Source: a virus
DNA length: 36,828 bases
Reading direction: 5' to 3' (one strand)
Virus record (IMG/VR): IMGVR_UViG_3300006802_000236
Span: 1 to 36,828 of that record
Below are positions 1 through 36,828 of the stretch, piece after piece. The position numbers and the translations under genes were made by a program. Under the pieces are notes generated by a model. It was not told the DNA's origin. It ran no database searches and worked only from the letters and a program-made list of their open reading frames with translations. How positions within the stretch are numbered: the stretch's first letter is position 1; every line of letters begins with the position of its first letter.

Positions 1-17
1 CCCTCCCCTCTCACTGG

Positions 18-203
18 TCAACCTTGCAGTTCGCGCTGCAGCTCTCGCTTGAGCTTGGAGCGGGTCCACTTGCGCACCGCCTTCTTGACCTTCGGCGACT
101 GCTTCGATCCGACGAACGTACCCCACTTGCAGCAGCACGGACACTTGATTCCGCCCGGTCCAACGTCGGCGATCTTCTTGAAGTAGGTGAGAGTCATGTT
201 CAT
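18..203 (-). CDS. Small basic protein with a cysteine cluster, leftmost gene of the GC-rich leftward block
   Basis: This 61-aa protein is not recognised. A CPCCC cluster at about residues 22-26 could bind metal, but only one cluster is visible. The C-terminal half is strongly basic (Lys/Arg every two to three residues), which suggests nucleic-acid binding; that is inference. The ATG at 201-203 lies 8 nt behind an AAAGG ribosome-binding site inside the conserved intergenic cassette, and the same arrangement precedes the next two genes, which supports the start. Codons end mostly in G or C, unlike the genes right of 1.2 kb. Bases 1-17 beyond the stop contain a G-rich GAGAGGGGAGGG (minus strand) resembling the start of another cassette, cut by the window edge. 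Confidence 0.6.
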   Translation of the reverse strand: MNMTLTYFKKIADVGPGGIKCPCCCKWGTFVGSKQSPKVKKAVRKWTRSKLKRELQRELQG

Positions 204-264
204 GGTGAACCTTTCAGGTCCGAGAGGGGAGAAGGGGGGGGGACCGGAACCTTTCCGGTCCCCC
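204..264 (-). promoter_or_regulatory. Intergenic cassette copy 1: perfect hairpin plus ribosome-binding-site hairpin
   Basis: In the leftward transcript this cassette holds a perfect 12-bp stem with a 3-nt loop (238-264: GGGGGACCGGAA, loop AGG, TTCCGGTCCCCC). A C-rich run and CTTCTCCCCTCTC follow, then a small 6-bp hairpin (207-221) whose 3' arm contains the AAAGG ribosome-binding site of the 18-203 gene. The first stem lacks a U tract, so it is an mRNA processing, stability or translation element at least as plausibly as a terminator. Near-identical copies lie at 524-585 and 779-839. Confidence 0.75.
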
Positions 265-274
265 TTTGTTCGCT

Positions 275-523
275 CTAGTAGAGAGTTTCGATCTTCCGCC
301 GGGTCCAGTTCATGGAGTCCTTCGCGATTCCGAGAGAAGCGAGAGCTTCACTCCGAAGAATCTTCGCCTCTCGCTTGAGGAGCTTGAGTTCCTGCTCCCG
401 ACGAGCATTCAGGAAGCGGAAGATCAGGGCCTTCCTCTTGGTGCGGAGCTTCGCGATCTTGTCCGTCACGATTCCGAGAGCTTCGATCTTGGCGTTGGCT
501 TGCTGGATCAGGTCGATTCGCAT
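275..523 (-). CDS. Small basic helical hypothetical protein (82 aa)
   Basis: No family is recognised. The protein is predicted almost entirely helical with frequent Lys/Arg and heptad-like Leu/Ile spacing (about residues 5-65), consistent with a coiled coil or nucleic-acid-associated helix bundle; this is read from composition only. The ATG at 521-523 sits directly behind the cassette ribosome-binding site (AAAGG, 8 nt). The stop at 275-277 is followed about 10 nt later by the copy 1 hairpin, so the gene is bracketed by cassettes. Codons are G/C-ending like its block neighbours. A longer plus-strand reading frame across the same DNA (266-1000) is antisense shadow. Confidence 0.6.
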   Translation of the reverse strand: MRIDLIQQANAKIEALGIVTDKIAKLRTKRKALIFRFLNARREQELKLLKREAKILRSEALASLGIAKDSMNWTRRKIETLY

Positions 524-585
524 GGTGAACCTTTCAGGTCCGGGAGGGGAGAAGGGGGGGGGGACCGGAACCTTTCCGGTCCCCC
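524..585 (-). promoter_or_regulatory. Intergenic cassette copy 2
   Basis: Same organisation as the cassette at 204-264. The perfect 12-bp stem is at 559-585 with an AGG loop on the minus strand, preceded in genome coordinates by a run of ten G, and the ribosome-binding-site hairpin is at 527-541. It separates the 596-778 gene from the 275-523 gene. It differs from copy 1 by a few bases outside the stem, one in the G-run length and one near 543. Confidence 0.75.
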
Positions 586-595
586 TTGGTTCTTT

Positions 596-778
596 CTAGT
601 AAGTCCACTCTTCGTCGATTCCGAAGAGCACTTCGGCGAGAGAGTGAATGAATCCGCCTTCAGCATACTCCTGAGAAGTACAAGTGGAGCACACGACGTC
701 TTCGAGATCGGTGATCGGGAGCATACGCTCCAGAATCTCACGCTCAATGGTTTCCTCACAACGGGCGCACTTGATCAT
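596..778 (-). CDS. Small zinc-ribbon protein (60 aa)
   Basis: The protein has two CxxC pairs, CARC at residues 4-7 and CSTC at about 30-33, spaced as in small zinc ribbons. The remainder is acidic, ending in DEEWTY. Zinc binding is inferred from the pairs, and no specific family is recognised. The ATG at 776-778 follows the cassette ribosome-binding site (AAAGG) by 8 nt. The stop is followed within about 10 nt by the copy 2 hairpin. G/C-ending codons match the block. A partner role in transcription or translation control is possible but unsupported. Confidence 0.65.
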   Translation of the reverse strand: MIKCARCEETIEREILERMLPITDLEDVVCSTCTSQEYAEGGFIHSLAEVLFGIDEEWTY

Positions 779-839
779 GGTGAACCTTTCAGGTTCGAGA
801 GGGGAGAAGGGGGGGGAGCTGGAACCTTTCCAACTCCCC
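779..839 (-). promoter_or_regulatory. Intergenic cassette copy 3, with compensatory base changes
   Basis: Third copy of the two-hairpin cassette. The stem (813-839) differs from copies 1 and 2 at four consecutive positions, and both arms changed together. Three pairs are exact compensations. The fourth is a G·U pair in the leftward RNA but a C/A mismatch in rightward RNA. That asymmetry shows the structure is selected as leftward RNA. The ribosome-binding-site hairpin (782-796, GAACCT-GAA-AGGTTC on the minus strand) is a perfect 6-bp stem here, against one wobble pair in the other copies. Confidence 0.8.
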
Positions 840-853
840 TTCGATCTTTCCTT

Positions 854-970
854 TCAGCTTTTCTTCCTGAATCGGAGAGCGACAAGTCCCACATACAGGA
901 GCACAGTTCCGAGAAACGCAATCTGCACGACGAACATGAACTCCTGCGGATTGAATCGTCCATGATTCAT
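854..970 (-). CDS. 38-aa single-span membrane protein
   Basis: Short gene read directly from the minus strand. The ATG at 968-970 is preceded by a strong GGAGG site (GGAGGATACAATG), and TGA lies at 854-856. The product has a short polar N-terminus (MNHGRFNPQ), one hydrophobic segment of about 22 residues (roughly 11-32, FMFVVQIAFLGTVLLYVGLV) and a basic tail ending RFRKKS. The positive-inside rule predicts N-out/C-in. Small phage membrane proteins include holin-like, superinfection-exclusion and lysis-regulating types; none can be chosen here. It is the first gene of the cassette-spaced operon and the only one lacking an upstream cassette. Its codon use is GC-rich like the block. Confidence 0.6.
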   Translation of the reverse strand: MNHGRFNPQEFMFVVQIAFLGTVLLYVGLVALRFRKKS

Positions 971-1195
971 TGTATCCTCCAATCGGTGATCCGTTGCTAG
1001 GGCCTACAACAGTATCCCTCCAGACAAGGGGATTGCGCAAGCTACCGGGAGAAGAATCTAGGATGGATAGCCATAAGTACTGAAAAACTCTAGGGTTACG
1101 TCGAAAGAAAAGATTAGAATCGGGATAGAATGGCAAGGAATAGGGGAGGGGATCATAGAGCCTAGAATCGGACACCAGACGATAGGGGCGGGGGG
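971..1195 (-). other. GC-richer leader upstream of the leftward operon, no gene supported
   Basis: About 225 bases without a credible gene. In leftward orientation GATTCTA-type words recur at about 1049-1056, 1112-1120 and 1159-1167. A weak -35/-10 pair (TTGCGC, 18 nt, GATACT) ends near 1010, about 40 nt before the 854-970 gene; it is too weak to call firmly. The stretch ends in a G-rich run (1181-1196) exactly where the base composition switches to AT-rich. Confidence 0.4.
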
Positions 1196-1276
1196 GTCAA
1201 TTCTGAGTTTGTGAAGGTTTTAATTTGTTAAACTACAAATGGTTGCTTTTGTCGGCTATCTCTATAATTAAACACT

Positions 1277-1759
1277 TTAAATATCTTCCCACCAATTTTT
1301 ATGTTTAGAATTTCTCTCTTCTTCTCTTTTTTTATTTTGGTGTTCGATCATCTTAGCAATATCTGGTTTAGTAAAAATAATCTTTGATCTAGGGTCTAGG
1401 GACTCAAATGTTGAAGGCGCTGTCTTATTGCAATTTTTACACCTAATACGAGCCGCTTTATTGATCTCTTTTGCGACCCACTCTTCTCCGCGTCTATTTA
1501 TACCAAAGTCAAATAATTGTTTTACATGTCTATTAGAATGTTTACAAAAGTCTTCTTCTTCTAAGCTATATTCTTTGCCACATATACACTTGAAAGAGTT
1601 CTTTTGAATAAAATTTTTGTAAAACGATTCATCTTTTTCGGCGACCTCTCTCTTGATGTGATCTCTGTGACAATCTTTACAAATGTCTTTAAATTGTTTA
1701 TCGTAAAACCAGATTATAAACTTTTTACTACATTCGACGCATTTTCTTTTTCTTCGCAT
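1277..1759 (-). CDS. Zinc-ribbon hypothetical protein (160 aa)
   Basis: The protein carries several cysteine pairs: CVEC (about residue 8), CKDC (about 27), CICG with a following Cys and a histidine-containing stretch (about 58-80), and CKNC (about 107). This suggests two zinc-binding modules, possibly with an HNH-like His arrangement (CKHSNRHVKQL), but no complete HNH catalytic motif is visible. It is basic and charged, so nucleic-acid binding is likely by inference. The ATG at 1757-1759 has GAAGGG about 10 nt upstream, and a candidate phage promoter (1778-1792, minus) lies 19 nt before the start. It is AT-rich, unlike the block to its left although transcribed in the same direction. About 80 AT-rich bases (1196-1276) follow without a clear terminator. 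Confidence 0.7.
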   Translation of the reverse strand: MRRKRKCVECSKKFIIWFYDKQFKDICKDCHRDHIKREVAEKDESFYKNFIQKNSFKCICGKEYSLEEEDFCKHSNRHVKQLFDFGINRRGEEWVAKEINKAARIRCKNCNKTAPSTFESLDPRSKIIFTKPDIAKMIEHQNKKREEERNSKHKNWWEDI

Positions 1760-1777
1760 ACTTACAACCCTTCTGTG

Positions 1778-1792
1778 CTACTATAAAATACG
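1778..1792 (-). promoter_or_regulatory. Candidate phage promoter motif, leftward
   Basis: On the minus strand this reads CGTATTTTATAGTAG, matching 13 of 15 positions of the motif upstream of the tail-tube gene (CGTATATTATATTAG at 31652). It lies 19 nt before the start of the 1277-1759 gene. A second AT-rich box (TATAAT, minus strand, 1794-1799) lies just upstream and could be a conventional -10. Bases 1760-1813 are the divergent promoter region for the gene pair. Confidence 0.4.
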
Positions 1793-1813
1793 ATTATACA
1801 GTAAAGGAAAAAT

Positions 1814-2008
1814 ATGAAAAACAAATTTAAAATAGATTTCACACAATGTAGAAGGTGTTTTTATATAACTACACATATAGGACGTATTACTAAAGATAAG
1901 TATGGTCATCCACATTGTGAAGTTTGTGAATACGTTGCTTTAAAACAAAGAGAAGAACAAGAAAGAAGATTAGAATCTTTTTTTGACCAAGGAGAGGGAC
2001 AACAATAA
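1814..2008 (+). CDS. Small zinc-ribbon-like protein (64 aa)
   Basis: The protein has CRRC at residues 12-15 and CEVC at about 36-39, a spacing typical of a small treble-clef or zinc-ribbon fold. It ends in a charged Glu/Arg/Gln helix. No named family is recognised. The ATG at 1814 follows AAAGGA by 6 nt. The stop overlaps the ATG of the next gene by one base (TAATG), so the two are translationally coupled. It diverges from the 1277-1759 gene, which encodes another cysteine-pair protein. Confidence 0.65.
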   Translation: MKNKFKIDFTQCRRCFYITTHIGRITKDKYGHPHCEVCEYVALKQREEQERRLESFFDQGEGQQ

Positions 2009-2493
2009 TGAACAAATTAGTACTGTTCTCTGCAATAATTGCATATATACTAGTATCATCAGCTTCAGCTAGTCAAAATCTCACAAGCTCAATTTTGAGC
2101 ACTTCACAAAGTGAAGAAAACTTTAGTAAAGCTAAACCTTGTAAGCCCAAGGTTAGCTACGAAGGATATGAATTAGATTACACTGGACCAAATGATCCGG
2201 CATATTCTGTTTACAACGAAAACCTATGTTGTGATGGCTCCTTCACTTACGGCATTTTCTTTGAAGGATGGCCTCCGGGCACTCGCTTTGAACTCAGACT
2301 CACCAACCACAATGGAAGAAGCATTGTGGCTGAAGATTCAGCAGACTTCAGTGGTTTTGCCACTTTGACATACACACCCACTGAATGTGGCAGCTTTGTT
2401 CTTCTGCCTACGGTACATGCACATGGATTTCCTCCTCGTCACCTATATGATTGTGCGGCACTGATTATCTGTGAAGGATCATGCGATGAATGA
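2008..2493 (+). CDS. Secreted cysteine-rich protein with a Sec signal peptide (161 aa)
   Basis: The N-terminus is a textbook signal peptide: MNK, a hydrophobic core of about 14 residues and a small-residue cleavage site near residue 22 (SSASA|SQ). A Ser/Thr/Asn-rich linker follows, then a domain rich in beta-forming residues with paired cysteines (a CC at about 74-75 and single Cys near 45, 127, 148, 154 and 158), suggesting disulfides in an Ig-like sandwich; the fold is inferred. No family is recognised. The start is fixed by the TAATG overlap with the upstream gene. Codons such as AAC, CTC, GGC and CAC are more frequent than in neighbours, which may signal separate acquisition. An exported phage protein could act at the envelope or outside the cell, for example in exclusion or host interaction; nothing here decides which. 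Confidence 0.7.
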   Translation: MNKLVLFSAIIAYILVSSASASQNLTSSILSTSQSEENFSKAKPCKPKVSYEGYELDYTGPNDPAYSVYNENLCCDGSFTYGIFFEGWPPGTRFELRLTNHNGRSIVAEDSADFSGFATLTYTPTECGSFVLLPTVHAHGFPPRHLYDCAALIICEGSCDE

Positions 2494-2944
2494 TGCTGAA
2501 GGTTTCATGGCAACTTTCTTTCCTGAAAGTTCATGGCCTGAGCCTCTTGATATTAACTCTGCAAATAAACTCGCTCCATTACTTTGCTCAATAATGAAAA
2601 GCGCTGTAGAAAAGCATGAAAAACTAATTCTAATTAGAACAAAAATAAATGTAATCACCAGCAACATTCTAGAATTAGAAAAAGAAGAGCAAAAAGAACT
2701 ACTTAGGACGCTTGAATTACTCTCTTTTGAAATGAAAAACCTTGTAAACTCTCTCAACGACTATGTTTTAGAAGTAGAAAATCTGGGGGGGGAATTTACA
2801 AGTATTAAAAATGGCATTATAACTTTCTACTCAAAAAGAAGAAATATACCAGTATGCATATCAATTACTAAAAATGATAATAAATTTAGATACTGGAGAC
2901 AGCTTCAGGAAAATTTAGCTTGTTCTCGATTGATAGACTTTTAG
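2486..2944 (+). CDS. DUF2203-like protein (152 aa)
   Basis: The start is taken as ATG 2486, 8 nt after AAGGA. The upstream in-frame GTG at 2471 would extend deep into the preceding gene and lacks a site. The protein has an N-terminal segment with DINSANKLAPLL, two long helices (about residues 25-95) and a C-terminal part with a GGEF..IKNGIITF...R pattern followed by YWRQL and a final Arg. This order (helix pair, glycine turn, Gly-Ile/Leu-x-x-Phe, Trp, Arg) resembles the bacterial DUF2203 family, whose function is unknown. The resemblance is from memory of the family pattern, not from alignment. It overlaps the secreted-protein gene by 8 bases, implying co-translation. Confidence 0.6.
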   Translation: MNDAEGFMATFFPESSWPEPLDINSANKLAPLLCSIMKSAVEKHEKLILIRTKINVITSNILELEKEEQKELLRTLELLSFEMKNLVNSLNDYVLEVENLGGEFTSIKNGIITFYSKRRNIPVCISITKNDNKFRYWRQLQENLACSRLIDF

Positions 2945-2955
2945 ATGTTTAGATG

Positions 2956-2971
2956 TTTAGCACCTGCTAAA
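2956..2971. repeat. Short hairpin, TTTNGC family copy 1
   Basis: TTTAGC-ACCT-GCTAAA forms a 6-bp stem. It lies 12 bases after the stop of the DUF2203-like gene and follows a direct repeat of TAGATGTT (2942-2957). The rest of 2945-3117 holds a TCAGAA...TTCTGA pair (2988-3032) and hairpin copy 2, with no gene. Confidence 0.6.
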
Positions 2972-3041
2972 TAAACCTTTTTCTCTATCAGAAACACACT
3001 AAATAACACATGTTTGCGACTTTACTCTTCTGACCAATTGA

Positions 3042-3056
3042 TTTGGCATTGCTAAA
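3042..3056. repeat. Short hairpin, TTTNGC family copy 2
   Basis: TTTGGC-ATT-GCTAAA pairs over 6 bp with one G·U in rightward RNA. It is flanked by GA like copies 3 and 4 (GATTT...). It lies about 60 nt upstream of the 3118-3366 gene. Confidence 0.55.
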
Positions 3057-3117
3057 TACTCAAAACTTGTTTAGAACGATATATCAAAAAACTTTTATTA
3101 CTTAGGACACTAAGCTC

Positions 3118-3366
3118 ATGTTAATTAGCGCAAAAAGAGTTACTGTAATCATTGATACTAAAGGACTTGAACCACCTTTTATTTCTCAGTTTGATTACTT
3201 CTTTCCAACTCCAATTAATGAAATAAAAATAAAAAAGTTCTTACACGCAAATATAAAAAAATTAAGATACAGCATCAAAGAAATTAAATTTGGACCAGAA
3301 AGAAAAGTTTCAAAAAATAGAATTTGGCCGCTGAGAAAAATACAAGAAGATATCTTAGCGAGCTAA
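3118..3366 (+). CDS. Hypothetical basic protein (82 aa)
   Basis: Not recognised. The N-terminal half is beta-like (SAKRVTVIIDTKG) and the C-terminal half is basic and helical, ending in EDILAS. It resembles small phage proteins of mixed alpha/beta type, but no motif is diagnostic. The ATG at 3118 has AGGAC 10 nt upstream (3103-3107). The gene sits between two hairpin-bearing non-coding stretches, and hairpin copy 3 starts 3 bases after its stop. Coding status rests on uninterrupted length and AT-rich codon use like its neighbours. Confidence 0.5.
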   Translation: MLISAKRVTVIIDTKGLEPPFISQFDYFFPTPINEIKIKKFLHANIKKLRYSIKEIKFGPERKVSKNRIWPLRKIQEDILAS

Positions 3367-3368
3367 GA

Positions 3369-3383
3369 TTTCGCATAGCGAAA
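3369..3383. repeat. Short hairpin, TTTNGC family copy 3
   Basis: TTTCGC-ATA-GCGAAA is a perfect 6-bp stem with a 3-nt loop, directly after the stop of the 3118-3366 gene. It has the same loop as copy 4 with an inverted central pair (C-G against G-C), a compensatory difference. Confidence 0.65.
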
Positions 3384-3398
3384 TAAAATAAGATTTGG

Positions 3399-3421
3399 AA
3401 AGGTTTCTCACCCGGAGAAGA
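3399..3421 (+). pseudogene. 23-nt fragment matching the protease-scaffold gene
   Basis: These bases match 25778-25800, inside the protease-scaffold gene, at 22 of 23 positions, including an unbroken 17-base TTCTCACCCGGAGAAGA. In the corresponding frame both read KGFSPGE. Here the frame is closed upstream (TAG at 3376) and 11 bases downstream (TAG at 3432), so it is not translated as a gene. It may be a remnant of a homologous gene or a captured fragment. Confidence 0.5.
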
Positions 3422-3486
3422 AAGATTTAATTAGTTTAACAACTGCTAAATAAACTATGTTTAATTTTTCTTGGGTTTACCTAAGA

Positions 3487-3501
3487 TTTGGCATAGCCAA
3501 A
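3487..3501. repeat. Short hairpin, TTTNGC family copy 4
   Basis: TTTGGC-ATA-GCCAAA is a perfect 6-bp stem followed by an A run and TTTT, so it could terminate rightward transcription weakly. Nearby are further small stems: CTTGGG-TTTA-CCTAAG (3470-3485), CTTGG...CCAAG (3512-3526), GCAAC-AAA-GTTGC (near 3551-3563) and GTCAGAA...TTCTGAC (3598-3631). Confidence 0.6.
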
Positions 3502-3657
3502 AAAAATTTTCTTGGGGCTACCAAGGCCAGCCTTTTCGTTCTTTGTGCGAAGCAACAAAGTTGCACTTAGATTTATGTTAGAGTTGGGAAAGGCTCAGTC
3601 AGAAATGGGTATTAATTCTCTATCTTCTGACTAACATATAAAAAAGGGGTTTATGCA

Positions 3658-3924
3658 TTGGAAAATAACAAATGTCCAATTTGTGGTAGAGATGGAAAAG
3701 AATCTTTCATTCTCTTCTTGTGTTCAAATTATATGTGCAAAAATTTTAGCAGAAAAGCTAGGCAAGAGATTATACTTGAAAAAGCTAGAGGACTGAATAA
3801 AGTAAGCAAAAAAAAAGTAAAACTAGTTACAAAAAAAAAGAAAAAAACCAAGGATTTAGACGATATAATAGATTCTTTTGGAAATAACTTTTATTTTCCT
3901 TTTAGACAAGAAGATAATACATAA
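3658..3924 (+). CDS. Lysine-rich zinc-finger protein (88 aa), TTG start
   Basis: The protein starts with a CPIC...C....C zinc-ribbon-like pattern (residues 6-9, then CSNYMC at about 22-27) and continues into a very lysine-rich tract (about 48-65) and an acidic helix. It is probably nucleic-acid binding; that is inference. TTG 3658 is chosen because AAGGGG lies 9 nt upstream. The nearby ATG at 3653 is in a different frame that closes after 47 codons and destroys the cysteine pattern. It ends 8 bases before the ThyX start with AAGGAG between, so the two are likely co-transcribed. Confidence 0.6.
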   Translation: MENNKCPICGRDGKESFILFLCSNYMCKNFSRKARQEIILEKARGLNKVSKKKVKLVTKKKKKTKDLDDIIDSFGNNFYFPFRQEDNT

Positions 3925-3932
3925 GGAGAGCT

Positions 3933-4835
3933 GTGTCAAAAATATCAGTAAAAAGAATAGATAACCAAAACAATGATTTAACAGTAGTAAACGCTGCTAG
4001 GGTTTCATTTGACAAAATTAAAAATAAAATTACAAATAGAGACATTAGGCTTATTAGATATCTAGCTGAACACAATCACTTTACTCCATTTACTCATGTT
4101 AGATTTGGAGCAATGACTGTGATGTCTTCCCAACAAGACTTCCAAAATATGGCAGAATTTATGGGTTGCCCAGAGAGAAGTGCAGATATGATATTTAGAA
4201 AAGAGGATGATTCCAAGTATTACATTGAGCACTCTCTATATGGTTGGCTTAAAAACAAGATACCAATTAAAAATTACTATAGAATAGTTAGGGCTATATC
4301 AGAAAAATGCCCACACTCATGTTTAACATTAATGCATAAATCAGAGCTATCTCTAATACAAGGAATAGAGCCAGAGGAGCTAGTAGAAACAGATAGTAAA
4401 ACTGTACTTATAGAGGCCCCTATTTTTATTCTTAGACAACTAATGAAGAGCACTGTTGGCTGCACATACAACGAAGTATCCAGAAGATATGTAGACTCCC
4501 AACCAAGCTTCTATTTGATAGACAGATTTAAGGCTAGACCAGACGACTCAATCAAACAGGGTGCTGGTAAATATTTGCCAACAGAAAAACAAGAAAAATA
4601 TATAAGACTACATCTAAAAAACACAAAAGAGTCGCTATCTATATATAATAGATTCTTAAAAGATGTTGCCCCAGAAGAAGCTAGAGTCAACTTAACTCAA
4701 AACATGATGTCAAAAGTTTGGCTAACAGCCTCTAAGAGAGCTTTTGACAGAATATTACTTTTAAGAAGCTCACCAGATGCACAGACGCAGATAAGAGAAT
4801 TAGCAAGTGCTTTAAAAATAGCATTGCAGGAATAG
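3933..4835 (+). CDS. thyX: Flavin-dependent thymidylate synthase ThyX, variant signature motif
   Basis: ThyX methylates dUMP to dTMP using methylenetetrahydrofolate, FAD and NADPH. The signature segment is RQLMKSTVGCTYNEVSRRY (about residues 168-186). It aligns with the family pattern RHR-x(7-8)-S, with Ser183 and the following RRY intact, but the RHR triplet is replaced by Lys172-Ser173-Thr174. An early HNHFTPFTH segment (about 48-56) matches the conserved N-terminal His-rich folate/FAD region. At 300 aa it is longer than typical bacterial ThyX (about 220-260). GTG 3933 follows AAGGAG closely. It lies upstream of other nucleotide enzymes. The family call is firm; whether the KST variant is active cannot be told here. 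Confidence 0.9.
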   Translation: MSKISVKRIDNQNNDLTVVNAARVSFDKIKNKITNRDIRLIRYLAEHNHFTPFTHVRFGAMTVMSSQQDFQNMAEFMGCPERSADMIFRKEDDSKYYIEHSLYGWLKNKIPIKNYYRIVRAISEKCPHSCLTLMHKSELSLIQGIEPEELVETDSKTVLIEAPIFILRQLMKSTVGCTYNEVSRRYVDSQPSFYLIDRFKARPDDSIKQGAGKYLPTEKQEKYIRLHLKNTKESLSIYNRFLKDVAPEEARVNLTQNMMSKVWLTASKRAFDRILLLRSSPDAQTQIRELASALKIALQE

Positions 4836-4845
4836 AAAGAAAAAT

Positions 4846-5835
4846 ATGAAAACAGCAATTATAACAGGTATAACAGGGATGGATGCTGCAAATTTAGCAA
4901 AACACTTGCTAAATATGGGCTACAGAGTTGTAGGAACAGAGCGGAGATCTTCAACGCCTCGGCGCTGGAGACTAGAGGAATTAGGCATACTAAACCATGA
5001 GAATCTAATAATAACTCATGCAGACCTATTAGATCAAGGTTCATTGGATAGAGTTGTCAAAGAATTTCAGCCAGACGAAGTTTATAATTTAGCAGCTCAG
5101 TCATTTGTAGGTGCAAGCTGGCAAACCCCAGTTGGAACATCAGACGTAACTGGACTAGGAGCAACAAGAGTATTTGAAGCAGTTAGAAACAATAAGCCAG
5201 ATGCAAAAATTTATCAGGCTGGGTCATCTGAAATGTTTGGCGGAGAAAACAGGGTAGAAATATTAAACGAAAACTCAGATTTTTATCCTCGTAGTCCGTA
5301 TGGAGTAGCTAAGGTTTATGCTCACAATATGGCCATTAACTATAGGGAATCTTACAATATGTTCGTTTGCAACGGAATTCTTTTTAATCACGAGGGACCG
5401 CTTCGTGGATTAGAATTTGTAACCAGAAAAGTAACTGACGCAGTTGCAAGAATATCAGCAGGACTACAGACACATGTAGAGCTTCTTGGACTAGATTCTC
5501 ATAGAGACTGGGGTGACAGCAGAGACTTTGTTGAAGCCATGCACCTAATGCTTCAGCAAGATTCTCCAGAAGATTTTGTTATAGCTACAAACATATCTAA
5601 TAGCATAAGTGACTTGTTAAAAGTAGCCTTTGAAAGAATAGGGGTGATAAACTGGAAAGACCATGTTCAAATAATCGGAAAGCAAAGACCTGCAGATGTT
5701 AAATATCTAAGAGGCGATTACTCAAAAGCTAAAGAATTTTTAAATTGGGAGCCGATTATAAGCTTCGAAAAAATGATAAGAGAAATGGTAGACGCTGATA
5801 TAGAGAGAGTCTCAAAAGAACAGCAAAGGGCTTAA
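4846..5835 (+). CDS. gmd: GDP-mannose 4,6-dehydratase
   Basis: An extended short-chain dehydrogenase converting GDP-mannose to GDP-4-keto-6-deoxymannose, the entry to GDP-fucose, rhamnose and perosamine sugars. Visible family marks are the N-terminal GITGMDAANL loop, AGSSEMFG with catalytic Ser and Glu (about 126-133), Tyr152-x3-Lys156 (YGVAK), the GMD hallmark NGILFNHEGPLRG (normally NHESP-RG), HRDWGDSRDFVEAM and a closing GDYSKAKEFLNWEP. The third glycine of the NADP-binding GxxGxxG is alanine. At 329 aa it is slightly short. The ATG lies 10 bases after thyX. A lone gmd in a phage may modify host surface sugars or supply a glycosylation precursor; no glycosyltransferase is in this window. 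Confidence 0.88.
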   Translation: MKTAIITGITGMDAANLAKHLLNMGYRVVGTERRSSTPRRWRLEELGILNHENLIITHADLLDQGSLDRVVKEFQPDEVYNLAAQSFVGASWQTPVGTSDVTGLGATRVFEAVRNNKPDAKIYQAGSSEMFGGENRVEILNENSDFYPRSPYGVAKVYAHNMAINYRESYNMFVCNGILFNHEGPLRGLEFVTRKVTDAVARISAGLQTHVELLGLDSHRDWGDSRDFVEAMHLMLQQDSPEDFVIATNISNSISDLLKVAFERIGVINWKDHVQIIGKQRPADVKYLRGDYSKAKEFLNWEPIISFEKMIREMVDADIERVSKEQQRA

Positions 5836-6891
5836 ATGAAAATTAGAGAACAAGTTGGACTAACATTTGATGATGTTTTATTAGTTCCACAATATACAGA
5901 TATAAAATCAAGAAAAGATGTTAGTTTAAAAACAAGATTAACAAAAGACATAGAAATTGAAACTCCGGTAATTTCATCAAACATGGACACAATTACAGAG
6001 ATAAACATGATGAAAGCCATGAGCGATGCTGGGGGTGTTGGAATTCTACATAGATTTATGCCTGATTCAACAATAGTTGAAACAATTAAAAAGGCAATGA
6101 ATCTTGGAATAATTAACATTGCTTTTTCAATAGGAATTGTAGAAGACTATATTCCCCTATTAGAAGAAATTAAAAAGTTAGACCCAGAAGACTATTTTAA
6201 TAAAATTGTAACAATAGATGTTGCACATGGAGCATGTGGTAGAGTTGTTGATGCAATTAAGCATGTTAAAGAGGTTTACAACTATCAAGTCATAGCTGGC
6301 AATGTGGCAACTGCGGACACTACTAGAGTTCTATGTGAAGCTGGGGCAGATTCACTAAAGGTCGGAATTGGCAACGGTGGAGCTTGTTTAACTAGGAAAA
6401 TAGCTGGAGCTGGTGTACCCCTACTTTCTTCATTGATTGAATGCTCACAAGAGGCAAATAAATTCAATGTTCCAATAATATGTGATGGAGGAATAAAGAA
6501 TAGCGGAGATGCAGTCAAGGCTTTAGCAGCAGGAGCTTCAACCCTCATATTAGGGTCGATGTTAAGCGGAACTGTAGAAACTCCGGGTGAAATTATCACA
6601 AAAGAAGATGGCACAAAGTGGAAGCTTTTTAGAGGAATGGCTTCTGCTTCTGCAATGAGGTCTTGGAGAGGCGACTCGTATAAAGATGTTGCAGCAGAGG
6701 GGATCGCAACTCATGTTCCTGTAAAATGTAAAGCTAAAGAAGTTGTTAGCAATATTTGTGCAGGCATTAGATCTGGAATGACTTATTCAAATTCTAAAGA
6801 TCTACAAGAACTTAGAGAAAGGGCTATATTTACAAAGCTAACTGCTCTTGGTTACAGAGAAAACGGTGCCCACATACTAGATAGGCTTTAA
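5836..6891 (+). CDS. IMP dehydrogenase/GMP reductase-family enzyme without CBS domains
   Basis: A TIM-barrel purine enzyme. LTFDDVLLVP at the N-terminus, SNMDTITE...GGVGILHR, the GNVAT strand, the catalytic loop GIGNGGACLTR with Cys184, CDGGIKNSGD and the GSMLSGT phosphate-binding turn are all family features. The N-terminal half (TE-xx-M...GGxGxxHR) looks like IMP dehydrogenase, while RGMASASAM and the 351-aa length, with no CBS pair, fit GMP reductase or CBS-less IMPDH. The usual Cys-Thr-Thr of the loop is Cys-Leu-Thr. Direction (IMP to XMP, or GMP to IMP) is not decidable by eye. It abuts gmd (stop immediately followed by ATG) and precedes further nucleotide genes, consistent with purine balancing during phage DNA synthesis. 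Confidence 0.85.
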   Translation: MKIREQVGLTFDDVLLVPQYTDIKSRKDVSLKTRLTKDIEIETPVISSNMDTITEINMMKAMSDAGGVGILHRFMPDSTIVETIKKAMNLGIINIAFSIGIVEDYIPLLEEIKKLDPEDYFNKIVTIDVAHGACGRVVDAIKHVKEVYNYQVIAGNVATADTTRVLCEAGADSLKVGIGNGGACLTRKIAGAGVPLLSSLIECSQEANKFNVPIICDGGIKNSGDAVKALAAGASTLILGSMLSGTVETPGEIITKEDGTKWKLFRGMASASAMRSWRGDSYKDVAAEGIATHVPVKCKAKEVVSNICAGIRSGMTYSNSKDLQELRERAIFTKLTALGYRENGAHILDRL

Positions 6892-6892
6892 T

Positions 6893-8032
6893 ATGTCAAA
6901 AAACAGATGGATTAAGAAAATAGAAAAAGGTCAAAGTTTTGATAAAGAAAGACTCTCAAAGAGTGATTTAATTGAAATAGCAAAATGGGCCGCTTCAGGG
7001 CTAGAAACTGAACTAACTAGAATTAGTTGGGAAAAAGTAACAAACATACCTAGATCTATTGTAGAAAAACACTTTGGAACCTTTACACAGTTAAAATCTT
7101 CAGCAAATCTAATTCCATCAAGGTCTCAAAGGAAAATATCAAACTTAATTGCTAGACACGAAGAATACGAAGCGATTAAAAATCTATCTAAAGAAAGAAA
7201 AAGTTGGGCTGGCAAGTATAAAAAGCCAAGAGCTAACAAAGGCAGATTTAAAACATGTGTAATATTTTCAGATGTGCATGATAAAATGTGTGATGCATTT
7301 GTTTTAAGAGTTTTAGTTGACACAATAAAAAGAGTTCAACCAGACAACATAATTATTGGAGGAGACTTATTTGATGCTCCAGAATTTGGAAAATACTTCG
7401 TAGATCCAAGAGAGTGGGATGCTTCTGGTAGAATAAAGTTTACTCACGACAAAATATTAAAACCTATTAGAGAAGCCTGCCAAACTGCAGAGTTCGACTT
7501 AATAGAAGGGAACCATGATGAAAGAATTCTAAAGCACCTAATTAGTAATTCACCAGCGCTAATGGATGTTTTAAATTCTATTCATGGAATGAAGATTTCT
7601 GATATATTTGGCTTAGATAAATTTAAAATAAATTATATAGCTAAAGGCGACTTGCACACTTGGACTGCATCTGAGTCAAAAAAAGAAGTCGCAAAAAACA
7701 ACAAAGTTTATTATGATTCATTCATAGTTGACCACTATCCTCAGACTAGAAATAAAGTTGGGCTGCCCGGAGTCAACGGCCATCATCACAAATATCTAGC
7801 ATACTCTATGCACAACCACACCTATGGAAGCTATCTTTGGCATCAGTTGGGCTGTCTCCATGTTAGAGATGCCTCTTATGCAAACGGTCAACCTTGGAAT
7901 AATGGTTTCATGATAGCTCATGTTGATACAGAGAATAAAAGTACGATTTGGGAATACATAAATGTAGGAGATTTTGCTATAGTAGGTGGACAATACTACT
8001 TAAGAAAAGAAGGAGAATTTTTAATTGACTGA
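6893..8032 (+). CDS. Calcineurin-like metallophosphoesterase with N-terminal DNA-binding-like domain
   Basis: The C-terminal two thirds show all metallophosphoesterase metal motifs in order: SDVHD (Asp127, His129), GGDLFD (Asp158), GNHDE (Asn207-His208-Asp209), VDHYP and GVNGHHHK near residue 300. The substrate could be a phosphodiester or phosphomonoester, nucleic acid or nucleotide. The first roughly 115 residues resemble a small helical repeat with WEKVTNIPRSIVEKHFGTF, reminiscent of the homing-endonuclease-associated repeat (short helix, FG-x-F/W); this is a tentative DNA-binding assignment. It starts 1 base after the purine enzyme and overlaps the ribonucleotide reductase gene by 8 bases. 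A role in phage DNA processing is inferred from family and context. Confidence 0.82.
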   Translation: MSKNRWIKKIEKGQSFDKERLSKSDLIEIAKWAASGLETELTRISWEKVTNIPRSIVEKHFGTFTQLKSSANLIPSRSQRKISNLIARHEEYEAIKNLSKERKSWAGKYKKPRANKGRFKTCVIFSDVHDKMCDAFVLRVLVDTIKRVQPDNIIIGGDLFDAPEFGKYFVDPREWDASGRIKFTHDKILKPIREACQTAEFDLIEGNHDERILKHLISNSPALMDVLNSIHGMKISDIFGLDKFKINYIAKGDLHTWTASESKKEVAKNNKVYYDSFIVDHYPQTRNKVGLPGVNGHHHKYLAYSMHNHTYGSYLWHQLGCLHVRDASYANGQPWNNGFMIAHVDTENKSTIWEYINVGDFAIVGGQYYLRKEGEFLID

Positions 8033-9986
8033 CGAAACTGTTTTTCCAAACGAAGCATCTAAATTTGTTTACTATAGAACTTATTCAAAGTGGGTAGAAG
8101 AAGAAAACCGAAGAGAAAATTGGAAAGAAACCGTTGAAAGATATGTAGAGTTTTTAGAAAAAAATGTTGGAGACAGAGTGCCGCAAAAGGTCTTTAGAAA
8201 AGTTAGAAGGTATTTAACAGACTTTTTAACAGTTGGAAGCATGAGAGCAATTTGGTCTGCTGGTGCTGCGGCTGAATCTAACAATATAACCATGTACAAC
8301 TGCGCTTTTCAGAATATTGATAGCGTAGATTCATTTGCAGAGAGTCTTTACATACTCATGTGTGGAACAGGATATGGGTTCTCAGTAGAAAGTCACAATG
8401 TCGAAAAACTTCCTATTGTAGAGCAAATGAAAGGTGACGGCGTTGGAACTTTCGTTGTACCAGACTCAAAAGAAGGATGGGCAGATTCGGTTAAGCACCT
8501 AATGACAGCCCTTTACTCTGGTAGAGACTTAGAGATAGATTATTCAATGCTAAGACCAAAAGGCGCTAGATTAAAAACATTCGGAGGAAGAAGCAGTGGA
8601 CCAGCCCCGCTAATATCTTTACATGAATTCATTAGAAAAACATTCTCAGATGCTCAAGGCAGAAAGCTGAAGCCTATAGAGTGTCATGATATTTTAAATA
8701 AAATTGCAGAAATAGTTGTTGTTGGCGGAGTAAGAAGATCTAGTCAAATATCTCTTTCCGATTTAAACGACGAAGAGATGGCTGTAGCAAAAAACTGGCC
8801 ATTTCCCTTACACAGAAGCATGGCCAACAATTCTGTTGTATATCATGAAAAGCCGGGTCCAATAAGATTTATGAAAGAGTGGGCAAACTTAGCTGACAGT
8901 GGCTCTGGTGAAAGAGGTATAATAAACTTAGAGGGGGCAAAAAAAAGAACTCCGCAAAGAAGATTGTCAAAAAGAATACAAGGAGTAAATCCTTGTGCAG
9001 AAATATTACTAAGAAGTTGTCAATTTTGCAATTTGTCAGAAGTTATAATTAGAAAAGATGATGACTTAGATGATGTTTTGGACAAGATTGAGGCAGCAAC
9101 TTGGCTAGGAGCTATTCAGTCTACTTTTATAAACTTTCCTTATTTAAATCCAAGATGGAAGAGAAACTGCAAAGAGGAGAGATTGCTAGGAGTTTCTATA
9201 ACAGGCCAGATGGATAATTACGAAATGATGTCAAACCCCTCAATGGTTAAAGCAATGAAGGCAAAAGCTCTTAAAATAAGTGAAAAAGCTTGTAAAATAC
9301 TTGGCATAAATATATCAACTTCCGTTACATGCGTAAAGCCTTCTGGAACCGTTAGTCAGCTTGTTAACTCGGCATCAGGCTTACATCCTAGATATTCAGA
9401 ATTTTATATAAGAAGATATAGAATATCATCTATAGATCCACTTTTCAAAATGATGAAATCTCAGGGGATACAGATGTCTCCTGAAAATGGACAAAGACTT
9501 AAAGACTGGAAAAAAGCTCAAGAAGGAGACACTACCGCTTGCACCATTTATGAAAAGGGCAAAAGGTGGTCAGAAGACAAAGTAAATACTTGGGTTGTAT
9601 CTTTCCCTGTAAAATCTCCAGAAGGCTCTATTACTAGAAAAGATTTTAATGCGATAAGACAACTAGAGCACTACAAGCATATTCAGGAAAACTGGTGCGA
9701 GCACAATGCAAGTGCTACAATATATGTAAAAGATCACGAGTGGCTAGAAGTTGGAAATTGGGTTTATCAAAACTGGAAGTACATTACAGGTGTATCGTTT
9801 TTAAATTTCGATGGCGGTAGCTACGAGCAAGCTCCTTATGAAGAAATTTCAGAAGACGATTATAACAAAATGTTAAAAAATCAAAAAATTATAAACTATG
9901 CTAAGCTTAGCGACTTTGAAAAAGAAGATCAAACAACCGGCTCACAAGAGATAAGCTGCACTGGAGGAACCTGTGAAATCAACTAA
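8025..9986 (+). CDS. nrdJ: Class II (adenosylcobalamin-dependent) ribonucleotide reductase
   Basis: Reduces ribonucleotides to deoxyribonucleotides using a B12-derived radical, with no separate small subunit. Visible are YNCAFQNI (Cys93), NPCAEI (Asn322, radical Cys324, Glu326), QFCNLSE (Cys335, redox partner of Cys93), TCVKPSGTVSQL (phosphate loop) and a C-terminal shuttle pair Cys645/Cys650 in CTGGTC. This layout is that of monomeric Lactobacillus-type RTPR (about 740 aa); at 653 aa it is compact, as in other phage versions. TTG 8025 follows AAGGAG by about 9 nt and overlaps the upstream gene by 8 bases. The host must supply cobalamin. The dUTPase start is inside its 3' end. Confidence 0.93.
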   Translation: MTDETVFPNEASKFVYYRTYSKWVEEENRRENWKETVERYVEFLEKNVGDRVPQKVFRKVRRYLTDFLTVGSMRAIWSAGAAAESNNITMYNCAFQNIDSVDSFAESLYILMCGTGYGFSVESHNVEKLPIVEQMKGDGVGTFVVPDSKEGWADSVKHLMTALYSGRDLEIDYSMLRPKGARLKTFGGRSSGPAPLISLHEFIRKTFSDAQGRKLKPIECHDILNKIAEIVVVGGVRRSSQISLSDLNDEEMAVAKNWPFPLHRSMANNSVVYHEKPGPIRFMKEWANLADSGSGERGIINLEGAKKRTPQRRLSKRIQGVNPCAEILLRSCQFCNLSEVIIRKDDDLDDVLDKIEAATWLGAIQSTFINFPYLNPRWKRNCKEERLLGVSITGQMDNYEMMSNPSMVKAMKAKALKISEKACKILGINISTSVTCVKPSGTVSQLVNSASGLHPRYSEFYIRRYRISSIDPLFKMMKSQGIQMSPENGQRLKDWKKAQEGDTTACTIYEKGKRWSEDKVNTWVVSFPVKSPEGSITRKDFNAIRQLEHYKHIQENWCEHNASATIYVKDHEWLEVGNWVYQNWKYITGVSFLNFDGGSYEQAPYEEISEDDYNKMLKNQKIINYAKLSDFEKEDQTTGSQEISCTGGTCEIN

Positions 9987-10473
9987 TTTACAAGTAAACT
10001 TTAAAAAACTATCAGATACTGCAAAAATTCCAGTAAAAGCCCACTTTGCAGATGCTGGCTTTGATGTTTACGCAGATAGCATCTCTGTTAAAGAAGACTT
10101 CATAGAGTACGGAACTGGCTTAGCATTTTCTCTTCCAGAAGGATATGCGATGTTGATATATCCAAGAAGCAGCATTTCAAAGAAGCAATTAATTCTCTGT
10201 AATGGTGTTGGAGTACTAGATCCGGGCTACACTGGTGAGTTGAAAATAAGATTTAAAATTATTCAAAACGAAATGAAGCCTGTTGAAAATAGCATATATG
10301 ATTTTGCCAACAGAAATGTTTACTCTGGAACAAAACCAGTAAAAGCTTACAAGGTGGGAGATAGAGTTGCCCAGTTAGTAATTGTACCCCTTCCAACTGT
10401 AGAATTTTTACAAGTTGATAATCTAGAACAATCTGAAAGAGGATCTGGTGGATTTGGAAGTTCTGGTCAGTAA
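9973..10473 (+). CDS. dut: dUTPase (trimeric Dut family)
   Basis: Hydrolyses dUTP to dUMP and pyrophosphate, keeping uracil out of DNA and feeding dUMP to ThyX. All five trimeric-dUTPase motifs are present: DAGFDVYA (27-34), PRSS (64-67), GVLDPGYTGEL with catalytic-site Asp83, VGDRVAQLV and the C-terminal glycine-rich RGSGGFGSSG. Motif III reads DPGYTGE rather than the more common DxDYRGE. Length (166 aa) is typical. GTG 9973 sits 4 nt after GGAGGAA and overlaps the reductase gene by 14 bases, so the two are translationally coupled. Confidence 0.95.
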   Translation: MKSTNLQVNFKKLSDTAKIPVKAHFADAGFDVYADSISVKEDFIEYGTGLAFSLPEGYAMLIYPRSSISKKQLILCNGVGVLDPGYTGELKIRFKIIQNEMKPVENSIYDFANRNVYSGTKPVKAYKVGDRVAQLVIVPLPTVEFLQVDNLEQSERGSGGFGSSGQ

Positions 10474-10474
10474 T

Positions 10475-11047
10475 ATGGAAGTAGATACTCTCAATATAAT
10501 CAGAAAACCAATTTATGAAAACATGTCCGTTGCATTAAGTAGCAATGATGAAACATCTATATATTTAATAGACGCTCAAGATGAACACTACTATAATAGA
10601 AAAATAATTTATAAGATTATTAATAGGTTAAAAAATGGGGCAAAGGCTTTTTTCTTATGTAGACTCACGAACATATCAAGCGTAATATCCTGCTTCAACG
10701 AACAAGCTTTTGCTAGTATAGATATAAAGACATTTGTAACAAAGACTAGCCAAGAACCCCTATTCTTGGTTAAAATAGTAGATACAAATCAAAATCACCA
10801 AAATGAACAAATAAGCTCTTGTAAAATTTTTAAAAAAAATGAAGATTTTTTCGATTTTATCTTTGAAGAGGTACTATACAATAGTCTTGAAAGAGATATC
10901 ATTACATGCATAGGCATAAATTGTTGTAATAGCTTTTGCAAAAGAATAAAAGAATCTTGTAGGTATTTTGTTGGAATATCACCTTCCGATGAGGTAGTTG
11001 CTAATGAATACCTACATCAAAGCATTAGAATACTTAGAAGGTTATAA
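10475..11047 (+). CDS. Unrecognised protein (190 aa), possibly a degenerate methyltransferase fold
   Basis: The start is ambiguous. ATG 10475 just after the dUTPase stop is used; GTG 10448, inside dut, is an in-frame alternative with AGAGGA upstream. There are alternating strand/helix segments (SIYLIDAQD, GAKAFFLCRL, EPLFLVKIVD) and a late CRYFVGISPSDEVVANEYL. The last resembles the R-F-x-G-I-D/E-...-A element that ends many phage DNA methyltransferases, and LIDAQDEHYY occupies the place of a DPPY-like segment, but no catalytic motif or SAM-binding FxGxG is present. It could be an inactivated methyltransferase or unrelated. Its 3' end overlaps the sigma-like gene by 44 bases. Confidence 0.6.
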   Translation: MEVDTLNIIRKPIYENMSVALSSNDETSIYLIDAQDEHYYNRKIIYKIINRLKNGAKAFFLCRLTNISSVISCFNEQAFASIDIKTFVTKTSQEPLFLVKIVDTNQNHQNEQISSCKIFKKNEDFFDFIFEEVLYNSLERDIITCIGINCCNSFCKRIKESCRYFVGISPSDEVVANEYLHQSIRILRRL

Positions 11048-11768
11048 TTTGTTCAATTGGGAAGATATAGATTTACCTAGCGGAATTACTCCAGAAAAGA
11101 TGTGGGAAGACTTAGAGTCAATAGCTTCTAGTAAGGCTGCATACCATTCAAGTAGAAATAATTTCTGGTTTTCAAAAGAAGATTTAGAACAAGAGATTAT
11201 GATAAAATTTATTAAAGCATTGCCTAAGTTTCAAAAAGATAAGTCATATTACGAAAAATACAACTTATACTTTTCAAGATGTGCTGACAACATAGTTTTA
11301 GACTTAAAAAGAAAGCATTTGTATTATCATAAATTACCATGTAAATCTTGTGAGCATTGGAAAAAGAAAGAACATAGGTGTGGAGAGCATGATTGCTCTT
11401 TCTACAAAAATAAAGAAAACTGTGTTCTTTATAACAAGTATATAAAACTATATAGATCTAAGTATAGCTTAGGAATGTCATATGGTAATTATCTAGGAGC
11501 TAATTCAGAAAATGAAAAAGATGCTAGTGGCTTCATAGCCACAACCAGTGGCTCTAATATGAGATTTTATTCAGAATCTTCTTTTGAAGCAGTTGACATT
11601 GAAGATTTCTTAATTTCAAGACTATCAGAAGAGTCTAGTAAGATTCTTGAAGAAATAATACAGCAAAAATACAGTTGTGAAAAAATAGACCAAGAAAAAT
11701 TAAATAAACTAAGAAAAGAAGTTACTGAAATTTACAAAAAAGATAGAGGGACTAAAAAAGATGAATAA
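11004..11768 (+). CDS. Sigma-factor-like protein with an inserted cysteine cluster (254 aa)
   Basis: Residues about 57-105 (FSKEDLEQEIMIKFIKAL..., then NIVLDLKRK) follow the sigma-70 region 2 pattern: acidic DL-x-QE, a helix, and a second helix ending in N-x-x-x-D-x-x-R/K. A cysteine-rich insert follows (Cys113, 116, 126, 131, 140), probably zinc-binding. A later segment with DFLISRLSEESSKILEEI (about 200) could be a remnant of region 4. This suggests a phage sigma factor that redirects host RNA polymerase, functionally like T4 gp55 or SPO1 gp28; the assignment rests on pattern only. ATG 11004 is preferred (GAGG 9 nt upstream) over TTG 10998. It directly precedes the terminase genes, a usual place for a late regulator. 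Confidence 0.55.
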   Translation: MNTYIKALEYLEGYNLFNWEDIDLPSGITPEKMWEDLESIASSKAAYHSSRNNFWFSKEDLEQEIMIKFIKALPKFQKDKSYYEKYNLYFSRCADNIVLDLKRKHLYYHKLPCKSCEHWKKKEHRCGEHDCSFYKNKENCVLYNKYIKLYRSKYSLGMSYGNYLGANSENEKDASGFIATTSGSNMRFYSESSFEAVDIEDFLISRLSEESSKILEEIIQQKYSCEKIDQEKLNKLRKEVTEIYKKDRGTKKDE

Positions 11769-12528
11769 AGGTAGGTTTTCTCAAAGCGAAGAAGCTTTCA
11801 TCAGGCAAAATTATTTATCTATGAGCGACAGAGAAATGGGAAAAGTCTTAAACAGAGACTTCAACTCTATAATGCAATATAGGAAAAGAAAAAATTTAAC
11901 TAAACAAAATGTTAAAATAAAAGATAAAAATTTAAAATCACAAATAAAAAAAGCGTCATATTTAAATAGTTTATCCCAAGAAGATAAGAAAAAAGCAATA
12001 TTAGATGAACTCAGGGCCACTGCTGGGTATAGAACTGTTTCAAAATCTCTTACAGATGATGAAAAAAGATATTATGAAGAAAAATACTTAGAATTCATGA
12101 TGGACCCCACAATTGAAACTATGACATCATCTGAAAAAGATCTCGTTCATACTATGGTTATAGCGGAAATAAGAATGTTTAGATTTTTAGAAGATGAAAA
12201 AAACTTCAGAGAAAACAATTCTAATGCAAACAGGTCTAAAGAAATTCAAGAATGCATGGACACAATTCACAAATGTCAAAAGTCTCTAAATGTTACAAGA
12301 GAGCAAAGGCTTAAAAATAGACAGGATCAGAGCATAAATTTCGTAAATATACTAAAGGAGCTTCAAGACGCAAATAAAAGAGCAGAAATAGGTTACGAAG
12401 CTGCAATGTTAAAGTATATAGCAGAAGAAGCCTACAATAATAGACTAAACAAAAATATACTTGCCGGAGATGATTCGGAAATAGATCTAGGAAGTAATTT
12501 TGTTAGTGAAAGAGACGATGAGGAATGA
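11761..12528 (+). CDS. Putative terminase small subunit (SANT/Myb-like N-terminus)
   Basis: The first roughly 45 residues (FSQSEEAFIRQNYLSMSDRE...) resemble a SANT/Myb-type helix-turn-helix: an acidic first helix with aromatic residue, a DREM(G/A) turn, then a recognition helix with N-S-I...R. A long charged helical region and an acidic tail follow. Small terminases bind the packaging site and load the large subunit. The assignment comes from position just before an ERCC4 nuclease and the large terminase, plus the DNA-binding N-terminus; the C-terminal part matches nothing known to me. The ATG overlaps the sigma-like gene by 8 bases. Confidence 0.6.
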   Translation: MNKGRFSQSEEAFIRQNYLSMSDREMGKVLNRDFNSIMQYRKRKNLTKQNVKIKDKNLKSQIKKASYLNSLSQEDKKKAILDELRATAGYRTVSKSLTDDEKRYYEEKYLEFMMDPTIETMTSSEKDLVHTMVIAEIRMFRFLEDEKNFRENNSNANRSKEIQECMDTIHKCQKSLNVTREQRLKNRQDQSINFVNILKELQDANKRAEIGYEAAMLKYIAEEAYNNRLNKNILAGDDSEIDLGSNFVSERDDEE

Positions 12529-12531
12529 CAC

Positions 12532-13005
12532 ATGTCGGAAGAAAAAAACAGCAACGAAAAACCCATAATAATAGTAGACACAAGAGAGAAAGATCCATAT
12601 AAATTTAGAGCCAGCGCAAGCTGCGATGGATATGAGCTTTCAAAGCTTGATACTGGAGACTATTCAATAAAAGGTTATGAAAGTTTAATAACAATTGAAA
12701 GAAAAAACTCAATAAATGAACTTTGCTTAAATCTTGGTAAACACAGACAGAGATTTGAAGCAGAGCTTGAAAGAATGAAAGATATAGAAAAAAAGTATGT
12801 TATAGTAGAAGATACTTGGGACTCTATATTTGAATATAAAAAGTTTACACAAATGAAGGGTAGCGTTATATTTAACTCAATAATTGCACTAAGTTTGAGG
12901 TATGATGTTCCTTTTATATTCGCAGGTAACAAAAAAATGGCTCAAGCTATAACTAGAACATTATTAATAAAAGCCTATAATTACCGAGTAGCCGGAACGA
13001 TTTAA
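12532..13005 (+). CDS. ERCC4-type nuclease (157 aa)
   Basis: The ERCC4/XPF nuclease core is complete: IIIVDTRE (Asp16, Glu19), TGDYSIKGYE (Asp43) and IERKN (Glu56-Arg57-Lys58), matching the family's D...GDY...ERK signature. The remaining residues form the alternating strands and helices of the fold. No helix-hairpin-helix domain follows, so it is a stand-alone core of the sort phages carry. It lies between the small and large terminase genes with a TAATG overlap onto the large subunit, suggesting a role in packaging-linked or branched-DNA cleavage; resolvase-like action is inference. GAGGAAT precedes the ATG. Confidence 0.85.
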   Translation: MSEEKNSNEKPIIIVDTREKDPYKFRASASCDGYELSKLDTGDYSIKGYESLITIERKNSINELCLNLGKHRQRFEAELERMKDIEKKYVIVEDTWDSIFEYKKFTQMKGSVIFNSIIALSLRYDVPFIFAGNKKMAQAITRTLLIKAYNYRVAGTI

Positions 13006-14825
13006 TGAGCATATTTAAGCCAGACTATGAATGGAGAAAAAATCTCCCTCCAGAGGCTAGTCTTATAAACCCTTTAAAAGACATTCCAAAGAATTTAAAA
13101 GAAGAAAATGAATTAATAGAGTTTGCAAAAATGTCAAACCCTATGTACTCTCCTGTTTTTGGCATAAAGTACATAATGAATGTGAACCTACTAGAGCATC
13201 AGCTTGGCATGTTGCTTGCAATGCTTAAATTCAAATTTCCAATGCTTCTTCTTTCTCGTGGAGCTGGAAAAACAATGATGCTTGCAATATATTCAATATA
13301 TCATGCAGTAATGTTTCCAAATACTAGAATAATACTTGTTTCAGCATCTTTTAGACAGTCTAAGTTGATATTTGCAGAAATAATCAGAATTTATAAAAAG
13401 TCTCCAATATTATCTTTAATTTCAGATCATGAGCCAAGAGTTGGAAATGATACATGCAGATATTCTGTTTGTGGGTCAACAATCACAGCCCTTCCGCTTG
13501 GTCCAAATGGAGATAAAATTAGAGGTGAGCGAGGTCATGTTATCATTGCAGACGAATTTGACAGCATAGACCCCGAAATCTTCAACAAAGTAATTAGAGG
13601 CTTTGGAGCAACTTTTTCAGATCCATATGAAAAATCTAGAGATATAGCAAAAGGCAAAGACGAAAAAAACGAGCAAGAACAAGAAGAAGGCCCTCAAAAA
13701 ATTAGCCAAGGAAACAAAATAATACTAGCAGGAACTGCTGGATACACAAATGGTCCATTCTATCAACAATATAAGCACTATTCTGCAATAATAGCAAATA
13801 GATTACAGGGAAATGCAAATTCCTTTTCCGACATACTTGGATCTGAGCATGAGTATGATGTAGACTATAAAGATTATTGTATTATAAAATATAGATATGA
13901 TGAACTAAAAGAAGGCATAATGGACAGAAAGCTAATCGACGCAGCTAGGGCCACTATGCCAAAACACATATTTGACATGGAGTATAACGCTCAGTTTGCA
14001 GATGATTCTGCAGGTTTCTTTAAAGCAAAAGATATAAAAGAAGCTACCGCAAATTCACTTGATGGCTTTCAAATAGTGACAAAGGGCAGACAAGACAGAC
14101 ATTACATACTGGGAATAGATCCAGCTAGAACCATAGATAGATTCTCTATAAGCGTAGTAGAAATAGGACAGCCAAATAAAATAGTTTACCATTGGACATG
14201 TCAAAATAAAAAGTACTCTTACGCTGCTGCAAAAATAAGAGGTCTAATGAGAGATTTTAATGTAATTGGCATAAACATGGACTCTGGCGGCGGAGGAATG
14301 GCTGTAGAAGAGCTTTTAAACGTAGACAAATCTCCAGATGGCTTAGACATAAAGAAGGCCAATGAGCCAAAAATTCTTAGAATTGATTCAGAAGACAGAG
14401 ATGAATCTGCAATAAAGATATTAAATCTTCAGTCTTTTACTAGCAATTGGATAGAAGAAGCTAACTCTTTGCTTCAAAAAAACATAGAAGATAAAAAAAT
14501 AATGTTTCCGAGGCCAACTTGTGATTACATGAGCGAAAAGAGCGATGATTGCATTTATGAAATAGCTGAACTTAAAAAAGAACTATTATCAATAACTGTA
14601 ACATATACAAGCTCAGGAAGAAAGCATTTTGATCTAAAGCCACAAAATTCAAAAACTGACGATAGCGTTAAGCATAAAGATAGATATAGCTCATTACTAC
14701 TGTCAAATTACATGGCTTCAAAGTATGAAGATATGACAATGAGTGCGAATGATTTGGCGAAAAGAGCATATGATAAAGAAGACACTATAGGCGGCTGGGC
14801 TGACGAATTTAACTCACCTGTTTGA
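13005..14825 (+). CDS. terL: Terminase large subunit (packaging ATPase-nuclease)
   Basis: The ATPase domain has Walker A SRGAGKT (84-90) and Walker B VIIADE with Asp183-Glu184, followed by an AGTAGY coupling segment (about 243-248). The nuclease half shows LGIDPART (first metal Asp, about 368-375), MDSGGGG (second site, about 425) and a late DSVKHKDRYSS with Asp residues, all standard for RNase-H-fold terminase nucleases. The 606-aa length is normal. It cuts concatemeric DNA and drives it into the prohead through the portal. The ATG overlaps the nuclease gene's stop (TAATG). The portal gene follows after a 52-base gap carrying a candidate promoter. Confidence 0.92.
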   Translation: MSIFKPDYEWRKNLPPEASLINPLKDIPKNLKEENELIEFAKMSNPMYSPVFGIKYIMNVNLLEHQLGMLLAMLKFKFPMLLLSRGAGKTMMLAIYSIYHAVMFPNTRIILVSASFRQSKLIFAEIIRIYKKSPILSLISDHEPRVGNDTCRYSVCGSTITALPLGPNGDKIRGERGHVIIADEFDSIDPEIFNKVIRGFGATFSDPYEKSRDIAKGKDEKNEQEQEEGPQKISQGNKIILAGTAGYTNGPFYQQYKHYSAIIANRLQGNANSFSDILGSEHEYDVDYKDYCIIKYRYDELKEGIMDRKLIDAARATMPKHIFDMEYNAQFADDSAGFFKAKDIKEATANSLDGFQIVTKGRQDRHYILGIDPARTIDRFSISVVEIGQPNKIVYHWTCQNKKYSYAAAKIRGLMRDFNVIGINMDSGGGGMAVEELLNVDKSPDGLDIKKANEPKILRIDSEDRDESAIKILNLQSFTSNWIEEANSLLQKNIEDKKIMFPRPTCDYMSEKSDDCIYEIAELKKELLSITVTYTSSGRKHFDLKPQNSKTDDSVKHKDRYSSLLLSNYMASKYEDMTMSANDLAKRAYDKEDTIGGWADEFNSPV

Positions 14826-14832
14826 TTTAAAT

Positions 14833-14850
14833 CGTATAATAATATGTAGC
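14833..14850 (+). promoter_or_regulatory. Candidate phage promoter upstream of portal
   Basis: CGTATAATAATATGTAG begins 45 bases before the portal ATG. It shares the CGTAT core and the following A/T run with motifs at 25436 and 31652. No matching -35 box is seen at normal spacing, which points to a non-housekeeping sigma. A strong TAGGAG site precedes the ATG. Confidence 0.5.
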
Positions 14851-14877
14851 ATTATTATAGCTTTATAGGAGAAATAT

Positions 14878-16905
14878 ATGACCAATGCGCCAAATAATGA
14901 TAGCAACAATAAATCAATACATCGCAGAGCCAAGGCTTGGGACGGGTTTTTAGCAAAAGAAGCTGAGATAGTTCATAAGTCTGAGTCAAATTTTGGTAGA
15001 AGTAAAGTTAAATTTGATGGAGGCACAGAAAGAGATGGCGTAAGTGAATCTGAGATTAAAAATAGAATAGCATCATGTAGAGAAGCATATGAAAATGTTG
15101 GAATAATAGGCAACATTATAGACTTAATGAGCGACTTTGGCGTAGAGGGAATTGAAATATATCACAAGTCAAAGCCAATAGAAAAGTTTTTCAAACAGTG
15201 GGCTAAGAAAGTAAAACTAAGAGAGCTTTCAGAGCAAATATTAAAATGTATCTATAGGGACGGAAATGTTCCAGTATTATCTTTAACTGGCAAAATAGAC
15301 CAAAATGAAATAGAAAAATTCAGAAGAAGCTTTGGTAAAGAAAAAAGCACAAATTCTTTATTCGAAGATAAAGCCACACCTAGTAGCAGAATAATTCCTT
15401 ATAAATATAAAATCTTAGATGCTCTGAGCATTTATAGGACGGGAAACTCCATTCTTGGCAATGATAGGTGGTCCTACCAGTACAACCAGTCTGATTGTAA
15501 AGAGCTTATAAAAATGGAGGGTGGCGGCAATAATTCAAAAGAAATAAAAAAAATAAAAGACGCGATAGGGCTAGATGCTTGGGAAAAGCTAAAGACAAAG
15601 GGACTCTACGATTTAGATCCAAATAAATTTAGCATGTTGTTTTACAAAAAAGACGGCTATCGCTGTTGGGCTAACCCCATGCTATGGAGAGTTATGGGTG
15701 ACATAAAGTTCAAAAAATTAATAAGAGATATGGATATATCAGTAGCAGAAGGCGTAACCAGTGCTGTAACTATAGTAAAACTAGGTGATACAGCAGCAGG
15801 ATTACCCCCAAGTAAAAATAAATATACAAAAATGGTTTCAATGATGAAGAACCCATCTAAGTCAAAAACCATAGTTTGGGACGACTTGATATCTCTAGAG
15901 ACCGACTACCCGCCAGTGAAAGACTTTTTCTCTGCTGAAAAATATAAGCAAGTAGATGATGACATTAGAAGTGGACTGGGTGTTGCAGAAATACTAGTAA
16001 ATGGTGGCGGCGGAAATTATAGCAACTCATACCTTTCTGTTAAAACTCTTCTAGAAAGACTTGAAACAGGTAGGTCCATATTGTTAGAATTCTTAAATGA
16101 GCAAATTGAGCTAGTGACAAAGAACATGGGTTTTAGAAATGCTCCACACATAAAGCTAACAAACATGTCTTTAGCAAACGAAGAAACCGAGAAAAAATTT
16201 ATATTAGAGCTTTTTGACAGAAATGCTTTATCTTATGAAACAATGGTCTCTAGGTTTGGCGAAAATCTGGAAATAGAAGTAAGCAGAATGAGTGAAGAAG
16301 CTAAAATAAGAGAATCTGAAAAAGAAGATAGTCCATTTGCACTGCTAAGAGTTGGCAAGTTTGGCCCTCAATACCCTAATGGTCCTCCAACAATAGTAGA
16401 AATAGCAGATATAGAGCAAAATAATCTGCCGTCTTCCCAAGAACAAAATGGAAGAAAAGGCGGGAGCCCAACTGGCCCAAAGAATAGAAGAGAAGTGACA
16501 GAAGAGCCAGCTAGACCAGTTGGTGAAACTGCGGCCTCTTGTTCGACTTACAGTTATAAAGAGATTGATGAAGCTTTTGATTTCTGTTATGAGTCAGCAA
16601 AGAATCATATTTTTGAAGAAAAAAAATACAAAGATGCAAGAAGCTTAAAGTCTGAAGACATAGATAGCATAATAAAGCTTGTAACTAACTCTGTGCCAAG
16701 TTTACTATTGGAAAAATCTAAAGATGATAAATTTTCAAAAACAGAGGCTCCAGAAAAGCTAGATAGATGTGTTAGACAGGTTACAAAACAAGAAGTTGAA
16801 AATTACATAAAGCAAAATGGAAGAAGACCCAGCAAAGAGGCTTTAAGAGAGATAACTCAAAAAGCATTTGCGGTTTGCAAAACTTCTCTAGGTGACAAGG
16901 ATTAA
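14878..16905 (+). CDS. Portal protein (675 aa)
   Basis: The portal is the dodecameric DNA gate at the prohead vertex. Support is its place directly after terL, its length and portal-like elements: a DFGVEGIEIYHKS region after a long N-terminal helix, a central GLGVAEILVNGGGGNYSNSY loop (about 364-383) like the GLGxPxxLL-G motif of portals, and following helices (about 385-440) with the E..I.....F.....L pattern of the stem/crown. The C-terminal 130 residues look like an added module: a charged helix set ending DRCVRQVTK...AFAVCKTSLG, a paired-cysteine pattern also seen at the ends of other phage head proteins. TAGGAG precedes the ATG. Confidence 0.8.
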   Translation: MTNAPNNDSNNKSIHRRAKAWDGFLAKEAEIVHKSESNFGRSKVKFDGGTERDGVSESEIKNRIASCREAYENVGIIGNIIDLMSDFGVEGIEIYHKSKPIEKFFKQWAKKVKLRELSEQILKCIYRDGNVPVLSLTGKIDQNEIEKFRRSFGKEKSTNSLFEDKATPSSRIIPYKYKILDALSIYRTGNSILGNDRWSYQYNQSDCKELIKMEGGGNNSKEIKKIKDAIGLDAWEKLKTKGLYDLDPNKFSMLFYKKDGYRCWANPMLWRVMGDIKFKKLIRDMDISVAEGVTSAVTIVKLGDTAAGLPPSKNKYTKMVSMMKNPSKSKTIVWDDLISLETDYPPVKDFFSAEKYKQVDDDIRSGLGVAEILVNGGGGNYSNSYLSVKTLLERLETGRSILLEFLNEQIELVTKNMGFRNAPHIKLTNMSLANEETEKKFILELFDRNALSYETMVSRFGENLEIEVSRMSEEAKIRESEKEDSPFALLRVGKFGPQYPNGPPTIVEIADIEQNNLPSSQEQNGRKGGSPTGPKNRREVTEEPARPVGETAASCSTYSYKEIDEAFDFCYESAKNHIFEEKKYKDARSLKSEDIDSIIKLVTNSVPSLLLEKSKDDKFSKTEAPEKLDRCVRQVTKQEVENYIKQNGRRPSKEALREITQKAFAVCKTSLGDKD

Positions 16906-16913
16906 TAAGAAAA

Positions 16914-19900
16914 ATGGCTAACATATTTCAATTTGGACCCGAAGGAAGGCACATATTAGTCGATGCATCTGGAAGAATGGTTGTAAATTCTCTTTCTAGT
17001 GCAGCTCCTTTTATTTATGCATATGGCCCAGAGGGACACCCTCTTGCTGTTGACGCTTCTGGTAGATTGCTAATATCTGATATTGCTACGGGGTCTTCAG
17101 GTGTATCTGGGGCAATTGGACTAGACGGGTTAACAGACGTAATCATAACTACACCCACAAATGGCCAAATAATACAATACGATGGTGTCTTTTGGGAAAA
17201 TGTTAACAATACTGTTGAAAATCTTTCAAATGTAACTGGTTCAGCAATAAGTGGCCAATTTTTAAGTTACAATGGATCAAATTGGGTTGCAAGTGATGTA
17301 TCATTAACACTAGATGAGCTTTCAAATGTAATAATATCTACTCCTTCAACAAATGACGCTTTGATTTACAATGGTGCAAACTGGGTCGCGAGCGGCCTAT
17401 CAGCTATAATAAATTCTAATGTTACCTATGAGGCACTAGATTCTAACGGAGACATCGGAGCAGGATCTGGCCAAGTTGCATCTGGATTACATTCTCACAA
17501 TTTTGAAGATCTTACAAATATGTCATTTTCAGGTGCTCAATCTGGAGATATAGCAAGATACAATGGTTCAATTTGGCAAAATTCAAATATATTAACAAAA
17601 ACTACACCTATTTACGACGGCATGTCAACTACACCTTTGACTGTTTCTATATACACTTCTGGAGCTACACCAGATGTTTACTTATCAGTATCGGGATATG
17701 AGGCCAACAATACTTTTACCGCAATAGAAAATCAAGGACAAACTATTGTTGGAAGCGGAGACTCAATCCAATTGATAGCTGGAAACAATTCAAGTCTTCA
17801 GGCGAACTATGCATACTATTCAGTTTCTGGCTCATCACTAGTTCTAGAAACAAGTACAACTGGATTCCCGCCTTCTGGTTCTCATGTTAGAGTTGCAGAG
17901 GCTCATATCCAGTCAAGCTCAGGCGTGGCATCCGATGGCCCAATTGTTTTTGTTGAGTGGTCTGATGAAATAGAAGACGAAAGACAAATTGGACATTTAT
18001 CAGACATTAATACTTGGATAAAGTACCAATCAGCTAAATGGCTTAGCGGAGTTAGCTTTAGTGGAATTATAACTACAAATCCATCAACTGCTGACAATGT
18101 TGGGTTTTCAGGGTCAGCAGGAAAAGTTCTACTCTCTCACGAAATGAATTTTGATCAAAAAGATTTTGGAATACCTTCTTCTAGCGGTGTTGCATTTGTG
18201 ACTAATTACCCAAGCTCTCCATACTTAAGAATACAAGATTTAAATGAATTGCTAGTAGATTCAAATAATTCAAGCTTAGTTAATAAGTATTTTACACTAG
18301 TTATATGGGGAGTTGTAAACCCAGAAGGTATGTGCCAACTAATGGTTAACTTGCCAAATGGTTCATATACAAATGAGGCAAAGTTACTTAACGATGTAAA
18401 TGGAATTAGCGACTACTCAATACCTAGTGAGTTTTCACATAATTCATTTTTAATTACAGAGCTTAAACTTAGGCATCAAAACGCAAACAACGGAACTTGG
18501 ACACTTTTAGATTCAATTGATCTAAGGGGCTATGAGCCTAGCAATTCTGTTGGTGGGTTATCTCGGTCCGTGTCACTTTTATTAGATGAACTAAATGATG
18601 TTACAATTACAGCAGCTTCAAGTGGTCAATATATTCAATACAACGGGTCAGAATGGATTAACACAACTGTCTCTGCTGGAACTTCTAGTCTATCAGGGCT
18701 AACTGATACAAGTGTATCTGGCGCAAGTCCATCAGAAGTTCTTGTGTACAATGGCTCTGTTTGGATTCCCTCTGGAATTACATATCCAGTTGACTCGGTT
18801 AACGGACAAACCGGAAATGTTGTTATAACGGCAAGTGGACTAGGAGCATTAACTTCCTCTTCTGGAATCGACGATTTATCAGATGTAAACACATCTGGTG
18901 TCTCAATCGCGGATTCATTAGTTTATGATGGAGCCAACTGGGTTCCCTCTGGCATAACAGTTGGAGCCGCATCTTTGTCTGGACTAACAGACACAAATGT
19001 TTCAGGAGTCAGTAATTCTGATGTCTTGGTTTACAGTGGGTCTCAGTGGGTTCCGTCTGGCATAGCATTCCCTGTTGACTCGGTAAACGGGCAGACTGGA
19101 GATGTTACTATAACCGCAAGCGGCTTAGGAGCACTGACGACATCATCTGTAATTGGAGACTTATCGGACGTAACAATAGCTTCTGCTACTAGTGGCGAAA
19201 TATTGCAATATGACAATTCCACAATAGTAAACAGAACTCTTTCAGAGGCGGGAATATCTGAAGTTGGTCATAGTCATGATTTAAACGATCTTTCAGATGT
19301 AAACACTTCAGGTGTAGCACAGACTGATGTAATTGCCTACGACGGTGCAGGCTGGGTGGCATCCGGTATAAGTTTCCCCGTTATTTCAGTAAATGGGCAA
19401 ACCGGAACTGTTTTAATAACTGCAAGTGGACTAGGAGCACTAACACCCTCGTCTGGAATCGACGATTTATCAGATGTTAACACATCTGGTGTTTCAGCAG
19501 CAGACTCACTTGTTTACGATGGGGCTAACTGGGTACCATCTGGTGTAACGGCTCCAGTAACTTCTGTTAACAGCCAAACTGGCGATGTCACCATAACGGC
19601 AAGTGGGCTAGGAGCACTAACATCTTCGTCTGGAATCGACGATTTATCAGATGTAATAATAGTCTCTGCGACAAGTGGAGAAATTTTACAGTACAGCGGA
19701 TCAACCATTATAAACAGAACGCTTTCAGAAGCTGGCGTGTCAGAAGTTGGGCATACTCACGCGATAAATGATTTATCCGATGTAAATACTGCAGGTGTAA
19801 CACAAGCAAATGTGATTGCTTATAACGGTGCAAGCTGGGTAGCATCTGGTATAAGTTTTCCAGTAAGCTCTGTTAATGGTCAAACCGGAGCGGTCGTTAT

Positions 19901-22178
19901 AACAGCAAGTGCACTAGGGGCGCTAACTTCATCTTCTGGAATAAATGATCTCTCTGATGTAAACACTTCAGGTGTTTCAACAGCAGACTCACTTGTTTAC
20001 GATGGGGCTAACTGGGTGCCATCTGGTGTAACTGCCGGATCAGCATCACTGTCAGGCTTAACTGACACTAGCGTTTCAGGTGCTTCAAATACAGAAGCAC
20101 TAATATACGATGGCAATCAATGGGTGGCCAGCGGTCTTTCCACAATAATAGACTCAAGAGTAACCTATGAGACACTTGACACTAATGGCGATGTTGGAGT
20201 TGGCTCATCGCAACTAGCATCTGGTTCACACTCACACGCTTTGCAAGACTTAACAAATGTATCAATAACTTCTGCATCTTCTGGGCAAACAATAGAGTAT
20301 GATGGATCAGATTGGGTAAATGTAACGCCGTCTCAAGGAGTTACAACTCTCTCAGCACTATCAGACACAAATGTTTCAGGAGTCAGCAATTCTGATGTTT
20401 TGGTTTACAGTGGATCTCAGTGGGTTCCGTCCGGTATAACATTTCCTGTTGATTCTGTTAATGGACAAACTGGAACTGTTACCATAACCGCAAGTGGATT
20501 AGGCGCACTAACATCTTCCTCTGGAATAGATGACCTATCCGATGTAGAAATAACTTCCGCTACTAGTGGGGAAATATTACAATATAGTGGCACCACTATA
20601 ATCAACAGAACTCTATCAGAGGCTGGCATATCAGAAGTTGGCCATAGTCATAATTTAAATGATCTTTCAGACGTAAGCACTGCAGGTGTCACGCAAACTG
20701 ACGTAATTGTCTACAACGGTGCAAGCTGGGTGGCTTCAGGCATATCTTTCCCTGTAACATCAGTGAATGGGCAAACCGGAGCAGTTGTAATAACTGCGAG
20801 TGGCCTCGGGGCTCTAACCTCATCCTCTGGAATAAACAATCTTTCAGATGTAAATACCGCTGGTGTTTCAACTGCTGATTCATTGGTTTACAATGGAGCT
20901 AACTGGGTGCCTTCTGGTGTAACAGCTCCAGTAACTTCTGTGAACAGTCAAACTGGAGATGTGGTTATAACCGCAAGTGGATTAGGTGCATTAACCTCGT
21001 CTTCTGGAATAGATGACTTATCTGATGTTACTATAGCCTCCGCAACAAGTGGTGAAATACTACAATACAGTGGCTCTACTATTATAAATAGAACACTGTC
21101 AGAAGCTGGTGTATCAGAAGTTGGTCACAGTCATGATTTTAACGATCTAAATGATGTAAACACTGCAGGCGTATCACAAACTGATGTAATTGCTTACAAC
21201 GGCGCAAGTTGGGTTGCATCTGGAATTACATATCCCGTTGATTCTGTTAATGGGCAAACAGGAACTGTTGTTATAACGGCAAGTAGTTTAGGGGCTCTTA
21301 CTTCATCCTCTGGAATAGATGATCTTTCCGATGTGAACACTTCTGGTGTTTCAACCGCTGACTCATTAGTTTATGATGGGGCAAACTGGGTTCCATCTGG
21401 TGTAACAGCCCCAGTAACCTCAGTTAACAGCCAAACAGGGGATGTAACAATAACCGCAACAAGCCTCGGAGCACTAACATCTTCTTCTGGAATAGACGAT
21501 TTATCTGATGTTACCATAACTTCTGCAGCAAGCGGTGAAATACTTCAATATAGTGGTTCAACAATAGTCAACGTAACTCTTTCAGAAGCTGGTATATCAG
21601 AAGTTGGTCATACACATGCAATAAACGATTTGTCTGATGTAAATACAGCCGGAGCATCTAGTTCGGATGTAATTGCCTACAACGGTGCAAGCTGGGTTGC
21701 TTCAGGTGTAACTTTCCCCGTAACCTCAGTGAACAGCCAAACTGGCGCAGTTACAATAACTGCAACAAGTCTCGGAGCATTGACTTCTTCTTCTGGAATA
21801 GATAACCTATCAGATGTAGCAATAACCTCTGCAACAAGTGGCCAACTACTAAGGTACAATGGTTCAAATTGGGTAAACTATGAAAATGTTCCGTATAGAG
21901 ACAAGGTTAACACTGTTGGTTCAGACTTCAGTATTACTGCTAACAATGTTTATCTATTTGAAAGCAGCTCTGGCGCACTAACTGGAACACTTCCTAGTTC
22001 ACCCCTATCTGGAGACAGAGTGATATTAAAAGACAAAGATGGGCAAGCTGCAACAAATAGGCTTAGCATAGAGACACCTTCAGCAGAAACTATTGACGGT
22101 GCAAGTAGTTACCAAATCGGTTCTAATTTTGGCTCATTAACTTTAATTTCAGATGGAACTAATTGGTTCATAGTCTAA
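16914..22178 (+). CDS. Giant repeat fibre protein (1754 aa)
   Basis: An extended fibre built of LSDV-type beta repeats. The N-terminal 60 residues contain two copies of a YGPEG/DASGR unit. A globular insert (about 230-550) interrupts the repeats. From about 620 to 1640 a module repeats 11 times: SVNGQTG-x-V-x-ITASGLGALTSSSG, then DDLSDV, then LVYDGANWVPSG. Seven HxH motifs (five of the form EVGH(S/T)H) occur; in the T4 gp37 tip, seven HxH motifs bind iron along a trimeric fibre. The C-terminal 90 residues (LFESSSGALTGTLPSSP...TIDGASSYQI...LISDGTNWFIV) match a common fibre tip domain. It lies between portal and protease, so a head- or neck-attached fibre is as possible as a tail fibre. Confidence 0.85.
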   Translation: MANIFQFGPEGRHILVDASGRMVVNSLSSAAPFIYAYGPEGHPLAVDASGRLLISDIATGSSGVSGAIGLDGLTDVIITTPTNGQIIQYDGVFWENVNNTVENLSNVTGSAISGQFLSYNGSNWVASDVSLTLDELSNVIISTPSTNDALIYNGANWVASGLSAIINSNVTYEALDSNGDIGAGSGQVASGLHSHNFEDLTNMSFSGAQSGDIARYNGSIWQNSNILTKTTPIYDGMSTTPLTVSIYTSGATPDVYLSVSGYEANNTFTAIENQGQTIVGSGDSIQLIAGNNSSLQANYAYYSVSGSSLVLETSTTGFPPSGSHVRVAEAHIQSSSGVASDGPIVFVEWSDEIEDERQIGHLSDINTWIKYQSAKWLSGVSFSGIITTNPSTADNVGFSGSAGKVLLSHEMNFDQKDFGIPSSSGVAFVTNYPSSPYLRIQDLNELLVDSNNSSLVNKYFTLVIWGVVNPEGMCQLMVNLPNGSYTNEAKLLNDVNGISDYSIPSEFSHNSFLITELKLRHQNANNGTWTLLDSIDLRGYEPSNSVGGLSRSVSLLLDELNDVTITAASSGQYIQYNGSEWINTTVSAGTSSLSGLTDTSVSGASPSEVLVYNGSVWIPSGITYPVDSVNGQTGNVVITASGLGALTSSSGIDDLSDVNTSGVSIADSLVYDGANWVPSGITVGAASLSGLTDTNVSGVSNSDVLVYSGSQWVPSGIAFPVDSVNGQTGDVTITASGLGALTTSSVIGDLSDVTIASATSGEILQYDNSTIVNRTLSEAGISEVGHSHDLNDLSDVNTSGVAQTDVIAYDGAGWVASGISFPVISVNGQTGTVLITASGLGALTPSSGIDDLSDVNTSGVSAADSLVYDGANWVPSGVTAPVTSVNSQTGDVTITASGLGALTSSSGIDDLSDVIIVSATSGEILQYSGSTIINRTLSEAGVSEVGHTHAINDLSDVNTAGVTQANVIAYNGASWVASGISFPVSSVNGQTGAVVITASALGALTSSSGINDLSDVNTSGVSTADSLVYDGANWVPSGVTAGSASLSGLTDTSVSGASNTEALIYDGNQWVASGLSTIIDSRVTYETLDTNGDVGVGSSQLASGSHSHALQDLTNVSITSASSGQTIEYDGSDWVNVTPSQGVTTLSALSDTNVSGVSNSDVLVYSGSQWVPSGITFPVDSVNGQTGTVTITASGLGALTSSSGIDDLSDVEITSATSGEILQYSGTTIINRTLSEAGISEVGHSHNLNDLSDVSTAGVTQTDVIVYNGASWVASGISFPVTSVNGQTGAVVITASGLGALTSSSGINNLSDVNTAGVSTADSLVYNGANWVPSGVTAPVTSVNSQTGDVVITASGLGALTSSSGIDDLSDVTIASATSGEILQYSGSTIINRTLSEAGVSEVGHSHDFNDLNDVNTAGVSQTDVIAYNGASWVASGITYPVDSVNGQTGTVVITASSLGALTSSSGIDDLSDVNTSGVSTADSLVYDGANWVPSGVTAPVTSVNSQTGDVTITATSLGALTSSSGIDDLSDVTITSAASGEILQYSGSTIVNVTLSEAGISEVGHTHAINDLSDVNTAGASSSDVIAYNGASWVASGVTFPVTSVNSQTGAVTITATSLGALTSSSGIDNLSDVAITSATSGQLLRYNGSNWVNYENVPYRDKVNTVGSDFSITANNVYLFESSSGALTGTLPSSPLSGDRVILKDKDGQAATNRLSIETPSAETIDGASSYQIGSNFGSLTLISDGTNWFIV
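18780..21830 (+). repeat. Eleven-copy coding repeat array in the giant fibre gene
   Basis: Eleven modules share a near-fixed peptide (S-V-N-G/S-Q-T-G...LGALT). At DNA level the same peptide is written with many different synonymous codons in each copy, and spacing alternates between about 180, 300 and 590 bases depending on which sub-units are included. Positions 7 to 11 alternate NGQTG and NSQTG variants. This is not a CRISPR array: it is in frame throughout and has no conserved non-coding repeat. Confidence 0.85.
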
Positions 22179-22188
22179 GGAGATTTAA

Positions 22189-22713
22189 ATGCATACTTAT
22201 TGGACACTTTTATACTTAGAGTCAGAGGGGTTGCCAATTCACCCACTTCCATCTGGAGCAGATTTAAATGAAGAGCTTTCAAAAAACTGTTTAGTAAGAG
22301 ACAAGCTAAATGACAATTTTTATATTACAACAGATAAAAATTACTTACAGATTCAGAATAAGATAAAAGTTCATAAATCAAAAAATAGCTCAACATTAGA
22401 ACTAAATCAAGATTATGTAAATTTAGTTCTAGACTCTGTTGAAATTGATTCAGACTATGTTGATATTGAAAATTCAGAAATTGTAGTAAAAAAGTCTGGA
22501 GTTTATAGTATAAATTGTTGTTGTGAAATTAAAGATGTTGACTTAGTGTTGGAAGCAGGAAGCTATATTTCAAACTGTTATAGCAACAATGACCTCATAG
22601 ATTTTGTTGAAATTAATGAAGGAGAGTTAGTTAAAATAAAAGCAAAAAGCACAAATGGTCAAACTCTCTCAGTTCCACAAAATTCAATTAAAATTTTTAT
22701 AGAAAATAGATAA
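22189..22713 (+). CDS. Hypothetical beta-rich protein of the fibre module (174 aa)
   Basis: Not recognised. The first 60 residues have an aromatic start (MHTYWTLLYLESEGLPIHPL). The remainder alternates short strands (DYVNLVLDSVEI, GVYSINCCCEI, LVKIKAKS) typical of a jelly-roll or C1q/TNF-like head domain, with a CCC cluster at about residues 107-109. ATG 22189 follows AAGGAG by 7 nt. The gene begins 10 bases after the giant fibre and ends 1 base before the next fibre gene, so it is probably a fibre accessory, tip or attachment protein. There are no repeats of the LSDV type. Confidence 0.6.
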   Translation: MHTYWTLLYLESEGLPIHPLPSGADLNEELSKNCLVRDKLNDNFYITTDKNYLQIQNKIKVHKSKNSSTLELNQDYVNLVLDSVEIDSDYVDIENSEIVVKKSGVYSINCCCEIKDVDLVLEAGSYISNCYSNNDLIDFVEINEGELVKIKAKSTNGQTLSVPQNSIKIFIENR

Positions 22714-22714
22714 A

Positions 22715-23830
22715 ATGTCATTTTTAGGAGATAATCCAAATTATAAGTCAATTGATCTAGACCCAGTGTCTTCTCCGCCAAGCTCTCCAGAGCAAGGTCA
22801 GATTATATATCATAATTCAAGTGGACTATTGGTTTATGACAGTGTAAATTGGATTAAGCTTAATATAAGTAGAATAAAAGATTTTTCAGATGTTGATATA
22901 CCTGGCGCAGTTACAACAGAAGATGCGTTGGTTTATGATGGATCAAATTGGATTGCATCTGGAATAGTTTTTAACAATATAACAGATTTAAATGATTTTG
23001 CTGGCAGCCCATCAAGTGGTGACTATCTGGCTTATAATGGAACAAACTGGATTCCTTCTGGAATATCAGGCGGAGGTGGTGGTGGAGCAAGTGAGATAAA
23101 CGATTTATCTGATGTTTCAATAACCTCTATACAAGACAATGATTTATTAATATACAATTCTACTTCTGGAGCTTGGATTAATGAAAAATTAGAGTTAAAT
23201 GACTTAAGTGATGTATTAATAACATCTCCAGCAACTAACAGTGCTCTTCAGTACAATGGATTTTTTTGGACAGATTCTACTGCTACAATAGCAAGTGGAG
23301 AATCTTTTTTAAACCTTATATCAGAAGTCAATCAAACAAGTCATGTTTCTGGCATAGCTATATCTGGACTAGGCTCTGCATACGATAATTATTTTATAAT
23401 TGGAACAAATATTGAGGCAAAAGATGGAACTGCTGCTAGAAACATAGCGATGAGGTTCGCATCTTCTGGTTCAGATATTAACACTAACTACGACTATACA
23501 AATTCTAGAAGAACTCAGGGTAGCGCCACCTTATCCACTTCTATTGGTAACAGTACAAATCTTTTTCAATTTTTTAATGGGAATAATAGCAATTATCAAT
23601 ATAAAACAGTTTTAACTGGGTACTTTTCTAAAGTAGGAACAGGAGCTACTAGTGGCTACCCACTTTGGGCTGGAAAGTGGGACGTAGTAACTGACTCTTA
23701 TCATACACAGATATTTGGAAGATGGGATGGCGATGAGCCAACAGACTCTATTTCGTTTAGAGCAGTAAATGGCATAACTGTAACTCAAGCAGGAACAGTA
23801 AAAGGCAGATTTAGACTTTACGGATTTTAG
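22715..23830 (+). CDS. Fibre protein with LSDV repeats and a C-terminal receptor-type domain (371 aa)
   Basis: Residues about 35-185 carry the DLSDV...LVYDGSNWIASG repeat found in the giant fibre, interrupted by a GGGGGG linker (about 122-127). The C-terminal half (about 190-371) is a different beta domain with FIIGTNIEAKDG, a run of aromatic and Gly residues and a final GRFRLYGF. That tail is typical of phage fibre head domains, which end in a short hydrophobic strand. It may bind host receptors or cap a fibre. Paralogy with the next gene (same opening SLSG/SSPPSSP plan, same Gly linker) is apparent. Confidence 0.72.
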   Translation: MSFLGDNPNYKSIDLDPVSSPPSSPEQGQIIYHNSSGLLVYDSVNWIKLNISRIKDFSDVDIPGAVTTEDALVYDGSNWIASGIVFNNITDLNDFAGSPSSGDYLAYNGTNWIPSGISGGGGGGASEINDLSDVSITSIQDNDLLIYNSTSGAWINEKLELNDLSDVLITSPATNSALQYNGFFWTDSTATIASGESFLNLISEVNQTSHVSGIAISGLGSAYDNYFIIGTNIEAKDGTAARNIAMRFASSGSDINTNYDYTNSRRTQGSATLSTSIGNSTNLFQFFNGNNSNYQYKTVLTGYFSKVGTGATSGYPLWAGKWDVVTDSYHTQIFGRWDGDEPTDSISFRAVNGITVTQAGTVKGRFRLYGF

Positions 23831-23842
23831 TAGGAGTTTTAA

Positions 23843-25015
23843 GTGTCATACGAGGGTCAAAATCCAAGAAACTTTGATTCAATATCTCTTAGCGGTGTGT
23901 CCCCAACATCTAATAGTGGTGTTTTATTTTACTCCTCTCAATCTGGATTAGTGATATCAAATGGAAGTTCTTTTGAAAAAGTTGACTGCATATCAATTCA
24001 AGACTTATCTGGATTCATAACATCTACACCCTCTTCAGGCCATGTGTTGGCTTTTTCTGGAACAGAGGGGCAAATAATATCAAGTGGAGTGACAATCATA
24101 GATCAACTGGAGTCATTTTCCGATTTCACTGGAGGGCCAAGTGCATCTGGAGACTTACTTAGAAGAAATGGATCAAGTCAGTGGTATCCAGATGAATTTA
24201 CCGGAGGAGGTGGAGGATCTACAGCACTATCATCGCCTGAGTTCCAAACTGGAGACCCCGGTCTTAGAATCAATAGCCTAGTAAATAATAGTTATTTAGA
24301 ATATGATTCTACTAGTCAAGTTATTGTAAACTCACCAGTATCGAACATGTCTCTTAATTTGACCATATCTAATACAAGTGGAATATCATCTAATACAGAT
24401 CTAAACGACTTTTTAAGCTGGAATGGTTCATTTTGGGTTCCCAAAGCAGGCATGACAAACTATATAGAAGAAATAAGATCTACTGGATCAGAGTCTGGAG
24501 TAAGATCATATTTAGATTTTCCATATTTTATTGATCCGGCAGAAGGAGAAATGGCTTACAAAATAAGAATTAAAAATTTAACTTTAAGCAATGATGATCA
24601 ACTTAATTTTAGAGTTTTTCAAAACTATATTCCAACTAGTACTGTAACTGAAATAACCCAAAGATATTATTACTCAAATAGGGTTACAACGCCGGGTAGC
24701 ACATCTGTTTCAACCAGTGCTGCATCATTTGTAAACGCAATGCAAATTCTAGGAACTAAAGATAAAGACATTAAGACAAGAATTGATGTATTCTTTGGTC
24801 TCATGGGGTATCCCGATTCAAATGGTGTATATGGAAACGGGGGTGATAAGCACGTCACTATTCAGGGAGACATTTGTAATATTGCAGAGATTGGCGACCA
24901 CAATGATTTTCTAGGCAAACATTTTGGATTTTATACTAATAACTTTGAATTAAATAAACTTAGACTCTACACAACTTCAGGCTCAAGAATAAGTTGTGAC
25001 TGGTCTGTAGATTAG
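23843..25015 (+). CDS. Second LSDV-type fibre protein (390 aa), GTG start
   Basis: It has the same architecture as the preceding protein: N-terminal repeats (IQDLSGFITSTPSSGHVLAF, about 52-71), a glycine linker (TGGGGGSTALSSP) at about 127-139, then a C-terminal domain. The C-terminal domain differs strongly from that of its neighbour, ending in RISCDWSVD, so the pair looks like a duplicated fibre shaft with exchanged heads. GTG 23843 follows TAGGAG by 8 nt. It likely forms a separate fibre or an alternative receptor-binding protein. Confidence 0.7.
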   Translation: MSYEGQNPRNFDSISLSGVSPTSNSGVLFYSSQSGLVISNGSSFEKVDCISIQDLSGFITSTPSSGHVLAFSGTEGQIISSGVTIIDQLESFSDFTGGPSASGDLLRRNGSSQWYPDEFTGGGGGSTALSSPEFQTGDPGLRINSLVNNSYLEYDSTSQVIVNSPVSNMSLNLTISNTSGISSNTDLNDFLSWNGSFWVPKAGMTNYIEEIRSTGSESGVRSYLDFPYFIDPAEGEMAYKIRIKNLTLSNDDQLNFRVFQNYIPTSTVTEITQRYYYSNRVTTPGSTSVSTSAASFVNAMQILGTKDKDIKTRIDVFFGLMGYPDSNGVYGNGGDKHVTIQGDICNIAEIGDHNDFLGKHFGFYTNNFELNKLRLYTTSGSRISCDWSVD

Positions 25016-25025
25016 ATGGGTTAAA

Positions 25026-25424
25026 ATGAGCATATTGACATTTATTGGTACAATTTTTAAGCCAGCAGTAGATCTTATAGATGACTTACACTTGAGCAAG
25101 GAGGAAGAGGCTACATTAAAAAATGAATTAGAAAAAATTCAAGTACAAGTTAAAGAAAAGGTAATAGATCTTGAATCAAAAACCATAGAAGGCCAAGCCA
25201 AAATAATAGAGGCTGAAGCAAGAAGCGACTCTTGGTTAACCAAAAACTGGAGACCAATGGTTATAATGAGCTTATTCTCTCTAATAGTTTTAGACTATTT
25301 TGGAGTATCGTCTTCTGACGGCCTACCAGAGCAAGCTTGGAGAACAATTGATATAGCGCTGGGTGGATATATTGGTGGAAGATCTGTTGAAAAGGTTGCA
25401 AGAATAGTTAAAACATCCACTTAA
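25026..25424 (+). CDS. Holin of the GTA/3TM type (132 aa)
   Basis: The protein follows the GTA_holin_3TM pattern: an N-terminal helix ending in DLIDDLHLSKEEE, a long amphipathic coil with EGQAKIIEAEA, then SWLTKNWRP, a strong membrane helix (VIMSLFSLIVLDYFGV, about 79-94) and a second glycine-rich helix ending GGYIGGRSVEKVARI. Holins permeabilise the inner membrane at lysis. No endolysin gene is visible nearby. Its position among head genes is unusual for a lysis gene but shared with other phages and gene-transfer agents. It starts 10 bases after the fibre gene with a weak site. Confidence 0.85.
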   Translation: MSILTFIGTIFKPAVDLIDDLHLSKEEEATLKNELEKIQVQVKEKVIDLESKTIEGQAKIIEAEARSDSWLTKNWRPMVIMSLFSLIVLDYFGVSSSDGLPEQAWRTIDIALGGYIGGRSVEKVARIVKTST

Positions 25425-25435
25425 AAAACAAAGTT

Positions 25436-25451
25436 CGTATATTATTATGAG
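25436..25451 (+). promoter_or_regulatory. Candidate phage promoter upstream of protease-scaffold
   Basis: CGTATATTATTATGAG starts 48 bases before the ATG at 25484. It matches the motif upstream of the tail tube (31652) in its first 10 bases, and both are followed by a TTTATTTAA run. The location in the gap after the holin gene fits transcription of the capsid genes. Confidence 0.55.
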
Positions 25452-25483
25452 TGCTTTATTTAACTTTTAACTTTAAGGCAAAA

Positions 25484-27409
25484 ATGGAATTTAAAACAGA
25501 GATAAGATGCTTAGCTGAATTAATGCAAATGTCCGAAGAGGATGTTCAGCATTGCTTAGAGCTTGCCAAATCTGCAGAAAACGACAGCTTCAAACCTACT
25601 GACGGCATGGTCAGAGAAGCCAAAAAAGGGCTTGAGTGGAGAAGAGAGCATGGTCGAGGCGGAACAGATGTTGGAATTGCTCGTGCTCGTGATATAGCTA
25701 GTGGGAAAAACCTACCTCTAAAAACTGTAAAAAGAATGCACTCATTCTTTTCAAGACATGAAGTTGATAAAAAAGGAAAAGGCTTCTCACCCGGAGAAGA
25801 CGGTTTTCCTAGCAACGGAAGAATAGCTTGGGCTTTATGGGGTGGAGACCCCGGCCAAACTTGGGCCGCAAGCATTGTCGAAAGAGCTAAAAAAAGAGAA
25901 AAAGCTTCAGCGAATATAGATCCAGATTTATTAAAAATGAAGTCAATTTTAGTTTCACAAGGAATGAATCTAAATGACGATGTATTTTTAAAAGAAGAAC
26001 TTATAAAAGCTAGGTTAACTGGGGCTCACAAACCCGTTAACATTGAGCATCAAGATACTGAAATAGTCGGTCACATGCTAGAAACATATGTTGTTTCAAA
26101 AAGCGGTGAAAGACTTGACAGTGCTGAAGATATAGAAAATGAAGACTTAATTGACATAGTAAACGAGTCTGTCATTTACGCTTATATATTTCCAGAAGTT
26201 TCAGCTAGAATAGAAGAACTAGCTGCTAAAAACCAGCTTTTTGTATCAGTAGAGGCTTGGTTCTCAGACTACGATTATTTAGTTGGAGAAGACATTGTAA
26301 AAAGAACCTCTGCGACATCAGACATCCTAGAGAAGCATTTAAGAATAAATGGAGGAGAAGGTGTCTACGAAGAAAAAAAAGTTGGAAGAGTTTTAAGAAA
26401 TTTAATGTTCGGGGGAGTAGGGGTCGTTGCCACTCCCGCTAATCCCGATTCTTTAATTTTAGAAGTCGGAGACACTGAAAATAAAGCTGCTTCAGAGCAG
26501 TCTATTTTAGCGTCTCATATTATTGGCAATTTTGAGGCTAAGAAGGAGAAGATTATGGAAAACCCTCAGTTAGATGATTCTAATTCTGTAGAGGAAACTG
26601 ATCTTGAGATTTCTGAAGCTTCAATTACCGAAGAGTCAGAGGTTAATGGCGCTGACGATGTGGAAATGACAAATGCTTCTGAAGAAGATGTCTCAGAGTC
26701 AACTGATCAAGAGTCCGAGGCTCAAGATCAAGACCTAGATATTTCAGATGCTTCTGGTGATATTCACATGTCAGAGTCAATTGAAGCTTCTGAGGAAGAG
26801 GTGGTTGAAGAGTCTTCAGAAGATCAAGTTTCAGAAGATTCTGAGAACCTAGAGTCAGAAGCTAGTATGCATGAAGAAGAGCAGGATTCTGGATACCATG
26901 ACAAAGAGCAGGCAATGGGCGAGCACGGCGCTCACCACCACCCTGAGATTATGGCCAAGGTTGACGAGATGATGGCGATTCTATCAGGAATGACAGATAT
27001 GGTTACTAAGCAAAATGAAATTATTGGCGGTATGCATGACAAGATGAAAGAAATTGAAGCTGGTCAAATCGTCAATGATAGACATAAGAAAATGATGGAA
27101 GCTGGAATGGACTCAGAAATGATTGATTCAAGAGCTGACAGAGTTTCCGCTATGTCTGACCAAGAGTTTAACGATTACATTGAAGATGTAAAAAGCCTAC
27201 TAGTTAAAAGCATTGCTTCACTCGAAGATGTACCTGAGCAAGTAGAGCTAAAAGAAGTAGAAGAGCAGGTTGTTGACTCAGAAATTGATTTGTCAAAAAT
27301 TGAGTCTACAGATGCAGAAATTAATATAGATTCAGATTCCTCTGATCCCACCTATCAGAGATTTTTTCAAGCTGTTTCAAGTTCATTTAACAAGAGAAAA
27401 AAAAGATAA
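25484..27409 (+). CDS. Prohead protease-scaffold fusion (641 aa)
   Basis: ATG 25484 (AAGG 5 nt upstream) is chosen. An in-frame GTG at 25451 overlaps the candidate promoter and has no site. Residues 1-130 form a known phage domain with GGTDVGIARARDIASG, RMHSFFSRHEVDKKG and SNGRIAWALWGGDPG. Residues about 170-340 hold a protease-like domain with HKPVNIEHQ (182-190, His182 and His189) and GHMLETYV; FGGVGVVATPANP ends it. Residues about 357-520 are extremely Glu/Ser/Asp-rich and helical, followed by a Met-rich coiled coil, as in scaffolds. The protein would thus supply maturation protease and scaffold, the scaffold also from an internal start (26555). The protease class is not decidable; the catalytic residues are inferred. 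Confidence 0.8.
   Translation: MEFKTEIRCLAELMQMSEEDVQHCLELAKSAENDSFKPTDGMVREAKKGLEWRREHGRGGTDVGIARARDIASGKNLPLKTVKRMHSFFSRHEVDKKGKGFSPGEDGFPSNGRIAWALWGGDPGQTWAASIVERAKKREKASANIDPDLLKMKSILVSQGMNLNDDVFLKEELIKARLTGAHKPVNIEHQDTEIVGHMLETYVVSKSGERLDSAEDIENEDLIDIVNESVIYAYIFPEVSARIEELAAKNQLFVSVEAWFSDYDYLVGEDIVKRTSATSDILEKHLRINGGEGVYEEKKVGRVLRNLMFGGVGVVATPANPDSLILEVGDTENKAASEQSILASHIIGNFEAKKEKIMENPQLDDSNSVEETDLEISEASITEESEVNGADDVEMTNASEEDVSESTDQESEAQDQDLDISDASGDIHMSESIEASEEEVVEESSEDQVSEDSENLESEASMHEEEQDSGYHDKEQAMGEHGAHHHPEIMAKVDEMMAILSGMTDMVTKQNEIIGGMHDKMKEIEAGQIVNDRHKKMMEAGMDSEMIDSRADRVSAMSDQEFNDYIEDVKSLLVKSIASLEDVPEQVELKEVEEQVVDSEIDLSKIESTDAEINIDSDSSDPTYQRFFQAVSSSFNKRKKR
26555..27409 (+). CDS. Internal start giving a free scaffold protein (284 aa, nested in frame)
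   Basis: Within the protease-scaffold frame, AAGGAGAAGATTATG gives a strong Shine-Dalgarno at ideal spacing before Met358 (ATG 26555). The initiation site falls exactly between the protease domain and the acidic scaffold region. The product would be the Glu/Ser/Asp-rich segment plus coiled coil, without protease. This is the arrangement of lambda C/Nu3, where nested initiation yields excess scaffold. Expression is inferred from the site; it has not been observed. Confidence 0.65.
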   Translation: MENPQLDDSNSVEETDLEISEASITEESEVNGADDVEMTNASEEDVSESTDQESEAQDQDLDISDASGDIHMSESIEASEEEVVEESSEDQVSEDSENLESEASMHEEEQDSGYHDKEQAMGEHGAHHHPEIMAKVDEMMAILSGMTDMVTKQNEIIGGMHDKMKEIEAGQIVNDRHKKMMEAGMDSEMIDSRADRVSAMSDQEFNDYIEDVKSLLVKSIASLEDVPEQVELKEVEEQVVDSEIDLSKIESTDAEINIDSDSSDPTYQRFFQAVSSSFNKRKKR

Positions 27410-27420
27410 GGAGATACGAC

Positions 27421-27891
27421 ATGGCACTAAAAGCGCATCAGAAAATCATTGCAGATGACATCAACTTCCGCCTTGGAACGGCGGAGGAGCGTGGAATCAT
27501 GGTTTGCATTTCAACAACTACTGACGGAGAAGTCACCAAGGCTGCCAACGCCAGTGGTGCTCGTGTAGCTGGAATGCTTCTAATGGACACCGTTACACGC
27601 GGAACTCCGGGCAACCTCGCCAGTCTTGGCGACGACACCGGGACAACAACTCTACCCAGAAACATGAACAAAAACGAGACCTATGTATCTGGTGTTGTTC
27701 GCCTTCTCAAGAAGGGTGAAGCTGTAACTGATAAGGTCACTGGCTCAATCTCAAAGGGCGACACCCTCTACATAGCTGACAGTGGCGTTCTAACCGCCTC
27801 TGCTGCGACAGGCTACCAAGAGGTTGGTTACGCTCTTGAAGATCTTAGTGACACTTTCACTGGGTTTGTAAAAGTCTTTATTGACTGCTAA
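27421..27891 (+). CDS. Capsid decoration/stabilising protein candidate (156 aa)
   Basis: A small beta-rich protein between protease-scaffold and major capsid, the usual place of a decoration protein. It contains a beta-barrel pattern of alternating strands with glycine turns: RVAGMLLMDTV, ETYVSGVVRLL, ISKGDTLYIADSGVL and QEVGYALEDL. This resembles DUF2190-like or head-stabilising proteins that bind capsid surfaces; the family call is tentative. It has a strong AAGGAG 8 nt before ATG. Codons end in C/G far more often than in nearby genes, as in the major capsid gene, consistent with very high expression. Confidence 0.7.
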   Translation: MALKAHQKIIADDINFRLGTAEERGIMVCISTTTDGEVTKAANASGARVAGMLLMDTVTRGTPGNLASLGDDTGTTTLPRNMNKNETYVSGVVRLLKKGEAVTDKVTGSISKGDTLYIADSGVLTASAATGYQEVGYALEDLSDTFTGFVKVFIDC

Positions 27892-27931
27892 TATTTATTA
27901 ACAATAAAAAAAAGAAAGCAAAGGTATAAAA

Positions 27932-28918
27932 ATGAGTGATTTCAGTTCAATGGACAGCAAGAAAGATCTTCTAAGATCAACTGCAGGGCACGATCCTGTT
28001 AGTCTTGATAATCGCAGAGTTCTTGCTCAGGTTCTAAGTGATGTTTGGAAGACCGGAGCCTTCGAGCCCGATCTTCTTGGTGGTATTTTTACCAGAATTA
28101 ATGTTGCGCCGGGTGTTGATGCCAAGTTCCCCCTTGACTTCTACAGCCCGACAATTTCAGATACAGATGATCACACCGCGTTCGTCGTCCCTGCAGAGGG
28201 AAAGATTCCGAACAGAGTCATTGACGGCGATGAAGTACACGTTCCCACTTACAAAATTGCTAACGCGATTTCTTGGAACCTCGACTATGCTAGAGATGCT
28301 CGCTGGGATGTCATTGAGAGAGCTATCGAAGTTTTCACCAATGGTTTCACCAGAAAGATGAATGACGACGGATGGCACGTTGTTCTAGCCGCTGCTGCTA
28401 ACAACTCTGTTACAAACGACACCGCTGCCGGATCTGGCGTATTCACGAAGCCGCTACTCACTTCAATGCAAACTGCCATGAAGAGACTAACCGGAAATCG
28501 TGACGGCAAGCTCACCGACCTCTTCTTGAGCCCGGAGGCGATTGCCGACATTCGCAACTTCAGTGACACAGTTGTTGATGATGCTACTCTTCGCGCCCTA
28601 ATCAACCACGATGGTGAGGCTCCGCTTCCTAGCTTATTCGGAGTAACTCTACATGAGGTTATTGACATGGGTGTCGGCCAAGAGTACCAGACTTACCTAA
28701 CTGGCACTGTTGGTGCTTCACTTGCTGCTTCAGATGCAGAGTTCTGTGTTGGACTTGACCTTGGTCGTCGCGATAGCTTCGTAATGCCCGTTCGCGAAGA
28801 CATGGAGATGTTCGACGATCCGTCTCTACACAGAAGTGGCAAGGCTGGCGTCTACGGCTGGATGGAGCTTGGATTTGCCGCTCTTGACAACCGCAGAGCT
28901 ATTCTTGGTTCACTCTAA
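27932..28918 (+). CDS. Major capsid protein (328 aa)
   Basis: Assigned from position (after protease-scaffold and decoration), a size normal for HK97-fold capsid proteins, a shifted high-expression codon usage and a terminator directly after it. Sequence elements fit the fold: a long N-arm, then GKIPNRVIDGDEVHVP..KIANAISW, a spine helix with ERAIEVFTNGFTRKMNDDGW, LFLSPEAIADIRNF and GVTLHEVIDMG as P-domain strands, and DNRRAILGSL at the C-terminus. There is no obvious long delta domain, consistent with the scaffold being supplied separately. AAAGG precedes the ATG. Confidence 0.85.
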   Translation: MSDFSSMDSKKDLLRSTAGHDPVSLDNRRVLAQVLSDVWKTGAFEPDLLGGIFTRINVAPGVDAKFPLDFYSPTISDTDDHTAFVVPAEGKIPNRVIDGDEVHVPTYKIANAISWNLDYARDARWDVIERAIEVFTNGFTRKMNDDGWHVVLAAAANNSVTNDTAAGSGVFTKPLLTSMQTAMKRLTGNRDGKLTDLFLSPEAIADIRNFSDTVVDDATLRALINHDGEAPLPSLFGVTLHEVIDMGVGQEYQTYLTGTVGASLAASDAEFCVGLDLGRRDSFVMPVREDMEMFDDPSLHRSGKAGVYGWMELGFAALDNRRAILGSL

Positions 28919-28940
28919 GAATAATAAAATCGTCAAATTT

Positions 28941-28974
28941 ATGGGAGAGGGCTTGCCGCTCTCTCCCATATTTT
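28941..28974 (+). terminator. Rho-independent terminator after the major capsid gene
   Basis: A 9-bp perfect stem ATGGGAGAG / CTCTCCCAT (28941-28949 and 28961-28969), an 11-nt loop that itself has a GGC/GCC pair, then ATTTTATAT. It lies 23 bases after the stop codon. Confidence 0.85.
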
Positions 28975-29003
28975 ATATAAAAATCTTTTAGATTGGCGTT
29001 AAA

Positions 29004-29591
29004 ATGGCTTTAGAATCAGCTATATCAGTTTCTGGACTTAGACAAAGAGCGATTATAGATATGGCTTTAACCTCATCTACTTTTACAGATTTGGAATGGT
29101 CATATTTAACTGACAAGAGTGTTAGAAGAGTTAATAGAAAACTAAATATCGTTGGAGAAGACTCTCAGTTATCAGTTAGTGGTGTAGATGTCTCTGGTGT
29201 AATAGTAAGAAGTGACTCTGGGGTAATTAATGACTCTTTAGCTGACATTGTTTTATTACAAGTTGAATGCTTGGTTGCAAAAAATATAAGAAGAAGCTCA
29301 GTTGGAAAAGGAATAAAAGTCAGAGACGGAGATTCAGAGATAGATACTACTGCCAGTTTTGATGGCCACAATCAGGTTGTTACAGATGCGTGCTCTGAAC
29401 TACAAATGGCCATAATACAATACTTGCAGTCAGACCCCGAATCAAGCTCAGACGCCTCTAAGTATGGCTCATTGATAACTTATGACGACAAATTTATAAT
29501 AACAGATGTTGACCACGGAGGAGACTCGGCTGGAACAAGAGATTACTCATCTCCGTTTGATCAAAGTACAGGCCCTTATTCTGATTGTTAG
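29004..29591 (+). CDS. Head-tail connector (adaptor) candidate (195 aa)
   Basis: The first gene after the capsid, in the usual place of a neck adaptor. It has a helical N-terminal half (RQRAIIDMALTSSTFTDLEWS, then VRRVNRKL) and a long central helix (LADIVLLQVECLVAKNIRR), which is the helix-rich pattern of gp6/gp15-type adaptors, plus a low-complexity acidic Ser/Asp tail. The assignment is by position and secondary-structure pattern; no motif is diagnostic. The ATG has only a weak upstream site. It is in the run of closely spaced genes to 31636. Confidence 0.55.
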   Translation: MALESAISVSGLRQRAIIDMALTSSTFTDLEWSYLTDKSVRRVNRKLNIVGEDSQLSVSGVDVSGVIVRSDSGVINDSLADIVLLQVECLVAKNIRRSSVGKGIKVRDGDSEIDTTASFDGHNQVVTDACSELQMAIIQYLQSDPESSSDASKYGSLITYDDKFIITDVDHGGDSAGTRDYSSPFDQSTGPYSDC

Positions 29592-29599
29592 GTTTTAAA

Positions 29600-30133
29600 A
29601 TGGCAGAAGATGACAGCATTCTACCTACAAAGGGTCTTTTCTTCGATGAAACCCTACAGCAATTGTATGAAAGCTCAATAGACCAGCTTTTAAAAGATCT
29701 TGGATACAATATAACATTGTATTTAGAGCCAGTTTCTCAAGACTGTCCAAACTGTGGCGTTGGCCCTAACGGAAAGTCTGATGGAAGGTATAATTCATCT
29801 AATACAAACACCTTAAACGGTCCTTTAAATAGATTTTTCCCAACAGGAGCGATATGCCCAGTTTGCGCAGGTCAGGGTAAATTGTTAACAGAAAACACAA
29901 AAGACTGGACTGCTCTAATTAAATATAGCCCAGAAGAGTGGGATAATGAGGAAACTGGAATTGATAAGACGGAAGTAGTGAGACTAAAAACAAGAATAGA
30001 GGCGCTTTCTCATATAAATAATTCAGTTAAAGCAAAAATAGAGGGTAATTTTTATAAATTAGAGGGAGACCCCGTTAAAAAGGGCCTGCAGGTTAGAACT
30101 TATCTAAGCTCTTTTTGGAAAAGAATAGAATAA
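29600..30133 (+). CDS. Neck protein candidate with zinc-ribbon pairs (177 aa)
   Basis: ATG 29600 is chosen (AGG 7 nt upstream) rather than the in-frame TTG at 29585, which overlaps the upstream stop region. It has CPNC at about residues 48-51 and CPVCAGQGK at about 86-94, a pair arrangement like the DnaJ-type zinc ribbon, so structural zinc is likely. The rest is mixed helix and strand. In tailed phages this slot often holds a head-closure or tail-connector protein, some of which carry zinc sites. The stop overlaps the next ATG by one base (TAATG). Confidence 0.55.
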   Translation: MAEDDSILPTKGLFFDETLQQLYESSIDQLLKDLGYNITLYLEPVSQDCPNCGVGPNGKSDGRYNSSNTNTLNGPLNRFFPTGAICPVCAGQGKLLTENTKDWTALIKYSPEEWDNEETGIDKTEVVRLKTRIEALSHINNSVKAKIEGNFYKLEGDPVKKGLQVRTYLSSFWKRIE

Positions 30134-30750
30134 TGAATGAAATATCCATAACAAATTTATCCAATTTGGAAAATAAAATAAAAAAAGTTATGAATAAAAA
30201 AACAAATCAGCTTGTAAGAGATCTTGAAGAATTTCTTATAAACGTAAACGAATTGCTTGGAAACCGTTTTGCTGAATCAAATGAGTTTAATGAAATTAAG
30301 ACTTCACTTAGAGGTGAGTTTGGATTTACTGAAGAGGAGGTTGCAGAGCTTGATCAAATTGTAAATGTAATTAAAAATGACAAATCAATAACAAAAATAA
30401 GAGCAAATAGCAACAGAATTATTTTAGAATGGGTTGATTTCGAAGCTCTTAAAAAGCATCCAGCAGCCTTACACCCACTTAGCAAGAAACAAAAAAATTC
30501 TAGTAAATTTGATGTTTCAGATGTTGTATCTTGGGTTGATTGGCTAGAAAATGGTCTAAGTATAACTGGATACTTTTATAAAGAAGAGGGGAAAAAAGCC
30601 TCTCGTTCAGAATCTGGTATCATGAGAAAAAGCTCTCAAACATTTAGGCTAAGAAAAACAAAGGTTTTAGAAAAGTTAGCCAAAACAATTACTAAAACAA
30701 AGATTAAAGCCGGAATAGCTGTAATAATAGAAAAAAGAGTGGAAGAATAA
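30133..30750 (+). CDS. Neck or tail-completion candidate (205 aa)
   Basis: The ATG overlaps the upstream stop (TAATG). A TTG at 30115 extends in frame but is less likely. A helical N-terminus (LSNLENKIKKVMNKKTNQLV...) is followed by a strand-rich middle (RIILEWVDFEAL) and a basic C-terminus. The layout, with an amphipathic helix followed by a long basic helix and the IIEKRVEE ending, resembles HK97 gp10-like tail-completion proteins in general plan only. There is no diagnostic motif. It sits in the four-gene cluster between capsid and tail tube. Confidence 0.5.
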   Translation: MNEISITNLSNLENKIKKVMNKKTNQLVRDLEEFLINVNELLGNRFAESNEFNEIKTSLRGEFGFTEEEVAELDQIVNVIKNDKSITKIRANSNRIILEWVDFEALKKHPAALHPLSKKQKNSSKFDVSDVVSWVDWLENGLSITGYFYKEEGKKASRSESGIMRKSSQTFRLRKTKVLEKLAKTITKTKIKAGIAVIIEKRVEE

Positions 30751-30751
30751 A

Positions 30752-31636
30752 ATGTCGCCATCAGCAGTATTTAAGCTTTACGACAGCTCAGATTTGCTAG
30801 AATTCAACATTCAGCAACATCTAGATAGTAAATTCTTACTAAATGGAATGTATACAAATGTTGAACTTAGTCAGCAATGGTATTCAAATTCTAGGCTGGA
30901 TGTTTTAACTAGGATTGATTCTAAAACTTATCAAAGTCAATTTGATAACTGGGTGTTTGAAAACACAATAACCGGAATATCTGGCTATAACACAAAGTCT
31001 GTTTCTGGCGTATATATTGATAGCTCATTTGAACAAAGGGGGAGTGGCACATATGTACCACACATAGATTACAGAAATGGCAGAGTAATATTTGAAAATA
31101 ATGTTCCCAGCGGAGCAGTGGTTTCTGCAGATTTTACATACAAACTTGTTAATGTCACCTTTCCAGACTCAGAAAAAGCTAAAATTATATTTTCAAATTT
31201 TAAATATGGTCAAGATGCAGAGTCTATAAACTTGCCAAGCGGTAATTCTTCTCAGTTGCCAATAGTTGCAATAAATTTAACAAATAGAGACTCTGACCCT
31301 TGGCAACTAGGAGGGGGGCAGCTAGTTACACAAGATGTATCTTTTCATATCGTTGCCAATGACAGAAGAACTGTTAATAAAATAGTTGACCTTTTAACAA
31401 TTGAATCTTATAAAAACACAATAAAGGGAGTGGACTTTAACTCTGCACCTACTCAATTTGATTTTTATGGAGACAAGGCAGCAACTTATCAAGATTATGT
31501 AGACTTACAAAATAACTCTTCTTTATCTTGGTACAAGCTATATGTTTCATCAGCTAAAATAATGGAATCTGTATCAGAATACTATGGAGTTTACACAGCC
31601 AGAGTTGATTGGGATTTGGAGTTTTACGCACCTTAA
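30752..31636 (+). CDS. Tail terminator or neck structural protein candidate (294 aa)
   Basis: Not recognised by motif. The N-terminal region FKLYDSSDLLEFNIQQHL and many beta-strand segments with aromatic residues (SGVYIDSSFEQRGSGTYVP, ARVDWDLEFYAP) mark it as a structural beta protein. The gene follows two neck candidates by one base and ends at the gap carrying the tail-tube promoter. Possible roles are tail terminator, connector or neck decoration. The tight spacing and absence of other candidates favour a head-tail joining role, inferred from context. Confidence 0.5.
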   Translation: MSPSAVFKLYDSSDLLEFNIQQHLDSKFLLNGMYTNVELSQQWYSNSRLDVLTRIDSKTYQSQFDNWVFENTITGISGYNTKSVSGVYIDSSFEQRGSGTYVPHIDYRNGRVIFENNVPSGAVVSADFTYKLVNVTFPDSEKAKIIFSNFKYGQDAESINLPSGNSSQLPIVAINLTNRDSDPWQLGGGQLVTQDVSFHIVANDRRTVNKIVDLLTIESYKNTIKGVDFNSAPTQFDFYGDKAATYQDYVDLQNNSSLSWYKLYVSSAKIMESVSEYYGVYTARVDWDLEFYAP

Positions 31637-31651
31637 GTTAAACTAAAAAAA

Positions 31652-31667
31652 CGTATATTATATTAGA
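31652..31667 (+). promoter_or_regulatory. Candidate phage promoter upstream of tail tube
   Basis: CGTATATTATATTAGA lies 94 bases before the tail-tube ATG. The core and following TTTATTTAA match the motif before the protease-scaffold gene (25436). The surrounding 109-base gap (31637-31745) has no gene. Confidence 0.5.
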
Positions 31668-31693
31668 GAGTTTTATTTAAATTTATTCAAAAC

Positions 31694-31708
31694 TAGTACT
31701 TAGTACTA
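31694..31708 (+). promoter_or_regulatory. Palindromic hairpin in the tail-tube 5' leader
   Basis: TAGTAC-TTA-GTACTA is a perfect 6-bp stem with a 3-nt loop between the candidate promoter and the tail-tube ATG. It could stabilise the mRNA 5' end or bind a regulator; no known operator matches. Confidence 0.35.
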
Positions 31709-31745
31709 ATGTCATTTTTCTTCAAAAAAGGATTGGACTTTGTAA

Positions 31746-33014
31746 ATGGCTAATAATAGAATTACTTATGCGACAGCTCAGCTCGCAATTAAAGATAACG
31801 CCCTACCTTCAGGTAGTCATGTCATGGGCTTCTACTCAGGAGCCGTGGTCAACTCAGCTAGTGTGCTATCAACTGATGTTAATTTTAATGTAAGTGGAGT
31901 TAATGGAGCCGGAGATGTCTCTGGGCATTGGCCCCAAACAGGAGTTTTAATTGTCAAGGCCAGTGGAACAAATCTAAGAGAGTATATTAAATTCTCAGGA
32001 GTTGGGACTAACACAACCTATAGCGCAATATACGTTGAAGAAAGAGGAGCATTTGGAACCACTGCGGCACCGATAACTTCAGGCACACTGATAGAAGTTG
32101 CCGGGTGGGAAGTGCCCCTCGGTGTTCAGTCAGCTTCAATAAGCACTAACTTCAGCCTTGAAGACGTATTCACACTAGGTCAGCTTGACGCTTATGAGAA
32201 TGTCGAAGGAATTCCTGAAATTGAAGTTACAATTGAAAGAGTTCTTGACGGAACTAAGCCCTTGTGGATGATGGTAACTGATGCAAACTACTCTGATCTA
32301 AAGGGGTCCACTGCTAGTTACAAGTCAGACTTAGCCGTTTCAATATACCCGGACACTCAGTCAAGCGCCAGTGGAACTCCTGATTCTACTGTCACTTGCT
32401 CAGGAATGGTTATTAACTCATACTCAATTTCAATGGGTACAGATGGAAACTTTACTGAGAGTGTAACACTTGAGGGAACAGATAAAACTTGGGGAACCAC
32501 TGAAGGTGTTCCGACTTCCGTCTTCCAAACTTCAAGCTCCTATGATGCTGCTGTTGATGGAAGCGGTGTTCAGAGAGCTGAAAACTTCGACTTGGTCAAC
32601 TCTCAAGTCGCCACTGGAGTAGTGCCGAACATTGACTGCATTCAAAGTCTAGATGTTTCAGTTGATATTGGTCGTGAGGACATCTTTAGACTTGGCCAAA
32701 AAACAGCTTTCTTCAAGTCCGTGTCTTTCCCGATTACAGTAGAGACTACCATTGAGCTTATAACTGCTGAAGGCGACAAGATTAACGCCCTTGGAAATTC
32801 TGATAACCTTAGTGATCAATCCATAGTTTTAAAAACTCAAAGTGGACTAACAATCAACCTTGGCAGTAAGAATAAGGTTTCAAGTGTTGAATTTGCTGGT
32901 TTCGATACTGGTGGAGGAAATGGAACTGTTACACTAACTCTACAGAACAGCAACTCTTTAAGCCTAACTCACTCAAGCTTTAACGCATTCATTCCCAATA
33001 GAGTGCAGAAGTAA
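31746..33014 (+). CDS. Major tail tube protein (422 aa)
   Basis: Assigned because it is the large structural gene just before the chaperone and tape-measure genes, has its own promoter-like leader and strong terminator, and uses C-ending codons like the capsid gene, as expected for an abundant protein. The sequence is beta-rich with Ig-like alternating Ser/Gly/Val strands (SGVNGAGDVSGHW, LSLTHSSFNAFI) and two similar segments, FSLEDVFTLGQLDAYENVEG and a later SVDIGREDIFRLGQKTAFFK. That internal duplication suggests a two-domain tube subunit. AAGGA lies 13 nt upstream. With no sheath gene following, a flexible non-contractile tail is inferred. Confidence 0.75.
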   Translation: MANNRITYATAQLAIKDNALPSGSHVMGFYSGAVVNSASVLSTDVNFNVSGVNGAGDVSGHWPQTGVLIVKASGTNLREYIKFSGVGTNTTYSAIYVEERGAFGTTAAPITSGTLIEVAGWEVPLGVQSASISTNFSLEDVFTLGQLDAYENVEGIPEIEVTIERVLDGTKPLWMMVTDANYSDLKGSTASYKSDLAVSIYPDTQSSASGTPDSTVTCSGMVINSYSISMGTDGNFTESVTLEGTDKTWGTTEGVPTSVFQTSSSYDAAVDGSGVQRAENFDLVNSQVATGVVPNIDCIQSLDVSVDIGREDIFRLGQKTAFFKSVSFPITVETTIELITAEGDKINALGNSDNLSDQSIVLKTQSGLTINLGSKNKVSSVEFAGFDTGGGNGTVTLTLQNSNSLSLTHSSFNAFIPNRVQK

Positions 33015-33035
33015 TAAAAAAATAATTTATTAGTG

Positions 33036-33066
33036 ACAGGGAGGGGGCACTCCCCCTCCCTGTTTT
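33036..33066 (+). terminator. Strong rho-independent terminator after the tail-tube gene
   Basis: A 12-bp perfect GC-rich stem ACAGGGAGGGGG / CCCCCTCCCTGT with a CACT loop and a following TTTT, 22 bases after the stop. It would separate abundant tail-tube mRNA from the chaperone/tape-measure transcript. Confidence 0.9.
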
Positions 33067-33094
33067 ACTAGAAGGAAAAATAAAGGCGGGAAAA

Positions 33095-34123
33095 TTGGAA
33101 ATTGAAAAAGAAATAAGAAAAATACTTTGGGGTAAGTCCATTGTAAGTGCAAAAGATTGCACTGGTCAATCAAAAACTTACGTTCTTAGATCTTTAACAA
33201 TGTCTGAAATGAACTACTTAGATTTCATCTACGATCAATGTTTTAGTGAATCAATTGAGTCTGGCCTTCTGTCAAAAGAAGAGTTGGACTTTTTTTATAA
33301 AAACAATGAAATTTGGACAGATGAAGACGAGCAAGAGCTAAAAGATTTAAAAAAAGAAGTAGCAAAACAAAAGGGCCTTAAATCAAAGATAAAAGCGAAT
33401 AAAACTAAACTTAAATTTTTGTCTAATAAAATAAAAAAATTAGAAGACAAATTGTCAAATATGATTTCATATAAACAAGATTTAGATAGTTGCAGTGCAG
33501 AAAAACATGCAGAAGAAATTTCAAATAGACACATGATACATCTTAGCGCTACCGACAAATTTGGCAATAGGCTTTGGGAAGAGGATGAAGACTTTCTAAA
33601 TTGCACAGATGAAAAGCTTATATACAATTTAACTATTAATTATTACAAAAACAACTTTTTATCAGATAAGCAACTTAGAAAAATTGCAAGGTCTGGAGTT
33701 TGGAGATATAGATGGAGCGCTTCTAAAAATGGAGAAAGTCTATTTGGCAAACCAATATCAGAGTGGACATCTGTTCAAAACCACTTAGTTTACTGGTCTC
33801 AATATTACGATTACATTTATGAAAATCCCGATAGACCAGATGATGTAACAATAGAAGATGATGATTCTATAGATAGATGGATGGAAAACGAAAGTAAGAA
33901 AAATAGAAAAAGCAGAGTCAGCAAAAAATCAAATAAAAATAGTGAATTTGTAGAAGACTTTATTGTAGTAGAAGATGGTGATTCAGAAACAATAAAAGAC
34001 ATATATGATGAAAACACCATTTCTTCAAGACAGGTTATAAATAAAACAAGAGAAGAAGTACAAAAGAATGGCAAAGTTAACGATTGGCAGGTAAAGAAAA
34101 ACTTTAGGAAGGGTTCAAATTGA
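33095..34123 (+). CDS. Tail assembly chaperone candidate 1 (342 aa), TTG start
   Basis: The region between tail tube and tape measure normally encodes tail assembly chaperones. The protein has an N-terminal domain (TMSEMNYLDFIYDQCFSESIE, with C-x6-GLL and YKNNEIWTDEDE), a long coiled coil (about 85-130) and a charged C-terminus. It shares a pattern with the 34337 gene: Cys-x(6-7)-GL(L/M)(S/T)-x-(E/R), then YK(K/N)N-x-x-W. They are likely paralogues. TTG 33095 follows AAAGGCGGG by 4 nt. It overlaps the next start (TTGA). No slippery frameshift site could be seen. Confidence 0.6.
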   Translation: MEIEKEIRKILWGKSIVSAKDCTGQSKTYVLRSLTMSEMNYLDFIYDQCFSESIESGLLSKEELDFFYKNNEIWTDEDEQELKDLKKEVAKQKGLKSKIKANKTKLKFLSNKIKKLEDKLSNMISYKQDLDSCSAEKHAEEISNRHMIHLSATDKFGNRLWEEDEDFLNCTDEKLIYNLTINYYKNNFLSDKQLRKIARSGVWRYRWSASKNGESLFGKPISEWTSVQNHLVYWSQYYDYIYENPDRPDDVTIEDDDSIDRWMENESKKNRKSRVSKKSNKNSEFVEDFIVVEDGDSETIKDIYDENTISSRQVINKTREEVQKNGKVNDWQVKKNFRKGSN

Positions 34124-34335
34124 ACAAAGAAGATAGAAAAATTTTAGAGTTGCAAACCTATTGTGAACTTCAGATAAAAAGTTTGTTTAAGTCAAATCTT
34201 GATATCATAGAGTTCATGATGGGTGGCAAGAAGGCCGCAGGTTTTGGCACAATTAGATCATCAGTGCTAAGAAGTGGAAATGACGCAATTAGAAATATAA
34301 GAAATGCGTTTTCACAATACAGGAAGGAAAAATAA
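34120..34335 (+). CDS. Small tail-module protein (71 aa), TTG start
   Basis: Not recognised. It is a single, mostly helical protein with a small glycine turn (MMGGKKAAGFGTIRSS). TTG 34120 overlaps the upstream stop as TTGA, with AGGAAGGG upstream. The 3' end lies one base before the TTG of the next gene, with AAGGA inside its coding end. Location between the two paralogous chaperone-like genes suggests an assembly accessory. Confidence 0.55.
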   Translation: MNKEDRKILELQTYCELQIKSLFKSNLDIIEFMMGGKKAAGFGTIRSSVLRSGNDAIRNIRNAFSQYRKEK

Positions 34336-34336
34336 C

Positions 34337-35056
34337 TTGGACAACAAGATAAAAATAAATGAAAAAGAAGTAGAGTATTCATTTAAAGAGCTTTCACAAA
34401 GAGACACTTTTGAGTTAGATAAATATTACAAACAGATATTTGGACAGTGTATAAAAGCTGGCCTTATGACAGAGAGGCAGGCTTCTAGGCTTTACAAAAA
34501 AAATGGAGCTTGGGGGCAAGAAGAAGAAGATAAGATAACTTCTCTCGCGATTAGTTTAAATGAAATGTCTGATAAAATTAAAGATTTTGACGACATAAAC
34601 GATGAATCAACTAAAATTATGTCAGATATGATAGAAAAAAGATCAGAGCTTACAAGTCTAATTGCCGAAAAAATGGAATTATTTAGACAGACCGCAGAGG
34701 GTATGGCATCTCAAGAAAGAATGTATTTGTTTATAAGAATTGCAGCAGTTGATGCTGGTAAAAATTCTATATTTGAAACAGATGAAGACTTAGAAAAATT
34801 TAGCTCTAATAATCCTGTAGATTTTGAAAAAATTCTAACTTCTGCATATCTACATTCACAGGGTCTTGACCAAAATGAAGATATTACAGAAGAGTGGGAA
34901 GAAATGAAATTTATTAAAAGAGTTAATGAAAAAGAAGAAGAGCAAGAAGAGCAGGCTAAGAAAGACGATCAGATGGATAAAAATCAGAAGTCTACATCTA
35001 CTGCGACTGTAAAAAAAACTAGATCAAAAAGGGTTACTAAGCGAACTTCTAAATAA
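34337..35056 (+). CDS. Tail assembly chaperone candidate 2 (239 aa), TTG start
   Basis: TTG 34337 is preferred: it follows the upstream stop by one base and has AAGGA 9 nt upstream, while ATG 34304 lies inside the 71-aa gene with no site. The protein shares its core with the 33095 product (YKQIFGQCIKAGLMTERQ, LYKKNGAWGQEEED, then a coiled coil and an acidic DEDLEKF segment). The C-terminus is a charged Glu/Lys tail. It precedes the tape measure by 19 bases. A role in chaperoning tape-measure assembly is inferred from position and paralogy. Confidence 0.6.
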   Translation: MDNKIKINEKEVEYSFKELSQRDTFELDKYYKQIFGQCIKAGLMTERQASRLYKKNGAWGQEEEDKITSLAISLNEMSDKIKDFDDINDESTKIMSDMIEKRSELTSLIAEKMELFRQTAEGMASQERMYLFIRIAAVDAGKNSIFETDEDLEKFSSNNPVDFEKILTSAYLHSQGLDQNEDITEEWEEMKFIKRVNEKEEEQEEQAKKDDQMDKNQKSTSTATVKKTRSKRVTKRTSK

Positions 35057-35075
35057 TTTAACATAGGGGGCAGCT

Positions 35076-36828
35076 TTGGCTAAGAACGATATTTTACTAA
35101 ATATAGGCTTTAAAATAAATAAAGCCAACATAGATACAAAAGCTTTAACTGAGTCTATAACTAAGGCTTTGAAAAATGTATCTATTGATAAAATTAGTAT
35201 TGATAAAAAAGTTCTAAATGATGTATTCAAAGGTTTTACCCCCAAGATAGATAAATTAACAATAAGTAGAACTGCGCTAAAGAAAGCCTTCGCCGATGCT
35301 CAACAGGGGGCGGGTGGGGGTTTTACTATCAATAGAATAAATTTAGCCAAGCGGTCTCTGTCAACAATAAAATCTGATGTCATAAAAGCTTTAAAAGAGA
35401 CAGAGTACTCAGTAAAAGTAAATAAAGTATCAATTACTCAAAAGGCAATTAGCAGCGCTTTTGAGAATGCAACTGTTAAATTTACAAAAGCCCAAATAAC
35501 AAAAAGTGCAATCAATGAAGCTATAAAAGATTTTCCTGTTAGAATACAAAAAGCAGAGTTTAGCGGTGCTGCCATCAGTGGGTTAGAATCTCAATTAAAG
35601 AAAATTCTTAAAAAGTTTTCCATTGGGGGTAAAAACACGTTTAAAGTTGGAGGCGGAGGTGGAGGTAGAGGTAGAGGTAGAGGTGGGTCTGGCAGAGGTG
35701 GCGGTGGAGGAGGCGGTACTCCGAATACACCACCCCCCACAGTTAGAACGCCGGGCTCCGCCCTTGTAAGGGGTAGAGAGCTGGCTATTGAAAAAGCATA
35801 TCAGGCTGTTGTAGAAGAGGTTGCAAACTCAACGCTACCCAGAGCCGTTAAAGCGCAAATAAGATACAACAGAGCGATTAATCAGGGTGGCATATCTCTG
35901 AAAGAGCTTGGAGCCAGAGTTTCAACTATTACTCAAAGATTCAGTGAGTATGCAATAGCCATTAGAGTAGTTGGAAATCTTCAAAGGGCTCTTGGGGCAG
36001 CAATAAAAGGAACTTTAGATTTCGATGAAGCTATACAGGACTTGTCAAAGGTTGAAGGTGCGGCTAAAGATATTGGTAAAGCATTTGGCGCATTATCAAC
36101 AACCGCTATTGCTACTGGAAAAAGCATAGAAGAAGTAAGCACGGCTATAAACGAATTCGTAAGACAGGGCAAGTCTCTAACAGAAGCGGCCACATTTGCA
36201 GAAACAGCACTAAAGCTTTCAAACATCTCAAACCTAAATGCCGCAGATTCAGCTAGACTTGCAACAGCGGCTCAGCAGGTATTTGGAGTTAGTTCTGAAA
36301 ATCTAGCTCAGAAATTGGGAACAATAGCCGTATTCGCTGACCAGAGTGCTACAAGTGTTACAGAAATCGGTACAGCATTCCTAAGATCCGCTTCATCTGC
36401 AGAGGCTGCTGAAGTTGAATTTGAGCAATTTATTGGAATTTTGGCAGCCACTCTAGAACAAACAAGGCTTGGTGCAGCGCAAGTTGGAACCGCATTTAAA
36501 ACACTATTTGCAAGAACTCAGAAATTTAGACCAGAAATCACAGAGCTTGCGAACTCTTTTGCCGCTGCTCAGGGCAACCAAGATCTATTGATAAAATCTA
36601 GTGATAATGTTCTAGCAATATTTACAAAACTAGCAAAAATATTCCCTTTGCTAAATGCTGGACAAAAGAACCAAATCGCTAATCAGGTGGCCGGTGTTAG
36701 ACAGGCTAACGTTTTTATTGGAGCATTGCAAAACCTAGATAAAGCTCAGTTGCTTTACAATCAGTCCGTAGATGGTGCGACTGCTCTAAATGAAAAGAAC
36801 CAAAAGCAACTAGAGACTCTTACAGTTA
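35076..36828 (+). CDS. Tape measure protein, N-terminal 584 residues (runs off the window)
   Basis: The frame is open from TTG 35076 (GGGGG about 6 nt upstream) to the end of the window, so the 3' part is missing. Residues about 25-190 form an unusual array of short units (V-x-I-x-K-x-x-I-x-K, then a short helix). An RG-rich linker follows (about 192-220: GGGGRGRGRGG, then a glycine stretch and a PNTPPPTVRTP turn). From about 290 the TP901-type tape-measure core begins: LDFDEAIQDLSKVEGAAKD, then ATGKSIEEVSTAINEFVRQG, NAADSARLATAAQQVFGVSS and LGAAQVGTAFKTLFAR. Tape measures set tail length and thread DNA ejection. TTG start usage continues from the preceding three genes. Confidence 0.88.
   Translation, partial: MAKNDILLNIGFKINKANIDTKALTESITKALKNVSIDKISIDKKVLNDVFKGFTPKIDKLTISRTALKKAFADAQQGAGGGFTINRINLAKRSLSTIKSDVIKALKETEYSVKVNKVSITQKAISSAFENATVKFTKAQITKSAINEAIKDFPVRIQKAEFSGAAISGLESQLKKILKKFSIGGKNTFKVGGGGGGRGRGRGGSGRGGGGGGGTPNTPPPTVRTPGSALVRGRELAIEKAYQAVVEEVANSTLPRAVKAQIRYNRAINQGGISLKELGARVSTITQRFSEYAIAIRVVGNLQRALGAAIKGTLDFDEAIQDLSKVEGAAKDIGKAFGALSTTAIATGKSIEEVSTAINEFVRQGKSLTEAATFAETALKLSNISNLNAADSARLATAAQQVFGVSSENLAQKLGTIAVFADQSATSVTEIGTAFLRSASSAEAAEVEFEQFIGILAATLEQTRLGAAQVGTAFKTLFARTQKFRPEITELANSFAAAQGNQDLLIKSSDNVLAIFTKLAKIFPLLNAGQKNQIANQVAGVRQANVFIGALQNLDKAQLLYNQSVDGATALNEKNQKQLETLTV

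Follow-up and report, generated by a model that had tools for sequence, protein, structure and literature searches.

The locus analyzed here raises the question of whether a single viral gene gives rise both to a capsid protease-scaffold fusion and to a free scaffold initiated within the same reading frame. The window, i.e., the whole stretch of 36,828 nucleotides that was analyzed, is a linear virus contig in IMG/VR (IMGVR_UViG_3300006802_000236), and its relevant features are collected in Table 1. The original prediction had placed an AAGGAG with 6-nt spacing ahead of an in-frame Met358, leaving a 284-residue remainder, at the boundary between the protease and an acidic scaffold domain; every one of these figures is exact when checked against the sequence.

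Table 1 Features of the protease-scaffold locus (positions of the window)
Feature	Coordinates	Strand	Basis
Full-length gene: N-terminal module, protease, acidic linker and coiled coil, 641 aa	25484..27409	+	ORF; alignment with relatives begins here
N-terminal module, residues 38-141, phrog_2859 (unknown function)	25595..25906	+	E=1.7e-30
Predicted protease domain, residues ~145-343, herpesvirus assemblin / T4 gp21 fold	25916..26512	+	Predicted model; invariant His189, Ser255
Internal Shine-Dalgarno (SD) sequence AAGGAG	26543-26548	+	Read from sequence; position conserved in relatives, sequence context not
Nested ORF, predicted free scaffold, 284 aa, 31.8 kDa, pI 4.05	26555..27409	+	
Acidic, mostly disordered stretch of nested product, 38% D+E, 1% K+R	26555..26929	+	AlphaFold model, composition
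Long helices / coiled coil, residues 430-582	26771..27229	+	Model helices 430-477, 487-539, 544-555, 559-582
C-terminal helix, basic end ...SSFNKRKKR, residues 622-639, candidate capsid-binding tail	27347..27400	+	Model
Decoration/cement-like gene with own AAGGAG, directly 3'	27421..27891	+	Phage_cement_2 E=6.6e-4, below Pfam cut-off
Major capsid protein gene	27932..28918	+	Phage_capsid_4 7.9e-6, just below Pfam cut-off; 26% identity to Bacillus phage G major head protein

Predicted fold of the protease and probable identity of the tail

A Pfam search with the full 641-aa protein gave no hit, and the protease domains of the family gave nothing meaningful there; the best PHROG match of the family, phrog_16389, is labeled 'unknown function'. 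Among 50,697 phage records searched by sequence, two further family members had 0 matches, and no annotated relative of the whole protease was found, the matches of the window gene in these records being to its N-terminal module. With a 43-sequence alignment as input, AlphaFold predicts residues 151-330 with a pLDDT of about 87-98 and acidic disorder from ~342, so that in the model Met358 lies where the protease (to ~343) gives way to the disordered acidic stretch, as had been predicted. Using the predicted domain in Foldseek, the best PDB matches were all herpesvirus proteases (2.8e-4). In VIA, the model matched the VZV protease (Z 11.1, 128 aligned, rmsd 3.9) and T4 gp21 (Z 9.4, 128 aligned, rmsd 3.0), whereas unrelated rows scored Z at or below 6.1; sequence identity in the herpesvirus fold match is only about 10-20%. 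Bacillus phage G gp19 also resembles the predicted model by fold. The two residues His189 and Ser255 are invariant across the 43 sequences, and a profile match, not significant alone (E about 0.5), aligns the His region to assemblin residues 56-80. Residues ~145-343 are predicted with high confidence to form an assemblin/gp21-type capsid protease. In T4, the gp21 protease and the gp22 scaffold are encoded by separate genes.

The module ahead of the protease has matches in 97 phage records, many of them from cultured phages, and one cultured-phage protein that carries it is annotated as a capsid maturation protease. It is common to proteins of Roseobacter, Synechococcus, Vibrio and actinobacterial phages, is degenerate in the relative L004, absent from L007, L008, L012 and L013, and in L009 stands ahead of a seemingly different type of prohead protease. 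Judged from this distribution, phrog_2859 looks like a mobile module.

The predicted nested product, with the N-terminus MENPQLDDSNSVEETDLEISEAS, contains 29% D+E overall. Within its coiled coil, the AlphaFold model is confident at ~490-580 and less so at 430-480, and the basic C-terminus is also present in L004, L012 and L008. The order protease/scaffold, decoration, capsid recurs in L004, L007, L008, L012 and L013. The protease-like fold, together with cement and capsid genes directly downstream, points to a capsid protease whose tail is scaffold-like in composition and place. An acidic stretch, a coiled coil, a basic C-terminal helix and a position before the head genes are the usual make-up of a scaffold, and we infer that the tail is one. 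Conceivably, Met358 is a true start and its product is something else, e.g., an internal core or ejection protein: searched against known scaffold families (PHROGs, PDB), the tail had no significant match, with coiled-coil-type hits only, and the tail of one family member reached phrog_194, a head scaffolding protein, at a non-significant E=0.046. However, the tail is fused to a capsid protease immediately upstream of the decoration and capsid genes and combines all three scaffold-like elements, and we regard a non-scaffold product as quite unlikely.

Two other regions of the window stand out. Positions 16914-22178, between the portal and head genes, encode a 1754-aa tail-fibre-like protein with many GVSxxDSLVYDGANWVPSG-type repeats. 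At the contig end, long ORFs at positions 266-1000 overlap one another, and GEPF.S.RGEGGG-type sequences recur in their translations; this end is repetitive and differently composed, and the stretch could be an assembly artefact.

The putative internal start within the window

At window positions 26540-26560, the sequence reads AAGAAGGAGAAGATTATGGAA, in which the AAGGAG is followed by the spacer AAGATT and by ATG 26555-26557, codon 358 of the 641-aa frame. The arrangement AAGGAG-N4-10-ATG occurs three times in the 36.8-kb window on both strands, before the genes at 22189 and 27421 and at codon 358. By anti-SD duplex energy, the Met358 start scores -8.8 kcal/mol and ranks second among the 169 internal in-frame ATGs of the 23 window genes used. 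The starts of the window genes have a median SD energy of -5.2, vs -1.7 for internal ATGs (p=3e-7), and since the phage gene starts carry an SD signal, the host ribosome probably reads it. The gene's own ATG at 25484 has a weak SD, taaggcaaaaATG, of -3.7 kcal/mol. Lys codon usage differs between the two parts of the gene, with AAA:AAG at 24:2 in residues 1-343 and AAG in all three cases in the junction, residues 344-357. Folding predictions give no sign that RNA structure exposes the site, with an unpaired probability of 0.34 there vs 0.49 at other ATGs, and predicted accessibility across the family showed no difference between nested starts and other ATGs. Judged by the window sequence alone, the case for a real nested start at Met358 is suggestive only.

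Alternatively, an internal promoter could drive a nested mRNA that is the main source of free scaffold, in the manner of herpesvirus UL26.5; the internal SD would then belong to that transcript. The protein architecture is the same as that of UL26/UL26.5 (PMC12474303), and an SD would be needed either way. However, a scan for promoters of the sigma-70 type alone found none on the + strand from 25450 to 26555, the only one being at 25421, and the neighboring genes are closely spaced on one strand, suggesting an operon. We therefore consider a nested mRNA very unlikely to be the main source of the scaffold.

Conservation of the nested start across the family

A profile of the protease domain retrieved at least 557 relatives from IMG/VR, of which 80 were fetched and clustered at 70% identity into 50 non-redundant members. 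All complete fetched relatives are protease-tail fusions, and the nested products of the 50 members span 180-361 aa (median 221). In L004/L005, which share 46% identity with the window, AAGGAGG-5 nt-ATG lies in frame at the same boundary, AAGGAGGaaaatATG, within junction sequence that cannot be aligned; in the distant relatives L007, L008, L012 and L013, the strongest in-frame SD start is likewise at the boundary.

The main challenge to these observations is chance, i.e., that Lys-Glu codons before a Met in the linker happen to spell an SD and that only the full-length protein is made. AAGGAG is indeed an ordinary Lys-Glu codon pair, and a junction start equally strong arises in 3% of synonymous shuffles of the window gene. 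Moreover, an in-frame ATG at 27499 inside the decoration gene (27478-27501) is preceded by an SD-like GGAGGAGcgtggaatcATG that scores -12.8 kcal/mol, stronger than Met358; the counterpart stretch of L004 has no such site, so this match is itself probably due to chance. The comparison argues differently for the junction. In 44 of the 50 members, the best in-frame SD start past codon 30 is located 10-60 aa beyond the conserved PAN..S motif, vs an expected 7.6 +/- 2.5. Median SD energy in the junction interval is -8.7 kcal/mol, vs -2.8 and -0.75 in the same-size flanking intervals (n=50) and vs -3.85 and 0 when the junction interval itself is read in its two alternative frames. A junction start of -6 kcal/mol or better is present in 48/50 members (42 ATG and 6 GTG), with the start codon 5-12 nt beyond the SD core. 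Among these 48 nested starts, the SD core occupies two codon phases, split 25/23, which indicates conservation of the nucleotide sequence rather than of a peptide. Residue 2 is Ser in 27 of the 48, vs 6.25% at other Mets (p=2e-20); Met-Ser is a frequent beginning of true N-termini. Synonymous shuffling gave p<0.05 in only 7/50 genes (combined p=5e-10), a weak single-gene outcome that is expected if the junction amino acids are themselves chosen to allow an SD. At 50% protease identity, the family splits into 8 clusters, of which 7 have the site. Close relatives alone therefore do not account for the result, but the groups do have a common ancestry. On this comparison, the chance reading appears largely refuted, and we judge it highly improbable.

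An SD-like sequence could also act as a ribosome pause just past the predicted folded domain, helping the protease to fold before the tail is made and leaving the ATG incidental; yet pausing requires no start codon, nearly all members have an ATG or GTG in frame at start distance, the residue after it is N-terminus-like, and an SD kept with its in-frame start lost is clearly seen in 0/50 homologues, which makes a pause extremely improbable.

The same second start at the same boundary in nearly all 50 relatives thus argues that the start is real, and internal initiation at the family junction is strongly supported by the retention of SD and start in surroundings that are not conserved, in agreement with the original prediction for the window gene. 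Two of the 50 are exceptions, L018 with a weaker site and L081 with a strong SD start further down. In L081, the protease is followed by an insertion of ~150 residues, and the SD start taaGGAGGTGtacaaagatATG (GGAGGTG then ATG) has been displaced together with the scaffold part to 183 codons past the PAN..S motif, so that the product, at 232 aa, is of normal size. A subgroup comprising L023, L030, L046 and related loci has a near-perfect nested SD, GGAAGGAGGTGTAGA, at -15.5 kcal/mol, often with a GTG start and overlapping an EGGVE peptide.

In a genome collection, six loci were found, mostly in metagenome bins, with a junction SD start in four (L094, L095, L097 and L098). L099 is split into two frames, and in L096 the protease has no tail and the junction SD is absent too. 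The L096 gene (3668..4564), a stand-alone protease, neighbors a tape-measure-like gene on a bacterial metagenome contig and may stem from a prophage that has decayed or been domesticated. In L007, the 1116-aa ORF of the terminase large subunit (576..3926) has Cys...His-Asn borders and a homing-endonuclease-like middle, and appears to contain an intein.

Proposed two-start model and relation to known systems

Taken with the predicted fold and gene order, we consider it very probable that this gene yields both a protease-scaffold and a free scaffold from two starts. One mRNA would carry two initiation sites, ATG 25484 for the 641-residue protease-scaffold and ATG 26555, behind the internal AAGGAG, for the 284-residue scaffold without protease. 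With the coiled coil and the basic C-terminal helix present in both forms, the two would assemble together within the procapsid, beneath the major capsid protein, and the full-length form would thereby carry the protease into the procapsid. The stronger internal start (-8.8 vs -3.7) would supply the larger share of plain scaffold, giving a mixed core with little protease, of the kind found in Mu and lambda and reached by herpesviruses through UL26.5, and the scaffold would presumably be digested later. Met358 is likely to be used in vivo, and scaffold would then be expected to exceed protease; the SD strengths fit such an excess but do not prove it. Self-cleavage at the junction could also release the tail and is compatible with the nested start, but it leaves the conserved SD and start codon unexplained.

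The nested-start mechanism is already known from lambda and Mu. The family that carries it here appears undescribed, our literature search having found no description of this protease-tail family or its nested starts. The two-start reading offers a likely function for a family that is widespread (at least 557 loci in IMG/VR) yet has no Pfam model, and each of these genomes probably encodes one protein that its annotation lacks. It also illustrates how SD conservation can reveal a nested start where the sequence is otherwise unalignable.

Herpesvirus UL26/UL26.5 likewise combines an assemblin-fold protease-scaffold fusion with a nested, shorter scaffold that has the same C-terminus. UL26.5 is a nested gene with its own transcript, whereas the signal in the window is an internal Shine-Dalgarno sequence. 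HSV-1 UL26 has 635 residues and its nested product 329, and VP21, derived from the full-length form, makes up only about 10% of the herpesvirus scaffold (PMC12474303). With an assemblin-fold protease and a nested scaffold in a phage, so near the herpesvirus design, shared ancestry of the arrangement becomes testable. A bolder proposal, which we hold to be unlikely, is that a largely uncultured tailed-phage lineage keeps the full UL26/UL26.5 architecture and that the one-gene, two-product design could be ancestral to both, with nesting being translational in phages and transcriptional in herpesviruses.

Phage P2 gpO is a protease-scaffold fusion for which, to our knowledge, no nested start is known; in P2 O, we found no strong SD start at the scaffold boundary, the only strong one being at codon 281/284 and the next at -4.6. 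In phage Mu, an in-frame internal SD and start likewise yield a free scaffold (Z) from the protease gene (I), immediately upstream of the head genes, and the annotated nested start, cAGGAGaacaaacccATG, resembles that of the window and scores -7.4 kcal/mol by the same energy measure. PaMx73 provides a Mu-like precedent for a protease/scaffold nested start (PMC4378225). The protease of the window is assemblin/gp21-like by predicted fold, and no sequence match to Mu-type head proteins was found.

In lambda, a nested scaffold (nu3) likewise occupies the 3' part of the protease gene (C), and the order portal, C/nu3, D (decoration), E (capsid) resembles that of the window; lambda C is an annotated S49 family peptidase, in contrast to the assemblin/gp21-like protease predicted here. 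At the annotated start of nu3 (5132), the SD is weak, at -2.7 kcal/mol. Elsewhere in lambda NC_001416 (L102 1143, genome position 5342), an in-frame ATG preceded by AGGAGG at good spacing scores -10.8, and the annotation of the nu3 start may merit checking.
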